Shown in pieces: positions 1 to 64,000 of a stretch of 64,000 nucleotides of DNA. A program made the position numbers and the translations under genes. This stretch comes from Deltaproteobacteria bacterium. GTDB taxonomy: Bacteria; Desulfobacterota; Syntrophorhabdia; Syntrophorhabdales; Syntrophorhabdaceae. The stretch is from positions 1-64,000 of the forward strand of contig JAKORG010000082.1 in assembly GCA_029777945.1 (NCBI GenBank). Reading direction: 5' to 3'. Within the stretch, counting starts at the first letter, position 1, and every line of letters starts with the position of its first letter. The notes beneath the pieces were generated by a model. The model was not told the DNA's origin. It did no database searches and saw nothing but the letters and a program-made list of their open reading frames with translations.

Positions 1-186
1 AAACAAAGGGGTATGGATGAAAAAGACATTGAGGCAAGGACATCCTTTCAGATACCCCTTTCGGAAAAAGAAAAATTAGCCGATTATGTGATATACAACA
101 ATGGAACAAAAAAGGATCTACAAACACAGGTTGATTTGCTTATAGAAAGGATAAGGGAATGGGAGGAAAAGGATGCATCTAAATGA
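1..186 (+). CDS. coaE: Dephospho-CoA kinase, C-terminal end (partial)
   Basis: Frame 1 is open from the first base to a TGA at 184-186. The peptide contains [11 protein letters not shown] followed by [11 protein letters not shown], which matches the C-terminal helices of CoaE, the last enzyme of coenzyme A synthesis (ATP-dependent 3'-phosphorylation of dephospho-CoA). The P-loop half lies outside the window. The last 14 bases overlap the start of rho, so the two are translationally coupled. Identification rests on about 60 residues and on knowledge of the family; the coaE-rho order is plausible for Desulfobacterota. Confidence 0.72.
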
Positions 187-1426
187 AATGAAAAGAAAAA
201 AAATAGGGGAGCTTACAAACCTTGCAAGGAGTTTGAATATTGAAAATGCAGCAGGATTAAAAAAACAAGAACTTATCTTTGCCATTTTGCAGGCTTTATT
301 AGATAAAAACGAATCTGTTTATGGTGAAGGTGTCTTAGAGGTCTTATCCGAGGGATTTGGGTTTTTAAGATCACCAGATTCGAATTATATGCCAGGACCA
401 GATGATATTTACATATCTCCATCTCAGATAAAAAGATTTGGATTAAGAACAGGAGATATTATATCAGGCCAGATAAGGCCTCCAAAGGATAATGAAAAGT
501 ATTTTGCCCTGCTTAGGGTAGAAACCATAAACTTCGATGACCCTGATGTGGCAAAGGATAAGATAATATTTGATAACCTAACCCCACTCTATCCAAACAA
601 AAGAATTACCCTTGAGACCACTCCTGACAATCTTTCCACAAGGGTAATGGACCTTTTTACACCCATTGGAAAGGGCCAAAGGGGTCTTATCGTTGCGCCT
701 CCGAGAACAGGAAAGACAATGTTACTCCAGCTTATAGCAAACAGCATAACACAAAACCACAAAGAGATAGACTTGATAGTGCTGCTTATAGACGAGAGAC
801 CTGAAGAGGTTACAGATATGCAGCGTTCTGTAAAGGGTGAAGTTATAAGCTCCACCTTTGATGAGCCTGCAACAAGGCATGTTCAGGTGGCAGAGATAGT
901 GATAGAAAAGGCAAAAAGGCTCGTAGAGCACAAACACGATGTGGTGATCTTGCTGGACAGCATTACAAGGCTTGCAAGGGCATACAATACCGTTGTGCCT
1001 TCAAGCGGTAAAATCCTTTCCGGCGGTATAGATGCCTCGGCCATGCAGAAACCAAGGAGGTTCTTCGGTGCTGCAAAAAACATTGAAGAAGGAGGGAGCC
1101 TTACGATCATCGCAACTGCCTTAATCGATACAGGCAGTAGGATGGACGAGGTAATCTTTGAAGAATTTAAAGGCACAGGCAACATGGAGATATACCTTGA
1201 CAGAAAACTTGCAGAGAAAAGGGTTTTTCCGGCTATAGATATTAATAAATCAGGCACAAGAAAGGAGGAATTATTAATAGAAAAAGACGATTTATCAAAG
1301 ATATGGCTTTTGAGGAAGGTGCTTCAACCTATGAATCCTGTTGAGGCAATGGAGTTTCTCCTTGAAAAGCTCGAAGATACAAAGACAAATAAGGAATTTT
1401 TAAATTCCATGAGTAAAGGAGGATAA
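173..1426 (+). CDS. rho: Transcription termination factor Rho
   Basis: Homohexameric RNA-dependent ATPase that ends transcription at Rho-dependent sites. At 417 residues it has the usual length. The N-terminal helical domain (1-45) begins [15 protein letters not shown], which supports the ATG at 173 over the one at 188. The cold-shock RNA-binding domain is at about 50-120 ([13 protein letters not shown]). The RecA-like motor has Walker A APPRTGKT at 175-182, the DERPEEV element at 207-213, Walker [11 protein letters not shown] at 257-266 and the Q-loop SSGKILSGG at 277-285. It lies between coaE and rpmE in a tightly packed operon. No insertion domain or missing catalytic residue is seen. Confidence 0.97.
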
Positions 1427-1428
1427 AG

Positions 1429-1635
1429 ATGAAAAAAAACATACACCCAAATTTAAAAAAGGCGATTGTAAAGTGTGCATGCGGCAATACGTTTGAAACC
1501 TTATCAACAAAAGAAAAGATAAACGTAGAAATCTGTGCAAAGTGTCATCCCATATTTACAGGAAAAGAAAAACGTATAGACTCTGCAGGCCAGGTGGAAA
1601 AATTTGAAAAACGTTATGGTAAAAAGACGGCATAA
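1429..1635 (+). CDS. rpmE: 50S ribosomal protein L31, zinc-binding form
   Basis: A 68-residue basic protein starting [10 protein letters not shown], the standard L31 opening. Cysteines at 16, 18, 36 and 39 (CxC and CxxC) mark the zinc-binding C+ type rather than the zinc-free paralogue. It sits in the 50S central protuberance and contacts the 30S head. Two bases separate it from rho, and its TAA shares a base with the ATG of prfA (TAATG). The rho-rpmE-prfA-prmC order is widely conserved, which supports every call in the set. C+ L31 is commonly controlled by zinc availability elsewhere, but no Zur site is evident here. Confidence 0.96.
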
Positions 1636-2699
1636 TGTTTGAGAAGTTAGATCAGATTAACGGACGATACGAAGAGCTTGAGGCAGAATTGGCAAGGTCA
1701 GAGACCCTTGCCAATATAGATACATATAAAAAACTGGCAAAGGAATATAACGACCTTAAAGAGATAGTAGAATTATATAGGGAATGGAAAAAAACGGATG
1801 AGGACATAAAAAATACACAGGCGCTTTTTGAAATAGAAAAAGATGAGGATATGAAGACCCTGATAAAGGAAGAGTTAGGAGAATTACAGGGCAAAAAAGA
1901 GGGGCTTGAAGAAAAACTAAAAGAACATCTTTTAAGGGCACACAGGGAAGATGTAAAGAGTATGTTCCTTGAGATAAGGGCAGGGGCAGGTGGAGAAGAG
2001 GCAGCCCTTTTTGCCCGGGAACTTTTCGGCATGTACATGAGGTTTGCCGAAAAGATGAAGTGGAAGACAGAGGTAATGTCCACAAGCCTTTCTGATTTAG
2101 GTGGGATTAAAGAAATTATAGTGCTTATTGATTCAAAAGATGCATACAATATGCTTAAATACGAAAGTGGGGTCCACAGGGTTCAGAGGGTGCCCATCAC
2201 AGAGGCACAGGGCAGGATACACACTTCAACGGTTACAGTAGCAGTGCTTCCAGAACCTGAAGAACTTGAAATTGATATAAACCCCGATGATTTAAGAATC
2301 GATGTATTCAGGTCAAGTGGACCAGGTGGTCAGCACGTAAATACCACAGATTCTGCCGTAAGAATAACCCACATACCAACAGGGATAGTTGTAACCTGTC
2401 AGGACGAGAAATCGCAGCATAAAAACAAGGCAAAGGCATTGAGGGTATTAAGGGCCCGTTTGAAAGAAAAAGTAGAGGCAGAAAAGGAAAAAGAGATATC
2501 CCAGGAAAGAAAAAAACAGGTAGGAACAGGAGATAGAAGTGAAAGGATAAGGACATACAATTTTCCCCAGGGCAGAATAACGGATCACAGGATTGGCCTT
2601 ACCCTGTATAAACTCCAGAATGTGCTCGATGGTGACATGGAAGACATTATAAATCCCCTGATTGCCCATTTTCAATCAGAGGCCTTAAAGGCAGGTTAA
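1635..2699 (+). CDS. prfA: Peptide chain release factor 1
   Basis: Recognises UAA and UAG stop codons and triggers peptidyl-tRNA hydrolysis. Its 354 residues are typical. The catalytic GGQ lies at about 231-233 in [10 protein letters not shown]. The region [15 protein letters not shown] is the RF1-type decoding neighbourhood; the tripeptide-like PIT replaces the usual PAT/PVT, and no RF2 SPF motif is present. RF1 is distinguished from RF2 also by the intact single-frame gene and the prmC neighbour, whose product methylates the GGQ glutamine. Start is the ATG overlapping the rpmE stop. Confidence 0.96.
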
Positions 2700-2703
2700 A
2701 CCA

Positions 2704-3537
2704 TTGACCATTTCAAGATTCATTTCAGAACTAAATGGCATCACATGGATCGAAAAGATTTCCCTTCTTTCTTTTGCTTTATCAAAAAAGAAAGAGGAGA
2801 TACTTATAAGACCCAATGAAACAGTTACAGAGGAAAAGTTTAAATTTATAAAGACCATTTTCGAAGAGAGAAAAAACGGCAGACCCTTAGCATATATTAT
2901 AAATTCCAAGGAATTTTTTTCAGAGGAATTTTTTGTAAACGAGTCAGTATTGATACCAAGACCTGAAACAGAGATACTTGTAGAAGAGGCAATTAATATT
3001 ATAAAAGATATGAAGGGGCAACCAAACATTATGGATGTAGGAACAGGCTCCGGGATAATAGGCATTATGATTGCAAAACATACAGGCATAAATGTTTTGT
3101 GTCTTGATATTTCAAGGGAAGCGCTTAGGGTGGCATCCAAAAACAGTGAAAGGATAGGCGTTAAAGGAAAGACCTTTTTTGTTTGTTCTGACCTTTTAGA
3201 AGCTATAAAAGAAAAAGGTAACTTTCATGTAATTGTGGCAAACCTTCCTTACGTAAAAACAAAAGAATGGGAACACTTAATGAAAGACGTAAGAGATTAT
3301 GAACCTAAGCTTGCCCTTTTAGGAGGAGAAGACGGCCTTGATCTGTATAGAAGGCTTATTAGAGTTTTAGAAAGGGTTATTTGTGAAAAAGGCTGGTTTT
3401 TATGTGAAGTTGGTGGGGCAGAACAGGCAGAAGTCGTTTCAGAAATGCTTATTCAAAAAGGTTTTAATGTTTCAAAAATAAAAGACTACAGCGGCACAGA
3501 AAGGATAATTAAGGCACAATGGATAAATTCGTTATAG
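2704..3537 (+). CDS. prmC: Release factor glutamine methyltransferase (HemK/PrmC)
   Basis: SAM-dependent N5-methylation of the GGQ glutamine in release factors. The 277 residues comprise an N-terminal helical domain and a Rossmann fold. SAM motif I is DVGTGSGIIG (about 111-120), and the family element IPRPETE lies just before it. The substrate-binding motif, normally NPPY, reads NLPY at 180-183, an unusual second position. The start appears to be TTG at 2704, five bases after the prfA stop. The gene overlaps murA by 19 bases. Adjacency to prfA makes the assignment firm despite the motif change. Confidence 0.93.
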   Translation: MTISRFISELNGITWIEKISLLSFALSKKKEEILIRPNETVTEEKFKFIKTIFEERKNGRPLAYIINSKEFFSEEFFVNESVLIPRPETEILVEEAINIIKDMKGQPNIMDVGTGSGIIGIMIAKHTGINVLCLDISREALRVASKNSERIGVKGKTFFVCSDLLEAIKEKGNFHVIVANLPYVKTKEWEHLMKDVRDYEPKLALLGGEDGLDLYRRLIRVLERVICEKGWFLCEVGGAEQAEVVSEMLIQKGFNVSKIKDYSGTERIIKAQWINSL

Positions 3538-4793
3538 AAGGCGGGGAAAGATTAATAGGCAATGTGAAAATCAGTGGTTCAAAAAACGCTGCCCTTCCCC
3601 TTCTTGCAGCAACACTTTTGCAAAAAGGTGTTTATGAAATAGAAAATGTCCCCAAATTAAAAGACATAAACACCATGTCAAAGCTCTTTGCCGTGCTCGG
3701 TGCCAAGGTTCAGTGGATAAAAGAGGGTGTTTTGCAGGTAGACACAACGGGAGTTGAAAATTATGTGGCACCCTATGAACTCGTAAAACAGATGAGGGCA
3801 TCTGTTCTTGTCCTTGGATCCCTAACAGGGGGGCTTAAGAGGGCTGTTGTGTCTTATCCGGGCGGTTGTGCCATAGGTGAAAGACCCATAAACCTCCACA
3901 TCCAAGGCCTTCAGGCATTGGGTTGTGATGTAACCATTAAAGAAGGCTATGTAGACGTAAATGCAAAAAAATTAAGAGGCGCAAGGATTAGATTCGATAC
4001 AACCACTGTAGGTGGCACAGAAAACATCATGATGGCAGCGGTTCTCGCAAAGGGAGAGACGATAATAGAAAATGCTGCCCGCGAACCAGAGGTGGTTGAC
4101 CTTGCCAGGATGCTAAAAAAAATGGGGGCAAAGATAGAAGGCGAAGGAACAGAGATAATAAAGATAAAGGGCGTTGACGAGCTTACACCCTGTAAATATA
4201 CGGTAATACCCGATAGGATTGAAACAGGCACATTTTTAATTGCCTGCGGTATTACAAGGGGAAACATTGTGATTGAAGGATGCAATCCTGGACACATAAA
4301 AGCACTCCTTGATAAATTAAAGGAAGCAGGTATGGACATCACAGAAGATGGGGATAAGATAAAGGCATCCATGACAAAGAAAAGGGCATCGGCAGTGGAT
4401 ATAAAGACCGCACCGTATCCTGGATTCCCAACAGACATGCAGGCCCAGATCATGGCGCTTATGACCGTATCAAGGGGCGTGAGTGCCATAACAGAGATCA
4501 TATTTGAAAACAGGATGATGCATGCCGCAGAACTAAGAAGGATGGGTGCGGACATTAAGGTTATAGGCAACACGGCCATTGTAAGGGGTGTAAAGATGTT
4601 ATCCGGTGCCAAGGTAATGGCAACGGATTTGCGGGCCAGCGCATCTTTAATACTCGCTGGCCTAACTGCATATGGAAAAACCGAGATATTGAGGATTTAT
4701 CACTTAGATAGAGGCTATGAGGCCATCGAAGAGAAGCTAAAAAAACTCGGTGCAAAGATTGAGAGGGTAAAGGATGAAGGTCTGGGAGCTTGA
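3519..4793 (+). CDS. murA: UDP-N-acetylglucosamine 1-carboxyvinyltransferase
   Basis: Transfers enolpyruvate from PEP to UDP-GlcNAc, the first committed step of peptidoglycan synthesis, in the cytoplasm. The 424 residues form the inverse beta/alpha EPSP-synthase-like fold. The N-terminal ISGSKNAALPL (Lys in GSKNA) binds substrate. The catalytic loop GGCAIGERPINLH carries Cys117, so this is the cysteine (fosfomycin-sensitive) type rather than the Asp variant. It overlaps prmC upstream and hisD downstream (20 bases), so it is translated within the same operon. Confidence 0.96.
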   Translation: MDKFVIEGGERLIGNVKISGSKNAALPLLAATLLQKGVYEIENVPKLKDINTMSKLFAVLGAKVQWIKEGVLQVDTTGVENYVAPYELVKQMRASVLVLGSLTGGLKRAVVSYPGGCAIGERPINLHIQGLQALGCDVTIKEGYVDVNAKKLRGARIRFDTTTVGGTENIMMAAVLAKGETIIENAAREPEVVDLARMLKKMGAKIEGEGTEIIKIKGVDELTPCKYTVIPDRIETGTFLIACGITRGNIVIEGCNPGHIKALLDKLKEAGMDITEDGDKIKASMTKKRASAVDIKTAPYPGFPTDMQAQIMALMTVSRGVSAITEIIFENRMMHAAELRRMGADIKVIGNTAIVRGVKMLSGAKVMATDLRASASLILAGLTAYGKTEILRIYHLDRGYEAIEEKLKKLGAKIERVKDEGLGA

Positions 4794-6054
4794 AAAAGAA
4801 AGAGAAGGGTTACTGGATTTTATACTGAAAACGAGACAGAAAACAAGGGTGGATGTGAGACATACAGTGGCTACTATAAGGGATGAGATTATTGCCAAAG
4901 GGGATGAGGCGATAAAAGGACTTTCTTATAAATATGATAACTGGGATAAAGATTACCCGTTAAAAATACTACCAGAAGAAATAGAAGAGGCCGCAAGAAA
5001 AATAGCCAAGAAAGATATCTCTGTTTTAAAGGGCATGATAAAGAATGTAAGGCTTTTTCATTTAAATCAGGGGGCAAAGAAGAGGATATATAAAAAAAGG
5101 GGCTTATCTGTTGTGGAAGATTATGTGCCTGTTGAAAAGGCCCTAATCTATGTCCCTGGCGGAAGGGCTGCATATCCATCTTCGTTGATTATGGCTGCGG
5201 TGCCTGCCCAGATCGCAGGGGTAAAACACATATACGTAACTACACCTACACCTTATGGCCTATTAAACCCTTATGTGGCAGCAGCATTACTTCTTCTGGG
5301 CATACAGGATGTATACCGGATAGGAGGCGCCCAGGCCATATATGCCTTTTCCTTAGGTATAGGCACAATACCTAAGGTTGATATTGTGGTGGGTCCTGGT
5401 AATGCCTTTGTAGATGAGGCAAAAAGGGATGTATACGGTTTTGTTGGTATTGATATGCTTGCAGGGCCTTCTGAGTTAATTATTCTAAACACAAAGGAAG
5501 CTTCGCCAGAATTTATTGCCAGAGACCTTTTTTCCCAGGCAGAACACGATGATATGGCAACGGTAGGTCTTTTTTCAAACTCAAAGACGATGATTAAGAA
5601 TGTCATGAAAGAGATGGAAAGGCTTATGGTAATAAACGAGAGAAAGGACATCATTGAAAGGGCAATAAAGGCAAACAGTTTTTTTGTGTATTTTAAAGAT
5701 ATTGAAAAGGCCATTGATTTTATAAACACCATAGCCCCGGAGCATATGGAATTTATAGGCGATGAAGGCCTTGCAGATAAAGTATTGTATCCTGGTATTA
5801 TCTATATAGGGGAGATGACCCCTGTTGCTATAGGTGATTATTACATCGGCACAAACCACATCCTGCCTACAGGAGGTGCAGGGAGATTTACAGCAGGATT
5901 ATCTGTAGATACATTTAGAAGGAGAAGGGTTAAGGTTAAGACGGACAACTTATTTTTTGAAAGATTTGGAGAAAAGGCAGAAAGGCTTGCAAGGATAGAG
6001 GGGCTTTTTGCCCACGCAGAGGCAATAAAGGCAAGAAAAGGGGTAAAAAGATGA
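4774..6054 (+). CDS. hisD: Histidinol dehydrogenase
   Basis: Last step of histidine synthesis: NAD-linked four-electron oxidation of L-histidinol to L-histidine, zinc-dependent. 426 residues. Recognisable motifs are the nucleotide site [18 protein letters not shown], the AGPSEL element that follows, and the paired catalytic Glu-His in APEHME. Near the C-terminus, [17 protein letters not shown] supplies a zinc-ligand histidine. The first 20 bases lie inside murA. It begins a short his block, hisD-hisG-hisB; the remaining his genes are outside the window. Confidence 0.97.
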
Positions 6055-6920
6055 AACTAAAACTCGGTTTACCAAAAGGAAGTCTTCAGGAGACCACCTT
6101 TAAGATTTTTAAAAATGCTGGGTATTCCATAAAGGTGCTCGAGAGGTCATATGTGCCAGTAATAGATGACCCTGAGATAGACTGTCTTCTTATAAGGGCG
6201 CAGGAGATGGCACGATATGTCCAGGATGGTATCCTCGACATGGGTATTACAGGTTATGACTGGGTGCTTGAACAGGATGCAAAGGTAGTGGAGCTTATAA
6301 GATTGAAATACGGAAAAGTGGGCTTCCGGGGGGTAAAATGGGTTGTAGCGGTCCCAAATGATTCACCTATTCAAAAACTGGAGGATTTGGAAGGCAAAAA
6401 GATTGCCACAGAGCTTGTGGGTTTTACAAAGAGGTTTTTTAAGAAGAAAGGGATAAATGTGCACATAGAATTTTCGTGGGGTGCAACAGAGGTAAAGCCA
6501 CCGCTACTGGCTGATGCCATTGTGGAGGTGACAGAGACAGGTGCATCTTTAAGGGCAAACAACCTAAGGATCATTGAGACCATTCTCGAATCTGAGACAG
6601 TTCTCATTGCAAACAAAAATGCATGGCATGACCGTTGGAAGAAGAGAAAGATGGAAAACCTGATGATCCTTTTAAAGGGTGCCCTTATGGCAGAGGAGAA
6701 GGTAGGACTTAAGATGAACCTGCCGAAGAAGAATATAGAAAATGTTTCAAAGATACTCACATCCTTACATACACCAACCATATCAAACCTTGCGGATGAG
6801 GATTGGGTGGCCATGGAGGTAATAATCGATGAAAAGACAGTAAGGGACATAATCCCTGAATTAAAAAGGGCCGGTGCACAGGGCATTGTGGAGTATCCTT
6901 TAAATAAGGTAATACCCTGA
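6051..6920 (+). CDS. hisG: ATP phosphoribosyltransferase, long form
   Basis: First, committed step of histidine synthesis: joins ATP and PRPP. 289 residues, so this is the long homohexameric form with its own C-terminal ACT-like regulatory domain (about 215-289) for histidine feedback, and no HisZ partner is needed. The start [14 protein letters not shown] is typical, and the PRPP-binding segment [13 protein letters not shown] is at about 161-173. ATG overlaps the hisD stop (ATGA). Encoded upstream of hisB. Confidence 0.96.
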
Positions 6921-6934
6921 AAAAAGGGGGGATA

Positions 6935-7519
6935 ATGAAAAGAAAAGCAAGCATTGAAAGAAAAACCAAAGAAACGGATATAAAGATAATTTGGATGTTA
7001 GACGGGGTGGGGAATTCAAGTATAAATACAAAGATACCCTTTTTCAACCATATGCTTGAACTCTTTTCAAGGCATGGATTGTTCGACCTTGAGATACATG
7101 CTACAGGGGATATCGAGGTAGATTATCACCATTTAGTAGAGGATGTGGGCATTGCCATGGGCAGGGCATTAAAAGATGCCATTGGAGACTTTTCTGGTAT
7201 AAAAAGATATGGCCATGCCGTTGTCCCTATGGACGAGGCACTTTGTCTACTGGCAATCGATTTAAGCGGAAGGCCAAATTTTGTTTTTAAGGGAACCTTA
7301 AAAGGACGCACAGGGAATTTTGATACAACCTTGATAAAAGAATTCTTTAAGGGTTTTGTAAACGAGGCAAAGGTAACGGTTCATGTGAATCTTTTTTACG
7401 GTGATAATATACACCATAAAATTGAAGCGGTATTCAAGGCTTTTGGAAAGGCACTACGAGAGGCCATAACACAGGATAAGAACATTAAAGGACCCCTTTC
7501 AACAAAGGGGATAATTTAA
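6935..7519 (+). CDS. hisB: Imidazoleglycerol-phosphate dehydratase
   Basis: Manganese-dependent dehydration of imidazoleglycerol phosphate to imidazole-acetol phosphate. 194 residues, the monofunctional form without the HisB phosphatase half. Metal-ligand elements are present: FFNHMLELFSRHG, then HHLVEDVGIAMG. The first of these two usually reads DDHHTVEDVGI in relatives; here it is DYHHLVEDVGI, keeping both His and the Glu-Asp but changing the flanking Asp and Thr. A GGGGG-like ribosome site precedes the ATG at 6935. Confidence 0.94.
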   Translation: MKRKASIERKTKETDIKIIWMLDGVGNSSINTKIPFFNHMLELFSRHGLFDLEIHATGDIEVDYHHLVEDVGIAMGRALKDAIGDFSGIKRYGHAVVPMDEALCLLAIDLSGRPNFVFKGTLKGRTGNFDTTLIKEFFKGFVNEAKVTVHVNLFYGDNIHHKIEAVFKAFGKALREAITQDKNIKGPLSTKGII

Positions 7520-7527
7520 AGGAGGTT

Positions 7528-8562
7528 ATGATGAAGACAGGTATTGTTAGAGAAGATATATATATGGAACATGTTATGGACTATTACCATCCAGAAAGCC
7601 CTGAGAGGCTAAAGCATATATACTCCATGCTTGAAGAAATTGGTCCAGAAAATATAGAACGTATACCTGCAAGGGACGCAACCCATGAAGAGATTGCCTA
7701 TGTGCACGATGTATCATACATCGAATCCATATCTGCTACAAAAGGGAAGAGTGTTAGGCTTGATCCAGATACATCTACCTCTCCAAAAAGCTATGAGGCA
7801 GCCCTAAAGGCAGTAGGAGGGCTTTTGAGACTCATTGATGCGGTAATGGAGGGCAAGGTAGATAACGGCTTTGCCTTAATTAGGCCCCCTGGTCACCATG
7901 CAGAAAGAAATAGGGCAATGGGGTTCTGTCTTTTCAACAACATAGCCATAGGTGCCAGATACCTTGAAAAAAAATACAATATAAAGAGGATTATTATAGT
8001 TGATTTTGACCTCCATCACGGAAACGGCACCCAGCATAGCTTTTATAGGGATGCAACGGTTCTTTATTTTTCAACGCACCAGTATCCGTATTATCCTGGC
8101 ACAGGATGGATAGAAGAAACCGGTGAAGGAGAAGGAAGGGGATATACGGTAAATGTGCCCTTTTCTTATGGAATGGACGACGATGATTATATGCATGCCT
8201 TTAAAGAGGTCCTTGTGCCTATTACTGATATGTATAAACCTGAATTTATACTCGTGTCAGCTGGTTTTGATGCCCATTATAAAGACCCATTAGGAGGCAT
8301 GAAGGTTACTGAAAAGGGCTATGCCATGATGACCCGCATCATGCTCGATCTGGCAAAAAAACACTGTAATGGCCGAATAATCTATGCCCTTGAAGGCGGC
8401 TATGGTTTAGAAGGGCTTAAAAATTCTGTCAAGGCAGTTATTCAAGAGTTAAGGGGCATCAATGCCTTTGACGAGTATAAGCAGGATGCCCCTTCAAATG
8501 AAGCTGTAAAGATCGTGGAAAGGCTTAAAAAGACTTTAAGCCCTTATTGGGGTGTGTTTTAG
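7528..8562 (+). CDS. Histone deacetylase-family amidohydrolase
   Basis: 344-residue arginase/deacetylase-fold protein. The zinc-site and charge-relay motifs are RPPGHHAERN (about 120-129), IVDFDLHHGNGT (about 162-173) and AGFDAHYKDPL; the C-terminal LEGGYG completes the active site. In bacteria this family includes acetylpolyamine, acetoin-utilization and protein-lysine deacetylases, and the sequence alone does not choose among them. It follows hisB by 8 bases with a good AGGAGG ribosome site, so it is probably the operon's last gene. Its stop TAG overlaps the stop of the convergent HU-like gene. Confidence 0.9.
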   Translation: MMKTGIVREDIYMEHVMDYYHPESPERLKHIYSMLEEIGPENIERIPARDATHEEIAYVHDVSYIESISATKGKSVRLDPDTSTSPKSYEAALKAVGGLLRLIDAVMEGKVDNGFALIRPPGHHAERNRAMGFCLFNNIAIGARYLEKKYNIKRIIIVDFDLHHGNGTQHSFYRDATVLYFSTHQYPYYPGTGWIEETGEGEGRGYTVNVPFSYGMDDDDYMHAFKEVLVPITDMYKPEFILVSAGFDAHYKDPLGGMKVTEKGYAMMTRIMLDLAKKHCNGRIIYALEGGYGLEGLKNSVKAVIQELRGINAFDEYKQDAPSNEAVKIVERLKKTLSPYWGVF

Positions 8563-8837
8563 CCCTTCCAGATCATATCCTTTAGTTCTTTTCCTACCTT
8601 AAAATAGGGGAGTTTTTTGGGGTTAACCTCAACAACCTCCCCTGTTTTGGGGTTTCTCCCTTTATATCCCTTGTAATTTCTCACAGTGAAACTTCCAAAA
8701 CCCCTTATTTCAACCCTTTCACCTTCTATTATGGCATTTTTTATTGAATCTATAATGGTATCAACGGCTATTTTGGCAATCTTCTGGTTTAGCCCCAGAT
8801 CCGATGCAAGCTTGTTAACTATATCGAGTTTGTTCAT
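8559..8837 (-). CDS. HU/IHF-family DNA-binding protein
   Basis: 92 residues with the complete HU/IHF dimer fold. The family signature GFGSFTVRNYKGYKGRNP spans the start of the beta-arm, and the arm tip carries the DNA-intercalating proline (RNPKTGE). The N-terminal MNKLDIVNKLASDLGL is typical. HU versus an IHF subunit is not decided by sequence inspection. A strong CAGGAGGG ribosome site precedes the ATG. The stop overlaps the stop of the convergent deacetylase by four bases, so transcription from the two sides must meet here. Confidence 0.93.
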   Translation of the reverse strand: MNKLDIVNKLASDLGLNQKIAKIAVDTIIDSIKNAIIEGERVEIRGFGSFTVRNYKGYKGRNPKTGEVVEVNPKKLPYFKVGKELKDMIWKG

Positions 8838-8888
8838 AAATCCCTCCTGATCCTTTCATTTTTTGTTTTTCCGCTCTTAAAATTCAAG

Positions 8889-8909
8889 AATATAGATTTT
8901 ATCTATATT
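8889..8909. promoter_or_regulatory. AT-only inverted repeat upstream of the HU-like gene
   Basis: Nine-base arms AATATAGAT and ATCTATATT separated by TTT, about 50 bases upstream of the HU start and 30 bases past the ccsA stop. It could be an operator or a weak hairpin. It has no G/C-rich stem, so I do not call it an intrinsic terminator. Confidence 0.3.
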
Positions 8910-8940
8910 TTTATTAAAATTACAAGAAAATTCATCACTT

Positions 8941-9762
8941 TTACACTGCATAACTATGCAATCCTGAGAGGAGAAAATTAACACCAAAATAGGTAAACAT
9001 GACGCTGAAAAAACCGATTATGGAAATCAAGGCTAACCTGTTACCCCTCCATCCTTTTACAAATCTTGCATGAAGTAAAAGGGCATATACGATCCATGTT
9101 ATTAGCGACCACGTCTCCTTTGGATCCCAACTCCAGTATGAACCCCAGGCATAATGTGCCCAAACAGCGCCTGTTAAAATGCCTGCACTTAACATGGGAA
9201 ACCCTACCATTATGCTTTTATAGTTTATCTCCTCGAGGGTATCCTTATCTGGCATTATTGACCAATCAACCCTTACAAAATAGAGTATACTGCAAATAAA
9301 GGATATTACAAAGGCTGCATAAGATATAAAGCAAGTTATTACATGTATATGTAGCCAATTACTCTGTAATGCAGGTATCAAGGGCTGAATGCCTTTATCT
9401 ACACCTGGCGATAAAGATGCATAGGCTATAAAAAAGAGGGCACCTATGATGCTAAACATGGTTATTATAGGATAGGTAAGCCTTTTTTTCATTAAAATTA
9501 TCATAAGGCATATACACCAGGAAAAGAAGATGAGGGATTCGTATAGATTGGATAAGGGTGCGTGCCCTATGTCTAACCTATAAGAATCTATCCATCTAAA
9601 GATAATCCCTGCAGTATGTAAAATAAAATTGATGTATATGACCCACCAGATTGTCTTAAAAATAACCTCTTTTTTAAAGGCAAAATAGATAAAATGAAGC
9701 AATAAGATGATAACGTAGATAATGGTAGCAAGCCCAAGTATCTTATGATGGATCAGTTCCAT
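8941..9762 (-). CDS. ccsA: Cytochrome c biogenesis protein CcsA/ResC (haem export/ligation)
   Basis: 273-residue integral membrane protein with about eight hydrophobic segments. The tryptophan-rich periplasmic haem-binding (WWD) motif is WGSYWSWDPKETWSLITW, near residues 206-223. With CcsB/ResB it forms the System II synthetase that carries haem across the membrane and attaches it to CxxCH apocytochromes. The start overlaps the upstream ccsB-like gene by 20 bases. The nearby multihaem cytochrome gene is an obvious client. Confidence 0.93.
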   Translation of the reverse strand: MELIHHKILGLATIIYVIILLLHFIYFAFKKEVIFKTIWWVIYINFILHTAGIIFRWIDSYRLDIGHAPLSNLYESLIFFSWCICLMIILMKKRLTYPIITMFSIIGALFFIAYASLSPGVDKGIQPLIPALQSNWLHIHVITCFISYAAFVISFICSILYFVRVDWSIMPDKDTLEEINYKSIMVGFPMLSAGILTGAVWAHYAWGSYWSWDPKETWSLITWIVYALLLHARFVKGWRGNRLALISIIGFFSVMFTYFGVNFLLSGLHSYAV

Positions 9763-11101
9763 TTAATCCCCTCATTATCTTTTCAAATGCTATCCTAAAT
9801 CTCTCCTTATGCTTTATGCTAATTCCTGCCACAATCAAAGCATCAGGTAGCCTTCTTATATAGACCCTTCCTGATATTACAAAGAAATTTATGTATAGGC
9901 CTAAAAGCAAAAGGGCAAAGCCGGTCCACACAATGCTTACACCGGGGTCATAGGTGACCTCCAGTCCTGTCCATAAATCTTCTTTAATATCTTCAAGCAT
10001 AACAGTCTTTCCAGCCAGATTCCTCTGCTTCATCTTTGGAATGTCCCTTAAAAACCATGCAGTTTTTGGCTCACCATTATTATCGAGATATGCCACCTGC
10101 ACACCAGGTCCGAAATTATGAATAGAGGCATCAAATCTTATGGGAATCATTATAAAACCTTGCGTTTCGTATTCATCGTGTTCTTTTAAATTGACCTCTT
10201 TGCCATCTATTTTAAACATAAATAGAGGCGACACACCATAGCTCGACTGATATAAATGTAACCCTTTATAATTTAAAGGATTATTTACCCTAATATCCTT
10301 TTCAAGGATAACCCTCCCTTTTTCTATTACCTCAACAGTTGTAACATAGTCCTTGGGCGAACCATTTGGATAATAACTTATATTAAAATCTTTACATCTA
10401 ATGGCAAAACCAAGGCCCATCTCCTTTGTTCCTTCACCCCTTAAAAGGAATTTTTCCTTTATATCCCCTTTATGAAGCACAACAAAACCTTTATATCCCC
10501 ATATCAACCCCACAAGACTGCCTATAAGAATGACAATGATGCTTATGTGTATAAGGGGCACCCCATATTTACTAAATGGGTTTTTTTCGTATATAAGACC
10601 ATCATCACTGTCATAGATTTTCTTCTTGAAGCTTTTTTTGATTAAAGGAAGTAAAACCCCTTCCAAGTCTTTATTTAACGTGAAGCTAAGCTCCATGTTA
10701 GATAAGGTTTTTTCATCGGGAAGAGAAAAAGATGCCCCCTTTTTTTTACGAAAAAACCTTGTGAATGTGCATACCCCGAGATTTATGGCAAATACAACCA
10801 CAGCGCCTATAAACCACGGCGCATGGTAAATATCGTAGAGCTTAAAAAGAACAATAATCCTTATAATCGTTTCTGAATAGGTAGATAGATACTCTTCAGC
10901 CGGCGCATTCTGTTTAATTAAAGTCCCTAAAACAGATGTAATGGCAATGAAAGAAAGGATAAATACTGTAAGCTTTACAGAGCCAAAGAATCCAAAGAGC
11001 CTGTTAATCGTATTTTTTTCTTTAATAGAATTGTCCTCAATATCACTGTTTCTTGTGGCATTCGTTGCATTTTGTAGGGGCAGCGGTTCCTTTGGCAACA
11101 C
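9743..11101 (-). CDS. resB: Cytochrome c biogenesis protein ResB/CcsB
   Basis: 452 residues in the ResB order: an N-terminal membrane segment (about 40-60, SVKLTVFILSFIAITS), two more before residue 200 (WFIGAVVVFAINLGV; VPLIHISIIVILIGSLVGLIW), a large periplasmic domain, and a last segment near 400 (VSIVWTGFALLLLGLYINF). It forms the haem-ligation complex with CcsA. The ATG at 11101 would overlap the cytochrome gene by 59 bases; the first 25 or so residues are not ResB-like, so a later start is possible. Confidence 0.9.
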   Translation of the reverse strand: MLPKEPLPLQNATNATRNSDIEDNSIKEKNTINRLFGFFGSVKLTVFILSFIAITSVLGTLIKQNAPAEEYLSTYSETIIRIIVLFKLYDIYHAPWFIGAVVVFAINLGVCTFTRFFRKKKGASFSLPDEKTLSNMELSFTLNKDLEGVLLPLIKKSFKKKIYDSDDGLIYEKNPFSKYGVPLIHISIIVILIGSLVGLIWGYKGFVVLHKGDIKEKFLLRGEGTKEMGLGFAIRCKDFNISYYPNGSPKDYVTTVEVIEKGRVILEKDIRVNNPLNYKGLHLYQSSYGVSPLFMFKIDGKEVNLKEHDEYETQGFIMIPIRFDASIHNFGPGVQVAYLDNNGEPKTAWFLRDIPKMKQRNLAGKTVMLEDIKEDLWTGLEVTYDPGVSIVWTGFALLLLGLYINFFVISGRVYIRRLPDALIVAGISIKHKERFRIAFEKIMRGLNGTDPS

Positions 11102-11429
11102 TCTCTTTATGGCAGTCTATACAGTTTTTGTGATATGTATCCTTTGCTTTTGGTGCATTATCCTTTACCTCATTGATGAGATGGCACTTAATGCAAGGCT
11201 CTGGATTATTAGCGTCTTTATCCTTATGATGGCACTTAATGCAATCAATCTTTGTCTTCTCTGTATGGGTTATATGGGAAAAGTTTACAGGAGGCAACTT
11301 TCCTCCTTCTAACTTTATAGACATGGGTTCTGCAGGTTTTTTCTGTGCAGCCACCATAGTGATGGTTAATATAAAGGCAATGGCAAAGACCATCAAAACT
11401 ATAGAAAACGCCTTTTTAGCCATGGGCAC
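11043..11429 (-). CDS. Periplasmic four-haem class III-type cytochrome c
   Basis: 128 residues with an N-terminal signal sequence (AFSIVLMVFAIAFILTITM) and four CxxCH haem sites: CIKCH, CIKCH, CIDCH and CNECH. The histidine-rich stretch NFSHITHTEKTKIDC supplies candidate distal ligands. The size and spacing resemble the cytochrome c3/c7 family of periplasmic electron carriers in sulfate and metal reducers; the exact group is not certain. A strong AGGAGG ribosome site precedes the ATG. Directly followed by resB and ccsA, its likely maturation machinery. Confidence 0.9.
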   Translation of the reverse strand: MPMAKKAFSIVLMVFAIAFILTITMVAAQKKPAEPMSIKLEGGKLPPVNFSHITHTEKTKIDCIKCHHKDKDANNPEPCIKCHLINEVKDNAPKAKDTYHKNCIDCHKESVAKGTAAPTKCNECHKKQ

Positions 11430-11558
11430 ACCTCCTGAAATTTACGATATGTTATTATAAAAAACGGCTTTAAGTCAAGGGATGTCTTTTATTGGATAAC
11501 TGTTGACAACTATGGATAAATTATGGCAATTTTTAGTAGTTAACTATTTTTTAATCCC

Positions 11559-14500
11559 ATGTCCCATAAAACAAGAAAAAAGCCATTATCCCCTGAAAAG
11601 AAAAGCACTTATATGCCTTTATCACATAAAAAATTGATTAAAAAAAAGAACAAAAACACCAAAGAAAACATCGAACAGAACGAGGCGTGGTATCGCACAA
11701 TATTTGAAACATCAGGCACTGCAATGATCGTCATCGAAGAAGATACCACCATTTCCCTTGCAAACGAAAATGCGGTAAAGCTTGCAGGTTTTGATAAAAA
11801 AGAAATTGAGGGAAAGAAAAAATGGACAGATTTTGTAGTTAAAGAAGACCTTGAACGGATGAAAACATACCATATGTTAAGGAGGGCCAATCCCGAATCA
11901 GCGCCAAAGGATTATGAATTTAGACTTATAGATAAACATGGAAATATTCATGATATCTTGCTCAAGATAAATATGATACCGGGAACAAAGAAAAGTATAG
12001 CCTCCCTTCAAGACATAACTGAATTGAAAAGGATTGAAAGGGCATTACAAGAGAGCGAAAAAAATTATAAGGCGTTATTTGAAAACGCTGTAGAGGGTAT
12101 CTTTAAGGCCTCTCCAGATGGTAGATTTTTGAGTCTTAACCCTGCCATTGCCCGGATGCACGGATTTTCTTCCCCTGATGAGATGAAATCTGAAATTAAA
12201 AATATCTTTAAACAATTATTTGTAAAAACAGAAGATATTGAAGCAATGAAAAGGCTTTTAAAAGAGCATGATATAATTAAAAGTTTTGAAGCCTTACAAT
12301 ACAAAAAAGATGGCACAAACATGTGGGTTTCTTTAAATGTTCGCACCATAAGAGACGAAAACAATAAAACCCTTTATTATACAGGGTACGCCGAAGATAT
12401 TACAAAAAGAAAAGAGGCAGAAGAGAATCTAAAGCGCTTAAGAGAGCTCGAATCCTCTATCTTAAGGGCCATACCCCATGCAGTAATCGGCATTAAAAAC
12501 CAAATAATAATCTTTGTAAACGAAGGGGTAAAAAACATATTTGGTTATTCACCAGAAGAGCTTATCGGCAAGAGCATACGGATTTTTTACAGAAGCGATG
12601 AGGATTATGAAAAAATAAAGAATATGGTTTACCCTGCCCTTGAGAAGGAAAGGGTCTGCATAGACGACTTTATATGTAGGAGAAAAGATGGCAATGACAT
12701 ATTCTGTAGGGTAAGTGCTGCAGCTATAGGGGAAACCTTTAATGAAAAAGAGTTCGTTATAGTTTATGAGGATATCACAGAACAGAAAAAGGCGGAATAT
12801 GCCCTCAGGGAAAATAGGGCGCTCTATGAGAGCCTTGTAGAAGAAAGTTTTGATGGCATCTTTATCCATGATACTAACAGTATCATTTTTGCCAACCGCC
12901 GTCTCCATGAGATGCTGGGATATGAATACGGAGAGCTTGTAGGGTTATCGCCTATAATAGTTACACACCTAAGTTATCGTGAAATCGTGTCACAGAATGT
13001 ATACAAGAGGATGCTGGGAGAAAATCCTCCTGAGCGATATGAAATAAAGGTATTACGCAAAGACGGAACATCATTGGATGTTGAAATATATGCCCATGCC
13101 ATAGCATTAGATAGGCAATTTGTTATCCAGGTATGGGTAAGGGACATCACTGAGAGAAAAAGGGCAGAGGCAATACTCAAATCCAGCGAGGAACGCTACC
13201 GCACTGTTATAGAATCCTCCAATGATGCCATTACCATTGTGCACAATGGCCATCATGTATATGTAAACAAGCGTTTTTATGAAATCACAGGCTATTCAGA
13301 ACAGGAAATCATAGCAAAACCCATCAATAATTGGATACACCCTGAAGACAAAGAAAGGGTAATGAACATATCCATTGCAAGGGAAAATCAAAAAGATGCA
13401 CCATCTCGGTATGAATTCAAAGGCCTTCGCAAAGATGGCACCATTATCTACATAGAGGTATCTGCTACACAGATTAACTATCTTAATAAGACCATGTCCC
13501 TTGCCTTCCTCCGTGATATTACAGAGAGGAAGCAGGTAGAGATAGCCCTAAACCAGGAAAGGGAAAAGTTCTCCACCCTTATAAAAAACATCCCCTTTGG
13601 CATGGCAATGGTAGATAAAAAGGGCCATTATCTATACATCAATGCAATATGGAAAGAGCTCTTCGGATATGACCCATCAGAGATCCCAGATGGCAAAACA
13701 TGGTTTAGAAAGGTATTCCCAGACCCATCTTACAGAAAAAAGGCCATTGCAATTTGGATTGAGGATACAAAGGATGCACTACCTGGATTAAAAAAGACAA
13801 GGTCCTTTACACTTACATGTAAGGATGGCACACAAAAGATAGTAAACTTCACCTTCATACCCATCCAGAATGACCTTTATATCATAATATGCGAGGATGT
13901 TACAGAGTTAAAACGCATAGAGGAACAGCTAATCCAGTCCCAGAAGATGGAGGCAGTGGGAAGACTTGCCGGAGGTATTGCCCATGACTTCAATAATATG
14001 CTAACCATCATTTTAGGCCATACACAGCTTGCCCAGCTTACCCTTGATGAGAATAACCCCTTTTATCATAGATTCTTAGAAATCCAGAAGGCAGCCCAGC
14101 GGTCAGCAGCCCTTACAAAAAACCTCCTTGCCTTTGCCCGTAAACAGACCATAGCCCCAAGGGCACTGAACATAAACCATCAGATCGAGGATATACTCAA
14201 GATGTTACGGAGGCTCATAGGCGAGAACATAGAGCTTATCTGGATGCCCCAATCCAATCTATGGAATATAAAGATAGACCCTTCCCAGCTCAACCAGATC
14301 ATAATAAACATCGTGATAAATGCAAAGGATGCCATAGAAGACTTAGGCACCATTACCATTGAAACCCAAAACGTAATCATCGATGAAAACTACTGTAAAA
14401 CACACTTAGGTTTTACTGCTGGTGAATATGTTATGATTGCCATAAGCGACAATGGCACAGGCATGGATAAGGATGTGCTGGAACACATATTTGAACCGTT

Positions 14501-15065
14501 TTTTACCACAAAAGGCATAGAAAAAGGTTCAGGTCTCGGCCTATCCACCGTATACGGCATTGTAAAACAGAATAATGGCTTTATAAATGTATATAGCGAA
14601 CCAAAAAAAGGTTCTACATTTAAAATATACTTTCCCCGTTATGTAGGTCACAAAGAAGAGCCCATTGACCTTAAAAAAGACATAGTAATAAAGAGTAAGG
14701 GTGAAACAGTGCTTATTGTGGAAGATGAAAGGGATGTCCTCGATTTATGCACCTCAATGCTCGAAGAGCTCGGATATAAAGTCCTTATCGCCCCATCACC
14801 TAATGAAGCCATTAAAAAGACACAAACATATGAAGAAGAGATACACCTCCTTATCACAGATGTTATTATGCCTGAGATGAATGGAAAAGAGCTTGCAGAT
14901 AAAATAAAATCCATAAAACCTGCTATAAAGTGCCTATTCATGTCTGGATATACAGCAAATGCCATAGTTAAAAACGGCATACTCCAGAAAGGGGTAAACT
15001 ACATACAAAAACCCTTTTCCCTTCAGGAGCTGTCTGTGAAGGTAAGGGAGGCGATAGAGGCATAA
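11559..15065 (+). CDS. Multi-PAS hybrid sensor histidine kinase
   Basis: 1168 residues with no clear membrane segment, so probably cytoplasmic. About six PAS domains occupy residues 45-785; several end in the PAC signature (for example [28 protein letters not shown]). The kinase core follows: phospho-acceptor [11 protein letters not shown] (His near 808), then N and G boxes ([25 protein letters not shown]). A C-terminal receiver domain (about 1045-1168) has [13 protein letters not shown] with the acceptor Asp near 1101. The extended lysine-rich N-terminus and weak ribosome site make the first ATG uncertain. Signal unknown. Confidence 0.93.
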
Positions 15066-15098
15066 AGTAACATGAAATGACCCTGATTCGTTTTTGCC

Positions 15099-15125
15099 TT
15101 GACAAACCATCCTGATAACTATAGC
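15099..15125 (+). promoter_or_regulatory. Possible sigma-70-type promoter for glnA
   Basis: TTGACA at 15099-15104 and TATAGC at 15120-15125 with a short 15-base spacer, about 35 bases upstream of the glnA start. No sigma-54 (GG-N10-GC) element was recognised. The short spacing keeps confidence low. Confidence 0.3.
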
Positions 15126-15161
15126 TTTATGTATAAAATCAAAAGTTTTAAGGAGCTATAA

Positions 15162-16484
15162 ATGACAAAAGAAGATGTATTGAGAATTGCCAGAGAAAAG
15201 GATGTAAGGTTTGTAAAATTGTGGTTTACCGATATACTTGGCTTTGCAAAAAGCTTTAGTATAACCGTTGATGAATTAGAAAGTGCCCTGAATGAAGGTA
15301 TGGGCTTTGACGGTTCCTCCATCCAAGGGTTTGCACGGATTGATGAAAGCGATATGATTGCAAAACCTGACCCTTCTACATTTACTATACTTCCCTTTAG
15401 GCCAAAAGAAAGCGCTGTTGTGGCAAAGATGTTCTGTGATATATACGAGCCCGATGGCACACCATATAAGGGAGATCCAAGGTATGTTCTAAAGAAAAAC
15501 CTCAAGATAGCTGAGGAGATGGGTTTTTCCTTTTATGTGGGGCCAGAACTCGAATTTTTTTATTTTAAAACAGATAAAGACACAGAAATTCTCGATAATG
15601 GAGGGTATTTCGATGTTACAACCCTCGATGAGGCAGTAGATTTAAGAAGGGATACGGTACTTATGCTTGAGGAAATGGGTATTAAGGTTGAGTACAGCCA
15701 CCATGAGGTAGCACCTTCCCAGCACGAGATAGATTTGAGATATACGGAGGCCCTTAAAATGGCTGACAATACGATTACTTATAGAATAGTTGTAAAAGAG
15801 GTAGCAAAAAAATACGGTGTTTATGCCACATTTATGCCAAAGCCCATGTTCGGTGTAAACGGGAGCGGGATGCATGTACATCAGTCTCTCTTTAGAGGTG
15901 ATAAAAATGCATTTTATGATTCCAATGATAAATTTTATCTCTCAGATATAGCAAAATGGTATATAGCAGGCCTTTTAAAACATGCTAAAGAGATAACACT
16001 TCTTACAAGCCAGTGGGTAAACTCATATAAAAGGCTTGTTCCCGGTTATGAGGCACCGGTTTATATTTCTTGGGCAAGGAGAAATAGGTCTACCCTTGTT
16101 CGGGTGCCCTTATACAAACCGGGTAAGGAGAAGGCAACAAGGGCAGAATATAGAAGCCCTGATCCTGCATGTAATCCCTATCTTGCCTTTGCAGTCATGT
16201 TGAGGGCCGGCCTTGAAGGGATAAAAAACAGATATCCCCTACCTGACCCTATAGAAGAGGATGTTTACGAGATGTCACCGGATAAGAGAAGGGCATTAAA
16301 TATAGATTCTTTACCGAGCAGCCTGTTTGAGGCCATAGAATACGCAGAAAAAAGCGAGCTCATAAGGGATACCTTAGGTGACCATGTATTTGAAAAACTC
16401 ATAGAAAATAAAAAGATAGAATGGGATAGATTTAGAACCCACGTGTCAAAATACGAGATAGATACATATCTACCCATTTTATAA
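15162..16484 (+). CDS. glnA: Type I glutamine synthetase
   Basis: Makes glutamine from glutamate, ammonia and ATP; dodecamer. 440 residues, the shorter GSI length. Visible motifs include DGSSIQGF near residue 50, the metal-site GPELEFF and SHHEVAPSQHEID, the ATP-site VNGSGMHVHQSL, and RSTLVRVPLY with the following SPDPACNPYLAFAVMLRAG. I do not see the adenylylation-site NLYDLP segment of GSI-beta enzymes, suggesting the feedback-inhibited GSI-alpha type. A GGAGC ribosome site precedes ATG. Confidence 0.97.
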   Translation: MTKEDVLRIAREKDVRFVKLWFTDILGFAKSFSITVDELESALNEGMGFDGSSIQGFARIDESDMIAKPDPSTFTILPFRPKESAVVAKMFCDIYEPDGTPYKGDPRYVLKKNLKIAEEMGFSFYVGPELEFFYFKTDKDTEILDNGGYFDVTTLDEAVDLRRDTVLMLEEMGIKVEYSHHEVAPSQHEIDLRYTEALKMADNTITYRIVVKEVAKKYGVYATFMPKPMFGVNGSGMHVHQSLFRGDKNAFYDSNDKFYLSDIAKWYIAGLLKHAKEITLLTSQWVNSYKRLVPGYEAPVYISWARRNRSTLVRVPLYKPGKEKATRAEYRSPDPACNPYLAFAVMLRAGLEGIKNRYPLPDPIEEDVYEMSPDKRRALNIDSLPSSLFEAIEYAEKSELIRDTLGDHVFEKLIENKKIEWDRFRTHVSKYEIDTYLPIL

Positions 16485-16526
16485 TTGCGTTGTATTTGCA
16501 TAATATTTATAGAAGAACGGTGCATC

Positions 16527-16871
16527 ATGATTGTTAGAAACTTTAATGACCCTGAGGTGCTTGCCACCACATACATTGCCCATTACGGTGCAGTGGCAAG
16601 GATGGTATTGACAAGTCATTTTTTGAAAAGCATGGAATTCCTTGCATATGCAATACTGCCTTCAGGAAACACCATAGAAGAACACATAGATGAGGTGGAA
16701 GAGATATATTTGATTATAAAAGGCGGTGGTATCATGCAGGTGGGTAAAGAGAGGCAAGAGGTCAAAGAGTGGGATGCCATCTGGATACCTGCAGGTGAGC
16801 CCCACAGCCTCAAAAATACAAAAGATGAAGAGACTATTGTAATAGTTGTGGCTGCCTATCCAAAAAGATAG
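16527..16871 (+). CDS. Small cupin-domain protein
   Basis: 115 residues from the ATG at 16527; an upstream TTG in frame would add 14 residues without cupin character. The two cupin motifs are EEHIDEVEEIYLIIKGGG (about 50-67) and PAGEPHSLKN (about 90-99), with His, Glu and His positions fit for a metal. Such single-domain cupins bind small sugars or act as regulators or enzymes; substrate not predictable. It follows glnA by 42 bases and may share its transcript. Confidence 0.8.
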   Translation: MIVRNFNDPEVLATTYIAHYGAVARMVLTSHFLKSMEFLAYAILPSGNTIEEHIDEVEEIYLIIKGGGIMQVGKERQEVKEWDAIWIPAGEPHSLKNTKDEETIVIVVAAYPKR

Positions 16872-16896
16872 CCGTGTCCAAAAAAACCTCGATTTT

Positions 16897-17946
16897 TTAA
16901 TTCCAGTTGTCTGTCTGGGGCTGTGGCAATTGATAAGACATGAGCTCCCAGATATATCTATCAAATGCCCCATCCCCTGCCCTTTCTATCCTTTCAATCT
17001 CCGGCTCAATTTTAGCCATAACATCGGGATTTTCCACTACACTTAGAGGGTAATGGTAATAAGAAGACCTTCTTAATAGAGAATATGCCTGCTTCTGTCT
17101 TTTATCTAAGGATAAAAATTTATCGAGTTCTTTTAGCATATAATTCTTTTTTTCATCAAGCCAGCCATCTACATGCATGAGGAGATTTAGACTAAAATCA
17201 CCACAGGAGAAATAGCTGTGCATTGCCCTTAAATTTTCTACAAGGAGCCTTATCTCTGCTACAATCTCCTCATCTGTCATAGGCACAAACACCCCTTCTT
17301 TTACCATTTTTTGCATAGGCGACATAGGATGCATGGCAAATGTCCTTACCCTTATAAAATCAGGCTCTATTATATTTAGAAGCCTTGCCGTCTCCTTTGC
17401 ATGTTCTTCGCTTAATGTTTTGCCACCAAGACCGGGCATTATATATTCTGACAATTCCATGCCTGCCTCTTTAACATGAAGTCCGCCTGTTACAATGTCT
17501 TCTGGGGTAATACCTTTTTTTACCATCTTAAGTACTTTAGCAGAACCGCTTTCAAGTCCTACATGAATACGGGTGAGGCCTGCCTCTTTTAGTTTTTTTA
17601 ATTCTTCTACGGTCCTTCTTCGCAATGTAGGCGCCCTTGCATAGGATGTGATCCTTTCAATGGAAAGAAATTTTTCTTTTAGATATCTTAATATCTCCAG
17701 GACATCCTCGGTTTTTAAAATAAGGGTATCTCCGTCTTGAAGAAATGCTGTTTTTACTTTATAACCCTTGTATACTTCTGCCATTTCGTCTATATCCTTT
17801 TTTACCTCTTCCACAGTCCTTTTTGAGAACTTTGTTCCCTTATAGGCTGGACAGAAAAGACACTGATTCCACGGACAGTTCCTTGTTACCCTAACGAGTA
17901 AGCTTGAGGCCTCACTGGGAGGTCTTATAACACCTTGTTCAAACAT
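16897..17946 (-). CDS. Radical SAM protein of unknown function
   Basis: 349 residues. The cluster motif RNCPWNQCLFCPA (about 27-39) gives CxxxxCxxC spacing, one residue longer than the usual CxxxCxxC. The TIM-barrel core continues with LQDGDTLIL (about 93-101) and HVGLESGS (about 152-159). No B12 or SPASM domain is seen. The C-terminal 90 residues are helical. It resembles uncharacterised radical SAM proteins common in Desulfobacterota, and I do not assign a reaction. It is convergent with the cupin gene, and an AGGAG-type ribosome site precedes its ATG. Confidence 0.8.
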   Translation of the reverse strand: MFEQGVIRPPSEASSLLVRVTRNCPWNQCLFCPAYKGTKFSKRTVEEVKKDIDEMAEVYKGYKVKTAFLQDGDTLILKTEDVLEILRYLKEKFLSIERITSYARAPTLRRRTVEELKKLKEAGLTRIHVGLESGSAKVLKMVKKGITPEDIVTGGLHVKEAGMELSEYIMPGLGGKTLSEEHAKETARLLNIIEPDFIRVRTFAMHPMSPMQKMVKEGVFVPMTDEEIVAEIRLLVENLRAMHSYFSCGDFSLNLLMHVDGWLDEKKNYMLKELDKFLSLDKRQKQAYSLLRRSSYYHYPLSVVENPDVMAKIEPEIERIERAGDGAFDRYIWELMSYQLPQPQTDNWN

Positions 17947-18087
17947 TTTTTGCTCCTTTGGTTTTTATATCACATGAGGAATATATATACTTTTTTTTAA
18001 AATTCAAGGTCAACAGGATCAAAATAGTTGGAATTTTAATGTAAAAATGTTGAAATAACATAGAAAAATAGAAGGAGGAAAAGAACA

Positions 18088-19074
18088 ATGGCATATCCTG
18101 AATATAGGCCAAGAAGATTGAGAAAAAACGAAAAGTTAAGAGGTTTAATTCAGGAGACAGAACTTTCTACAAAGCATCTTGTATACCCCATGTTTGTCAA
18201 GGAAATGCATGAAAAAAAGGTCTTTATCCCTTCAATGCCAGATGTGTTTCAATTTTCCATTGAAGGGTTATTAAAGGAGATAGAGGGTGTTGTGGAGCTT
18301 TCTATCCCGGCAATTCTACTATTCGGAATACCTGCAAAAAAGGATGATGTAGGTTCAGAGGCCTATAATGAAAAGGGTATAATCCAAGAAGCCACAAGGA
18401 GAATAAAAAAACTCTTTGGAGACGATATACTCGTTATCACAGATGTATGCATGTGTGAATACACAAGCCATGGCCACTGCGGGATTATCAGGGATGGTTA
18501 TGTGGACAACGACGAGACCCTGAAACTTCTTGCAGAGATAGCCCTATCCCATGTAAAGGCCGGGGCCGATATGGTTGCGCCATCTGATATGATGGATGGT
18601 AGAATAAAATTTATAAGACAGATGCTCGATATAAACGGCTATCACAACATACCCATTATGAGCTATGCTGCCAAATATGCATCAACTCTATACAGCCCCT
18701 TTAGAGACGTTGCCGAATCGGCACCTCAATTTGGAGATAGAAGGTCTTATCAAATGGATGTGCCAAACCAGAAAGAGGCCTTAAGGGAGATAGGGCTCGA
18801 TATAGAAGAAGGTGCAGATATTATTATGGTTAAGCCTGCCATGTTTTTTCTCGACATTATTCATCTGGCAAAAAAGACATTTAACATACCTTTAGCCGCA
18901 TATTCTGTAAGTGGTGAATATGCCATGATAAAGCATACTGCAGAAAAGGGCTTTATTGATTATAAAAAGACCGTCATTGAGCTAACAACAAGTATAAAAA
19001 GGGCAGGTGCTGATATAATCATTACATATTTCGCAAAGGATATAGCAAAATGGTTAAAAGAGAATTCAATTTAA
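18088..19074 (+). CDS. hemB: Delta-aminolevulinic acid dehydratase (porphobilinogen synthase)
   Basis: Condenses two 5-aminolevulinate molecules to porphobilinogen. 328 residues. Zinc-site cysteines sit in DVCMCEYTSHGHCG (about 119-132). The two Schiff-base lysines are in SYAAKYAS (about 196) and IMVKPAM (about 250). Strong GGAGG ribosome site. It overlaps the next gene, an Ahb-type radical SAM enzyme, by 25 bases; that pairing points to haem made through the sirohaem branch. Confidence 0.97.
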   Translation: MAYPEYRPRRLRKNEKLRGLIQETELSTKHLVYPMFVKEMHEKKVFIPSMPDVFQFSIEGLLKEIEGVVELSIPAILLFGIPAKKDDVGSEAYNEKGIIQEATRRIKKLFGDDILVITDVCMCEYTSHGHCGIIRDGYVDNDETLKLLAEIALSHVKAGADMVAPSDMMDGRIKFIRQMLDINGYHNIPIMSYAAKYASTLYSPFRDVAESAPQFGDRRSYQMDVPNQKEALREIGLDIEEGADIIMVKPAMFFLDIIHLAKKTFNIPLAAYSVSGEYAMIKHTAEKGFIDYKKTVIELTTSIKRAGADIIITYFAKDIAKWLKENSI

Positions 19075-20057
19075 GAATGATTGCATGGGAGTTAACGAGG
19101 AACTGCAATCTAAATTGTATCCATTGCAGGGCAAGGGCATCCTTAGGCCCCCATACAGATGAACTTACCACAGAGGAATGCATAAACATAATCGAAGATG
19201 TCTCTACATTTGCAAACCCTACTATAATAATTACCGGTGGCGAGCCCCTTTTAAGAAAAGATGTCTTTGAGATTGCAGAGTACGGAAGCAAAAAGGGGCT
19301 AAGGTTTGTTATGGCCATAAACGGCACATTACTCGATAGAGAAAAGGCATACATGTGCAAAAAAGTGGGTATAAAACGGATAAGCATCAGCATCGATGGA
19401 AAGGATAAGGATAAACACGATATGTTTAGAGGTGTAAATGGTGCCTTCGATGGTGCAGTTAATGCAGCGGGCATATTAAAAGAGATAGGACTTCCATTTC
19501 AGATAAACACAACGGTGACGCTTGAAAATGTCTACGAATTAAATGAAATATACAGCCTGACAAAAAGATTGGGCGCCTGTGCATGGCATGTGTTTATGCT
19601 TGTCCCTGTGGGAAGGGCAGAGAATTTCAAGGGTAGAGAGCTCGATGCAAAATCATATGAGGCAACCCTTGAACAGTTGTATGAAATAGAATCAAAAAAA
19701 GAGCTCGAGATAAAGGTTACCTGCGCACCCCACTATTACAGAATAGTGAAGGAAAAAGGTGGTATACCAGAAAGTAGCGGCTGTCTTGCAGGAAAATCAT
19801 TTATGTTTATATCCCACAGAGGGATTGCCCAGCCCTGTGGATATCTTGAGGTGCCTTCAGGGGATGTGCGTAAAGAAGGGGTAAGGGAGGTGTGGTTACA
19901 TTCTCGTATATTTAATATGTTGAGAGACTTTACAAAATACAAGGGAAAATGCGGTAAGTGCAAATATATATCCATTTGCGGCGGGTGCCGGGCAAGATCT
20001 TACGAGACAACAGGGGATTTTCTTGAAGAAGAGCCGTACTGTTTTTATAAAATCTAA
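19050..20057 (+). CDS. Radical SAM/SPASM enzyme, AhbC/AhbD-like (alternative haem pathway)
   Basis: 335 residues. The opening AWELTRNCNLNCIHCRA carries the CxxxCxxC cluster site at about residues 17-24, followed by TGGEPLLRKD. The C-terminal SPASM-like cysteines are in CGKCKYISICGGC and a later C near the end. In the sirohaem-dependent route AhbC converts didecarboxysirohaem to Fe-coproporphyrin III and AhbD converts that to haem b. Both are this length, and overlap with hemB supports either. A NirJ-like or other peptide-modifying SPASM role is the alternative. Ends 4 bases from the convergent aminotransferase. Confidence 0.78.
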   Translation: MVKREFNLRMIAWELTRNCNLNCIHCRARASLGPHTDELTTEECINIIEDVSTFANPTIIITGGEPLLRKDVFEIAEYGSKKGLRFVMAINGTLLDREKAYMCKKVGIKRISISIDGKDKDKHDMFRGVNGAFDGAVNAAGILKEIGLPFQINTTVTLENVYELNEIYSLTKRLGACAWHVFMLVPVGRAENFKGRELDAKSYEATLEQLYEIESKKELEIKVTCAPHYYRIVKEKGGIPESSGCLAGKSFMFISHRGIAQPCGYLEVPSGDVRKEGVREVWLHSRIFNMLRDFTKYKGKCGKCKYISICGGCRARSYETTGDFLEEEPYCFYKI

Positions 20058-20061
20058 TTTG

Positions 20062-21252
20062 TTATTTTAGTTCATTGACCGCCTGCTTTATCCTCTCCAC
20101 ACCTTTTTTTATTACTTCCATAGAAGTGGCAAAGGAAAGTCTAATATATCCCTCTTTTCCGAATTCTATGCCAGGCACAACAGCAGTATGGAAGTCTTCA
20201 AGTAATACTTCTGTCCATGAGGTAGATGAATCAATGACCCTATCTTTATATCTTTTCCCGATGATTGAGTTAAAATTAGGAAATACATAAAATGCACCCC
20301 TGGGGTTATAACAGGTGACCCCTTCAATGGTGAGCAATTCTTTTACAAGATAATCTTTTCTATTTTTAAATTCCCTTACCATCATAGGGATAAAATCCTG
20401 TGGACCATTAAGGGCAGCAATGGCCGCCATCTGGGACACAGATGTAGGGTTTGATGTGCTCTGGCTCTGGATGTTTGCCATGGCCTTTATGATGTGGCCA
20501 GGGCCTGCAGCAAATCCAATGCGCCAGCCTGTCATGGCATATGTCTTTGAAACACCATGACAAATAATGGTTCTTTCTTTGAAGGCATTGTCGAAAGATG
20601 CAATGCTTGTATGTACATATTCGTCGTAAGTGATTTTTTCATAGATTTCGTCTGATATGATGTAGAGATTGTTTTCCACAGCAATTTTTCCGATTGCCTC
20701 GAGGTTTTCCTTATAGTATACAGAGCCTACCGGATTTGATGGATAATTTAAAATTATGGCCTTTGTGTTTTTGTTTATATGTCTTTTTAGTAGTTGTGGT
20801 GTAACCTGATAATCCTCTTTTTCATCTGTTTCTATAATCACAGGTTTTGCACCTGTGAGCTCTATCATGGGCGGATACGATACCCAGTATGGTGAAGGCA
20901 CAAGGACCTCATCGTTTTCTTGAAAAAGGGCTTCAAATAGATTAAATAGCGCATGTTTGCCACCGCAGGATATGATGATCTCCTCCCTTTTATATGTGAG
21001 ATTATTATCCCTTTTAAACTTTTCAATAACTGCATCCTTTAATTCATCCATACCGCTTGCAGGTGTATATCTTGTAAAGTTTTTATTTATGGCATCTATG
21101 GCTGCCTGTTTTATATGCTCCGGTGTGTCAAAATCAGGCTCCCCTGCACCAAACCCTGCAATATCGAGCCCCTTTGCCTTTAATGCCTTTTCTTTGGCGC
21201 TTATTGCTAGGGTTGGCGATGGTTTAAGTGCTTCAGCTCTTTTTGATAGCAT
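20062..21252 (-). CDS. aspC: Aspartate aminotransferase (class I, PLP)
   Basis: 396 residues of fold-type I aminotransferase. The PLP lysine is in GVSKTYAMTGWRIGFAAG (Lys near 233); the N-terminus KPSPTLAISAKEKALKAKG and FGAGEPDFDTP are characteristic of the subgroup Ib AspAT. NYPSNPVGS and the C-terminal RLSFATS (substrate-carboxylate Arg) complete the site. Likely aspartate/2-oxoglutarate activity; prephenate or other amino donors cannot be excluded. Last gene of the leftward ftsH-tilS group. Confidence 0.9.
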   Translation of the reverse strand: MLSKRAEALKPSPTLAISAKEKALKAKGLDIAGFGAGEPDFDTPEHIKQAAIDAINKNFTRYTPASGMDELKDAVIEKFKRDNNLTYKREEIIISCGGKHALFNLFEALFQENDEVLVPSPYWVSYPPMIELTGAKPVIIETDEKEDYQVTPQLLKRHINKNTKAIILNYPSNPVGSVYYKENLEAIGKIAVENNLYIISDEIYEKITYDEYVHTSIASFDNAFKERTIICHGVSKTYAMTGWRIGFAAGPGHIIKAMANIQSQSTSNPTSVSQMAAIAALNGPQDFIPMMVREFKNRKDYLVKELLTIEGVTCYNPRGAFYVFPNFNSIIGKRYKDRVIDSSTSWTEVLLEDFHTAVVPGIEFGKEGYIRLSFATSMEVIKKGVERIKQAVNELK

Positions 21253-21263
21253 ATTTTACTCCT

Positions 21264-22073
21264 TTATATTTCAAAAATTTTTTTGAAGATACTATTTACA
21301 ATACCCCACGTTTTATTGTCAATTAAAATGTTTAAATGGTTAACAGGTAATGTGTATGCGTGTTCAGGCGGTGTCAGAGGAGATATGGTAGACTTTGTTG
21401 ATACAAAACCATCACCGTAACCGTTTTTCCATTCATCTATTGTCCTATTACGAAATATCCTTTCTATAGAACCCATAATGTCCAGAAAACCCATTTTTAC
21501 ATATGTAGTTGAATTACCAAATATATCAAAATGGGGTATGTGTTCTTCTTTCTTTAATGCATCGTGAGCATTCAAGGCTTTAATAAAATTCGAGTTAGGG
21601 GATAGTTCCTCTATAGGTTTTAAAAATTCTTTGATAGAGGGCATAAAAATCGTTAAAATCTTTTTATATCTTATTACAATATCTGCAAAGTAACTTCCAT
21701 AATGGGGCGATGATAAACAGATTATTGCCTCTGGCTTTAGATTGAATAGTTGTATTGCCCGCCTTGCCACAAGCCCACCCCTTGAATGGGCTAAAAAAAT
21801 GAACTTTTTATTACCTATGAAGTTACAGATGTTCTTTAATTCATTCGCTGCTTCATCTATGGTGCTTTTTTTGTCCTGTGACCAGCTTGCAATGTTGCAT
21901 GTGCCCTTTAGTCTTTCTGTAAAGGGTGTGATGTCCTTTTCATTTTTTAGAAGTGATTTAAATGATAAAAAAAGCACCTTTTCTTTTATAGGGTCAAACC
22001 ATACATTTTCGCTTACCCCAAGGCCATGGATTAGCACAATCCAGGGTTTTTTTTCTGATGTGTGGATAATCAT
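21264..22073 (-). CDS. Alpha/beta-hydrolase, esterase/lipase-like
   Basis: 269 residues. WIVLIHGLGVSENVW supplies the oxyanion HG element, and the nucleophile elbow is FLAHSRGGLVAR (Ser in HSRGG, about residue 95). Candidate acid and base are in GYGDGFVS and PVNHLNIL near the C-terminus, the order seen in lipase and PGAP1-like hydrolases. No signal peptide, so cytoplasmic. It starts one base after the tilS stop. Substrate unknown. Confidence 0.75.
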   Translation of the reverse strand: MIIHTSEKKPWIVLIHGLGVSENVWFDPIKEKVLFLSFKSLLKNEKDITPFTERLKGTCNIASWSQDKKSTIDEAANELKNICNFIGNKKFIFLAHSRGGLVARRAIQLFNLKPEAIICLSSPHYGSYFADIVIRYKKILTIFMPSIKEFLKPIEELSPNSNFIKALNAHDALKKEEHIPHFDIFGNSTTYVKMGFLDIMGSIERIFRNRTIDEWKNGYGDGFVSTKSTISPLTPPEHAYTLPVNHLNILIDNKTWGIVNSIFKKIFEI

Positions 22074-22074
22074 T

Positions 22075-23490
22075 TTAATTAAGAGGGGTCTCGTTACTGA
22101 GGGGTAGTGCCTGCATTTTTAAAATCCACTCTGTGTTATCTGTGACCTTAAATCGATCATCAATCCTGTATCCTATAATCCAAGCTATTTCATTGTCAGA
22201 TAAGATTAGCGGTATTCTCCTCCTCTTCTCAAGGGGGATCTTACGGAATATGAAAAAATCTTTTACCTTTATCTTTTCTTTCATGCCAAGGGGGACAAAC
22301 CTATCTCCATCTAAAAAGGAGCGAACTGAAAGTTTTCCAATCTTATTATAATCAAAAAAGGCAATGTTTTCAGAAAAACTGTCTTCCACAGGATTTACAA
22401 AAGGCATGAGATCCTTTTTTTTATATCTTTCTACCTCGACTATAATACCAAAGGGTGCAAGAAAATTAATACCTTCATGTATATCAAATATGCCTTCTAC
22501 GGTTTTCTCAGGGGACTTTTTAGTAAAGATGACTCTATTGTATTGTCTTTTTACTTTTATATTCCATGGAAGGGTGATGCTCACATTTGGTTTATTCGAA
22601 TTAACTACCTTTTCTATCTGGCGCACATGCTCTCTTAAAAGGATAAAATTTGATTCTAACATACCAATGATACTGTTTAATACCCAGAAACGCGTTTCAG
22701 GATCTAATGCGGTGAGGGCTTTGTTTTCACACCAGAGCTCTTCTCTATCAAAGAATAGTTTTTCCTTTAAAAATTCTGAAGATAAATTTTGAAATACTTT
22801 ATTTATATCTGTTATGTCCTTTAGCAACAAAAAAATTTTTTCTTTAAAGGAAGGGTTTAACGTTTCCATTAAGGGAATTATATGTTTTCTTATGAAATTT
22901 CTCTCATAGTATGTTTTTCTGTTTGAAGAATCTTCCACGTATTCTATATCATGGGCCTTTGCATAGGTCTCAATTTCAGTTCGATACGTAAAAAGAAGGG
23001 GTCTGATTATCCTCTCCCTTTCTATGGGGATTGCGGAAAGACCCTTAAGCCCTGTCCCTTTTATTAATCTTAATAAAAATGTCTCCACCTGGTCATCGAG
23101 GTTATGGCCAATGGCTATCTTATCGTAATTATGTGCTTTAGCCACATCGTAAAAGAATGCATATCTGATTTCTCTGGCAGCATGCTGTAAGGAAAGACCT
23201 TTTTGTTTTGCATATGCTTTTACATCAAAGCTTCCTTTGTAAAAAGGCACATTATGCTTTTTTGCTAACGCCATTACGAAAAACTCATCCCTGTCCGATT
23301 CCTTTCCCCTTAAAAGGTGATTTACATGTGCCACACCTATTTTAAAAGGTATCTTTTCGCTTAGGCTAAAAAGTAAATGAAATAAGACTACTGAATCAAT
23401 GCCCCCTGATACGCCTATCAGAACATTTTCATTTGGTTTTATAAGTAGTTTTTCAGTAATCAGTCTTTTAGTCTTTTCAAGAAGATCCAT
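22075..23490 (-). CDS. tilS: tRNA(Ile)-lysidine synthase
   Basis: ATP-dependent lysidine addition to C34 of tRNA-Ile(CAU), changing it to read AUA. 471 residues. The PP-loop GVSGGIDSVVLF (about 25-36) leads the N-terminal catalytic domain; IGHNLDDQVETFLLRLIKG is the second conserved block. The C-terminal third (FDYNKIGKLSVRSFLDGDRF onwards) matches the TilS C-terminal tRNA-binding domains. Close to ftsH, as in many genomes, though here with two genes between and in reversed order. Confidence 0.94.
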   Translation of the reverse strand: MDLLEKTKRLITEKLLIKPNENVLIGVSGGIDSVVLFHLLFSLSEKIPFKIGVAHVNHLLRGKESDRDEFFVMALAKKHNVPFYKGSFDVKAYAKQKGLSLQHAAREIRYAFFYDVAKAHNYDKIAIGHNLDDQVETFLLRLIKGTGLKGLSAIPIERERIIRPLLFTYRTEIETYAKAHDIEYVEDSSNRKTYYERNFIRKHIIPLMETLNPSFKEKIFLLLKDITDINKVFQNLSSEFLKEKLFFDREELWCENKALTALDPETRFWVLNSIIGMLESNFILLREHVRQIEKVVNSNKPNVSITLPWNIKVKRQYNRVIFTKKSPEKTVEGIFDIHEGINFLAPFGIIVEVERYKKKDLMPFVNPVEDSFSENIAFFDYNKIGKLSVRSFLDGDRFVPLGMKEKIKVKDFFIFRKIPLEKRRRIPLILSDNEIAWIIGYRIDDRFKVTDNTEWILKMQALPLSNETPLN

Positions 23491-23526
23491 TAAAGGATTA
23501 TGAATAAAAGGTTTAATATAAAATAG

Positions 23527-23751
23527 TTATCCGCAGGATGAGCAGTTGGATGAACCACAGCTCGAGCAAGAGCCATGTGAGCCTGAGGCAGAGGGTTTGA
23601 ATTTATAACCTACGGCAAATCCGAAGGAAGACATCTTTTTTACAGGGTTTTCTGCTCCGCATTTAGGGCAGGTTGGCGACTCTTCTTTATTAAATACAAG
23701 GAGTTCAAATTCATTTCCACATTTTTCACATACATATTCATAAATGGGCAT
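23527..23751 (-). CDS. FmdB-family putative zinc-ribbon regulator
   Basis: 74 residues starting MPIYEYVCEKCGNEFE, with a second CxxC in PTCPKCGA; this is the CxxC-CxxC FmdB/CxxC_CXXC_SSSS zinc ribbon. The C-terminal tail is rich in Ser, Gly and Cys (CSSCGSSNCSSCG), usual for the family in anaerobes. Proposed regulatory or nucleic-acid-binding roles are weakly supported. It stands 36 bases upstream of tilS and 5 bases downstream of the hypothetical gene. Confidence 0.86.
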   Translation of the reverse strand: MPIYEYVCEKCGNEFELLVFNKEESPTCPKCGAENPVKKMSSFGFAVGYKFKPSASGSHGSCSSCGSSNCSSCG

Positions 23752-23756
23752 ATGCG

Positions 23757-24665
23757 TTACCTCCCGATTTTATTTTTTCTTTTAAGTTCCCCTTCAATAT
23801 CAGAAACGAGAGCATCAAGCCTCTCCCTATAATATTTTAATTCTTCCTCCATTGCGTTTATATTTATAGATAATGCATTTTTTGCAAAATGCAATGCCTT
23901 TTGAATTCTATTTTTAAAATAGAAATAAAATGCAGAGGCATAGAGATAAAAAAACCTTGCCATCTCGTTATGTTTGTTGATGAATAAAACTTTTTTTAAT
24001 AGATTTCTCGATTCGTCATAGAATTCGCTTTCCAGATAGCTTTTTGCTGCCTTAAACATAAGCAGTTCCTTGCCATCCCTATAAAGTTCATTTAACAATT
24101 TTTCGTAGCCTTTTTTTCCGTATATCATAATTAGGTCTTTTTTATTTTCTAAGATAAAGCGTGGCATAAGATAGCTGTCTTTATATAGCTTTATAAGATC
24201 CATAAGTTGCGCTATCATTTCCCTTAAAAGCCTTTTTATTTCTTTGAAGCCTTCGTCGAGCCTTTTCTTAGTTTTCATTGTAAGTGAGTTGATTTCGTGG
24301 ATTATCTTTTTTTCGATTTCTGTGAGATGCTCCATATCTTTTACATAATTAGGCCTGTAATATTCAATTTGATAGAGGTTTTCCCTTAGTTTCATGGCCT
24401 CATGGAATATATAGCCTACAGTCATATCATAAAGCTTTTCCTTGTATGTGGCATCATTAGATTTTCTATACAGGCTATGACACATCTCCTTTAACCTGAA
24501 CAGGCAGCTTTTTCCTCTGTCGTCTACAAAGTCTTCAATATGTGCAAAACAGAGCGTGCCCTCTTTATAAAGGGATCTGCACTCCATGCATTTTTTGTAT
24601 ACGCATATCGATTCTCTAATTAAATCAATTTTGTTCTTTTCCCTGTTTGTCTGTGTCATCTTCAC
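23757..24665 (-). CDS. Hypothetical protein with N-terminal cysteine cluster and helical repeats
   Basis: 302 residues, not recognised. The first 65 residues hold seven cysteines: C21, C26, C29 and C39 (CxxxxCxxC-x9-C), then two or three more in KSCLFRLKEMC, a pattern compatible with a zinc or Fe-S site. The rest is highly helical and charged, and the last 100 residues (FKAAKSYLESEFYDES... onward) look like TPR/SEL-type helical pairs. No signal or membrane segment. It overlaps the end of ftsH by 41 bases, so translation is coupled to FtsH. Start could be at Met3. Confidence 0.7.
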   Translation of the reverse strand: MKMTQTNREKNKIDLIRESICVYKKCMECRSLYKEGTLCFAHIEDFVDDRGKSCLFRLKEMCHSLYRKSNDATYKEKLYDMTVGYIFHEAMKLRENLYQIEYYRPNYVKDMEHLTEIEKKIIHEINSLTMKTKKRLDEGFKEIKRLLREMIAQLMDLIKLYKDSYLMPRFILENKKDLIMIYGKKGYEKLLNELYRDGKELLMFKAAKSYLESEFYDESRNLLKKVLFINKHNEMARFFYLYASAFYFYFKNRIQKALHFAKNALSININAMEEELKYYRERLDALVSDIEGELKRKNKIGR

Positions 24666-26544
24666 TGTTATTCCCTTTTATTAGTTTCCTTAATTCCTCT
24701 CCATCGATTGTTTCTTTTTCAAGTAGCCTTTGGGCAACACTGTCTAAAAGCTCTTTGTTTGCCATTAAAATTTCCTTTGTCGTTTTGTATGCATTGTCTA
24801 TAATGGCTTTGATTTCATTATCTATTTCCCTTGCCGTTTCCTCGCTGTAATCCTTTTCGCCAAAGGAAGGAGTAATATCCAGAAAAATAGGTTTTCTATT
24901 CTTTTCAAAAGCCACATACCCTAATTTTTCACTCATGCCGTATTCCTTTACCATAGATTTGGCAATATCCGTTGCCCTGTATAGGTCATTTTGGGCGCCT
25001 GTTGAAATCTCGCCAAATTTTATCTCTTCCGCCACCCTTCCACCAAGAAGCACACACAGTCTATCGATAAGTTCTTTTTTTGTCATAAGGTATCTATCCT
25101 CTGTAGGCAGTTGCATGGTATAACCGAGGGCTGCAATACCCCTTGGAATAATGGAGATTTTATGCACAGGGTCAGTGGTTTCGAGAAATTCAGCCATTAA
25201 GGCATGACCTGTTTCATGATATGCAACAATTTCCTTTTCCTTTCTGCTCATAACCCTCTTCTTTTTTTCAAGCCCTGCCACAACCCTATCGATTGCCTCT
25301 TCGAAATCCTCCATAGTTACAGACTGTTTATTTTTCCTTGCTGCAAGAAGGGCTGCTTCATTTACAAGATTTGCAAGATCCGCACCTACAAAACCTGGTG
25401 TCCGTGCGGCAATCACTTTTAAATCCACATCTTTTGAAATCTTAACATTTTTTACATGCACCTTAAGGATCTCTTCCCTTCCTTTTATATCTGGCCTGTC
25501 TACAAGTATGTGTCTGTCAAACCTTCCAGGACGGAGCAGTGCCGGATCCAGTATTTCAGGCCTGTTTGTAGCACCCATGATAATAACCCCTGTTTTAGTA
25601 TCAAAGCCATCCATTTCAGCAAGCAACTGGTTTAAGGTCTGCTCCCTTTCATCGTGAGAAGAAAGGGGGTTGATGCCCCTTGCCTTTCCCAATGCATCGA
25701 GTTCATCTATAAATATAATGCAAGGCGCTTTTTGTTGTGCCTGTGCAAACAGGTCTCTCACCCTTGCTGCACCGACACCTACAAACATTTCCACAAAATC
25801 TGAGCCACTCATGCTAAAAAACGGCACCTTTGCCTCGCCTGCTACTGCCTTTGCAAGGAGTGTTTTCCCTGTTCCAGGCGGCCCAACGAGGAGTATGCCT
25901 TTAGGTATCCGTCCACCAATATTTAAGAACTTATTTGGATTTCTCAAATACTCTATAATCTCTTTCAATTCTTCCTTTGCCTCATCAACGCCTGCCACGT
26001 CATCAAAGGTGATACTTATCTCATCCTCTCCATAAATTTTACCTCTGCTTTTACCGAAATTTAAGACATTTGAAGGTGTGCCTCCCATCCTCCTCATAAG
26101 AAGATTCCATATGAGAATGATTATAGCAAAGGGTAGAACCCATGATACTATAGCCTTTATGATCTTATTTTCATAATAACCGGTGAATTTTATCTTATTT
26201 TCCTGGAGTTGTCTCACAAGCTCAGGGTCATCTACCCTGCTTGTAAGAAATTTTATCTTTTTTCCACCTTCAAGCAAAAGACTACCTTGGATTGTATCTG
26301 TGTCTATAACAAGGTCATTGATCTTTCCTGAAGGTATAAGTTCTTTAAATTCGCTATAGGGTATATTTTTAACCTCAACCTTAAAGATGTAACTGTTGAT
26401 TATTATTATTGCAATGAAGGCAATGACAAAATACAAAAAGGTAAAGCTCTTTGTTTTTTTATCCTTTAGCTTGTTTTTTTCTTTTAGTTCAAGAAATATA
26501 TTCTTGTTTTTTTTTCTTGTATTTCTTATCTTTTTCTGTGCCAT
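24625..26544 (-). CDS. ftsH: ATP-dependent zinc metalloprotease FtsH
   Basis: Membrane-anchored hexameric AAA+ protease. 639 residues. Two N-terminal membrane segments (about 31-52 and 132-150) flank a periplasmic domain. The AAA module has Walker A GPPGTGKT (about 218-225), Walker [12 protein letters not shown] and the SRH region [21 protein letters not shown]. The peptidase HETGH site is at about 441-445. The C-terminus is charged and flexible. It starts a new transcript about 140 bases downstream of rpoN. Confidence 0.97.
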
Positions 26545-26579
26545 AATGTTTTATTGTATCAAAAAAACACTTTTTTTTA

Positions 26580-26608
26580 AATATAATAAGTTCGTAATAC
26601 ACATCCAA
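26580..26608 (-). promoter_or_regulatory. Probable sigma-70 promoter for ftsH
   Basis: On the minus strand TTGGAT (26608-26603) and TATATT (26585-26580) are separated by 17 bases. The predicted start of transcription is about 30 bases upstream of the ftsH ATG. The gap between rpoN and ftsH otherwise holds only T-rich sequence. Confidence 0.45.
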
Positions 26609-26684
26609 AATAAAACTTATAAGATGATGTCCCTATCACGGATATTTAAGTGGCATTTATGGAATATTTGTGATGCCAAGGGCA

Positions 26685-28097
26685 TCAATCTGTTTTTCTC
26701 ATTCGTGAAGATGCAATATTGAGCATATCTCGGTATTTTGCTACAGTCCTCCTTGCAATGTTAATACCCTTTTCTTTTTTTAGAATCGCAACAATCTCAT
26801 CGTCTGTGAGGGGGATGTGCTTGTCCTCATTTTCTATGAGTTCTTTTATTAAATCCATAACCACATTTGTAGAAAGCATATCGCCCTGGTCTTTATTTAT
26901 TCCGGAAGGGAAGAAGAATTTCATCTCATAGATGCCGTGGGGGGTGCTCATGTATTTGTTTGTTGTGATACGGCTTACTGTAGACTCGTGGATATTCAAT
27001 TTTTCGGCTATGTCTTTGAGATTTAAAGGTTTTAGAAATTTTATCCCCTTTTCGAAAAATGGAAGTTGATGTTCCACAATACTTTTTGCAACAAGGTAAA
27101 GGGTCTTTTGTCTCTGTTTTAGGCTTTTAATAAACCATTCGGCCTGTTTTATCTTGTTTTTTATATATTTCTTTGTTTCTCCGTTTGTTTTTTTATCGAA
27201 ATTTAATGCGATATAATACCTATTTAATTGTAATTCTGGTATGTCTTCCTCGTTTAAAATTACCTCAAAGCCATCCTCTGTCTTTACTACATAAACATCG
27301 GGGATTATATATGGCGCCTGTTCATCGCTGAAATTCCTCCCTGGTTTGGGATCAAAGGTCTTTATCTCTTCGAATACCTCTTTTATTTTTTCTATGGGAT
27401 AGCCTGACTTTTTTGCCAGTGCCTTAAAATTATTTTCTTGAAGCATGGAAAAATAGTTTTTCACAATGTCTAAAAAAATCGGGTCTGCTTCTCTTTTTAA
27501 CTCTTCCTGTTTTATCTCGTACTGAATCAATATGCATTCTTTTAAATCCCTTACCCCTACCCCTGCCGGGTCGAACCTCTGTATCTTTTTAAGGACGTCC
27601 TCGAGCTCGTTCGTTTTGTATCCAGAAACCTTACTGATTTCATCGAGCGTATATGCAAGATAACCATTATCATTTATATTTTCTATGATCCATTCGGCAA
27701 TCAATCTCTCGTTAATACTGAAATCGAAAAGCCCTGCCTGCCATCTTAGGTAATCTCTCAAATCAGAGGTCTTTTTTATTATGTTTTCGTAGTTTATGGA
27801 TTCTTTCTCTTCCCTTTCTCTAAAGTCATCAGAAGGTGAATATCTTTCGAGAAATTCTTCCATGTCATCTTTATCAATGGTTGTATCCTCTGCTTCTGAC
27901 TGAAACTCTGTTTCTTTAGATTCAGATTCCTCTTCTGTAGGTTTTTCTTCTGCAACCTCGAGCATAGGGTTTTCTTTTAATTCCTGTTCGATTGCCTCTA
28001 TGAGCTCGAGCTGTGACATCTGGAGAAGCTTAATGGCCTGCTGTAATTGGGGTGTTAAAATAGCCTGGAGTTTTTGTGTTTGTTTAAGCTCCAACAT
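26685..28097 (-). CDS. rpoN: RNA polymerase sigma-54 factor
   Basis: 470 residues. Region I is the glutamine-rich activator-contact segment (LQAILTPQLQQAIKLLQMSQ, about 9-28). Region II is acidic (about 50-90). Region III has the core-binding domain, then the HTH (LNIHESTVSRITTNKYM) and the C-terminal RpoN box ARRTVAKYRDML that reads the -24 element. It directs activator-dependent transcription. The start overlaps the lptB stop by 14 bases, the common lptB-rpoN arrangement. The usual followers hpf and ptsN are absent. Confidence 0.97.
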   Translation of the reverse strand: MLELKQTQKLQAILTPQLQQAIKLLQMSQLELIEAIEQELKENPMLEVAEEKPTEEESESKETEFQSEAEDTTIDKDDMEEFLERYSPSDDFREREEKESINYENIIKKTSDLRDYLRWQAGLFDFSINERLIAEWIIENINDNGYLAYTLDEISKVSGYKTNELEDVLKKIQRFDPAGVGVRDLKECILIQYEIKQEELKREADPIFLDIVKNYFSMLQENNFKALAKKSGYPIEKIKEVFEEIKTFDPKPGRNFSDEQAPYIIPDVYVVKTEDGFEVILNEEDIPELQLNRYYIALNFDKKTNGETKKYIKNKIKQAEWFIKSLKQRQKTLYLVAKSIVEHQLPFFEKGIKFLKPLNLKDIAEKLNIHESTVSRITTNKYMSTPHGIYEMKFFFPSGINKDQGDMLSTNVVMDLIKELIENEDKHIPLTDDEIVAILKKEKGINIARRTVAKYRDMLNIASSRMRKTD

Positions 28098-28827
28098 CTA
28101 TAAAAAACTCCTCACCTAAATAAACTTCTCTTACAATCTTATCTTTTGAAACAACATCAGGAGTCCCTTCGAGGAGAATCCTGCCATTATTTACAATGTA
28201 GGCCCTGTCACATATGGGTAAAGAGTCTCTTACATTATGGTCTGAGATAAGCATGCCAATTCCTCTTTTTTTCAGGTTCAGTATAATCTTTTTCAGGTCA
28301 GAAATGGAAATAGGGTCTATACCGGAAAAAGGCTCGTCCAGTAACATGAATTTCGGTGCAATCATCAATGCCCTTGCTATTTCAAGCCTTCTTCGCTCAC
28401 CGCCTGATAGGGAATCGGCATGGTTTTTTGCAAGGTGTTCAAGCTTAAAGGCCTCAAGAAGCTCTGCCACCTTGTGATTAATATTAATGCCATCTTCATT
28501 TTGAAACTCAAGAATTGCCCTTAGATTATCCTCAACGCTCATCTTTTTAAAAACAGAAGGCTCCTGGGGAAGGTATGTTATACCTTTTCTTGCCCTTAAA
28601 AACATGGGTAGGGCTGTTATATCTTCTGAATCGAGTAATATGGAACCTTTATCAGGCTTTATAAAACCGATTATCATGTAGAAGGTCGTTGTCTTTCCCG
28701 CACCGTTTGGTCCGAAAAGGCCAATAATCTCTCCTGTTTTTATGCTTACGCTCACATCATCCACAACCTTTCTTGCACCGTAAGATTTTGATATTCCCTT
28801 TGCATATAATGTGGAATGTTCATTCAT
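28084..28827 (-). CDS. lptB: LPS export ABC transporter ATP-binding protein LptB
   Basis: 247-residue ABC ATPase that powers lipopolysaccharide extraction from the inner membrane together with LptF and LptG. Walker A GPNGAGKTT (about 39-47), Q-loop YLPQEPSVFKKM, signature LSGGERRRLEIARAL, Walker B FMLLDEPFSGIDPIS and H-loop SDHNVRDS are all intact and LptB-like. Placed between the LptC-LptA gene, whose stop it overlaps, and rpoN. Confidence 0.96.
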   Translation of the reverse strand: MNEHSTLYAKGISKSYGARKVVDDVSVSIKTGEIIGLFGPNGAGKTTTFYMIIGFIKPDKGSILLDSEDITALPMFLRARKGITYLPQEPSVFKKMSVEDNLRAILEFQNEDGININHKVAELLEAFKLEHLAKNHADSLSGGERRRLEIARALMIAPKFMLLDEPFSGIDPISISDLKKIILNLKKRGIGMLISDHNVRDSLPICDRAYIVNNGRILLEGTPDVVSKDKIVREVYLGEEFFIDVGA

Positions 28828-29738
28828 TGTCTCTGTATCCTAACCTTTGGCATATTAACGGAAAATTTACCCCTTTTCATATCGTATCTTATGGCATTTC
28901 CTTCCATTTCTGCATTATCTTTTACAAGTTTAGGCGAACCTGTTAAAGTTACTATATCGTCTTTAAAATAATATACTGCCTTGTCGCCTTTAGCAATACT
29001 TCCTTTTGAAATTAATCTTACATTCCCATCTGCAGTGGCCATATCAATCTGATTATCTTTAACCTTCACGGTGACCTTATCACATAAAAGGTTGAGGTTT
29101 TCGCTTTTCATCACGACTCTTCCGCTTAAAACAAACTGATTTTCTTTTAACATATACATAAAGCTGTCTGATTGGAATTTAAACCTTCCCTTATCTGTTT
29201 GAACAAAACCGGATATATCCTTTTTTATCCTGATCATTTCTTCATCTGTTTTTGCAATTAGTCCTATACCTTTTAATGAAAGTTTTTCTCCTTGAATATC
29301 AATAGGTGCTTCAGTTGTTGTAATCCCGTTTTTAAAGTCAAAATCCATATACTTACTCTTTAAACGATAAGCGTTTTTGTAATCTATAATCACATCCTCA
29401 ACAGTGCCCTTTTCTTCCTGTGTATCTATTATACCCTTATTTCCATTAAAGTTCACAAAGGAATCTGCCTTTGGCTTGTATTTACCTTCTATAACTTCAA
29501 TCTCTATAGTTGGTGTATCTATATGTTTTTTTGCTACCTGAGCCTTAATTTCCCAATCAACGACACCGTGTCTCTCACCAGAATATTTTACATCCTTTAA
29601 CACGATCACCCTTTTTTCTTCCCCTGATTTTGGTAAGGATATTCTAACAGGCTTTTTTATAAAAAAGTATAGTGCCAGTAAATTGATGAGTATTATAACG
29701 CTTATGGAAGAGTATATAATAATTTTTCTTTTTTTCAT
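28824..29738 (-). CDS. LptC-LptA fusion-like LPS transport protein
   Basis: 304 residues: an N-terminal membrane anchor (about 5-26), an LptC-like domain (about 35-180; for example RHGVVDWEIKAQVAKKH), and a C-terminal LptA/OstA-like repeat domain (about 180-300; KGDKAVYYFKDDIVTLTGSP and MEGNAIRYDM). LptC alone is about 190 residues and LptA about 170, and no separate lptA lies next to lptB here. I infer that anchor and periplasmic bridge unit are one polypeptide. An elongated LptC with LptA elsewhere is the alternative. Confidence 0.75.
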   Translation of the reverse strand: MKKRKIIIYSSISVIILINLLALYFFIKKPVRISLPKSGEEKRVIVLKDVKYSGERHGVVDWEIKAQVAKKHIDTPTIEIEVIEGKYKPKADSFVNFNGNKGIIDTQEEKGTVEDVIIDYKNAYRLKSKYMDFDFKNGITTTEAPIDIQGEKLSLKGIGLIAKTDEEMIRIKKDISGFVQTDKGRFKFQSDSFMYMLKENQFVLSGRVVMKSENLNLLCDKVTVKVKDNQIDMATADGNVRLISKGSIAKGDKAVYYFKDDIVTLTGSPKLVKDNAEMEGNAIRYDMKRGKFSVNMPKVRIQRQ

Positions 29739-29744
29739 CCTTTC

Positions 29745-30713
29745 TCACGCGATCTTTGCCTTCAAAAGGTCATGGATATGGATTATCCCAACAGGACGGA
29801 AATCATCTTCGTTCTCCAAAACAAAAAGGGAAGTGATGGAAAAATCTTCCATCTTTTTTAATGCATGGGTTGCAAGGCGGTCCTTTTTTATGGTCTTGGG
29901 GTTTTTTGTCATTACATCAGAGGCGATTTTTGTAAGAATATTATCGTATTTCTCTATTGCCCTTCTCAAATCCCCGTCTGTTATAACCCCTATCAATTCT
30001 TCGTTTTTGTTAAAGACCCCTGTAACACCCAACCTTTTTGAGGTCATCTCCAGTATCACATATTTCATGTTTGTGTCTTCATAAACCCTTGGTATCTCAT
30101 CGCCTGTATGCATAAGGTCTTCGACCTTGGTAAAGAGTTTCCTTCCTATGGCTCCACCGGGGTGTAGATTTGCAAAGTCTTCGAGTTTAAACCTTTTTTT
30201 CTCCATAATTGCCATTGCAATGGCATCGCCTAAGGCAAGGGTAGCTGTTGTGCTCGATGTGGGTATGAGATTATACGGGCATGCCTCTTCAACAATCACA
30301 CACAAAACTACATCACCTTCTTTGGCAATGGTCGATTCTTTATTGCCTGTAATGACAATAATGGGCAATCCCATCCTTTTAATCCACGGTATGACCTTTA
30401 TTATCTCTTCAGTCTCACCGCTATTGCTTACAATTACCACGGCATCATCCCTCTGTAACATCCCTATGTCTCCATGAAGAGAATCAGCAGGATGTAAAAA
30501 CATGGATGGTGTGCCGATACTCGACATGGTGGATGCAATCTTTTTGCAAATAAGCCCTGATTTACCAATACCCATAAAAACTACCCTTCCTGAGCATTTA
30601 TGGAGTATTTCTACTACTTTTTCAAATTCTTCACCTAACTCATCCATGACCTTTAAAACTGCAGATGCCTCTTTTTTTAATACTTCCTTTCCTATTTCCA
30701 AAATACTGTTCAT
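29745..30713 (-). CDS. kdsD: D-arabinose 5-phosphate isomerase
   Basis: Interconverts ribulose 5-phosphate and arabinose 5-phosphate, the Kdo precursor. 322 residues from the ATG overlapping the kdsA stop (ATGA); a start further upstream would add 14 unrelated residues. The SIS sugar-isomerase domain (about 30-180) includes MGIGKSGLICKKIA, LHPADSLHGDIG and VSNSGETEE. Two CBS domains follow (about 200-322). Usual layout for KdsD/KpsF. Confidence 0.95.
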   Translation of the reverse strand: MNSILEIGKEVLKKEASAVLKVMDELGEEFEKVVEILHKCSGRVVFMGIGKSGLICKKIASTMSSIGTPSMFLHPADSLHGDIGMLQRDDAVVIVSNSGETEEIIKVIPWIKRMGLPIIVITGNKESTIAKEGDVVLCVIVEEACPYNLIPTSSTTATLALGDAIAMAIMEKKRFKLEDFANLHPGGAIGRKLFTKVEDLMHTGDEIPRVYEDTNMKYVILEMTSKRLGVTGVFNKNEELIGVITDGDLRRAIEKYDNILTKIASDVMTKNPKTIKKDRLATHALKKMEDFSITSLFVLENEDDFRPVGIIHIHDLLKAKIA

Positions 30714-31522
30714 AATGCAGCCTCTATCCTTTTTAGCACGCCTAAATATTCCCATAGGTCACTTACAGAAACAGAATTTTCTCCATCACACAGTGCCTGT
30801 GCAGGGTCTATATGCACCTCCATAAAAATGCCATCCACTCCCACGGCAATGGCGGCCTTTGCAAGGGGTAACACAAATTCTCTCTCTCCTCCTGAACGAT
30901 TGAATAAAGAAGCGGGCTTCTGAACACTATGGGTGGCATCGAATATTACAGGATAACCGAATCCTTTCATTATTGGTATGGCTCTAAAATCGTTTACAAG
31001 ATTATTATAGCCAAAACACGTGCCCCTTTCGGTTATGATAATCCTTTCGTTACCAGTGCTTTTTACCTTTTCTATGGCATATTTAATATCATAGGGAGAC
31101 ATAAACTGCCCTTTCTTTATGTTTACTGCCCTGCCTGTTACACCGCAGGCAACGAGCAAATTAGTCTGTCTTGATAAAAGGGCAGGGACCTGCAGTACAT
31201 CTACTATTTCTGCAGCGATGGCAGCCTCTTCTTTTGAATGAACATCTGTCAGAACAGGACAGTCAAAGTTTTCCTTTATCTTTTTAAGGATTTTAAGACC
31301 TTCTTTGATGCCAGGCCCCCTGTAACTCGATATGGAAGTCCTGTTTGCCTTATCATATGAAGATTTAAAGATAAAAGGGATATTTAAAGATCTTGTTATT
31401 TTTACGAGCATTTCTGCGATGTTAATGGTAATGTCTTCTGTTTCAATAACACATGGGCCACCGATAAAGACAAAGGGCCTTTTGCCTATCTTGATACCGG
31501 CAATGTCTACTTCTTTTTCCAT
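30710..31522 (-). CDS. kdsA: 3-deoxy-D-manno-octulosonate 8-phosphate synthase
   Basis: Condenses PEP with arabinose 5-phosphate to Kdo-8-phosphate. 270 residues. The N-terminal [10 protein letters not shown] carries a cysteine where metal-independent KdsA has Asn, which marks the metal-dependent class. Further motifs are [19 protein letters not shown] and the [10 protein letters not shown] segment. The start overlaps pyrG by 16 bases and the stop overlaps kdsD. Kdo-8-phosphate phosphatase (kdsC) is not in this cluster. Confidence 0.96.
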
Positions 31523-33156
31523 TTTGACTTTTCTTGCCTGTGTTTTAAAGATGCCTTTATAAATTCCTTGAATAGAGGGTGGGGATCAAAGGGCTTGGAT
31601 TTGAATTCAGGATGAAACTGGCATGCAAGAAACCATGGGTGCCCCTTTAATTCTATAATTTCTGCGAGTTTTCCATCAGGGGAAATACCTGTTATTTCCA
31701 TACCGCAATCTTCAAGGGTTTTTCTAAAGGCCATATTGAATTCATATCTGTGTCTGTGTCTCTCAAACACGGCATCCTGCATATATGCTTTATGGGCAAG
31801 GCTGCCCTGTTTTAGCAGGCATTTATAGGCACCAAGCCTCATGGTTCCGCCTTTATTGGAAAATTTATCCCTTTTTTGCATCCTGTTTTCCCTGTCAATC
31901 CATTCCTCTATGAGATATATTACAGGATAGGGTGTATTCTCGTTAAATTCTGTGCTGTGGGCGTCTTTTAATCCTGCAAGGTTTCTGCTTATCTCAATAA
32001 CGGCAAGTTGCATGCCCAGACACAATCCAAAAAAGGGGATTTTATGTTCCCTTGCATATTTAATGGCAGCAATCTTTCCCTCTATACCTCTATCTCCAAA
32101 TCCGCCGGGGATGAGTATCCCGTCTATACCATCTAATTGCTCTAAAGTGCCTGATTCGATTTCCTCTGAATCAACGTATCTAATATTAACCCTTGCGTTA
32201 TTTGCTATACCTCCGTGCACAAGGGCCTCATTTAGGCTTTTATAAGAATCTTTCAAACTTACATATTTACCTACAAGGGCAATTTCAACCTGTTTTTTCG
32301 GACTCTTTATAGTATTAACGATCTTTTCCCATTTGGATAGGTCAGGTTTTCGTGACCAGATATTTAAAAGCCTTGTTATCTTTTCGTCAAGCCCTTCTTT
32401 ATAGAACAGAAGGGGCACCTCGTAGATAATATCCACATCCTTTGCCGTTATAACAGCATCCTTTTCCACATTGCAGAACAGGGCTATCTTATCCTTTATC
32501 GGTTGGGTGAGAAATTTTTCCGCCCTACATATGAGTATATCCGGTTGAATACCAATTTCTCTAAGTTCTTTTACGCTGTGCTGCGTTGGTTTTGTCTTTA
32601 CCTCATCGGCGGATTTAATAAAAGGCACAAGGGTGAGATGGATAAAAAGGGTATACTCTTTACCGAGATCGTTTCTTAATTGCCTAATTGCTTCAAGAAA
32701 GGGAAGGCTTTCTATATCACCAACAGTTCCGCCTATCTCTACGACAACTATATCAATACCATCATCAACATCGAGAATCCTTTTTTTTATCTCATCTGTA
32801 ATATGGGGTATCACCTGAACAGTTACCCCTAAGTATTCTCCTTTTCTTTCCCTTGAGATAACAGTATCATATACCTGGCCTGTGGTAAAATTACTCTTTT
32901 TTGAACCTATTGAATTGGTAAATCTCTCGTAGTGGCCTAAATCAAGGTCTGTCTCTGCCCCATCATCTGTAACATATACCTCTCCGTGTTGGAAAGGGCT
33001 CATTGTTCCAGGATCAACATTTATATAGGGGTCTAGTTTTTTAAGCATTACCGTTAGACCCCTTGCCTCAAGAAGCGCTCCTATAGAAGCTGAGGCAATG
33101 CCTTTACCAAGGGAGGAGACAACACCACCTGTTATAAATATGAATTTCTGTCTCAT
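31507..33156 (-). CDS. pyrG: CTP synthase
   Basis: Amidates UTP to CTP using glutamine. 549 residues. The synthetase domain opens [19 protein letters not shown], with the UTP/ATP elements [20 protein letters not shown]. The glutaminase domain has PGGFGDRG and the nucleophile in [11 protein letters not shown] (Cys near 380); the His-Glu pair is in [11 protein letters not shown]. It starts at the stop of the phosphoglycerate mutase-like gene (4-base overlap). pyrG-kdsA adjacency is typical for Desulfobacterota. Confidence 0.97.
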
Positions 33157-34346
33157 GTTAAAGCTCTATTATTTATAAAGAGGGAGAGTAAATCTTCTCC
33201 GTTTAAAACAATTCCTTCTATGTCTTCATTAAATCCACCTGCATGCCCTATTTGTTTTTTTCCTTTTTCGAATACAGCAAAAGGCACAGGACATGCAAAA
33301 TGTGTCTTTAAAGATATGGGTGTTGCGTGGTCTGTGACAATAAGAAACCTTGTGTCATTAGGCATAGCTTCATAAAGAGGCTTTACAATTTTACGGTCAA
33401 TGTTTTCTATGGCCTGTATCTTTTCTTTAATGTTTCCGCTATGCGATGCCTCATCCGGTGCCTCAACATGGATATACACAATATCATAATTTTTTATAAG
33501 CTCCAGTGCCTTTTCTGCCTTTGCACTATAATCAGTATCTATATAACCTGTTGCCCCTTTTACATAAGGTCTTTCAAAACCAGCAAGGCTGCTTATGCCT
33601 TTAATCAAATCCACTGCTGCCACTGTTGCCCCTTTAAGATGAAACTTGTCATAGAACAGTGGAAATGAAGCCTTTTTGCCCTGACCCCAGAGCCAGATAC
33701 TATTTACCGGCAACTTGCCTGATTCCATCCTCTTCTTGTTTAAAGGATGGTCTGCCATGAGCCTCTGGGAGAACTTCATTATGGTGATAAGTCTGTCTGC
33801 ACCCTTTCCTGACGGCAGATATTCTTTTATCTTCTTTTTAGTTATATCATGGGGTGGGGTCGTGGTCATTTCCCATTCTCCGCCCCTCCATATCATAATA
33901 TGTCTGTAACCTACACCAGAGAAAAACTCGAATTGTTTATCTTTAATCTCATTATTTAATAGCTCAATGAATATATTTGCTTCATCCGTTGTTATCTGAC
34001 CACCGCTGTAATCACCCATAACTGCTTCATCATCTATGTTTTCTAAATAAACCATATTACACCTGAAGGCAACATCTGCCTCACCCATTGTGATACCCAT
34101 ACCGTATGCCTCAATGGGTGCCCTGCCTGTATAGTATTTTGCAGGGTCATAGCCAAAAAGAGACATCCCTGCCACATCGCTGCCAGGAGGGAAACCATTG
34201 GGTATAGTTATCACCTTTCCACAGAGGCCCTCTTTTGCCATCATATCCATATACGGTTTTTCTGCAACCATTAAGGGAGTTTTCCCATTAAGTTCATCTA
34301 TGGGAAAATCTGCCATGCCGTCACCTATGATTACCAAATATTTCAT
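33153..34346 (-). CDS. Archaeal-type phosphoglycerate mutase-like protein (ApgM family)
   Basis: 397 residues of the alkaline-phosphatase-like superfamily. [20 protein letters not shown] holds a metal-ligand Asp; [18 protein letters not shown] holds the phospho-acceptor Ser; [12 protein letters not shown] and [16 protein letters not shown] complete the metal site. The family is named for cofactor-independent phosphoglycerate mutase, but it also includes proteins suggested to be homoserine kinases where encoded beside hom. Here it follows hom by 4 bases, and no thrB is visible. Both functions remain open. Confidence 0.85.
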
Positions 34347-34350
34347 GGGA

Positions 34351-35646
34351 TTAGTTCAACCTTTCCTCAATCCTGATACAGATGCTTTCTCCTTTTATAA
34401 AGGGCAGTTTATCTATCTCTTTGATTGCCTTTTTCAGGTCTCCTTCAATGGCCTCATGGGTAAGCATGACAATGGGCACATAACCATTTTCTTTTCTCCC
34501 TTTTTGGATTACCGTAGAGATGCTTATGGAATATTTTGCAAGTATACCAGAAACCTGGGATAGGACCCCAGGTTTATCCTGTGCTGTAAACCTCAGATAA
34601 AACGGCACAAAGCCCTTCTCACTTTCCTTTATCTTAATCTTTTTAGTAAATGTTATGCCTTTAAATGTATGCGGTTCGGCCTTTGATATAATTCTTTGGC
34701 CAATGTCTATAATATCACTTACAACAGCGCTACCTGTAGGTTCAGATCCTGCTCCTTTTCCGTAAAACATGGTAGGGCCAACCCTGTCACCTACAATATA
34801 GACTGCATTGAACACATCCCCTACACTACTTAATGGATGGGATACAGAAATCATGGCAGGCTCCACCCTTGCCTCGAGTTCTTCACCATCGTGCCTTGCA
34901 ATAGCCAGAAGTTTTATCTTATAACCAAACTCCCTGGCAAACTCGATATCAACAGGTTCTATGCCTGATATGCCTTTTACAGAAATATCGTGAAGTTTTA
35001 TTTTGCAACCAAAGGAAAGGCTTATTAATATGCATAATTTATGGGCCGCATCAATACCTTCTATGTCGTATGTAGGGTCCTGTTCTGCAAAACCGAGCCT
35101 TTGGGCGTCTTTTAATACTTCCCTGAAAGGCTTTCCTTCTTCTGCCATCCTTGTCATTATATAATTACTCGTTCCGTTAAGTATGCCCATAATATCTGTA
35201 ATCCTGTTTGCCACAAGGCCATCTTTAACAGCCCTTATTACAGGGATTCCACCGCAAACCGATGCCTCAAAACCTATGGGGACTTTATATCTCGCAGCAA
35301 GACTGAATATTTCTCCTCCTTTTTCTGCAAGGAGTGCTTTATTTGCTGTTATAACACCTTTTTTATTTTTTATGGCATGGATTATATAATCATAAGCAAG
35401 GGTTATGCCACCTATGAGTTCCACCACTATATCTATATCTTTGTCTTCTATTAATTCATAGGCATCGTGCGTTAAGATTTCTTTTTTTATGTCATAATCT
35501 TTAATTCTATCGGGGTTAATCTCTGCAATCTTTTTAACAACAATATTTAGTCCTGTCCTTTCCTTTATTATGCTGCTATTTTCCTGTAAAATCCTGTAGG
35601 TTCCTCTACCTACTGTACCGAATCCGATGATCCCGACTTTTATCAT
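34351..35646 (-). CDS. hom: Homoserine dehydrogenase with ACT domain
   Basis: Reduces aspartate semialdehyde to homoserine on the route to threonine and methionine. 431 residues. The Rossmann domain starts [18 protein letters not shown]. Catalytic-domain motifs are [29 protein letters not shown] and [14 protein letters not shown]. The C-terminal ACT domain (about 350-431, [18 protein letters not shown]) suggests threonine feedback. It overlaps the upstream aminotransferase by 4 bases. Confidence 0.97.
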
Positions 35647-36827
35647 TTTTTTCTTGCAGAATATAATAAATTTCTTATACCTTTTACTGCCTGTCTTATC
35701 CTGTGTTCGTTTTCAACAAGGGCAAATCTTATATAGCCTTCTCCATATTCACCAAAGCCTATGCCAGGTGAAGTGGCAACCTTTGCCTCTTTCAAAAGTA
35801 ATTTTGAAAACTCCATTGAGCCCATTGAGATAAACTCATCTGGTATCTTTGCCCATACAAACATGGTTGCCTTTGGTTTTTCTACGTGCCAGCCGTACCT
35901 CGATAAGCCTTCGCAGAGCACATCCCTTCTTCTTCTGTATTTTTCTACAATCTCTTCCACATCTTTGTCACCTTCGTTTAATGCAATAATTGATGCAATC
36001 TGTATGGGCTGAAACACACCGTAATCGAAATAACTTTTAAGTCTGCCCAGGGCAGAAATTAATTTTTTGTTCCCCACGGCAAAGCCAACCCTCCAGCCAG
36101 GCATGCTGTAACTTTTGGAAAGGGAAAAAAACTCCACACCCACATCCTTTGCGCCTGGCACCTGTAAGAAACTCGGTGCCTTATAGCCGTCAAATACCAA
36201 ATCAGCATATGCCAGATCATGAATGACCCATAGGCGGTGTTCCTGGGCAAAATCAGTAAGCCTTTTAAAAAACTCTATATCTACGACCTCTGTTGTTGGA
36301 TTATTGGGAAAACTCACTATAATCATCTTTGGTTGAGGCCATGTAGTTTTAATGGCAATATTTAGTCTGTCAAAGAACTCTTCTTTGGGTAAAATAGGGA
36401 TAGTCCTTAAATCTCCCCCTGCAATAACAACAGAATACAGATGAATGGGATAGGCAGGGTCTGGGACAAAAACCACCTCTCCCCTTGCAATGGTGGCAAG
36501 CACCAGATGGCCGATACCTTCTTTAACACCCATACAAACAGTAACCTCTGTTTCAGGGTCAATGTCCACATCGTATTTTCTTTTATACCAGTTAGATATG
36601 GCTACCCTTAATTTATATATGCCACGGGTAACCGAATATCTATGGTTTCTGGGATTTCTTGCAGCCTCTACAAGCTTGGCCACTATGTACTTGGGCATTG
36701 GTATGTCAGGATTTCCCATGCCGAGGTCTATTATATCTTCACCCCTTTTTCTGGCCTCAATCAGAAGGTCTCTTACAATGCCTAAACCGTAAGGCGGAAG
36801 CCTTGATATTCTATAAAATTCATCCAT
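35643..36827 (-). CDS. Aminotransferase, class I/II (AlaA/AlaC-like)
   Basis: 394 residues from [14 protein letters not shown]; an ATG six codons upstream is also possible. PLP fold-type I with the Schiff-base lysine in [29 protein letters not shown] near the N-terminus and [13 protein letters not shown] are typical of the alanine/LL-diaminopimelate-like group. Encoded directly before hom, so a role in the aspartate-family or alanine network is likely; exact substrate not fixed. No strong ribosome site is visible. Confidence 0.85.
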
Positions 36828-36924
36828 AATAATTGAAACTAACATTAAAAGAGTGAATCAGTCAATATGAACTAAAAATTTTTTTAAAAAAAATCTTATT
36901 TTACCCATGATTAAAACTCCACCC

Positions 36925-36953
36925 TTGACAGTTTAGCCATCACATTGTATCAT
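36925..36953 (+). promoter_or_regulatory. Sigma-70 promoter for the UPF0173-hpt group
   Basis: Consensus TTGACA (36925-36930), a 17-base spacer and TATCAT (36948-36953). Expected transcription start is near 36960, 35 bases before the ATG at 36995, which has a GGGGGTG ribosome site. It lies in the divergent gap between the aminotransferase and the rightward genes. Confidence 0.7.
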
Positions 36954-36994
36954 CAATTATCTATTAAATTAAAAATGAACTTGGGGGTGAAATT

Positions 36995-37651
36995 ATGAAA
37001 ATCAAATGGTATGGACACGCTGCATTTAATATAACAACGGATGATGGCGTAAGGATTATTATAGACCCTTATCTATCAGGTGCCTTCGGCGGTGCATTAT
37101 CATATGGAAAGATTCAGGATGAAGCAGATATTGTCCTTACAAGCCATGACCACGATGACCACAATTATATAAAAGACATTAAAGGAAAATTTGTCCACAT
37201 AAATAATGCAGGAACAAAATCCATAAAGGGCGTTAACATAAAGGCAATACCCACATATCATGACCCTTCAAAAGGTAAAGAAAGGGGCACGAATCTTATT
37301 TTTGTAATCGAAGCAGAAGGGCTAAGGGTTGTTCACGCAGGGGATCTGGGCCATACCCTTGCCAAAGAAACGATAAAGGAAATTGGTGCTACTGATATTT
37401 TACTTTTGCCTGTTGGTGGTTTTTATACAATTGATTCAAAAGAGGCTACAAAGGTCATGGAGGATATAAAACCTGTTGTTACTATTCCTATGCATTTTAA
37501 AACAGAGAAATGTAATTTTCCCATCGCACCTGTTGAAGAATTTACCAAAGGCAAAAAGAATGTAAGGCTGGCAGGTGCATCTGAGGTGGCATTCACCAGA
37601 GCGACGCTTCCAAAGGCACCTGAGATAATCGTGCTTCAATATGCCCTTTAA
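36995..37651 (+). CDS. UPF0173-type metallo-beta-lactamase-fold hydrolase
   Basis: 218 residues. The metal-site motif TSHDHDDHNY (about 49-58) is the HxHxDH signature; GTNLIFVIEAEGLRVVHAGDLGH supplies a further His and Asp, and MHFKT near residue 165 another His. Domain and length match UPF0173 (YtkL-type) hydrolases, whose physiological substrate is unknown. First gene of a short rightward group, 6 bases ahead of hpt. Confidence 0.9.
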   Translation: MKIKWYGHAAFNITTDDGVRIIIDPYLSGAFGGALSYGKIQDEADIVLTSHDHDDHNYIKDIKGKFVHINNAGTKSIKGVNIKAIPTYHDPSKGKERGTNLIFVIEAEGLRVVHAGDLGHTLAKETIKEIGATDILLLPVGGFYTIDSKEATKVMEDIKPVVTIPMHFKTEKCNFPIAPVEEFTKGKKNVRLAGASEVAFTRATLPKAPEIIVLQYAL

Positions 37652-37657
37652 TTACAT

Positions 37658-38176
37658 ATGATGCTAAAAAAATATATCAGTAGAGAGGAAATTGAAAAAA
37701 ATATAAAACGACTGGCAGCAGAAATAGAAAATGACTACAGAGACAAAGAGATTATTTTTATATGTCTTTTGAAGGGTGCATTTATGTTTACCGCAGACCT
37801 TATAAGACATATAAATAATCCTGTTAAGGTAGATTTCATAAGGGCATCATCTTATGGCAATGGCATGGTCACATGTGGTCAAGTAATAATAACAAAGGAT
37901 TTAGAAGTAGATATAACAGGCAAAGACATTATAATCATTGAGGATATAGTTGATTCTGGTTTCACCCTTAAATACATAAAGGATATGCTCCTTAAAAGAA
38001 ATCCAAAATCATTAAAAATATGTACACTTCTCGATAAAAAGGCAAGGCGCCAAGTAGACATTGATGTTGATTATGTGGGCTGTGAGATAGAAGATTTTTT
38101 TATTGTTGGATACGGGATAGATTATGCTGAAAATTATAGAAACCTTTCGGATATATACATAGTGAAAGAAGATTAA
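37658..38176 (+). CDS. hpt: Hypoxanthine phosphoribosyltransferase
   Basis: Purine salvage: converts hypoxanthine or guanine plus PRPP to IMP or GMP. 172 residues. The PRPP-binding signature is IIIIEDIVDSGFTLKYI (about 89-105). CLLKGAFMFTADLIRHI and DFIRASSYGNG are the other family blocks, and CTLLDKKARRQVDIDVDYVG closes the base-binding region. TAA overlaps the ATG of the next gene (TAATG). Confidence 0.95.
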   Translation: MMLKKYISREEIEKNIKRLAAEIENDYRDKEIIFICLLKGAFMFTADLIRHINNPVKVDFIRASSYGNGMVTCGQVIITKDLEVDITGKDIIIIEDIVDSGFTLKYIKDMLLKRNPKSLKICTLLDKKARRQVDIDVDYVGCEIEDFFIVGYGIDYAENYRNLSDIYIVKED

Positions 38177-38619
38177 TGAAAGAAAAAGAGACTTATCTTT
38201 TTATTTTAGCCATATCATTCTGTTTAATTTATATTTTTTTTAGTGCATGCGCTCTTGCCTTTATAAAAGAACCTGATGGATTTAACGATATTAGATGGGG
38301 AACGAGGATTGATGCATTAAAAGATATGGAGTATATGTTTGACAGGGATGCCTCGGGAGATATTAAGGTTTATAAAAGAGCCGGCGATTTAGAGATATTT
38401 GGTGGTGCAAAAATTGATAGTATAGAATATGATTTTTTTAGAGGCACGTTTGTATCAGTAAAATTAAAGATAAAAGACCTTTATAATTTTGTGATTATGA
38501 AAAATTTCCTGTTTAAAGAATATGGCCCAAAAGAACCAATGTCTGACATATTAGAAACGTTCGTATGGAACGGGGATAAATCAAAAATAGTTCTTTATTC
38601 AAATTATGAGATATCATGA
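38176..38619 (+). CDS. Small exported hypothetical protein
   Basis: 147 residues. Residues 6-29 (YLFILAISFCLIYIFFSACALAF) form a signal/anchor segment with SAC, which could be a weak lipobox. The mature part contains FNDIRWGTRIDALKDM near its N-terminus and alternating charged and hydrophobic segments suggesting a compact beta-rich periplasmic domain of a type often found in Desulfobacterota. Function unknown. Coupled to hpt by TAATG. Confidence 0.7.
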   Translation: MKEKETYLFILAISFCLIYIFFSACALAFIKEPDGFNDIRWGTRIDALKDMEYMFDRDASGDIKVYKRAGDLEIFGGAKIDSIEYDFFRGTFVSVKLKIKDLYNFVIMKNFLFKEYGPKEPMSDILETFVWNGDKSKIVLYSNYEIS

Positions 38620-38652
38620 GATGAAGTATACGGGGAAGGTTTCCTCATAATA

Positions 38653-38682
38653 TCGACAAAAAGCATTGAACATTGATAATAT
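38653..38682 (+). promoter_or_regulatory. Possible promoter for the flavodoxin gene
   Basis: TCGACA at 38653-38658 and TAATAT at 38677-38682 with an 18-base spacer, inside the 81-base gap before the flavodoxin ATG. A strong TAGGAGGAAATTAT ribosome site lies downstream. Confidence 0.35.
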
Positions 38683-38700
38683 TAATTAGGAGGAAATTAT

Positions 38701-39183
38701 ATGCAAGTTTTAATAATGTATTATTCAAAGGGAGGAAATACGAAAAAATTGGCAGAAGCCATAGCAAAGGGTGTGTCTGAGGTAGAGGATATAAACTGCG
38801 TAATTAAACATGTAAAAGATGTCACAAAGGAAGATTTTTTAAATTCTTACGGTATCATTGCCGGTTCACCTGTTTATTTTGGAACTATGGCAGCAGAAAT
38901 GAAAGAAGTTTTCGATAAATTCGTAGGTATTAGAAAGAAGATGGAAGGTAAAATCGGCGCTGCCTTTGCCACATCAGGTGATGCTACAGGAGGTAAAGAA
39001 ACCACTATCTTTTCTATAATACAGGCAATGTTAATATACGGTATGATCATCGTAGGTGACCCAATGGATGCCACAGGGCACTATGGTGTAGCGTGTACAG
39101 GTGCGCCGGATGAAAAAACTATTTCCAATGCAATAAAATTAGGAAAAAGGGTGGCAAACCTCGTGAAAAAACTCTGGTCATAA
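38701..39183 (+). CDS. Flavodoxin-family protein (NAD(P)H:quinone oxidoreductase-like)
   Basis: 160 residues. The FMN phosphate loop is YYSKGGNTKKLAEAIA (about 7-22). SPVYFGTMAAEMKEVFD (about 60-76) and TSGDATGGKETTIFSIIQAM resemble the WrbA/NQO-like flavodoxin-fold reductases rather than true electron-transfer flavodoxins. Cytoplasmic. It lies 27 bases upstream of the isochorismatase-like gene. Electron partner unknown. Confidence 0.85.
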   Translation: MQVLIMYYSKGGNTKKLAEAIAKGVSEVEDINCVIKHVKDVTKEDFLNSYGIIAGSPVYFGTMAAEMKEVFDKFVGIRKKMEGKIGAAFATSGDATGGKETTIFSIIQAMLIYGMIIVGDPMDATGHYGVACTGAPDEKTISNAIKLGKRVANLVKKLWS

Positions 39184-39209
39184 CTGATTATTTCTTTAAA
39201 AGGGATCCT

Positions 39210-39767
39210 ATGGAACATCTAATGGATAGGTATAAATTGATAAAAAGAGAAGATTGCTTAATTGTTTTTATTGATTTTCAGGAAAGACTCATGCCTGTTA
39301 TATACAATAAAGAAAAGGTTATGGAAAATGCAATAAAACTTGCCAGATTCTCTAAAATAGTAAATATACCTGTGGTGATTACGGAGCAGGAAAAGTTAGG
39401 CAGAACAATACCTGATTTGAAAAACGAACTTAAGGAAGTTACACCTATTATTAAAATCCACTTTAATTGCTTTGAAAACAACGAATTTTTTAACTTAGTA
39501 AAAAGGTCTAAAAAGGACACACTGATTATTGCCGGCGTTGAGTCCCATATCTGTGTTGCCCAGACAACATTATCCGGTGTTTTACAATTTAATGTCCATG
39601 TTATTGAAGATGCCGTATCATCAAGAACAGAGGCCAATTGGAAGGCAGCATTAGAAAGGATGAAGCAGGCAGGGGTTGTTATAACAACAACAGAAATGTT
39701 CATCTATGAAATACTTAAAAAGGCAGACACAGAAGAATTTAAGGCTAGTCTTCAACTTGTTAAGTAA
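39210..39767 (+). CDS. Isochorismatase-like cysteine hydrolase
   Basis: 185 residues. The catalytic triad of the family is visible: Asp in VFIDFQERLMP (about 25), Lys in the segment near KIHFNCF (about 88-92) and Cys in AGVESHICVAQTTL (near 120). Such enzymes hydrolyse nicotinamide, isochorismate, carbamoyl or similar amides, and sequence alone does not choose. An AAAGGGA ribosome site supports the ATG at 39210; the ATG at 39222 is the alternative. Confidence 0.85.
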   Translation: MEHLMDRYKLIKREDCLIVFIDFQERLMPVIYNKEKVMENAIKLARFSKIVNIPVVITEQEKLGRTIPDLKNELKEVTPIIKIHFNCFENNEFFNLVKRSKKDTLIIAGVESHICVAQTTLSGVLQFNVHVIEDAVSSRTEANWKAALERMKQAGVVITTTEMFIYEILKKADTEEFKASLQLVK

Positions 39768-39802
39768 CCTTATTATTTCCTTTTATACCTTTACGGTGGT
39801 AT

Positions 39803-41005
39803 CTAATCTTTTATATATACAAGGTCTGTAGGGGAAAAATTGCTACCCCTTTTTACCTTAGCGTAGCTTGCATCAACACCAAAGAGCTCTGAAACTTCAA
39901 GTTCTCCTTTATATTTACCCTTTATCTTTCCAAGGGGAAGTTTGGTCTTTTCATCTATAATCTGCTCTCCCGGCGCATAAACTTCGAGGGTGTTGCCTTT
40001 TTCTAAGCCCGATAATCTGCCTGCATTTATATACACTTTATCTTTATCTAATGAGGCAATCCTTGCATGCCAATCAATAAGCAGTATAGCCTTTAATAGG
40101 TCGTCGGCTATTACCTCGATTGCTAAATCTATTGCCTTTATTTTTGCCTTTTCAGAGCTCAAATCACCGCTCTCCTTTGTTAGGGAAACGGGGTTTCTTC
40201 CTGAAAGCTGTTTTAAAAGCACCCCTGTTTCTGTGTTGTAAACTTCTAAAGATATTCTTGAAACAGCAAAGGATATTTCTTTTGTTTCCTTACCCTCAAT
40301 TTTACTGGAACTTGAGTATATATCTTGGAGCACCCCTTTTACCACAGCCTGGACCCCGTATATTTCATTTAATAATTTCATGGATTCCTGGTTTGTAACT
40401 TTTTCTGATACATTTATGGTAGCTGGGTCAATACATATTATTGCCCCTGTCCCTTCAAGTCTTGATATCAATCTTCTTGTTGCCAATTCACCTATGTTTT
40501 CGTCTTTGTAGTTTGTTTGATCCTCTATGGGTAGTATTATCACCCGCCTTCTCATCTTCGGTGATGGATAATTAAAGGGTATTGGCATGTATCCTAAACC
40601 AGTGGGAAATGCAGTAAATTGTGTTGGATAAACAATTTGGGGGGCAATATTTCTTTTTTTCAACTCTTCTTCTAATTTACTTATCCTGCTTTTCAATTCC
40701 ACATTCTCTTTTGTCTGTGCCGCAGATATTAATGATTGAATAATCCCTGGAGAGTACTGGTCTTTTCTAATCCAGACATATTCGGGCTCATTTGGAGTTA
40801 ACATGTATCTTCTGTTTTTTGCGTATATGTATTCCACCCCGTCTATAACCTTAATGTCCCCTGGCTTTGGCTCTAAATCCTCAACCTTTTCTGTTTTCTG
40901 TTTAGCAGCGGCGTCTTTTTCTTTCTTTTTCGAAAAGATTGAACCACAACTGAACAGCAAAAAAAATGAAAGCAAAAGGCATATTAAAAGTTTGACATTT
41001 TTCAT
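39803..41005 (-). CDS. Outer-membrane-type lipoprotein, CsgG/FlgT-like layout
   Basis: 400 residues. Signal peptide with lipobox LLFSCGS (Cys near 20). A Lys/Glu-rich linker follows, then a coiled coil (about 100-120, LKSRISKLEEELKKRN). The region ILPIEDQTNYKDENIGELATRRLISRLEGTG is the nucleotide-binding-like ABD fold seen in CsgG/LpoB-type lipoproteins. The C-terminal 100 residues (YINAGRLSGLEKGNTLEVY) resemble FlgT-type SH3-like modules. Envelope function unknown. A promoter starts almost at its ATG. Confidence 0.75.
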   Translation of the reverse strand: MKNVKLLICLLLSFFLLFSCGSIFSKKKEKDAAAKQKTEKVEDLEPKPGDIKVIDGVEYIYAKNRRYMLTPNEPEYVWIRKDQYSPGIIQSLISAAQTKENVELKSRISKLEEELKKRNIAPQIVYPTQFTAFPTGLGYMPIPFNYPSPKMRRRVIILPIEDQTNYKDENIGELATRRLISRLEGTGAIICIDPATINVSEKVTNQESMKLLNEIYGVQAVVKGVLQDIYSSSSKIEGKETKEISFAVSRISLEVYNTETGVLLKQLSGRNPVSLTKESGDLSSEKAKIKAIDLAIEVIADDLLKAILLIDWHARIASLDKDKVYINAGRLSGLEKGNTLEVYAPGEQIIDEKTKLPLGKIKGKYKGELEVSELFGVDASYAKVKRGSNFSPTDLVYIKD

Positions 41006-41015
41006 AGCAAAAAGG

Positions 41016-41045
41016 ATTATAAAGCATATGGATAAAAAATGTCAA
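41016..41045 (-). promoter_or_regulatory. Consensus promoter for the lipoprotein gene
   Basis: On the minus strand TTGACA (41045-41040), 18 bases, TATAAT (41021-41016). The predicted transcription start is about 4-6 bases before the ATG at 41005, which leaves almost no leader and no ribosome site. Confidence 0.6.
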
Positions 41046-41121
41046 ATATATTGAAAAAAAATTATTCACCTTAATGGATTGATAGGTACATTGTTTGCTA
41101 CATTTATTTTTTTCTCGATAG

Positions 41122-41130
41122 TGATATAAT
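41122..41130 (+). promoter_or_regulatory. Extended -10 promoter for glcD
   Basis: TGATATAAT is a perfect TGnTATAAT extended -10. No good -35 is found 17 bases upstream, as expected for this promoter class. Predicted start is near 41137, followed by an AAAGGAGA ribosome site and the ATG at 41156. Confidence 0.55.
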
Positions 41131-41155
41131 TGGCAATAAAGTAAAGGAGAAAGAG

Positions 41156-42556
41156 ATGTTTTATGAAATTGATCGATTTATCAAGAAAATAAAATCTTTT
41201 CTAAGAGAGGATCAAATTGTTTTAGACACAGATGGACTTTCCCATTTTTCTTATGATGCCACAGAGATAAGCCATAAACCACACATTGTAGTGTTACCTG
41301 AATCTACCAAAGAGGTATCAAAGGTCATGCGTTGCGCCTATGATTTAGATATACCCGTTACACCTCAAGGTGGAAGAACGGGTCTGTCGGGAGGTGCAGT
41401 CCCTGTAGTGGGCGGGGTTGTTATGTCATTACTGAGGATGAATAGGATTCTCGAAATAGATACGAAAAACCTTCAAATTGTGGTAGAGCCAGGTGTTGTG
41501 GCAGCTGATTTACAGACAGCTCTAAAGAAACATAACCTTTTTTTTCCTCCTGACCCATCGAGCACTGTGGAAAGTACCATAGGCGGCAATGTTGCAGAAA
41601 ATGCAGGGTATACTCGGGCAGTAAAATATGGTGTCACAAGAGACTATGTGCTTGGGCTTGAGGCAGTTTTGCCTGATGGCACCATTATAAATGTTGGTGG
41701 AAGAACCGTTAAAAATGTAACAGGGTATGACCTTGTGGCACTGCTTACCGGTTCTGAAGGAACGCTTGCTATTATTACAAAGATTATCTGTAAGGTGCTA
41801 CCCATGCCCCGTTTCAGAAGGACATGTATTGTTTATTTGAACGACCTTTTAGGTGCAGCAGATTTTGTTGTTTCCATCTTTGATAACGGCATCATTCCCT
41901 GTGCCATAGAGTTGATGGATAATTATTGTATAAATTGTGTGGCAGACTATTTAAGCTCAATAGAATTAAGAAGGGATGCAGAGGCACTTGTGCTCGTGGA
42001 GGTAGACGGTCAGCATGAGATTGCAACTGATGATGAGGCACAAAAGATTATAACCCTTGCCAAAAAAAATAATTCCATTATAGAATCTCGCCTTGCATCA
42101 GATGAAGTGGAGGCAGAAAGGTTTTGGAGAATTAGAAGGGATACACTACCTGCGCTTAAGGCAAAGGGAAAGGACCATCTTGAAGCAGATGTAGTTGTGC
42201 CCAGATATGCACTTGCCTTTCTCGTTCAGGCAATAAAAGAGATAGAAAAGGACCATATTGTTAAAATTGCTACCTTTGGTCATGCTGGTGACGGGAACCT
42301 CCACGTAACAATTCAGTATAGAAAAGGAAATTTTAAAGAGACAGAGGATGCATATAATGTCCTTGAAGAGGTGTATAAAAAGACAATTGCCATGTCTGGA
42401 AAACTGACAGGTGAACACGGCGTGGGCATTACGGTAAAAAACTATATGAAGCTTCAGATGACACCTGAAGAGATTGAACTTTTGAAAAGGATAAAATATG
42501 CCTTTGACCCTAAGGGGATTTTAAACCCCAGAAAGATCTTTCCAGAATACGACTAA
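41156..42556 (+). CDS. glcD: FAD-linked oxidase, glycolate/lactate oxidase subunit GlcD-like
   Basis: 466 residues. FAD-binding-4 domain with VTPQGGRTGLSGGAVPVVGG (about 60-79) and VGTTAG-like segment GGNVAENAGYTRAVKYGVTRDYV. The C-terminal FAD-oxidase domain holds FGHAGDGNLHV (about 378-388) and the final GEHGVGITVKNYM plus DPKGILNPRKIF. Family members oxidise D-2-hydroxyacids such as glycolate or D-lactate, often with a GlcF-type iron-sulfur partner, which is not adjacent here. Confidence 0.93.
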   Translation: MFYEIDRFIKKIKSFLREDQIVLDTDGLSHFSYDATEISHKPHIVVLPESTKEVSKVMRCAYDLDIPVTPQGGRTGLSGGAVPVVGGVVMSLLRMNRILEIDTKNLQIVVEPGVVAADLQTALKKHNLFFPPDPSSTVESTIGGNVAENAGYTRAVKYGVTRDYVLGLEAVLPDGTIINVGGRTVKNVTGYDLVALLTGSEGTLAIITKIICKVLPMPRFRRTCIVYLNDLLGAADFVVSIFDNGIIPCAIELMDNYCINCVADYLSSIELRRDAEALVLVEVDGQHEIATDDEAQKIITLAKKNNSIIESRLASDEVEAERFWRIRRDTLPALKAKGKDHLEADVVVPRYALAFLVQAIKEIEKDHIVKIATFGHAGDGNLHVTIQYRKGNFKETEDAYNVLEEVYKKTIAMSGKLTGEHGVGITVKNYMKLQMTPEEIELLKRIKYAFDPKGILNPRKIFPEYD

Positions 42557-42560
42557 AGCT

Positions 42561-44174
42561 TTATATCTCTTCAAAGGTAATAACTGAATTTGTTTTATAG
42601 CCTCTAACAGTCTTTTTTTTAATTTCTTCAAAAAAATATTTCACTGCCTGCTCATCACATGGTTCATATACAAAAGTTTTCTTTTCTTTATCGTATGCCA
42701 TAAATCTCTTTTCATTGATTAAAGCAGTGAAGATCTCTTTTATTATGTTATTATTTGACAATTCAAAGGGGGTATTTTTTATTTCTGAGACATCCATTGA
42801 TCCGTATTTATCGGCAAGGCTTTTTAAAAAATTTATAAACCTCGCAAGCTTCATAACAGTAAAAAGCGTGGTTCTTGAAAGATCAGGATTTACAGGGATT
42901 AGCACACTGGATCTCATGTACTTCATTTTTTCTTTCCAGTTTGAACCTAATACCATCTCACAGGCATCTATTTTTGGCACAACATAAAAGGCACTGGGGC
43001 CTAAAAGGCATCTTCTTCCTGAAAGAAAAATCATTGTGTCTAAAATGTGTTTTAGACTTTGTTGTGGAAGTCCTACTATAAAATGCACTTCCATTAAAAG
43101 CTCTGTTGATTCAAGGTATGGAAGGATTTCAAAAAAGGTATTGCTACTGAATCTTTTCTGTATTTTTAGAATAGAGGTCGACAAATCTACAATGGAAAGG
43201 TTTATTCTTTTGAAACCAGCTTCTATCATCTCTTTTACAATTACTTTATTCAAGGTTTCAGAATAAATGCCGTTCATTGCGGAAAGTATCAGATTTTTGC
43301 CTGAAAAGATCTTAAGGGTTTCTCTAAAATGGTTAACATCGTAGGTGAGCATATCGTCTTCAAAATCAATCCATTCAATACCGAGATTTAGACATTCTTC
43401 TAATTCCTCTTCGATGGTCTTTAGACTTTTTTTTCGAAAAGGCACAGGAAGTCTACCGCAGAAGGCACATCTAAAAGGGCAGCCCCTTGAAATGAGAAAG
43501 AAGGTATAGCGTTTTTTTCCAATGCGATAATTATCTGCATTTACTAAATTTCTTGCAGGAATAGTGTTGAGATCCCTTTCAATGTTTAGAGGTGATATAA
43601 AAAACTCTTCTTTTGATTTAAAGCAAAGCCTGTTTATGTCTCTTAAACAATGCAAATCTCCATTTTTCAATTTATGTATGAGATTATATAGAGGTGTCTC
43701 TCCTTCACCCCTTATTACGAAATCTACATTTTGGTTTTTCAGAACTTCTTCAGGCAAAGAAGTAGGGTGCGTCCCACCTAACACAGTGATTATATCTCTG
43801 TCTATTTCCTTTGCAATCCTTGCTATGTTTAAAGCCTCTTCAGCATAGGCGGAAAATAAAGAAGAAATGCATATTATATTTGGCTTTTCAGACTCAATTC
43901 GTTTTTTCATATCTTCTTCTGATGAGCCAAATCGATTGTATTTTTTAAATAGAGAAAAGGGGCTGTATAGATTTTCTTTATAATATTCGGATAATTCTGG
44001 GAATGGATTTTTTGCCTGTTTTGGTTTTATATATGTTCTAAAATCAATGATTTTCACATCAGCCAAGGATTCCACCTTTTTTGCAAGATAAAGTAGACCT
44101 AAAGGGTATGTTCTTATGCCTGTATCATAATAATCTTCAATAGGTGGCTGTATAAAAAGTATTTTCATTTGCAA
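42561..44174 (-). CDS. B12-binding domain radical SAM protein
   Basis: 537 residues. The N-terminal cobalamin-binding Rossmann-like domain spans about 1-150 (for example IVTVLGGTHPTSLPEEVL-type segment and VIRGEGE). The cluster motif FLISRGCPFRCAFCGR (about 223-238) gives CxxxCxxC. The radical SAM core and a C-terminal helical region follow. Broad family: methyltransferases, hopanoid or lipid modification, and many of unknown role. It converges with glcD, leaving 4 bases between the stop codons. Function not assigned. Confidence 0.85.
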   Translation of the reverse strand: MQMKILFIQPPIEDYYDTGIRTYPLGLLYLAKKVESLADVKIIDFRTYIKPKQAKNPFPELSEYYKENLYSPFSLFKKYNRFGSSEEDMKKRIESEKPNIICISSLFSAYAEEALNIARIAKEIDRDIITVLGGTHPTSLPEEVLKNQNVDFVIRGEGETPLYNLIHKLKNGDLHCLRDINRLCFKSKEEFFISPLNIERDLNTIPARNLVNADNYRIGKKRYTFFLISRGCPFRCAFCGRLPVPFRKKSLKTIEEELEECLNLGIEWIDFEDDMLTYDVNHFRETLKIFSGKNLILSAMNGIYSETLNKVIVKEMIEAGFKRINLSIVDLSTSILKIQKRFSSNTFFEILPYLESTELLMEVHFIVGLPQQSLKHILDTMIFLSGRRCLLGPSAFYVVPKIDACEMVLGSNWKEKMKYMRSSVLIPVNPDLSRTTLFTVMKLARFINFLKSLADKYGSMDVSEIKNTPFELSNNNIIKEIFTALINEKRFMAYDKEKKTFVYEPCDEQAVKYFFEEIKKKTVRGYKTNSVITFEEI

Positions 44175-44362
44175 TCTTGTTCTTATGGTTTTTGGATGAT
44201 TTAAATTTTATAGGTTATGCATATATCCTGTCAATAAATCGTGTGGTGTGTACTATCCCCCATTTTAACCATACACCCTACTAACCAAAATAAATTGTCC
44301 CGCAAAAGCGGGATAGCCATAAAGTTATTAATATAATTAAGAGATAAGAGGAGGGAAAAACT
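44175..44362. other. Intergenic stretch with a small hairpin
   Basis: Between the radical SAM gene and the first IS remnant. The only structure seen is TCCCGC-AAAA-GCGGGA (44298-44313), a six-pair stem with a tetraloop and no T-run; it may belong to the lost end of the insertion sequence. AT-rich, no coding potential noted. Confidence 0.4.
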
Positions 44363-44990
44363 ATAAGTCCGGTAGAAATCATTACATCAATTAAGATAAG
44401 GCGCCGTTGGTCGGCACACAAGAATAAAGCTATGGCGGAAGAAGCTTAAACAGCCAGGAAATAGCATCTCATTAGTAGCGAGGTAGAGATATTAAGGAAA
44501 AGCCCGTGAAAAAAACTGATATCGCGTATACCTTTATCCAGATATCCAGATCTAACCAGTTCACAAGAGGTAAAGAAGCAAGGAAGCCCATCCTGATGAT
44601 GCAAAATATCTACCCCTCATTAGGTATATTACTGACAATAGGCCTACCTATGACATGAATGATGAACCATTACAACTCTCTCAAGTAATATACCCTTCTG
44701 TTTTTATGTCTTTGAGATTCTCAATGCTTCTTTCCTATACAGCGAAAGACACAGTAGTATTTGCCCGTATGATGGGATTTGAGGTATCCATACTATAGTC
44801 CTTAAGTCCAATGAGCTTTTGTAAAAACCTTTAAGAAAGACTTTGTGTATATGCATAATCTTTCTTCCGTAAAAACTGTTATGTAATTATTGCCTTTGTG
44901 GTTTAAGGGTTTAAGATAAGATTACCAAGGGAATACAGGATGATGCAAAATAAGTTATAGGCGTGTCCGGTTTGACGGGGGCAAGCCCAT
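44363..44990 (+). mobile_element. Decayed IS2-like (IS3 family) insertion sequence, copy 1
   Basis: Plus-strand fragments of both transposase genes. OrfA: from 44363 (ATA in place of ATG), SPVEIITSIKIRRRWSAHKN, then after a frameshift near 44449 EQPGNSISLVAR, the helix-turn-helix of IS2-group OrfA. OrfB: DDAKYLPLIRYITDNRPTY near 44598-44655, then, after an internal deletion, pieces of the catalytic C-terminus with many stops, including LPREYR. The element ends with TGTCCGGTTTGACGGGGGC (44964-44982). Non-functional. Confidence 0.75.
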
Positions 44991-45013
44991 TCGGATCCCT
45001 TCGCCGCCATTTT

Positions 45014-46249
45014 TTATTCTATAATTTCCCAGAATGGTAAAAATTTTACCAAAGTATTATCAATTTTAATTGTTTCTTTAAAACCAGGATTCACAACCCA
45101 GGCTTCTTCAGGTTTGTATTTTGCTATAAAGCTTTTTAGCGACCTTTCAATTTTTGCATATTCTTTACATTTAACCTCAACTGGAATAATTCTGTCTTTT
45201 AAATCTATCACAAAATCTACTTCTGCTTTATCTTTTGTTCTCCACCAATGAATTGTGGCGGGAGTTTTGTCAAATTTTTCAATTAAGAGATGGTAAACAA
45301 GATTTTGAAATAAAAAACCTGCCTGAGAAGTTTCTGTGATTTTACCGAATAATCCTATGGCATAGTTTCTTAAACCCAAATCATTGAAATAAAAGACTGG
45401 AGATTTAGAAATTTCCTTTCTTACATTTCTGAAAAAGGGGGTTATTTTTCTTAGCACAAATGTTTTTTCAGCATAGTAAATATAATTCTTAATTGTCTGA
45501 AGAGAGGCTCCCAGAGTTGTTGCCAATTCATTGAAATTAACAGAGTTTCCTATTTGAGATGAGAGAATTTTTATTAAATTTGAAAAGACATTAATTCTTT
45601 CAATTTTCAACAAAAATGATATATCCTTTTCCATGTAACTTCTAAAAATTTCATTAATAATCATGTTTTTTTCATTAATAGTCTCTTCTAAAATCACTCT
45701 CGGATAGCCACCAAAATTAATGTATTCAATAAAAAAATTTATTGCCTGAGGGACTATTCTGAAGTAGTCTTTGAGCATTCCTTCATATTTGTATTCTGTC
45801 TTAAAATTTAAAAACTCCTTTAAAGAAAGCGTGTTCAATTCAAAAATTCTTTTTCTACCAATTAATGATTCATGTATTTTTTCTCTCAAATCAACACTTC
45901 CAGAACCAGATACAATGAATTTATACGGTAAATTCATATCATAAAGACCTTTTAGAAACAAACCCGCATTTTCTTTTCTCTGTATCTCATCAATAAAGAC
46001 ATATCCCTTTTTATTTCCAAATTCAAGTTTAAGCCTTTGAACAAGAAAGGACTGTGTTTTAAAAAAGGGCATATCATCTTCAAAATCAAGGCTCAAAAAT
46101 AAAGTTTTCTCTCCTTTTTTATTAAGATAATCCTGCAAAATATTCATCAATGTTGTTTTTCCTGCCTGCCTTGGACCAACTATCAAAGAAATCTCTTTTT
46201 TAGACAGATGTTCAATCAAATCCTGGAGAATATATCTTTTTATAAACAT
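45014..46249 (-). CDS. AAA+ ATPase with DUF4143 domain
   Basis: 411 residues. N-terminal P-loop VGPRQAGKTTLM (about 24-35), Walker B VFIDEIQRKENAG and sensor-like VSGSGSVDLREK. The middle holds a winged-helix-like segment (LATTLGASLQTIKNYI). The C-terminal DUF4143 part contains KDKAEVDFVIDLKDRIIPVE, a nuclease-like D-ExK layout (EVDFVI then PVEVKC). Such mobile AAA proteins are scattered in anaerobes, often as isolated cassettes, and some sit in toxin-antitoxin or defence contexts. Here it is intact between two IS remnants. Confidence 0.85.
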   Translation of the reverse strand: MFIKRYILQDLIEHLSKKEISLIVGPRQAGKTTLMNILQDYLNKKGEKTLFLSLDFEDDMPFFKTQSFLVQRLKLEFGNKKGYVFIDEIQRKENAGLFLKGLYDMNLPYKFIVSGSGSVDLREKIHESLIGRKRIFELNTLSLKEFLNFKTEYKYEGMLKDYFRIVPQAINFFIEYINFGGYPRVILEETINEKNMIINEIFRSYMEKDISFLLKIERINVFSNLIKILSSQIGNSVNFNELATTLGASLQTIKNYIYYAEKTFVLRKITPFFRNVRKEISKSPVFYFNDLGLRNYAIGLFGKITETSQAGFLFQNLVYHLLIEKFDKTPATIHWWRTKDKAEVDFVIDLKDRIIPVEVKCKEYAKIERSLKSFIAKYKPEEAWVVNPGFKETIKIDNTLVKFLPFWEIIE

Positions 46250-46300
46250 ACTTTATTATATACCCGAGAAAAATTAAAGTAAAGTTTTAAAATTATCGGG

Positions 46301-46573
46301 TTATTTTATTATTGGTTGCATCTCTAAGGCTGGATGATTAACTTCTGTGAGAAATTGTAGCAGGCCTTCGATGTCTTCAAAGATTGTCTCATCGGCAATT
46401 TTATCAAGTAACCAAGGGATGCCTTCTTCTTCAGCTCTTCTTCTAAGGCTTTCCCTATGTTTTCCTTTAACTCCTTTTTTTATCCATACAATTCTTTTTA
46501 TTCCGCCATCGCCTTTTAGGAACTTTCTTGAAGTAATAATGTGTCTACTTAGCTCAAGGAGGTAACTGTTTCT
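46301..46573 (-). pseudogene. acsB: C-terminal fragment of acetyl-CoA synthase (CO dehydrogenase/ACS beta subunit)
   Basis: Open for 90 codons to TAA at 46303-46301, with an in-frame stop immediately upstream and no start. Contains SRKFLKGDGGIKRIVWIKK, then LLDKIADETIFEDIEGLLQF and VNHPALEMQP at the end, which follow the C-terminal order of AcsB/CdhC. The nickel-cluster ligands of the full protein lie upstream of this piece and are missing. A true Wood-Ljungdahl gene may survive elsewhere; this copy is dead. It lies 52 bases before the start of the neighbouring ATPase gene, in the same orientation. Confidence 0.75.
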
Positions 46574-46909
46574 TTACAAAGGTATTCAATCCGAGTCAAG
46601 GTTGAAAATATTTTTCACCTCTATACAATATGATCTTATGGACTATCCTCTTGCATATGGTGTCTGAAAGGGTGGATTCTCCTGTATGTCATGTATCTAT
46701 TATGTCCTTTTTGCCTTTTTCATGGATAAGTCTTTTAGGTTGAATTGCATAGGACAAATGTTTTTTACTTATATACACCCTCTGGTATTTTTTGAGGGCA
46801 GTGTATTATATATAAGGCATGTTCATATTCAATGCAGGGTGGTGTGGCCATATTAGATAATTTCATAAAATTATCATCGAGCATAGGATAAGATGATAGA
46901 TTTGTTAAA
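46574..46909. other. Non-coding remnant stretch between acsB fragment and IS remnant
   Basis: No open gene. The only recognised item is the inverted copy (46761-46809) of a sequence also found at 53185-53231. The rest is AT-rich with stops in all frames. Confidence 0.45.
46761..46809 (-). repeat. Inverted copy A of a 45-base repeat
   Basis: On the minus strand reads TACACTGCCCTCAAAAAATA followed by CCAGAGGGTGTATATAAGT. The plus-strand partner at 53185-53231 has TACACTGCCCTTAAAATATA then CCGGAGGGTGTATAAGT. About 85% identical by eye; partner is inside an IS21-type left end. Confidence 0.65.
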
Positions 46910-47394
46910 TGTCAGGGACTGATGTCGCACCGACCTTGTCGTGTGAGGTCCCTCATAAACTGATTTCTTACATGAAAGGGAGAAAGCACTGTGAACCATA
47001 AACGTATATACCATATCATGAGGGTCAATCATCTTCTTTTGCCCAAGTATACGGGAAAACCAGTTAAGGACCCATAAATGAACCATTACAACTCTCTCAA
47101 GTAACATGCCCTTCCTTATGTCTTTGAGATTCTCTAAGCCCCTTTCCTATACAGCGAAAGACACAATAGTATTTGCCCGTATGATGGGATTTGAGGCCCC
47201 ATACTATAGTCCTTAAGTCCAATGAGCTTTTGTAAAGACCTTTAAGAGAGACTATGTGTATATACATGATCTTTCTTCTGCAAAAACTGTTATGGAATTA
47301 TTGCCTTTTTGGTTTAAGGACTTAAGATGATGTCACCGAGGGAGTATAGAAATATGCAAAATAAGTTAGAAAGGTGTCCGGTTTGATGGGGGCA
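46910..47394 (+). mobile_element. Decayed IS2-like (IS3 family) OrfB, copy 2
   Basis: Plus-strand OrfB pieces: VNHKRIYHIMRVNHLLLPKY from 46991 with TGKPV after it; then, past a deletion, TIVFARMMGFEAPYYSP, AFVKTFKRDYVYIHDLSSAK and MSPREYRNMQNKLERCPV, the catalytic and C-terminal segments of IS2-group OrfB. The end TGTCCGGTTTGATGGGGGCA (47375-47394) matches the end of copy 1. Bases 47076-47394 are roughly 85% identical to 44663-44983. Several stops; no OrfA. Confidence 0.78.
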
Positions 47395-47403
47395 AATCCA
47401 CAG

Positions 47404-47512
47404 GGGTCATATATACATTCGATGTTACCTTAGTCTTTTTGAGATATACCTTCATAGGTGTTTTGTAACCTAAGGCACTGTGATGTCTCTCAGTATTTTA
47501 GAAATCAAAGTA
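47404..47512 (-). mobile_element. C-terminal scrap of a second IS3-type transposase
   Basis: Minus-strand translation reads YFDF, stop, NTERHHSALGYKTPMKVYLK. This matches the ending (YN-ERPHSALGY-TP-EVY) of IS3-family OrfB integrases of another subgroup. It abuts the IS2-like end on one side and an istB scrap on the other, so it is a breakpoint-bounded remnant. Confidence 0.65.
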
Positions 47513-47730
47513 GTTGCTGATGATGTGGTAGCTACTGCCATATTGGACAGACTATTACATCACTGCTATCCCTTCTTCATTCAAGGTAAAAGCTATCGTT
47601 TAAATGAAATGATGGAAAAAAAGAAGGAGCAATGGAAAACATGAAAAGAATTAGAAGGTAAGGGTTTATGAAAACAATGGGTGGACTAAAATTGGTGAAA
47701 ATAGTGGATTAGTTTTGGTGATAATTGACA
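47513..47730 (+). mobile_element. IS21-family right end with istB C-terminal scrap
   Basis: 47513-47644 encodes VATAILDRLLHHCYPFF and GKSYRLNEMMEKKKEQWK before TGA, the C-terminus of IstB, the IS21 helper ATPase. It is followed by two tandem half-similar blocks (AAAATTGGTGAAAAT; GTTTTGGTGATAATTGACA) typical of IS21 right ends. The end lies 17 bases from the stop codon of the helicase gene. Confidence 0.7.
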
Positions 47731-47746
47731 CCTTTTATTCTTCGTT

Positions 47747-50305
47747 TTAAATTTCACTCATATCTGCCGGTTCATTGACAAAGGTGGCCTCATACTCCTT
47801 GCGGCTAAGCACTGTATCGTATAAGCCGATGCGCTCTTCTGTATGTTTATTGACGCCTGTATACACCAAACTCGAATCCTCATAGCGCTTGAATTTGTAC
47901 ACAGCATCGTTCATAAGCGCACTGTTGAAGACATTGAGACTGACCAATAGCTCAAAATCCTCGACATCGAGCCCTGTAACCCGCTTAAACAACCCCGGCT
48001 CGAGTTTGGTAATCACATCGCGCAGAGTGTGCTCGCGGTAGTCGGTCAGATACATAAAGATGGGGATACGGGTGGCAAACTTGATGAGTTTTTCCTGAAT
48101 CATCTTCCGTTTGCTCTTGTATTCCTTTTCGGCTTCGGAGAGTTCCCGTTTTTCTTCCCGACTCAGTTGCCGGTCGTTGGCCTCCCGTTTGGCTTTTTTG
48201 ACCGCTTCCGACCTGTTGATGATAGTCTCGATGTCCTGATTCAGATTGCGGAAGCCCTCGATGCTCATTAACGCCTGCATGGCTCTTTCGTTAGCCATTA
48301 GCCTTGCCAGGGTTTCATTATCCACATTGACCAAAAGCGCGCTTTCCCAGCGGCGCGCAAGCAGAGTAGCCGTGGTGCCGCTCATGGCCATGTCCAGAAT
48401 GCCCGCTGCGTCAATCTGCTTCATGGAACTGCCGTCATAGGCCAGCACAGGCAGGAAACGGATGAACTCGGCCACTTTGGCTTCCGGGCTGGTTTTCTCA
48501 TCTACATTCAAGCGGCTGGCATATTCAGCAATCTGCCGCAAGGCGCGATCAGGGGCAAAGTCGAAGATGTAACATTCGTGTTTGATGATCTCTTCGGCAT
48601 CGGGATGCTGCCCATCGGGGTTATACACCGTCCACGGCGATTGTACCCGAAAGGCTGCCTGAAAGTAGGTTTCGGGACTTGAACAGTTGCGTAGCATAAA
48701 GATGCCCGTCCAGGGGCGGACGGTCACGCCGGTTGTCAGTTTGCCGCAGGTAAGGGTGATGGTTTTGGTTGTGAGCGGGTCGCCCATAGCCCGCAACACA
48801 GGTTGGAGCGCGTCTACACCGATACCCGCCTCCGGTCCCGCGGCGACGATTACCTTGTAATCGTGATAAAAACGGTTCTGCCGCTCATTCAGCAGGTTTG
48901 CCATGGCATGGCAGGAGGCGACGCTGGGCAAAAACCACAGGGTGTGCGAAAGAACATTGAGCAGGCGCCGATCCGAAAATGGCAGGGGCGGTCGCCGTTC
49001 CTTGCCGAGCTTCAAGTTATCCACCGCGGTGGGCAAGAAGGCGCCGCGAATCAAATCCAGCCACTTTTGCACTTCATCTGCGTATTTGAAGCGGGCAAAT
49101 GGGCCGTGCCCGACTGCCGTAAAGAAAATGTTTAGATCAAACTCGTTGAATTCGCCCTTGAGGGCAATCTCGCGGATTTCATCGGGCAGTTGGTAGGTGA
49201 GTAGCACTATGCGCGGCAGCATGGCGTAGGGATTGTCTTCCCCCTTCCAGTTCTCCTTAGCTTGCTGTTCGTCTGAGTAGGTCCAGTTGAAAATCTGCTC
49301 TTCAATGAACTCGCCTGAGGCGATGGCGCGGAAGGGTGTGCCGGAAAGATAGAGATAGTGGTTGCTTGTGATGGGCAGAAAATCTTCCAGCTCTTCATCA
49401 CGCTCTTTGAGAAATTCTGCCGCCTCGCCAAGCGCAAAGCGGATTTCCTCTTCCTCCTCACCCTCAAATAGATCCTTGGCTTTCTCGCGCCAGGCGCCAT
49501 AGTGGTATTCGTCGAAAATGACGCAGTCCCAATGTGTGGTATGGACCCATTCATTCTTGGTTTTGATGCCGCCGGTGCTGGGGTTTTTGCCCAAAAAATC
49601 TTGAAACGAACCAAAGCAGACGACCGGGCGGTTCTTATCATACTCTGGATCGCCTTGCCGGGGCAAGTCCTTGCCGGCGATAAACTGCCAGCCTGTAAAA
49701 TCTACATGGCTCTTTAAATCCGATTCCCAGGCGCTTTGCACGGCAGGTTTGAAGGTGACGACCAGTAGTTTTTTCCAGCCCATTTTCTTTGCCAGTTGGT
49801 AGGCGGCAAAGGTCTTGCCGAAGCGCATCTTGGCATTCCAGAGAAAGTGGGAAGGTTTGCCAGTGGTTTTGGGATTGAATTCGCGGAAGTAGGCTGCAGT
49901 CCGTTCAACGGCCGCGCGCTGTTCTGGGCGCATGGGAAAATTGAAGGTACGCTGTTCCTCGTTTAACTCGCCGCGTTGAATGGCTAGGATGGCGGCGCGC
50001 ACATCCTCCACTGTGCACTGAAACCACTCGCCTTCGAGATTCGGGATACTGCGCTGACGCAGATAGCGGTGCACGTCGCGGTCAGTAAAGGTCGTCCCGT
50101 CATTGCGCATGGCCGATTCTTCCAGCACGATGCGGTAGGGCGGATCCCCCGGACGGATAGTGGGGTACTGCGCTGCCACCCGCTCGCGAACGTCCTTGGT
50201 GGTGTAGCCGATCTTGAGCAGGCCCGCGTATTGGGGATGGGTGTCCTCGTAGGCGTAGATTTTGGGCGTCGCCTCAGGACGCAGAGGGAAGAAATCTTTA
50301 CTCAT
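47747..50305 (-). CDS. SF2 helicase with N-terminal T5orf172/GIY-YIG-like domain
   Basis: 852 residues. The N-terminal 115 residues (KIYAYEDTHPQYAGLLKIGY, then TTKDVRERV) look like a T5orf172/MUG113 GIY-YIG-type nuclease module. The SF2 motor follows: motif I KMRFGKTFAAYQLAK (about 171-185), DEYH box VIFDEYHYGAW, motif III LYLSGTPFRA. The C-terminal 200 residues are charged and helical. Clearly richer in G+C than the core genes. It overlaps the end of the broken DUF1016 gene. I infer a restriction-type translocase or nuclease working with the two methyltransferase genes. Confidence 0.85.
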   Translation of the reverse strand: MSKDFFPLRPEATPKIYAYEDTHPQYAGLLKIGYTTKDVRERVAAQYPTIRPGDPPYRIVLEESAMRNDGTTFTDRDVHRYLRQRSIPNLEGEWFQCTVEDVRAAILAIQRGELNEEQRTFNFPMRPEQRAAVERTAAYFREFNPKTTGKPSHFLWNAKMRFGKTFAAYQLAKKMGWKKLLVVTFKPAVQSAWESDLKSHVDFTGWQFIAGKDLPRQGDPEYDKNRPVVCFGSFQDFLGKNPSTGGIKTKNEWVHTTHWDCVIFDEYHYGAWREKAKDLFEGEEEEEIRFALGEAAEFLKERDEELEDFLPITSNHYLYLSGTPFRAIASGEFIEEQIFNWTYSDEQQAKENWKGEDNPYAMLPRIVLLTYQLPDEIREIALKGEFNEFDLNIFFTAVGHGPFARFKYADEVQKWLDLIRGAFLPTAVDNLKLGKERRPPLPFSDRRLLNVLSHTLWFLPSVASCHAMANLLNERQNRFYHDYKVIVAAGPEAGIGVDALQPVLRAMGDPLTTKTITLTCGKLTTGVTVRPWTGIFMLRNCSSPETYFQAAFRVQSPWTVYNPDGQHPDAEEIIKHECYIFDFAPDRALRQIAEYASRLNVDEKTSPEAKVAEFIRFLPVLAYDGSSMKQIDAAGILDMAMSGTTATLLARRWESALLVNVDNETLARLMANERAMQALMSIEGFRNLNQDIETIINRSEAVKKAKREANDRQLSREEKRELSEAEKEYKSKRKMIQEKLIKFATRIPIFMYLTDYREHTLRDVITKLEPGLFKRVTGLDVEDFELLVSLNVFNSALMNDAVYKFKRYEDSSLVYTGVNKHTEERIGLYDTVLSRKEYEATFVNEPADMSEI

Positions 50306-50692
50306 CGCTTAACAACCTCTCCAGTTCTGCCTGCAATTGTTGCTTATCGAAAATATAAAATAGTGGCTCCAACTTAATAGGTGAGACAGTGTCTCACTTT
50401 TTGGGAATGTCAAATACAACTTGCGCATATAGACCAGATTGGATCGGCTAAATCCCTTGCCAAACTCGGCTGTGAGATCGCAGGAGAGCCGGTCTAACAG
50501 TTCGCTGCCATATTCCGCCTTGATGTTGCCCTTTTGTTCAAACTCCACGATGTGGCGATCAATGTGCCAGTAGGTCTGCACCAAAATGGTATTGACCGAA
50601 CGGTCTGCCTGCTCCCTGCCGCGGCGCAACAAATCGCCTATCTGTTCTTTAAGCTGCTGATAAGTGTTTATGGAGAGGACATCACTCATCAT
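50298..50692 (-). pseudogene. DUF1016 (YhcG-type) nuclease gene with internal deletion
   Basis: The reading frame from the ATG near 50692-50689 encodes an intact DUF1016 N-terminal domain (QLKEQIGDLLRRGREQADRS; FGKGFSRSNLVYMRKLYLTF; LSHLLSWSHYF). It then runs out of frame to a stop at 50309. In the shifted frame FDKQQLQAELERLLSDE ends at TAA 50300-50298, matching the C-terminal tail of this family. The PDDEXK nuclease domain between is gone (about 180-200 codons). The true start overlaps the methyltransferase stop. Confidence 0.75.
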
Positions 50693-52241
50693 CCTCATCT
50701 CCGTTAGTAGCGGTATTGGTTTGCTCGCCGTTGTCTCCAACATTACGAATTCTCGAATCGATCAACTTCCATTCGTCATCTGTGATTCCCCAACGTTCAC
50801 ACAGCATTTCATCAGTGTATATGCATTCGTATTTGCCTAAATCGGGAACAAGGAAGAAGTTTTCTCTTGTAACATCTTGAGACATAACTGTCTGTAATAA
50901 AAGAAACCTAACCGTCTTGGTAAATAGGTAAGACTTAAACGAAAGAACTTCGGATTCCAAATCAAAAGCACAAGCAACAAGCCACGTCTCTGTACAACAC
51001 TCGCCAGGTTTAGCAATTCTAGTATTTCCTTCGTAGTAAAATGCGATTGGCTCAGAAAAGTCGGTCTGTCCTGCTATAGGAGCACGTGGAATTAGCAATT
51101 TCCACTTTGTCAACAGATTTCTATCATCGCGCACATCCGCGGGATCGGCAAAACTCAGCCCAATGCGCTGTTTGAACCAACAAGGAATTCCCGTTTCCTT
51201 CGGGGTGTAATCACCACTCAGTCCAAATGGCTTGCGCGGCGAAATTAGATCGCTTAAGCGTTTGCCTCCATTTTCATTCTTCGCAAGCACTTTTCGCACG
51301 ATAGGAATAGCACGACTATCACGAATAAAAATTCCAAACTCATCCAATTGCCTACTTAAGATATATTTTTGTCCATCAAAGAAGTTAGTAACCTCGCATA
51401 GACCCTTTGAATCTCTTTCCCACAAGAAATAGCATATACCTCCAGCAATATCTACACCAGGGAAAACACTTGAACTGTTTGGGAAATCTACAAGTTTTCT
51501 AATTTGCTGATCCGCAAGCATCTTTGCTCTAAACTCATCTAGACCCTTCCCCCCGGCAAACCACCTTGACGGGATGATCATCGTCAAAAACCGGGGCTGG
51601 AGTTTTTTCGCCTGCTCGACAAACTTATGATAGATCGGCGTAGCGCTTCTTCCGTAGCCCCCATCACTCAACTGATACGGCGGATTGCCGATAATAACAT
51701 CGAATTGCATATTAAAAATCTCCTCCGGTTTATTGGTGTGAATAAATTCGTAGGCGTGGCTTTCCAATTCCGGGCCGCGGTCGTATTCGCTCTGGCTGGC
51801 ACCGCACCAGATACAGCGCCCGTTTTGCCAGGTATGCTCAATGCGCCGGAAGCGGATGTTTCCCTGTTCATTGGCAAAGCCTTCCACCACCGAGTATGTG
51901 CCGTTAGCCGTTTTCGAGCAATAGACCGTGCGGCGGGAGAGCAGCGCCGTGATTTCGGTAATGGCAATGCCGAAGAGCTGCCTGGTGAAGATGTGGTTGA
52001 TGCGCGCCTGTCGGTCTGGAATGTGTTCCTCCAGCCCAACAAGTAGCCGCCTGGCAATCTCGCGTAAGAAAACGCCCGATTTACAGCAAGGGTCAAGAAA
52101 GGTGGCGTTCGGGTCGCGCCAGAGGTCCTGCGGCAGTAGGTCGAGCATCTGATTGACGATGTTGGGTGGGGTGAAGACCTCATCACTACTGAGGTTGGCC
52201 AGACACGAAAGCACATCGGGGTTGTAATTGCTAATCGCCAT
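50682..52241 (-). CDS. Eco57I-type N6-adenine DNA methyltransferase
   Basis: 519 residues from the ATG at 52241 (a GTG three codons earlier is possible). Opening block [18 protein letters not shown] and motif I region [15 protein letters not shown] (unusual: DPxxxSG rather than DPxxGxG). Catalytic motif IV is [17 protein letters not shown] cysteine pair (WCGAS and the preceding C) lies between. The C-terminal half ([20 protein letters not shown] onward) resembles target-recognition regions. Full length. Overlaps the preceding methylase gene by 11 bases. Confidence 0.88.
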
Positions 52242-52911
52242 AGGCTTCACTCACCTTGAGGAAATGGACCAAAGGATAACTGCGTGTTTCCGTCGGGACA
52301 AAAACCCGCTCGCCCCGGTCGGACACATAGACATTATTTTTTGTAAACAAATCATCCTGCTGAGTAAACTCATTAGGGAAGAGTTCTGCAAAAACAAAAT
52401 CGCGGCGTTTAATCAGGCTGTTGTGTAATGGGAAAGACCACTCGGCAAAGATAATCTGATGGGTTTCTGGTCCAACCGTCTTTAACTCCAATGCGTCGCC
52501 CCAGATGATGTTCTTGGCTAAGATGTAGCACAGCGTGCGGCGGCAGGCCTCTTTGGTTTTTGCGTTAAACAGCGCGGTGTAGCGTTCATCGGCAATCTCA
52601 AACAACTGTTGGCGGCAGGCGATAACGTTGTCTTCCAAAATATCAATACCGTAAATCGCAGAAACTGCCAGCACCATATTACGCTCAAAATCGAGCTGAC
52701 TCCGCCGGTAGGTCTTTTCCACCACATCTAATTTGCGGCGCAAAATTTCGGTCAAAAAATTTCCTGTGCCGCAAGCCGGCTCCAAAAAGCGCGAATCAAT
52801 GCGCTCGGTTTCCTGCTTGACCAAATCGAGCATGGCATTCACGATTTCCGGCGGGGTGTACACCTCACCGTAATCTCTTACCCGCTGTTTGGATCTTATT
52901 TGGTTTTTCAT
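52231..52911 (-). CDS. Partner DNA methyltransferase-like protein (motif I only)
   Basis: 226 residues from [20 protein letters not shown]; an ATG at 52926 or 52941 is possible, but a start at 52998 lies upstream of the promoter. Contains [18 protein letters not shown] and SAM motif [18 protein letters not shown] find no NPPY-type motif IV, so alone it is unlikely to methylate DNA; the C-terminal 60 residues differ from Eco57I methylases. First gene of the cluster, directly coupled to the full methyltransferase. Role could be regulatory or as a heteromeric SAM-binding partner. Confidence 0.82.
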
Positions 52912-52969
52912 ACTCCTCTGGTTCATCTCTGGGGCTAACATTATTTTTAATTTTTCAATATATGGAGCG

Positions 52970-52998
52970 ATTATATAAATGATAATGGGTGATGTCAA
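52970..52998 (-). promoter_or_regulatory. Consensus promoter of the restriction-like cluster
   Basis: On the minus strand TTGACA (52998-52993), exactly 17 bases, TATAAT (52975-52970): both hexamers perfect. Expected transcription start near 52963. This fixes the first coding start downstream of that point. Confidence 0.8.
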
Positions 52999-53070
52999 GA
53001 TTTCTTTAGCTTAAACCTTTGATTTTTATTATCATTTCAATATTGATAGTTTATTGTGCTTGCGAATTAT

Positions 53071-53473
53071 TGTAAATTCCGCTCAATTTCGATCGCCAAT
53101 TCCGGTTTTAATCGAACACTTTTTGTGTTTTATCGGAATATCTGTTTTATATAAATCAGAGCATGATTCTCCCTCCTGCCTTTTATGATACACTGCCCTT
53201 AAAATATACCGGAGGGTGTATAAGTGAAAAAGAAAGGGAGGAAGACATCAATGAAAAAAACTAAAAGAAATTGCCCGGCTGCTATTGGAATGCAACCTTG
53301 ATATACGTCCTATTGCCAGGGCATGCAATATATCCACTTCAGTAGCTACAACCTATGTGGAGAAGTTTAAAGACCTCGGCGCTACTCATCGAGAAATCTG
53401 TGAGATAGATGAAGATATTTCTTATACAATTATAACCGAAAATGTTCTCACTAAAATATATGATTTTGTCTAA
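53071..53473 (+). mobile_element. IS21-family left end with istA N-terminal scrap
   Basis: Starts TGTAAATTCCG at 53071 with tandem blocks (TTTCGATCGCCAATTCCGG; TTTTAATCGAACACTTTTTG) typical of the left end of one IS21 subgroup. Further on, 53255-53473 encodes KLKEIARLLLECNLDIRPIA then RACNISTSVATTYVEKFKDL, the helix-turn-helix N-terminus of IstA, cut off after about 70 codons and out of frame with the upstream ATG. The subgroup differs from the right end at 47.7 kb. Confidence 0.68.
53185..53231 (+). repeat. Copy B of the 45-base repeat
   Basis: Plus-strand partner of 46761-46809, here upstream of the istA scrap. Opposite orientation to copy A, so the two bracket the IS2 copy 2, istB scrap and restriction-like cluster. 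Confidence 0.65.
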
Positions 53474-53691
53474 TAAAATAAAAACAGGTCATATAAAGAA
53501 AAGCTCCGTTATAAAGATGCCTTCTGAAAATAATAGTCGTGCCAAATAAATCATTAATAATTATAAAGTGTTATCATTCATACTCCCTGAAAATCCCGTC
53601 CAGGACTGCAAATTCACCTCTGGGGACAGTTTGGAGACAGTGTTTTTTGGGGGTTTTTGGATACTACCTCTAATGATTTCAATAAGTTACA
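53474..53691. other. Non-coding stretch between IS21 scrap and tRNA-Ala
   Basis: No gene recognised. Contains the phrase GGGGACAGTTTGGAGACAG near 53622-53640, a type of sequence often found beside transposon ends, and a T/G run at 53643-53658. It is next to the 3' end of the tRNA gene, where integrative elements often insert; I found no second copy of the tRNA 3' end. Confidence 0.4.
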
Positions 53692-53766
53692 TGGTGGAGG
53701 TGAAGGGGATTGAACCCTCGACCCCCTCGTTGCGAACGAGGTGCTCTCCCGCTGAGCTACACCCCC
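53692..53766 (-). tRNA. tRNA-Ala (anticodon CGC)
   Basis: On the minus strand the 75-base sequence folds into a full cloverleaf: acceptor GGGGGTG with CACCTCC, anticodon stem CCTCG/CGAGG around loop TTCGCAA, T-arm GGGTTCAATCCC, and encoded CCA. The G3-U70 wobble pair is the alanine identity element. It reads GCG codons. Its 3' end faces the plasticity zone. Confidence 0.95.
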
Positions 53767-53774
53767 AAAATATA

Positions 53775-54641
53775 TCATGCAATGCTGTCAGCATAGCCAT
53801 AAATATCTACCTGCCAACCTTCTTCAGGCATTTCAACCCCGTCGATATAGACCTTTCTACCATCTATAGATACCCTGCCTTTGCCAATGAGATTATGCAC
53901 AGCAAAGGGATAAATCATCCAGTCCCCTTCTTCCTTTAACGCATCCTGAATTTCTTTTGAAACGGCCTCTAATTCGATATCTAAATTATTTTCTTTTTCT
54001 TTTGCCTTTTTGTTAAATTCAGAAAGGCTTTTTATTCCCTCTCTATCAATAAATTTTTTTATATCGTATAATTTTTCATCCCATCTTGATAGTGGAATTG
54101 ACCTTGACTGGATTAATATGGGACCTCCATCATCACTTTCATCTACAAAAAATACCGTTGATTTTACACTTTTTTCTCCTGCAATAATAGCCTTTGCTGT
54201 AGGTCTCCAACCAAGACCTACATATTTCCTTGAATCTCCAGGATGCACATTCAGGATTCTCGGAAAATACCTTTTTGCCATCCAGTCGCCTATCCAGAGG
54301 TCATATCCGGCAAGGCAGATTAAATCAGGCTCGCCGTTTAGGTTTTGCTCAACAAGTGTCATCAGGGCCATATCATAGCTATTTCTCTCCACACCGTATC
54401 TTGGGACTTTTTCAATACCCCACATCTTTTTGAAATATATCTTAGAGTCTAAAATCACAACAGGGACATTTCTTGCCCTTGCCTTATTTATCCCTGAACA
54501 GTTCAAGACATTACTGAATACAATGTGAGGCTTTTTAGGATCACCTTCATAGATTTTATCATAATTTGTCCCTGAACCGGAAATACCACATGCATATATT
54601 AACGGTCTATCCCATGGAGTATAAACGGGTTTTCCTTTCAA
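53775..54641 (-). CDS. PurN-like phosphoribosylglycinamide formyltransferase
   Basis: 288 residues with the formyltransferase fold. GISGSGTNYDKIYEGD near the N-terminus stands where PurN has its phosphate-binding GSGTN. The catalytic Asn-His is in RILNVHPGD (about 145-153), and the catalytic Asp in VDESDDGGPIL (about 187-197). Longer and more divergent than PurN of about 210 residues, with an N-terminal lead and a C-terminal extension. Immediately downstream of purL on the same strand, which supports a purine role. Confidence 0.8.
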   Translation of the reverse strand: MKGKPVYTPWDRPLIYACGISGSGTNYDKIYEGDPKKPHIVFSNVLNCSGINKARARNVPVVILDSKIYFKKMWGIEKVPRYGVERNSYDMALMTLVEQNLNGEPDLICLAGYDLWIGDWMAKRYFPRILNVHPGDSRKYVGLGWRPTAKAIIAGEKSVKSTVFFVDESDDGGPILIQSRSIPLSRWDEKLYDIKKFIDREGIKSLSEFNKKAKEKENNLDIELEAVSKEIQDALKEEGDWMIYPFAVHNLIGKGRVSIDGRKVYIDGVEMPEEGWQVDIYGYADSIA

Positions 54642-54691
54642 TTTTATCCCCTCATGTTTTTAAGAAACTCTAACAGAATGAAAAAAACATG

Positions 54692-57600
54692 TCAAACATT
54701 ACCTTTTATTTTATCACACCATAGTCTTGCATTTTGAAACATCTTAAGCCACGGTGATGCTCTTAGATTTTTATTCATCTCTTCTGGCATATAGGGCCAC
54801 TGCCATTTTAAAAATGCCCTTTCAGGGTGAGGCATAATTGCCAAGTGTCTGCCATCTTCTGTGCATAAACCTGTAATGCCATAAGGTGAACCATTGGGAT
54901 TAAATGGATAACTAAAGGGATGTATATCCGATTCAAAACCATCTTCTATTCCATCGTCATTTACAAAAACAAGGGGGACAAGATTTTTTCTCAACACCTC
55001 TTCTAAAATCATGGGATCAGGAAAATAAACCCTTCCTTCACCGTGGGCAACCCAAACACCGAGGATTGAACCTTCCATGCCTTCAAACATAATTGCCGGG
55101 CTCTTTTTTATTTTTACAGTTACCCATCTTGATTCAAATCTGCCTGATAGATTCTTTACAAATCTCGGTTGCCTTGTATCTTCTAACCCCTGCCACGGCA
55201 CCCATCCGAGTAAAGCAAATAACTGACAACCATTGCATACCCCCAGTGAAAATGTATCCGGTCTTCTGTAAAATTCATCAAACATCTCTTTAAGCCTGCT
55301 ATTAAACCTTATGACTGAGGCCCATCCTTTTGCGCTTTCCGGCACATCGGCATATGAAAACCCGCCCACAGCTACGAGTCCACTGAATTTTTCCAGGGTT
55401 ATCTTGTTTGAGATGAGATCCGTCATTGTAATATCCCATGGAGAAAATCCAGCATGATAAAAGGCAGATGTCATTTCTCTGTCGCCGTTGCTACCTTCTT
55501 CTCTCAGGATTGCCACATTTGGTTTATCGTTTATTTCTATTAAAGCCCTTGGTGTTTCTTCTGGCTCAAAGGTTATTAAATATTTGGGCCCTTTTCTATC
55601 GTATATGTTCTTTTTCTCCTGGTCAGCACATTTTGCGTTTGCCTGCAAACGCTCTATCTGATAAGATGTTTCTTCCCATACTGATCTTAGTTTTCGCATA
55701 TCTCCATGAAGCACTACCTTACCATTATATTCCACAGTAATTTCCTTTTCGATTTTCGTTTCACCGATATTAAAAAACTCAATACCATATTCTTTAAGTA
55801 TGCATTCCACCTTATTTATATCTTCTTTTTTGCATTCCATAACTGCGCCCAATTCTTCTGCAAAAAAACGCTCTATGGGGCTCGAATCCCCCTTCATCCT
55901 TATATGGACGCCACAATTACCTGAAAATGCCATCTCAAGGAGTGTAACGATAAGCCCTCCATCGCTTATATCATGGCCTGAAAGTATAAGGTCTTCATAA
56001 ATAAGTCTCTGAATTGCTGCAAAAGTATTTTTTAAAATGGCTGGATCATCAACATCTGGTGATTTATCACCAATTCTCTTGAACACGCATCCTAAAATGG
56101 ATCCGCCGAGTCTTGTTTTACCTTTTGCAATATCAATAAATATGAGATTCGTTTTACCGGGTTTTTTTATATCTGGGGTCACCTTTTTTGTTATATCAGG
56201 CATGGTTGCATAGGCTGAAATAACAAGCTCTCTTGGTGATTTAACGATCTCATCACCTACCTTTGTTGCCATAGAGAGACTGTCTTTTCCTCCATCCACT
56301 GCAATACCTAATTTAATCATCATATCGCTCATGGCCATAACAGCATCGTAGAGCGCTGCACCCTCTCCTGGAAGCTTAGGTGCCCACATCCAGTTAGCAG
56401 AACATTTTATATCCTCAATACGTCCAATGTAAGCCCACATGATATTTGTTATTGCTTCACCAACAGACATCCTTGCCCCTGCCTTAGGGTCAACAAGCAT
56501 CTTGATGGGCTGTTCTCCAATGGAGGTAGCAGCACTAGTTAATCCAAAGTGTGTCTGGGCAATAATTGCCATGTCTGCAACTGTTAGCTGAAGAGGACCG
56601 CAGCACTGCTGCTGTGCAATAAGCCCTGTAACGCTTCTGTCCACTTTGTTTGTAAGAAACCTCTTAGAACCAACGGCAAGGTCTTTTAAGACGAGTAATA
56701 GTGCCGCTTCTAATGTAATATCATCAGGTAAATTTATTGGTTCAAGCCTTGCATCGATCTTTTTATCTATAAATGTCTTTTGAGGAATATTTCCCAGCAC
56801 CTTATCAAGATTTAGATTAACAGGTGTAGTATCATCCCTTTCATCGTGAACAATAAATCTGCCATCCCCTGTAACAATACCCAAAATCTCACAGTTTACC
56901 TTTTCTCTATTGCAAATTTCCTCAAATTCCTTAATCCTTTCAGGTTCTATTAAAAGACCGCATCTTTCCTGATATTCGGCAATCCATATCTTTAATACTG
57001 AAAGCGTGGGGTCTCCCAGTTTAATCCTTCTTATTTCGATCTTTCCCCCTGCCTTTTCCACAAGTTCTTTTAAAACATTGGCAGGCCCCCCTGCACCTTG
57101 ATCGTGTATGCTTATGATGGGATTTCTCTCACCCATCTCAATGCAAGCCCTAATTACCCTGTTCATCTTCTGTTCCATTTCTGCATCGCCACGCTGGACC
57201 GCATTAAAATCTAATTCTTCCTCGTTTTCACCTTGGAGTTTACTCGATGCAGAGCCTCCTCCTATTCCAATACCGTATGCAGGACCCCCAACCTGAACGA
57301 TGAGCAAGCCTTTTTTTGCCTCACCTTTTTCTATATGTTGTGCATTGATTTGACCTATACCACCAGTAAACATGACCTTTTTAACCCAGCCCCAGCGTTC
57401 TCCATTTGATATCCTCTGGTCAAAGGACCTGGTAAAACCGGCAATTATTGGCTCTCCAAACTTATTCCCGTAATCGCTTGCACCGTCACTTGCCTTAATC
57501 TCTACTTCAAGATTACTGGCAAGGTTTGATGGATAAGGAAAATCTTTAGTCTCCCAGGGCAATTCATAATCGGGGATGAGTAGATTTCCGGTGCAATAGC

Positions 57601-58534
57601 CTGCTGTTCCCGCCACAACAAGTCCTCCCCTGCCTGTTGCCTGGACATCCCTTATTCTACCTCCTGTCCCTGTTTCAGCCCCAGGAAAAGGTGCAACGCC
57701 TGTGGGAAAATTGTGGGTCTCAGCGGTAAAGATGATATGATAGTGAACCTTTTTTTTCTTAAATGCCGAAGGATAACCAGGTTTTTCTGGTAAAATAGTA
57801 TAACACTCAAAGCCTCTTATAGCGCTTGAGTTGTCCTTAAAGGCAATTATGCTGTTGCCAGGATTTTTTTTAAGCGTTGATTTAACAATATCCATTAAGG
57901 TATAAGGTATTTCTTTTCCATCGATGATCTGTTTACCTTTAAAATACCCATGCCTTGAATGTTCACTGTTGGCATTATCAAGGTCTCTTATTTCTACAAT
58001 TGTTGGGTTTCTACCTTCCTCTTTTACAAAATAGTTGTAATAAAACAACCTATCCCATTCATCCATGGCAAGGCCTGGCACCTCAAGGAGGGCATCAGGG
58101 CCTTTTTCTTTTAGAGGGATTTCGTAAACCTCCTCTTCTTCTGCCTCTGTTTCAAAAGATTCTATGGGAGTGGCGTAGACGCATTCTGTCATCCGGTCGT
58201 GGTTTTTCTTTATAAAATCTTCTTTGTCTATCCCTTCATCTATGAGATATCTTCTTGACCTCTCTATGCGTAACACTTTATCAAGCCCGCAGGTCCTGCA
58301 TATAGACACGATATTTGTAGAAAATGCTGTGGCAAAATTCATGCGAGGCCCTATCTCAATAACATCGGATTTTTTATTCAGTGCAGAATTTATGGAAATG
58401 CTTTCAATTATAAATCCATCTGCTAAAATGTACTTCAATGTAATAAGTTCATCTTCTGTAAGGGGAGAAGAAACGTCTACATTATAACAAAATTCAAAAA
58501 AGGGTGTCTTTTTAAGATAAAAACGTAACATCAT
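54692..58534 (-). CDS. purL: Phosphoribosylformylglycinamidine synthase, large single-chain form
   Basis: Converts FGAR, glutamine and ATP to FGAM in purine synthesis. 1280 residues, the full-length PurL with fused glutaminase rather than the PurS-PurL-PurQ set. The synthase half includes TAETHNFPTGVAPFPGAETG, GIGGGSASS and HDISDGGLIVTLLEMAFSG. The glutaminase domain has ALREEGSNGDRE-type opening (AILREEGSNGDRE), nucleophile GVCNGCQLFALLGW and MPHPERAF. Upstream of purN-like and downstream of a kinase/regulator pair. Confidence 0.96.
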   Translation of the reverse strand: MMLRFYLKKTPFFEFCYNVDVSSPLTEDELITLKYILADGFIIESISINSALNKKSDVIEIGPRMNFATAFSTNIVSICRTCGLDKVLRIERSRRYLIDEGIDKEDFIKKNHDRMTECVYATPIESFETEAEEEEVYEIPLKEKGPDALLEVPGLAMDEWDRLFYYNYFVKEEGRNPTIVEIRDLDNANSEHSRHGYFKGKQIIDGKEIPYTLMDIVKSTLKKNPGNSIIAFKDNSSAIRGFECYTILPEKPGYPSAFKKKKVHYHIIFTAETHNFPTGVAPFPGAETGTGGRIRDVQATGRGGLVVAGTAGYCTGNLLIPDYELPWETKDFPYPSNLASNLEVEIKASDGASDYGNKFGEPIIAGFTRSFDQRISNGERWGWVKKVMFTGGIGQINAQHIEKGEAKKGLLIVQVGGPAYGIGIGGGSASSKLQGENEEELDFNAVQRGDAEMEQKMNRVIRACIEMGERNPIISIHDQGAGGPANVLKELVEKAGGKIEIRRIKLGDPTLSVLKIWIAEYQERCGLLIEPERIKEFEEICNREKVNCEILGIVTGDGRFIVHDERDDTTPVNLNLDKVLGNIPQKTFIDKKIDARLEPINLPDDITLEAALLLVLKDLAVGSKRFLTNKVDRSVTGLIAQQQCCGPLQLTVADMAIIAQTHFGLTSAATSIGEQPIKMLVDPKAGARMSVGEAITNIMWAYIGRIEDIKCSANWMWAPKLPGEGAALYDAVMAMSDMMIKLGIAVDGGKDSLSMATKVGDEIVKSPRELVISAYATMPDITKKVTPDIKKPGKTNLIFIDIAKGKTRLGGSILGCVFKRIGDKSPDVDDPAILKNTFAAIQRLIYEDLILSGHDISDGGLIVTLLEMAFSGNCGVHIRMKGDSSPIERFFAEELGAVMECKKEDINKVECILKEYGIEFFNIGETKIEKEITVEYNGKVVLHGDMRKLRSVWEETSYQIERLQANAKCADQEKKNIYDRKGPKYLITFEPEETPRALIEINDKPNVAILREEGSNGDREMTSAFYHAGFSPWDITMTDLISNKITLEKFSGLVAVGGFSYADVPESAKGWASVIRFNSRLKEMFDEFYRRPDTFSLGVCNGCQLFALLGWVPWQGLEDTRQPRFVKNLSGRFESRWVTVKIKKSPAIMFEGMEGSILGVWVAHGEGRVYFPDPMILEEVLRKNLVPLVFVNDDGIEDGFESDIHPFSYPFNPNGSPYGITGLCTEDGRHLAIMPHPERAFLKWQWPYMPEEMNKNLRASPWLKMFQNARLWCDKIKGNV

Positions 58535-58589
58535 ATATTCTACCTGTTTTTTTATTTCCCTTAGGCTATTTAAGCGCCAATAGTCCTCT

Positions 58590-58955
58590 TTAACCGTTTT
58601 GTGTGAGGATTTTTGCTATTGTTTGCTTAAGTTCTTTGGTATCTGCTGATTTCACAACATATGCGTCTGAGGCCCAGCTTGAAAAATCCTGTCTGAACTC
58701 ACCATATGCAGAGCATAGTATTACAGGTTGATTTGTGTTTATTTTTTTTATCTCGTTCAAGGTCTGGATGCCGTCTATTCCCGGTATCTTAATATCAAGA
58801 ACTACAAGGTCGTATGAATTATTTTTGACTTTTTCGATTGCCTCAAAGCCGTTAGATGCAAGGTCAACTGCGTAGCCCTCGTCTTCGAGTTCTTCCTTAA
58901 ACAGGATTCTTATATTTTCCTCGTCATCTACGATTAAAATTTTTTTATTTTTCAT
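58590..58955 (-). CDS. Single-domain response regulator (Spo0F/CheY-like)
   Basis: 121 residues from MKNKKILIVDDEENIRILFK; a longer open frame upstream is inside the kinase gene. Receiver fold with the acidic pair DDE (about 9-11), acceptor Asp in LVVLDIKIPGIDG (near 53), switch Ser in PVILCSAYGEF and the Lys in YVVKSAD. No output domain, so it relays phosphate or acts by protein contact. Starts 4 bases after the kinase stop. Confidence 0.92.
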   Translation of the reverse strand: MKNKKILIVDDEENIRILFKEELEDEGYAVDLASNGFEAIEKVKNNSYDLVVLDIKIPGIDGIQTLNEIKKINTNQPVILCSAYGEFRQDFSSWASDAYVVKSADTKELKQTIAKILTQNG

Positions 58956-58959
58956 AGCC

Positions 58960-60699
58960 CTATACCTCACCATTATTTTTATTTTTATTAACAGGCAAGT
59001 AAATCTTAAAAGTAACCCCTTTTCCCACAATATTTTCTATCTCTATCCTGCCCCCGATATTTTTTACTATCTTATTGGATATGGCAAGCCCTAATCCTGT
59101 GCCCTTTTCTTTAGTTGTAAAAAAAGGATTGAATATATTTTCTATGATGGTGGGGTCTATACCTCCCCCTGTATCACTTATGGATATCATGATCTGCGGA
59201 TGATTTTCATCGTCTGCAATGTTTTTTGTTTGTATTGTTATCTCACCCTTACCATTCATGGCCTCAAAAGAGTTTAATATCATGTTAATAAATACCTGTT
59301 TCATCTGTTGAACATCGCATAGGATAAGTGGGAGCGATGGATCGAGGTCTTTTGTGATCTTTATCCCTTCCCATGAACCATCTGATGTAAAAAGATAAAG
59401 AATGTCCTCTATGCAGGCATTTATGTTGCATTCATCTAAAATTGGTGGCGGCTCTTTAACATAATTTAATACATCATTTAAGATGGATTCTAACCTTGCC
59501 ACCTCACTTACTATTATATTTGCGTATCTATTTTCTGTCTGGCTTAAATTTACCTTTTTTGCAAGCCTTTTTGTAAAACCTCCAATTACCACGAGTGGAT
59601 TTTTTATCTCGTGGGCAATGTTTGCCATCATCTCTCCGAGGCTTTTAAATTTTTCCTGTTCTATAACCCTTTTCTGTGTTTCGTTTAATTCTTTAATTAC
59701 TTCTTTGAGTTTTGTACTCAATAGAATATTTTCGAGCCCATTTGCAATATAGTTGGTTATGGTTGTTGTTATATAGAGCATATCCTCATTTTGATAAAAA
59801 TTTTTACCAGGCTTTAAAAAACCTATTGTAAGCACACCTATTGCTTTGTTTTTTGTCAGTATAGGGGAACTGTATAATGAATAAATTTTTTTTACCTGCA
59901 GGTCGTTGTTATCATTATAGTATTCATAGGTTATGGTCTTTTTTTGTTGTATTGCCTGCTTTTCACAATCCTCCACTATTTCTGCCAAGGAACCATTTAA
60001 ATTGCCATACACAAAACGGTGGCATTCCATTTTTGGAATAGGCCAATCAATATTTATAGAGGCAAACACTGCATTTAATGCCTTTGCAATTGTAAAAACT
60101 GTATTTTTTAAAATGGTCTGGGGCTCTAAATTCGTTGTTAAAATTTTACCGAGCTCTGAAAGTGTTACAAGTTCGCTAATCCTCTTTTTTGAATTTATTA
60201 GTAAGTCATTTGTCTTTAAAAGCCCTCCTATTTCCCGTGCAATAATTGCTAATAAAATTTTGTCGTTGTCTTTTATCCCTTCCATTGACCTTGAAATAAC
60301 GACAAGAACCCCGTAAAGAAAACTATCATCTGAAACAGGGATAAATGCAAATGATCGGTAATTATACATTACATCATCAAGCTCATTAAAAAATATACAT
60401 CCAAATCTCGGCGGGATATCATTGTGGTTAAAATACTGGGGAACCCTTTTTTGGGCCACGGTCCCTATTACACCTTCACCTATGTGACACCTGTATTTGT
60501 TCACAATTGGATAAAGCCGGCTTTTCTCATTCGCATAACTGCATGTGAGCCTCTTATCTTTATCTAATTTAAAGACCAAAACCTCTTCAAACTCCATTCT
60601 ATGCGAGATTATATTAAGTATTGCCTGCATCCTCGAGTTTATCTCAAGGTTGGAATTAGATATTTCGATAATTTCGCCGAGTAACTGTATGGTTTTCAT
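58960..60699 (-). CDS. Soluble GAF-domain sensor histidine kinase
   Basis: 579 residues, no membrane segment. Two GAF-like regions (about 10-165 and 185-330; for example GEGVIGTVAQKRVPQYF), then a short coiled coil. The phospho-acceptor is MANIAHEIKNPLVVIGGF (His near 361). ATP-binding motifs: NMILNSFEAMNGKG, ISDTGGGIDP and TGLGLAISNKIVKNIGG. Partner is the adjacent receiver gene. Overlaps the glgA stop by 4 bases, so it is expressed with glycogen genes. Signal unknown. Confidence 0.92.
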   Translation of the reverse strand: MKTIQLLGEIIEISNSNLEINSRMQAILNIISHRMEFEEVLVFKLDKDKRLTCSYANEKSRLYPIVNKYRCHIGEGVIGTVAQKRVPQYFNHNDIPPRFGCIFFNELDDVMYNYRSFAFIPVSDDSFLYGVLVVISRSMEGIKDNDKILLAIIAREIGGLLKTNDLLINSKKRISELVTLSELGKILTTNLEPQTILKNTVFTIAKALNAVFASINIDWPIPKMECHRFVYGNLNGSLAEIVEDCEKQAIQQKKTITYEYYNDNNDLQVKKIYSLYSSPILTKNKAIGVLTIGFLKPGKNFYQNEDMLYITTTITNYIANGLENILLSTKLKEVIKELNETQKRVIEQEKFKSLGEMMANIAHEIKNPLVVIGGFTKRLAKKVNLSQTENRYANIIVSEVARLESILNDVLNYVKEPPPILDECNINACIEDILYLFTSDGSWEGIKITKDLDPSLPLILCDVQQMKQVFINMILNSFEAMNGKGEITIQTKNIADDENHPQIMISISDTGGGIDPTIIENIFNPFFTTKEKGTGLGLAISNKIVKNIGGRIEIENIVGKGVTFKIYLPVNKNKNNGEV

Positions 60700-62159
60700 T
60701 GTTTAGATTTGCATCGTTCAATTGCTTTTTTATAGAGTCCCATATATTCTTTTGCAGACCTCTCCCACGAATAATCCTCTTTCATACACCTTATCATAAG
60801 CGACTGCCATAAATCTTTGTTTTTATACAATTTTATTGCCCTTTTTATGGCATCTAACATTGCTTCTTTTGTATATTCTTTGAATTTAAAGCCTGTGCCT
60901 CTATCAGGATTTTCAGTATAGTCAATGATTGTATCGTCAAGACCCCCTACTGCCCTTACAATGGGCACAGTGCCATATTTCAAACTATAAAGCTGATTAA
61001 GTCCACATGGTTCGTACTTCGAGGGCATAAGAAACATATCTGCACCTGCCTCTATTAAATGGGCAATCTTATTATCATAGGCAATCTTAACAGCAAAGGA
61101 ATCTGGAAATTTTTTTGAAAGCTCCTTTAATGTTTCGTGGTACTTTCTTTCACCTGTCCCGAGAACTATGTAATTCACTCCTAATGAAAGCATTTCTTCA
61201 ATGCCTGACACTATAAGGTCAAAGCCTTTCTGGTCAGCCAACCTTGAAATTGTTGCAATAAGCGGGTAATCTTTATTTTGTTCTATATTAAATTCTTTAA
61301 GTAGTGTTTTTTTACATAATAGTTTGTTTTTTAAGTCTCTATAGCTGTATCTCGCAGGAAGTAATTCATCAGTTTCTGGATTCCATTCATCATAATCAAT
61401 ACCATTAATTATACCATATAAGTCATCTTTTCGTGTTCTTAAAACACCATCCAGGCCATAGCCAAATTCAGGTGTTTGAATCTCTTCGCTGTATTTTTTG
61501 CTCACCGTATTTATAATATCTGAAAATATTATCCCACCTTTCATAAAATTTATATTACCGAAAAATTCAAGGTAATCAGGAGAAAAATATTCCCAGCCTA
61601 AATTTAGTAGATGCATATCATAATGCCAGAAAATACCCTGATAACCAATATTATGAATTGTAAACACTGTGGCAATATCTTTTAATTGGGGGTCATCTTT
61701 ATAAATTGTCTTTAAAAAAACAGGGGCAAGGGCTGTTTCCCAGTCATTGTAATGTAAAACATCTGGTTTAAACCCTGTCACCTTTATTGCCTCTAAGATG
61801 CTTTTTGAAAAAAATATAAACCTCAATGCATTGTCCTGATAGTCACCATCTGGTGTGCTGTACAGGTAATCCCTGTTATAATATTCATCCTGTTCAACAA
61901 GATATGCTATAACTCCATTATCATATTCGCTTTCTACTATTTCTGCTTCAACAAAACTCATTGAAATCTGACATTTTATTTTATAATTTTTGTATTTTAA
62001 TGGAAATCTACTCTCGTCTACCCCCTTATGCTTTGGAAGAATCACCCGTGCGTCTAAATCAAGTTTTTTTAGTGCCTTGGGGAGTGCACCTGTCACATCT
62101 GCAAGCCCACCTGTTTTTACAAAAGGATATACCTCGGGCGAAGCTATTAGTATTTTCAT
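60696..62159 (-). CDS. glgA: Glycogen synthase (ADP-glucose type)
   Basis: 487 residues of GT5 family. KTGGLADVTGALPKAL (about 15-30) binds the glycosyl donor; the C-terminal GT-B domain has DQKGFDLI, PSKYEPCGLNQLYSLKYGT (catalytic Glu and Gly loop) and VRAVGGLDDTI. Elongates alpha-1,4-glucan from ADP-glucose. It lies 10 bases after galT. Start MKILIASPEVYPF is the typical one. Confidence 0.96.
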   Translation of the reverse strand: MKILIASPEVYPFVKTGGLADVTGALPKALKKLDLDARVILPKHKGVDESRFPLKYKNYKIKCQISMSFVEAEIVESEYDNGVIAYLVEQDEYYNRDYLYSTPDGDYQDNALRFIFFSKSILEAIKVTGFKPDVLHYNDWETALAPVFLKTIYKDDPQLKDIATVFTIHNIGYQGIFWHYDMHLLNLGWEYFSPDYLEFFGNINFMKGGIIFSDIINTVSKKYSEEIQTPEFGYGLDGVLRTRKDDLYGIINGIDYDEWNPETDELLPARYSYRDLKNKLLCKKTLLKEFNIEQNKDYPLIATISRLADQKGFDLIVSGIEEMLSLGVNYIVLGTGERKYHETLKELSKKFPDSFAVKIAYDNKIAHLIEAGADMFLMPSKYEPCGLNQLYSLKYGTVPIVRAVGGLDDTIIDYTENPDRGTGFKFKEYTKEAMLDAIKRAIKLYKNKDLWQSLMIRCMKEDYSWERSAKEYMGLYKKAIERCKSKQ

Positions 62160-62169
62160 TATAAACCCC

Positions 62170-63171
62170 CTAAACTTCTGTCTCTTTTAAATAAATTGTT
62201 GCTTCTTCTGGTGGCGTTGGATTTATATAAAAGCCTGTTCCCCATTCAAAACCTGCCATTTTTGTTAATCTCGGTATAATTTCAATATGCCAATGAAAGT
62301 GCGATAGTTCACTTTCATTTTTTGGCGCCATGTGAAATATAAAATTATATGGTGGTGCATTTAAGAGTCTTACATATTTTTTCATCAAAACTGACATGCA
62401 TTCTGCAAGAAAAAAATAGCTTTCAGATTGGCTGTGGGTAATAAAATTAGATTCATGTTTTTTAGGCAAAATCCATATTTCAAAAGGAAACCTCGATGCA
62501 AATGGTGATAAAGCAATAAAGAGTTCATTTTGGTATACAACCCTTTCATTGTCATCTAATTCTTGATTAATCATATCACAAAAAATACACCTGTCTTTGA
62601 ATTTGTAATAAGTTAGCCCCCCGTTTATCTCTTCTAACACGCGTCTCGGAACAATAGGCAGTGCTATAAGCTGCGAGTGCGAATGGTCAAGGGATGCCCC
62701 TGCAACGGAACCGTGGTTTTTAAAAATCATTATATATTTGAATCTCTTATCTTTATATAGGTCAGTAACCCTTTCTTTATATGCAATAAAAATATTCTGA
62801 ATGGTTTTCAAATCCATATCTGCAATGGTTTCTCCGTGGTTAGGTGTTTCTATTATTACCTCATGTGCCCCTATTCCATTCATTTTATCAAAGATACCTA
62901 TTCCTTCTTTATCGAGGTCTCCCTCAATCCTCAAGGCAGGGAATTTATTGGGCACAACCCTTGTATGCCATCCTGGACCATTGGGAGATGAACCGGGCGT
63001 TCTTATGGCAAAGACCTCTGGGGGGGTCATATATTCATTGCCTGGGCATAAAGGACAGATAGCAGTCTTTGTTGAAGGCGCCTCTTCAATAAAAAAAACC
63101 GGTCTTTTGCCCCTCTCTGTGGAAATAATAACCCATCTATCTATTATTGGATCCTTTCTTAATTCAGGCAT
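62170..63171 (-). CDS. galT: Galactose-1-phosphate uridylyltransferase-family protein
   Basis: 333 residues of the GalT HIT-fold. Metal-site cysteines CPLCPG (about 39-44) and CIFC (about 194-197). The nucleophile motif, HPHxQ in classical GalT, reads HSHSQLIALP (about 161-170). Second-half His is in HFHWHIEIIPRL near the C-terminus. The family includes UDP-galactose and ADP-glucose phosphorylase-type enzymes; the glgA neighbour makes a nucleotide-sugar role in glycogen metabolism plausible. GGGGAGG ribosome site. Confidence 0.87.
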   Translation of the reverse strand: MPELRKDPIIDRWVIISTERGKRPVFFIEEAPSTKTAICPLCPGNEYMTPPEVFAIRTPGSSPNGPGWHTRVVPNKFPALRIEGDLDKEGIGIFDKMNGIGAHEVIIETPNHGETIADMDLKTIQNIFIAYKERVTDLYKDKRFKYIMIFKNHGSVAGASLDHSHSQLIALPIVPRRVLEEINGGLTYYKFKDRCIFCDMINQELDDNERVVYQNELFIALSPFASRFPFEIWILPKKHESNFITHSQSESYFFLAECMSVLMKKYVRLLNAPPYNFIFHMAPKNESELSHFHWHIEIIPRLTKMAGFEWGTGFYINPTPPEEATIYLKETEV

Positions 63172-63204
63172 ATCCTCCCCTTTTTATTAGTTTCTTTGAC
63201 TTCA

Positions 63205-63912
63205 ATGGACACTCATGGTAAGAATACATGGATGATACCCATAAAAGATAATATAAAAACACATTCATTTCCCATTATAACAGCATGCATTATTGTTGTA
63301 AATATTTTAATTTTTCTATGGCAAAAAATTACCCTTACTCCTTCTGAAAACGAATTTATAGTCAGATATTACGGGATTATGCCCTACGACTTTTTTATGG
63401 CCCTTACTAAAAAACATGAGTTGATACCTTACAACATAATGACAATATTTACATCCATGTTTTTACATGGCGGTTTTTTTCACGTAGGTGGTAATATGCT
63501 TTATCTTTTTATTTTTGGAAAATCCGTTGAAGATGCCATAGGCCACAAAAGATTTTTTGTATTTTATTTTTTATCCGGCATAGCTGCTGCTGTCTTTCAA
63601 CTTTTATATGAGCCAGATTCACAGATACCCATGATAGGGGCAAGCGGAGCAGTTTCAGGTATACTTGGTGCCTACTTGATCCTTTTTCCCTATGCAAAGA
63701 TAGTAACCATGCTGATTATTCTAATTTTTATCAAGTTTGTTCAATTGCCTGCAATTTTACTCCTTACTTTATGGTTTTTTATGCAGGTGTTATATTCCCA
63801 TACAGATGGAGTTGCATGGTATGCCCATATAGGTGGTTTTATATTTGGACTACTTGTAATAAAATTATTTGGCAGGAGAAAATTTGTTAAAAGTAAAAGA
63901 CTTGAAACTTGA
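63205..63912 (+). CDS. Rhomboid-family intramembrane serine protease
   Basis: 235 residues from the ATG at 63205 (TTG at 63196 and ATG at 63232 also possible; no clear ribosome site). Six or so membrane segments. Motifs: GGFFHVGGNMLYLFIFGKSVE, catalytic Ser in GASGAVSGILGAY, and catalytic His in AWYAHIGGFIFGLL. Cleaves membrane proteins within the bilayer; substrate unknown. Divergent from galT with only 33 bases between. Confidence 0.93.
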   Translation: MDTHGKNTWMIPIKDNIKTHSFPIITACIIVVNILIFLWQKITLTPSENEFIVRYYGIMPYDFFMALTKKHELIPYNIMTIFTSMFLHGGFFHVGGNMLYLFIFGKSVEDAIGHKRFFVFYFLSGIAAAVFQLLYEPDSQIPMIGASGAVSGILGAYLILFPYAKIVTMLIILIFIKFVQLPAILLLTLWFFMQVLYSHTDGVAWYAHIGGFIFGLLVIKLFGRRKFVKSKRLET

Positions 63913-63917
63913 AGGAA

Positions 63918-64000
63918 ATGTTTCACGTGAAACAATACAGGGCATTACTCATAAATCCTTATGTCTATGATTTTGCTGCGTACAGCTTCTGGTCTACCCC
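63918..64000 (+). CDS. Start of a probable B12-binding radical SAM protein (partial)
   Basis: ATG at 63918 with GAAGGA upstream, open to the window edge: MFHVKQYRALLINPYVYDFA and AYSFWSTP. The phrase LLINPYVYDFAAYSFW is typical of the opening of cobalamin-binding radical SAM proteins, but the cluster site is outside the window. Its start codon is part of a parS palindrome. Assignment rests on 27 residues. Confidence 0.55.
   Translation, partial: MFHVKQYRALLINPYVYDFAAYSFWST
63919..63934. promoter_or_regulatory. parS-type centromere site
   Basis: TGTTTCACGTGAAACA, a perfect 16-base palindrome identical to the general bacterial parS consensus bound by ParB. It overlaps the ATG and first five codons of the rightward gene. 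Chance occurrence of the full palindrome in 64 kb is very unlikely. ParB loading sites cluster near the replication origin. Confidence 0.85.

Follow-up and report, generated by a model that had tools for sequence, protein, structure and literature searches.

A dead acsB tail, probably of Thermodesulfovibrio/Nitrospirota type, beside an IS21-type element end in a Desulfobacterota genome

Our analysis concerns a remnant of acsB, the gene for acetyl-CoA synthase, in a window of 64,000 nucleotides, by which we mean the whole stretch of contig JAKORG010000082.1 that was analysed. The minus-strand frame from 46573 to 46301 comprises 90 open codons followed by the stop TAA. An earlier note, made from the letters alone, had taken this frame for the C-terminal piece of an AcsB/CdhC-like gene, and the search against AcsB that it had called for returned clear similarity. 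In profile searches the frame matches PF19436 (ACS_CODH_B_C) with an E value of 7.4e-25 and 88.4 bits, passing the curated cut-off of 25, with residues 7-89 aligned to positions 162-245 of the 245 in the profile; it matches NCBIfam NF040764 with an E value of 3.3e-26, residues 8-89 aligning with model positions 624-705 of 705. Solved AcsB chains are matched as well, with E values down to 2.3e-18, and the homology of the remnant to AcsB is far above chance. The NF040764 score of 91.8 bits fails the equivalog threshold of at least 800 bits and covers positions 624-705 only, so that the remnant is a fragment and no functional AcsB. The stretch of Moorella AcsB (1oao) to which it aligns is residues 647-728, past the A-cluster cysteines, which we take to be located before these residues; the frame would therefore give no catalytic product.

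The claim that the last 90 codons of acsB survive holds for 78 codons plus the stop, assigned to 46301-46539 on the minus strand, and fails for codons 1-12 of the frame (46573-46538), which are insertion sequence (IS) DNA. The acsB portion proper runs from 46537 (or 46539) to 46301, since bases 46538-46539 can be assigned to either side of the junction, and amounts to the last ~11% of the gene. A TAA at 46576-46574 lies immediately upstream of the frame, and the sole in-frame ATG, GTG or TTG is an ATG five codons ahead of the stop; with a stop upstream and no usable start, the remnant is dead as a gene, as had been supposed. The A-cluster and CdhC regions are likewise not covered by an open frame here, and a small functional protein made from the tail was ruled out because a start codon is absent.

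Abutting the remnant is the right end of a decayed IS21-type element (46540-46720, minus strand), whose terminus starts with TGT on the plus strand. Read on the minus strand from 46720 to 46540, this interval consists of a decayed istB C-terminus followed by the element end. The stretch 46538-46720 recurs at 94.6% identity on another contig of the assembly (C54:6969-7152), where it adjoins unrelated genes, and an istB gene of contig C66 (PF01695, E 8.7e-67 in a profile search) is matched more weakly, at its end. As codons 1-12 of the frame lie inside the repeat shared with C54, only 78 codons belong to acsB proper. With up to 3 mismatches allowed, the terminus TGT(A/G)TCTACTTAGCTCAAGG occurs at two sites in the genome, window position 46540 and C54:6971, and its reversed control at zero sites genome-wide. 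The istB homology and the recurrent terminus support membership of the IS21 family; in comparison with the intact istA/istB relative on C66, what is left here is a decayed fragment, the istB C-terminus and the element end, with the rest of the element gone. A pair of terminal inverted repeats was not found in the genome at up to 3 mismatches, the two terminus sites sharing one orientation, and the element is incomplete. The junction between IS and acsB is sharp, at 46538-46540, and in Thermodesulfovibrio acsB DNA the similarity to the remnant begins at the same codon, right after the IS21 terminus. This agrees with the proposal of the earlier note that the acsB piece was cut by an insertion sequence within an IS-rich zone. 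A decayed N-terminal scrap of an IS21-type istA, like that on C66, lies at 53177-53420 on the plus strand (frames read by eye, bounds approximate). Its part 53177-53231 also occurs, in reverse, at 46761-46819, and IS21-type scraps are therefore present on either side of the restriction genes described below.

The other IS remnants said to adjoin the acsB piece are present too. Decayed IS3-type transposase scraps, both on the plus strand, were found at 46950-47400, with relatives on contigs C59 and C101, and at 44249-44989; 47078-47400 repeats 44662-44989 in direct orientation, and we take the IS3 family name of both scraps from their domain content (rve/HTH_21). The second of these lies on the far side of an intact AAA_14/DUF4143 ATPase gene (45014-46249, minus strand), whose start follows the acsB stop at a distance of about 50 bases. 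A composite transposon formed by the two scraps around the ATPase gene and the acsB tail was considered but is not claimed: they are broken pieces of one transposase type with 87% identity, and intact ends were not seen. The ATPase was matched in 16 of the 20 genomes searched; the best match outside its own genome, at 56%, is in Thermodesulfovibrio SKYB9 (G424), and the best-scoring match among nine genomes of the same family or order is at 35%. The other two Thermodesulfovibrio genomes give a weak match or none, and in the Nitrospirota loci examined the ATPase does not neighbour acsB, so that as evidence on the donor it is only a hint. On the other side of the remnant, restriction-modification-like genes occupy 47747-52998 on the minus strand and encode a T5orf172/ResIII protein, a short DUF1016_N protein, an Eco57I-type methylase and a second short methylase; their G+C content is 0.47-0.54, higher than the 0.37-0.40 of the native flanks.

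All of these features, the IS scraps, the ATPase gene, the acsB tail and the restriction-like genes, are held in a segment of ~12.7 kb (41006-53687) that has no counterpart at the corresponding site of a genome of the same family (G012) and that ends at the 3' end of a tRNA-Ala (CGC) gene (53692-53766, minus strand), which G012 also carries. The order in G012 is purL, a formyltransferase-like gene, tRNA-Ala(CGC) and then, directly, the counterpart of the 39803-41005 gene, with the further order kept. None of seven tested window genes (41156-52998) has an equivalent in this G012 stretch, one weak radical-SAM match lying elsewhere in it; about 12.7 kb are thus extra in the window or were lost in G012. 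Synteny was compared in three relatives, of which G012 is the informative one, the G001 contig being just 3,099 bases long and G002 having other genes beside purL. Integration of a genomic island at the tRNA site was rejected, since a duplicate of the last 22 tRNA-Ala bases was not found in 39.5-54.5 kb (up to 6 mismatches) and no integrase was noticed by eye among ORFs of at least 120 aa.

Given that IS repeats are places where assemblers join wrongly and that such repeats are present at this site, in an assembly of 102 contigs with an estimated contamination of 2.31%, a Thermodesulfovibrio-like piece might have been misjoined into the contig during assembly or binning. We consider this quite improbable. 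The contig is 151,861 bases long, and the flanks on both sides are syntenic with G012, the flanking genes being 66-90% identical, which places the contig in the host lineage. The IS scraps that surround the remnant turn up again on many further contigs of this assembly, and decay is seen in the remnant too.

The assembly (2.40 Mb, completeness 97.45) encodes a single intact acsB, some 740 codons long, on the minus strand of contig C67 and ending at 1189, and a CdhC domain was found on this contig only. Beside it stand a Prismane/CODH gene, an acsD-type gene, a RACo gene and, named by eye, folD-like and cooC-like genes; acsC is sited on C87, and Prismane/CODH-family genes number three in all, on C67, C37 and C31. 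C67 starts about 1.2 kb downstream of acsB (L054 1-1188), with no ORF of at least 120 aa in that interval, and acsC is on a separate contig. The earlier note had suggested looking for a full acs/cdh cluster; an acs cluster with an intact acsB is present elsewhere in the genome, and the reading of the remnant as a record of pathway loss does not stand, as an intact resident acsB and its partner genes remain. The broken end of the gene, sought at the same suggestion, is absent from the assembly: a full-length Thermodesulfovibrio AcsB query recovered the resident gene and the remnant only.

The resident gene belongs to the same family as the remnant, which corresponds to the same protein region; it is intact, sits in an acs cluster and is of Desulfobacterota type, whereas the identity of the tail to it is just 44% with the 90-residue query and 45% over the 78 residues. 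Among the genome and its relatives, 76 of 99 genomes match the tail, the best outside its own genome at 53%, and across the phylum 251 of 395 do so, the best, again outside its own genome, at 61%; a few phylum genomes, such as G064 and G083, have two matches each. In a collection of species genomes, at least 143 candidate stretches encode a relative of the tail, and 80 of them were kept. The closest among the matches listed are the Thermodesulfovibrio metagenome-assembled genomes (MAGs) SKYB9, Tomsk_34_156 and SKW4, at 67, 67 and 72% over 78 residues, and the rows that follow, again among the matches listed, are almost all labelled Nitrospirota. The C-terminal ending PIIK is common to the remnant and all three Thermodesulfovibrio rows, and these four have ED(I/V)E at a place where EDSE stands in most of the other Nitrospirota rows printed. 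The likeness to Thermodesulfovibrio AcsB (L058, L059 and L060, which belong to NF040764 and PF19436), which the earlier note had not anticipated, extends over all 78 residues; in contrast to those proteins, the remnant has no start and no A-cluster region and is directly preceded by a stop codon.

Two trees were built, and in both the phylogenetic signal of the remnant comes from 78 residues only. The first took the final 260 residues of 73 AcsB rows and, with them, the remnant, whose residues occupy 30% of the columns. Here the remnant groups with the three Thermodesulfovibrio rows with support of 100/99, and the resident AcsB is placed with the host's own family, grouping with MAGs labelled Syntrophus and Deltaproteobacteria; we assign the host to Desulfobacterota on this grouping. 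Forcing the remnant together with 11 rows of the host family or order is 43.1 log units worse (AU p 0.00084), and forcing it with 22 Desulfobacterota rows is 30.8 log units worse (AU p 0.0233), both unions being rejected, the second less strongly. In the second tree, built from 59 rows and the last 82 columns, the three Thermodesulfovibrio rows are once more the closest to the remnant, which no starred set contains; a union with 17 Desulfobacterota rows is not rejected (AU p 0.195), and a position as sister to the resident copy is (AU p 0.0043). The end branch of the remnant is long in both trees (0.35-0.44). These placements make a donor of Thermodesulfovibrio type likely, though not proven.

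The same comparisons bear on a native origin, in which an anciently diverged second acsB paralogue of the Desulfobacterota lineage, lost elsewhere, would have been truncated here by the IS21-type element, its likeness to Thermodesulfovibrio reflecting a shared ancient type. The tail columns taken alone are compatible with such an origin, and the genomes with two tail matches might be read in its favour; against it, no match above 61% appeared among the 99 relatives or the 395 phylum genomes, and the 260-column test rejects it. We judge it rather unlikely.

The 78 codons of the tail contain no stop or frameshift, and by the NG86 method dN between the remnant and the three relatives is 0.21, 0.25 and 0.19, with dS not computable for the first and 1.83 and 1.66 for the others, while dN among the three Thermodesulfovibrio relatives is 0.13-0.19. 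The low dN (0.19-0.25) relative to dS (1.66-1.83) argues that purifying selection was acting while most of the divergence arose. In 27 Nitrospirota-clade rows 29 columns are invariant, of which 26 are kept and 3 are changed in the remnant, and six Nitrospirota-clade rows given the same treatment show 0 to 2 changes in 29-31 invariant columns; at variable columns, the remnant has residues unseen in other rows at 10 of 49, and the six control rows at 0 to 4 of 47-49. To judge from these substitutions, the gene would still have been working when most of the divergence arose, and its decay since then would be slight.

The occurrence of a fragment and an intact acsB in one genome might suggest that the resident gene was duplicated and that the copy decayed long ago, and a duplicate broken by insertion sequences had been offered in the earlier note. 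This can be largely set aside as very improbable: a decayed copy so far from the resident gene would hardly keep 78 codons free of stops and frameshifts, the remnant has residues in common with Thermodesulfovibrio rather than with the resident and keeps 26 of the 29 invariant columns of the Nitrospirota-clade rows, and the low identity and the rejected sister position speak against a duplicate.

We propose instead, with reasonable confidence, that the remnant is the dead C-terminal tail of a horizontally acquired acsB of Thermodesulfovibrio/Nitrospirota type, truncated by an IS21-type insertion. According to this model, a gene for the CO-methylating acetyl-CoA synthase of this type was transferred horizontally into a Desulfobacterota genome; an IS21-type element would then have inserted within it, its right end abutting codon 1 of the tail that survives, the part of the gene upstream of the insertion would have been lost later, and IS3-type insertions and restriction genes would have come to surround the tail. 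We infer the direction of transfer, the order of these events and the former presence of a full-length working gene at the site. Acquisition of a gene by horizontal transfer, followed by its reduction to an IS-truncated relic, is a common kind of event; the acsB tail is an ordinary kind of gene fossil, without function by itself, and probably records a failed gene acquisition.

A more far-reaching version is that the lineage once had two CODH/ACS systems side by side, one native and of Desulfobacterota type, the other a complete cluster of Nitrospirota type that was purged save for this tail. If true, this would be a captured instance of a core carbon-fixation enzyme whose replacement failed; we regard it as unlikely. 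A point against the proposed acquisition is that a second acs gene of Thermodesulfovibrio type was not found in the assembly, where an acsC search gave, besides the resident gene, a short, conserved Fe-S domain elsewhere and three matches with E values of 0.02-0.26. The short domain was rejected as a further acsC relic, as it lies within a different ORF, one of 176 aa on contig C81 (L184 1147-1677), part of which resembles, at 53% over 49 residues, the Fe-S domain at the N-terminus of AcsC.

Transfer of CODH/ACS between phyla is usually inferred from surviving genes, and a dead foreign acsB beside a living native one would, if our reading is right, show directly that a gene was acquired and did not last. 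A 2026 study places all of its analysed Desulfobacterota AcsB in one clade, for which a vertical origin with outward transfers is inferred, and reports that Thermodesulfovibrio received a formate dehydrogenase gene by transfer (PMC12827605). A Nitrospirota-type acsB relic would, if true, be an inward transfer, adding to the picture of outward ones drawn in that study. Our literature searches found no earlier report of this relic, which is no proof that none exists. Screens that score presence or absence by HMM hits can meet relics such as this one.

As a side observation outside the segment, PurL, encoded at 54692-58534 (1280 aa), is 74-85% identical in G012, G001, G002 and G005, matches at only ~28-30% in three genomes of the same family (G003, G008 and G013), and reaches 59-64% in G425, G427, G428, G429 and G431, five genomes behind Nitrospirota-labelled loci. 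This distribution may reflect an older transfer involving Nitrospirota.

What the first reader, a model, noticed from the sequence alone, without database searches (positions are those of the whole stretch)
63919..63934. Perfect parS site built into the start of a gene at the window edge
TGTTTCACGTGAAACA matches the ParB-binding consensus exactly. It overlaps the start codon, so the encoded protein begins MFHVKQ and ParB binding could affect its transcription. It also gives a physical marker that this side of the window points to the origin region.
Basis: partly seen in the sequence, partly recalled or inferred. Interest (0 to 1): 0.65.

Follow-up and report, generated by a model that had tools for sequence, protein, structure and literature searches.

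The report
Chromosomal centromere site at gene start

Summary
TGTTTCACGTGAAACA is at 63919-63934 and is the only copy with 0-1 mismatch in the 2.4 Mb Syntrophorhabdaceae genome (chance about 0.001). It is almost certainly a working chromosomal parS. A parA-parB operon is present, and its ParB carries the parS-type specificity residues (R and G). Nineteen of 46 genomes of the order keep the 14-bp core at the start of the same B12-binding radical SAM gene. The core survives changes of reading frame, of outer bases and of start codon, so the DNA is conserved, not the peptide. Where it is absent there, relatives usually carry parS elsewhere; sites sharing a contig with dnaA lie 8-59 kb from it.

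(1) The origin is not to the right: the window's left end joins the dnaA-dnaN-gyrB contig (12-bp overlap, coaE reads through), so dnaA is 4-5 kb left of base 1, about 68 kb from parS. parAB is on another contig, at least 100 kb from parS, and shares a contig with dnaA or parS in none of 42 genomes. (2) The protein more likely starts at the GTG in the middle of parS (MKQYRALL) than at MFHVKQ. Control of this gene by ParB is possible but unproven.

The parts
63919..63934 (.). parS, 16-bp perfect palindrome TGTTTCACGTGAAACA (invariant core in relatives: GTTTCACGTGAAAC, 63920-63933)
63927..64000 (+). 5' part of a B12-binding radical SAM gene; most likely start GTG at 63927 in the centre of parS; gene continues to about 65270 on the contig (447 aa)
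63918..63920 (+).
63912..63916 (+). Shine-Dalgarno-like AAGGA, 10 nt before the GTG
   Evidence: direct reading
63196..63912 (+). rhomboid-family membrane protease gene, upstream neighbour; its stop codon ends 6 bases before parS; synteny kept in the order
173..1426 (+). rho gene at the left end of the window; in six relatives it directly follows dnaA-dnaN-gyrB, so it marks the origin side
1..186 (+). 3' part of coaE, whose 5' part is at the left end of contig C75 (dnaA-dnaN-gyrB); supports the join and puts dnaA 3982-5298 bp left of base 1

Best explanation
The 16-mer is the chromosomal parS of this bacterium, probably its only strong one. ParB, made from a parAB operon elsewhere on the chromosome, would load at the palindrome as a CTP-dependent clamp, spread over the flanking rhomboid, radical SAM, galT and glgA genes, and let ParA pull the origin region apart after replication. 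The site lies about 68 kb from dnaA, on the right-hand side of the origin. It spans the translation start of a B12-binding radical SAM gene, which is tolerated because its centre, CACGTG, supplies a GTG start codon. It has been kept there as DNA, most likely since before the three families of the order split, and was lost or moved in some genera. Shown: sequence, uniqueness, conservation of DNA over peptide, position relative to dnaA, presence of a parS-type ParB. Inferred: binding, spreading, segregation, and any local effect on expression.
For: Exact consensus and unique in 2.4 Mb. ParB on C88 (E 1e-54 to TIGR00180) aligns with parS-binding Spo0J/ParB structures and has R (idRstvan) and G (ltyGhar) at the two positions that fix parS over NBS (PMC7383237). 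34 of 46 genomes of the order have the exact 14-bp core, 1-4 copies each, none in the reversed control. Core within 40 bp of the radical SAM start in 18 genomes plus G016, in all three families. In the 15 loci read as F-H-V-K every codon is TTT-CAC-GTG-AAA (chance about 1e-13 from codon use if independent; relatedness makes this optimistic). In the sister clade (L045, L047, L048) the core is read in another frame (V-S-R-E-T) with outer bases G..C or G..T, and in L042 it lies upstream of a new ATG. 33 parS sites that share a contig with dnaA lie 7.8-58.5 kb from it. Contig join by 12-bp overlap and a 202-aa coaE read through it.
Against: No binding data. In 4 genomes of the order no parS with 0-1 mismatch was found (G001, G022, G030, G035), perhaps from incomplete assembly or weaker sites. 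parAB is not close to the site. 68 kb is somewhat farther from dnaA than in relatives, though well within distances tolerated in P. aeruginosa (competence zone about 650 kb around oriC, PMC5098823).
Confidence: 0.9

Rival explanations
1. parS here also works as an operator: ParB bound across the translation start blocks or tunes expression of the radical SAM gene, which is why the site is kept exactly at this place.
For: Same gene start used over three families, and independently placed or kept at the start of a homologous gene behind mnmE in distant lineages L024, L065, L087. Precedent: ParB represses promoters next to parS3/parS4 in P. aeruginosa (PMC5521831).
Against: The rhomboid stop codon is just upstream of parS and no strong promoter match lies between the two genes. 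In P. aeruginosa the intragenic parS1/parS2 had no effect at native ParB level. About half of the genomes have lost the site from this gene and keep parS elsewhere.
Confidence: 0.15
2. The conserved stretch is an RNA hairpin that controls translation of the radical SAM gene.
For: The palindrome can form a 5-6 bp hairpin with an ACGU loop over the start codon.
Against: Folding is no better than shuffles (z -0.2 and -0.95). The outer pair is often broken (C..A, T..C, G..T) while loop and core never vary. Genomes lacking it here usually carry parS elsewhere; those on dnaA's contig lie 8-59 kb from it.
Confidence: 0.03
3. Conserved peptide MFHVK(H/Q) of the enzyme, resembling parS by chance.
For: 15 loci share FHVK in frame.
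Against: Other frames and non-coding placements keep the DNA and lose the peptide; synonymous sites fixed; other orthologues simply start at MK-x-ALLINP.
Confidence: 0.01
4. One reading: the origin and parAB lie to the right of the window.
For: Cumulative GC skew of the contig has a local minimum near 70 kb.
Against: dnaA and gyrB join the left end; no dnaA or ParB in 88 kb to the right; skew is again positive at 1-20 kb, so the 20-70 kb dip fits gene orientation or an inversion better.
Confidence: 0.03

Closest known systems
Chromosomal parS of ParABS systems (Bacillus subtilis, Caulobacter, Pseudomonas aeruginosa)
   Same: Identical 16-bp palindrome; origin-proximal; genome has ParA and a ParB with R/G parS-type residues
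   Different: Single exact site, spanning the translation start of a radical SAM gene about 68 kb from dnaA; parAB not in the same neighbourhood
P. aeruginosa parS3/parS4 (ParB-repressed promoters, PMC5521831)
   Same: parS beside the start of genes near oriC
   Different: Those are intergenic at promoters; here the site closely follows an upstream stop codon and covers the translation start; no expression data
Noc binding site NBS (TATTTCCCGGGAAATA)
   Same: Related palindrome bound by a ParB paralogue
   Different: Centre is CACGTG, not CCCGGG; the ParB has R/G, not Q/R
parS at the mnmE/parA neighbourhood in other members of the phylum (L018-L024, L065, L087)
   Same: Same exact motif; in L024, L065, L087 also at the start of a homologous radical SAM gene
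   Different: There the gene follows mnmE or the site precedes parAB; here it follows a rhomboid gene

Membership tests
Chromosomal parS | Match to the TGTTTCACGTGAAACA consensus | tested here: met
   0 mismatches
Chromosomal parS | More than chance, few copies per genome | tested here: met
   1 copy against 0.0003-0.0009 expected; relatives 1-4 copies, reversed control 0
Chromosomal parS | Cognate ParA and ParB in the genome, ParB with parS-type residues R173/G201 | tested here: met
   parA-parB at C88:24064-25630; R and G by alignment with ParB structures
Chromosomal parS | Located in the origin domain | tested here: met
   About 68 kb from dnaA by contig join and synteny
Chromosomal parS | Bound by ParB in the cell and needed for segregation | not testable with these tools
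   Needs ChIP-seq, binding assay, mutant
Classical ori-parAB-parS cluster | parAB next to parS and oriC | tested here: not met
   parB shares a contig with dnaA or parS in none of the 42 genomes of the order with a clear parB; at least about 105 kb from parS in this genome, at least 162 kb in G038
Noc binding site | CCCGGG centre and a Noc-type ParB (QKKR) | tested here: not met
   Centre CACGTG; ParB residues R..G
ParB-regulated promoter | parS at a promoter with ParB-dependent expression | tested here: inconclusive
   No strong promoter match between rhomboid and radical SAM; expression not testable

The most novel reading that the evidence does not exclude
In Syntrophorhabdales the chromosomal centromere has been built into the translation start of a B12-binding radical SAM gene and kept there through order-level evolution because ParB occupancy there couples expression of this enzyme to chromosome segregation, while parAB itself has left the origin region.
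Probability: 0.12. Interest if true: 0.65.

Novelty: new member of a known kind. Interest (0 to 1): 0.36.

Why it matters
It fixes the position of the centromere and of the origin in a little-studied syntrophic lineage. It shows a parS conserved as DNA across a translation start through changes of reading frame, and documents a ParABS layout in which parS stays near the origin but parAB does not. A single strong parS with parAB far away gives a simple natural case for asking what the usual parAB-parS linkage is for.

Tried and rejected
RNA hairpin reading: folding no better than shuffles, outer pair not conserved as a pair. Peptide conservation: contradicted by frame-shifted and non-coding copies. 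Search of plasmids with the last 1 kb of the window: no match. GC skew of the contig as origin locator: inconclusive, follows gene strand, with a dip at 20-70 kb. Search for ParA, ParB, dnaA and gyrB near the radical SAM gene in distant relatives: only two loci with gyrB or dnaA, both with the rhomboid-linked type of the gene. Literature: no paper in the library joins Syntrophorhabdus and ParB. The careful (bootstrapped) tree did not finish; the quick tree was used.

Full report
The observation. The window ends in ...TTGAAGGAAATGTTTCACGTGAAACAATACAGG..., with TGTTTCACGTGAAACA at 63919-63934. The genome that holds the window (G000, 2,399,553 bp in 102 contigs; window = contig C34:1-64000, contig 151,861 bp) has no other copy with 0 or 1 mismatch. 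About 0.0003-0.0009 exact copies are expected by chance.

What is around it. Upstream is a rhomboid-family protease gene (63196-63912, Pfam PF01694), whose stop codon ends 6 bases before parS. Downstream is a gene with a B12-binding and a radical SAM domain (PF02310, PF04055); it reaches no NCBIfam equivalog cut-off, so its substrate is unknown. Its closest relatives are Syntrophorhabdaceae/Syntrophorhabdales genomes, in which rhomboid-radical SAM synteny is kept.

Which start codon. The Shine-Dalgarno-like AAGGA (63912-63916) is 1 nt from that ATG but 10 nt from GTG 63927, in the middle of parS. In orthologues the codon at the ATG position is ACG (L037), GCG (L039, L141, L148), TTG, CTG or GTG, whereas the central GTG is present in all copies read in this frame. 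Orthologues without parS start at the corresponding MK-x-ALLINP. I therefore favour GTG 63927 (about 65-70%).

DNA, not peptide, is conserved. Of 46 genomes of the order, 34 have the exact core GTTTCACGTGAAAC (1-4 copies; reversed-pattern control 0), and 43 have the radical SAM gene. In 18 genomes, plus G016 where a contig breaks inside the gene, the core lies within 40 bp of the radical SAM start, in all three families. In 15 distinct loci it is read as F-H-V-K, always with the codons TTT-CAC-GTG-AAA. In the sister clade of the window's gene (L045, L047, L048) the same core is read in another frame (ATGAAGGTTTCACGTGAAACC, M-K-V-S-R-E-T). In L042 it lies upstream of a separate ATG, and in L149 it is displaced by 17 bp. 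The core does not vary in these copies while the outermost bases do. Several genera have no copy there. In G007 the site is present with a broken core (CATTTCACGTGAAACAT) while another copy exists elsewhere. Sites that share a contig with dnaA lie 7.8-58.5 kb from it (33 sites, 20 genomes, median 14.3 kb). On the quick tree of 93 radical SAM proteins the parS label needs 6 changes, against 17.5 for shuffled labels.

Distant lineages. Three homologues of about 35-39% identity (L024, L065, L087) also carry an exact parS at their start; there the gene follows mnmE (yidC-jag-mnmE in L065 and L087), the neighbourhood where parS often lies in this phylum (L018, L021, L023; parA next to parS in L019, L020, L022). 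Whether parS travelled with the gene or settled more than once at a convenient start codon is open.

Where the origin is. In six relatives the order is dnaA-dnaN-gyrB-rho-prfA-prmC-murA-hisD (dnaN not picked up in two). rho-prfA-prmC-murA-hisD are window 173-6054, and dnaA-dnaN-gyrB are at the end of contig C75. The left ends of C75 and C34 share an exact 12-bp overlap and a complete 202-aa coaE reads through the join. So dnaA lies 3982-5298 bp to the left of window base 1 and 67.9-69.2 kb from the parS centre. [quoted passage not shown] PMC7022226) and within the competence zone measured in P. aeruginosa (about 650 kb around oriC; PMC5098823).

Where parAB is. parA-parB are adjacent on C88 (parA L009:9064-9831, parB L009:9824-10630), near ftsK, lolA and TRAP transporter genes, not mnmE (mnmE is on C102). 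C34 has no dnaA and no ParB. From contig lengths parS and parB are at least about 105 kb apart here (87.9 kb to the right end of C34 plus 16.8 kb on C88), and at least 162 kb in G038. In none of the 42 genomes with a strong parB match do parB and dnaA or parS share a contig. ParB is canonical: it matches Thermus Spo0J (1vz0) and Caulobacter ParB (6t1f) at 4e-55 and 2e-46, and it has R and G at the two positions that are absolutely conserved in parS-binding ParB (PMC7383237).

How it most likely works. Established knowledge of ParABS: ParB dimers load at parS with CTP, slide and bridge over about 10-20 kb, and ParA moves the complex. Here that would cover rhomboid, radical SAM, galT and glgA. 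A regulatory effect on the radical SAM gene is possible. In P. aeruginosa ParB represses promoters next to intergenic parS3/parS4 but, at native level, not genes at intragenic parS1/parS2 (PMC5521831). Here the site is within what looks like one transcription unit, so I rate it unlikely to be the reason the site is kept. A simpler reason is that CACGTG supplies a GTG and the flanks tolerate translation in several frames, so a start region is an easy home for a parS.

Verdict. An ordinary, real chromosomal parS with unusually well-documented conservation at one gene start.

Noticed in passing
window 47700-53000: Stretch of about 51% G+C in a 38% G+C contig, with a helicase-like ORF (47747-50305) and two N6-methylase-like ORFs (50682-52998), close to a tRNA-Ala(CGC) at 53692; looks like an acquired restriction-modification island (from reading the ORFs only).
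   Followed up: no
window 20000-64000 and contig C34 to about 70000: GC skew is negative here and positive on both sides; may reflect gene strand or an inversion between about 20 and 70 kb that moved the parS block away from dnaA and turned it round relative to G014, G018 and G024.
   Followed up: partly
genomes G003, G007, G014, G016: 31-34 ParB-domain matches per genome against 1-8 in the other genomes of the order, mostly open frames of about 310-330 aa matching profile positions 23-117: an amplified ParB-like family of unknown role.
   Followed up: no
G041:C147:11465-12488: Six parS sites (0-1 mismatch) within about 1 kb, 8-9 kb from dnaA, in family f2 of the order.
   Followed up: no
L024, L065, L087: Distant homologues of the radical SAM gene directly follow mnmE and also carry an exact parS at the start codon.
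   Followed up: partly
L004:4268-8287 (C34:65.3-69.3 kb): Polyamine cluster (carboxynorspermidine decarboxylase and dehydrogenase, agmatinase, arginine decarboxylase-like) on the minus strand next to the parS-bearing gene; assignments from reading the ORFs only.
   Followed up: no
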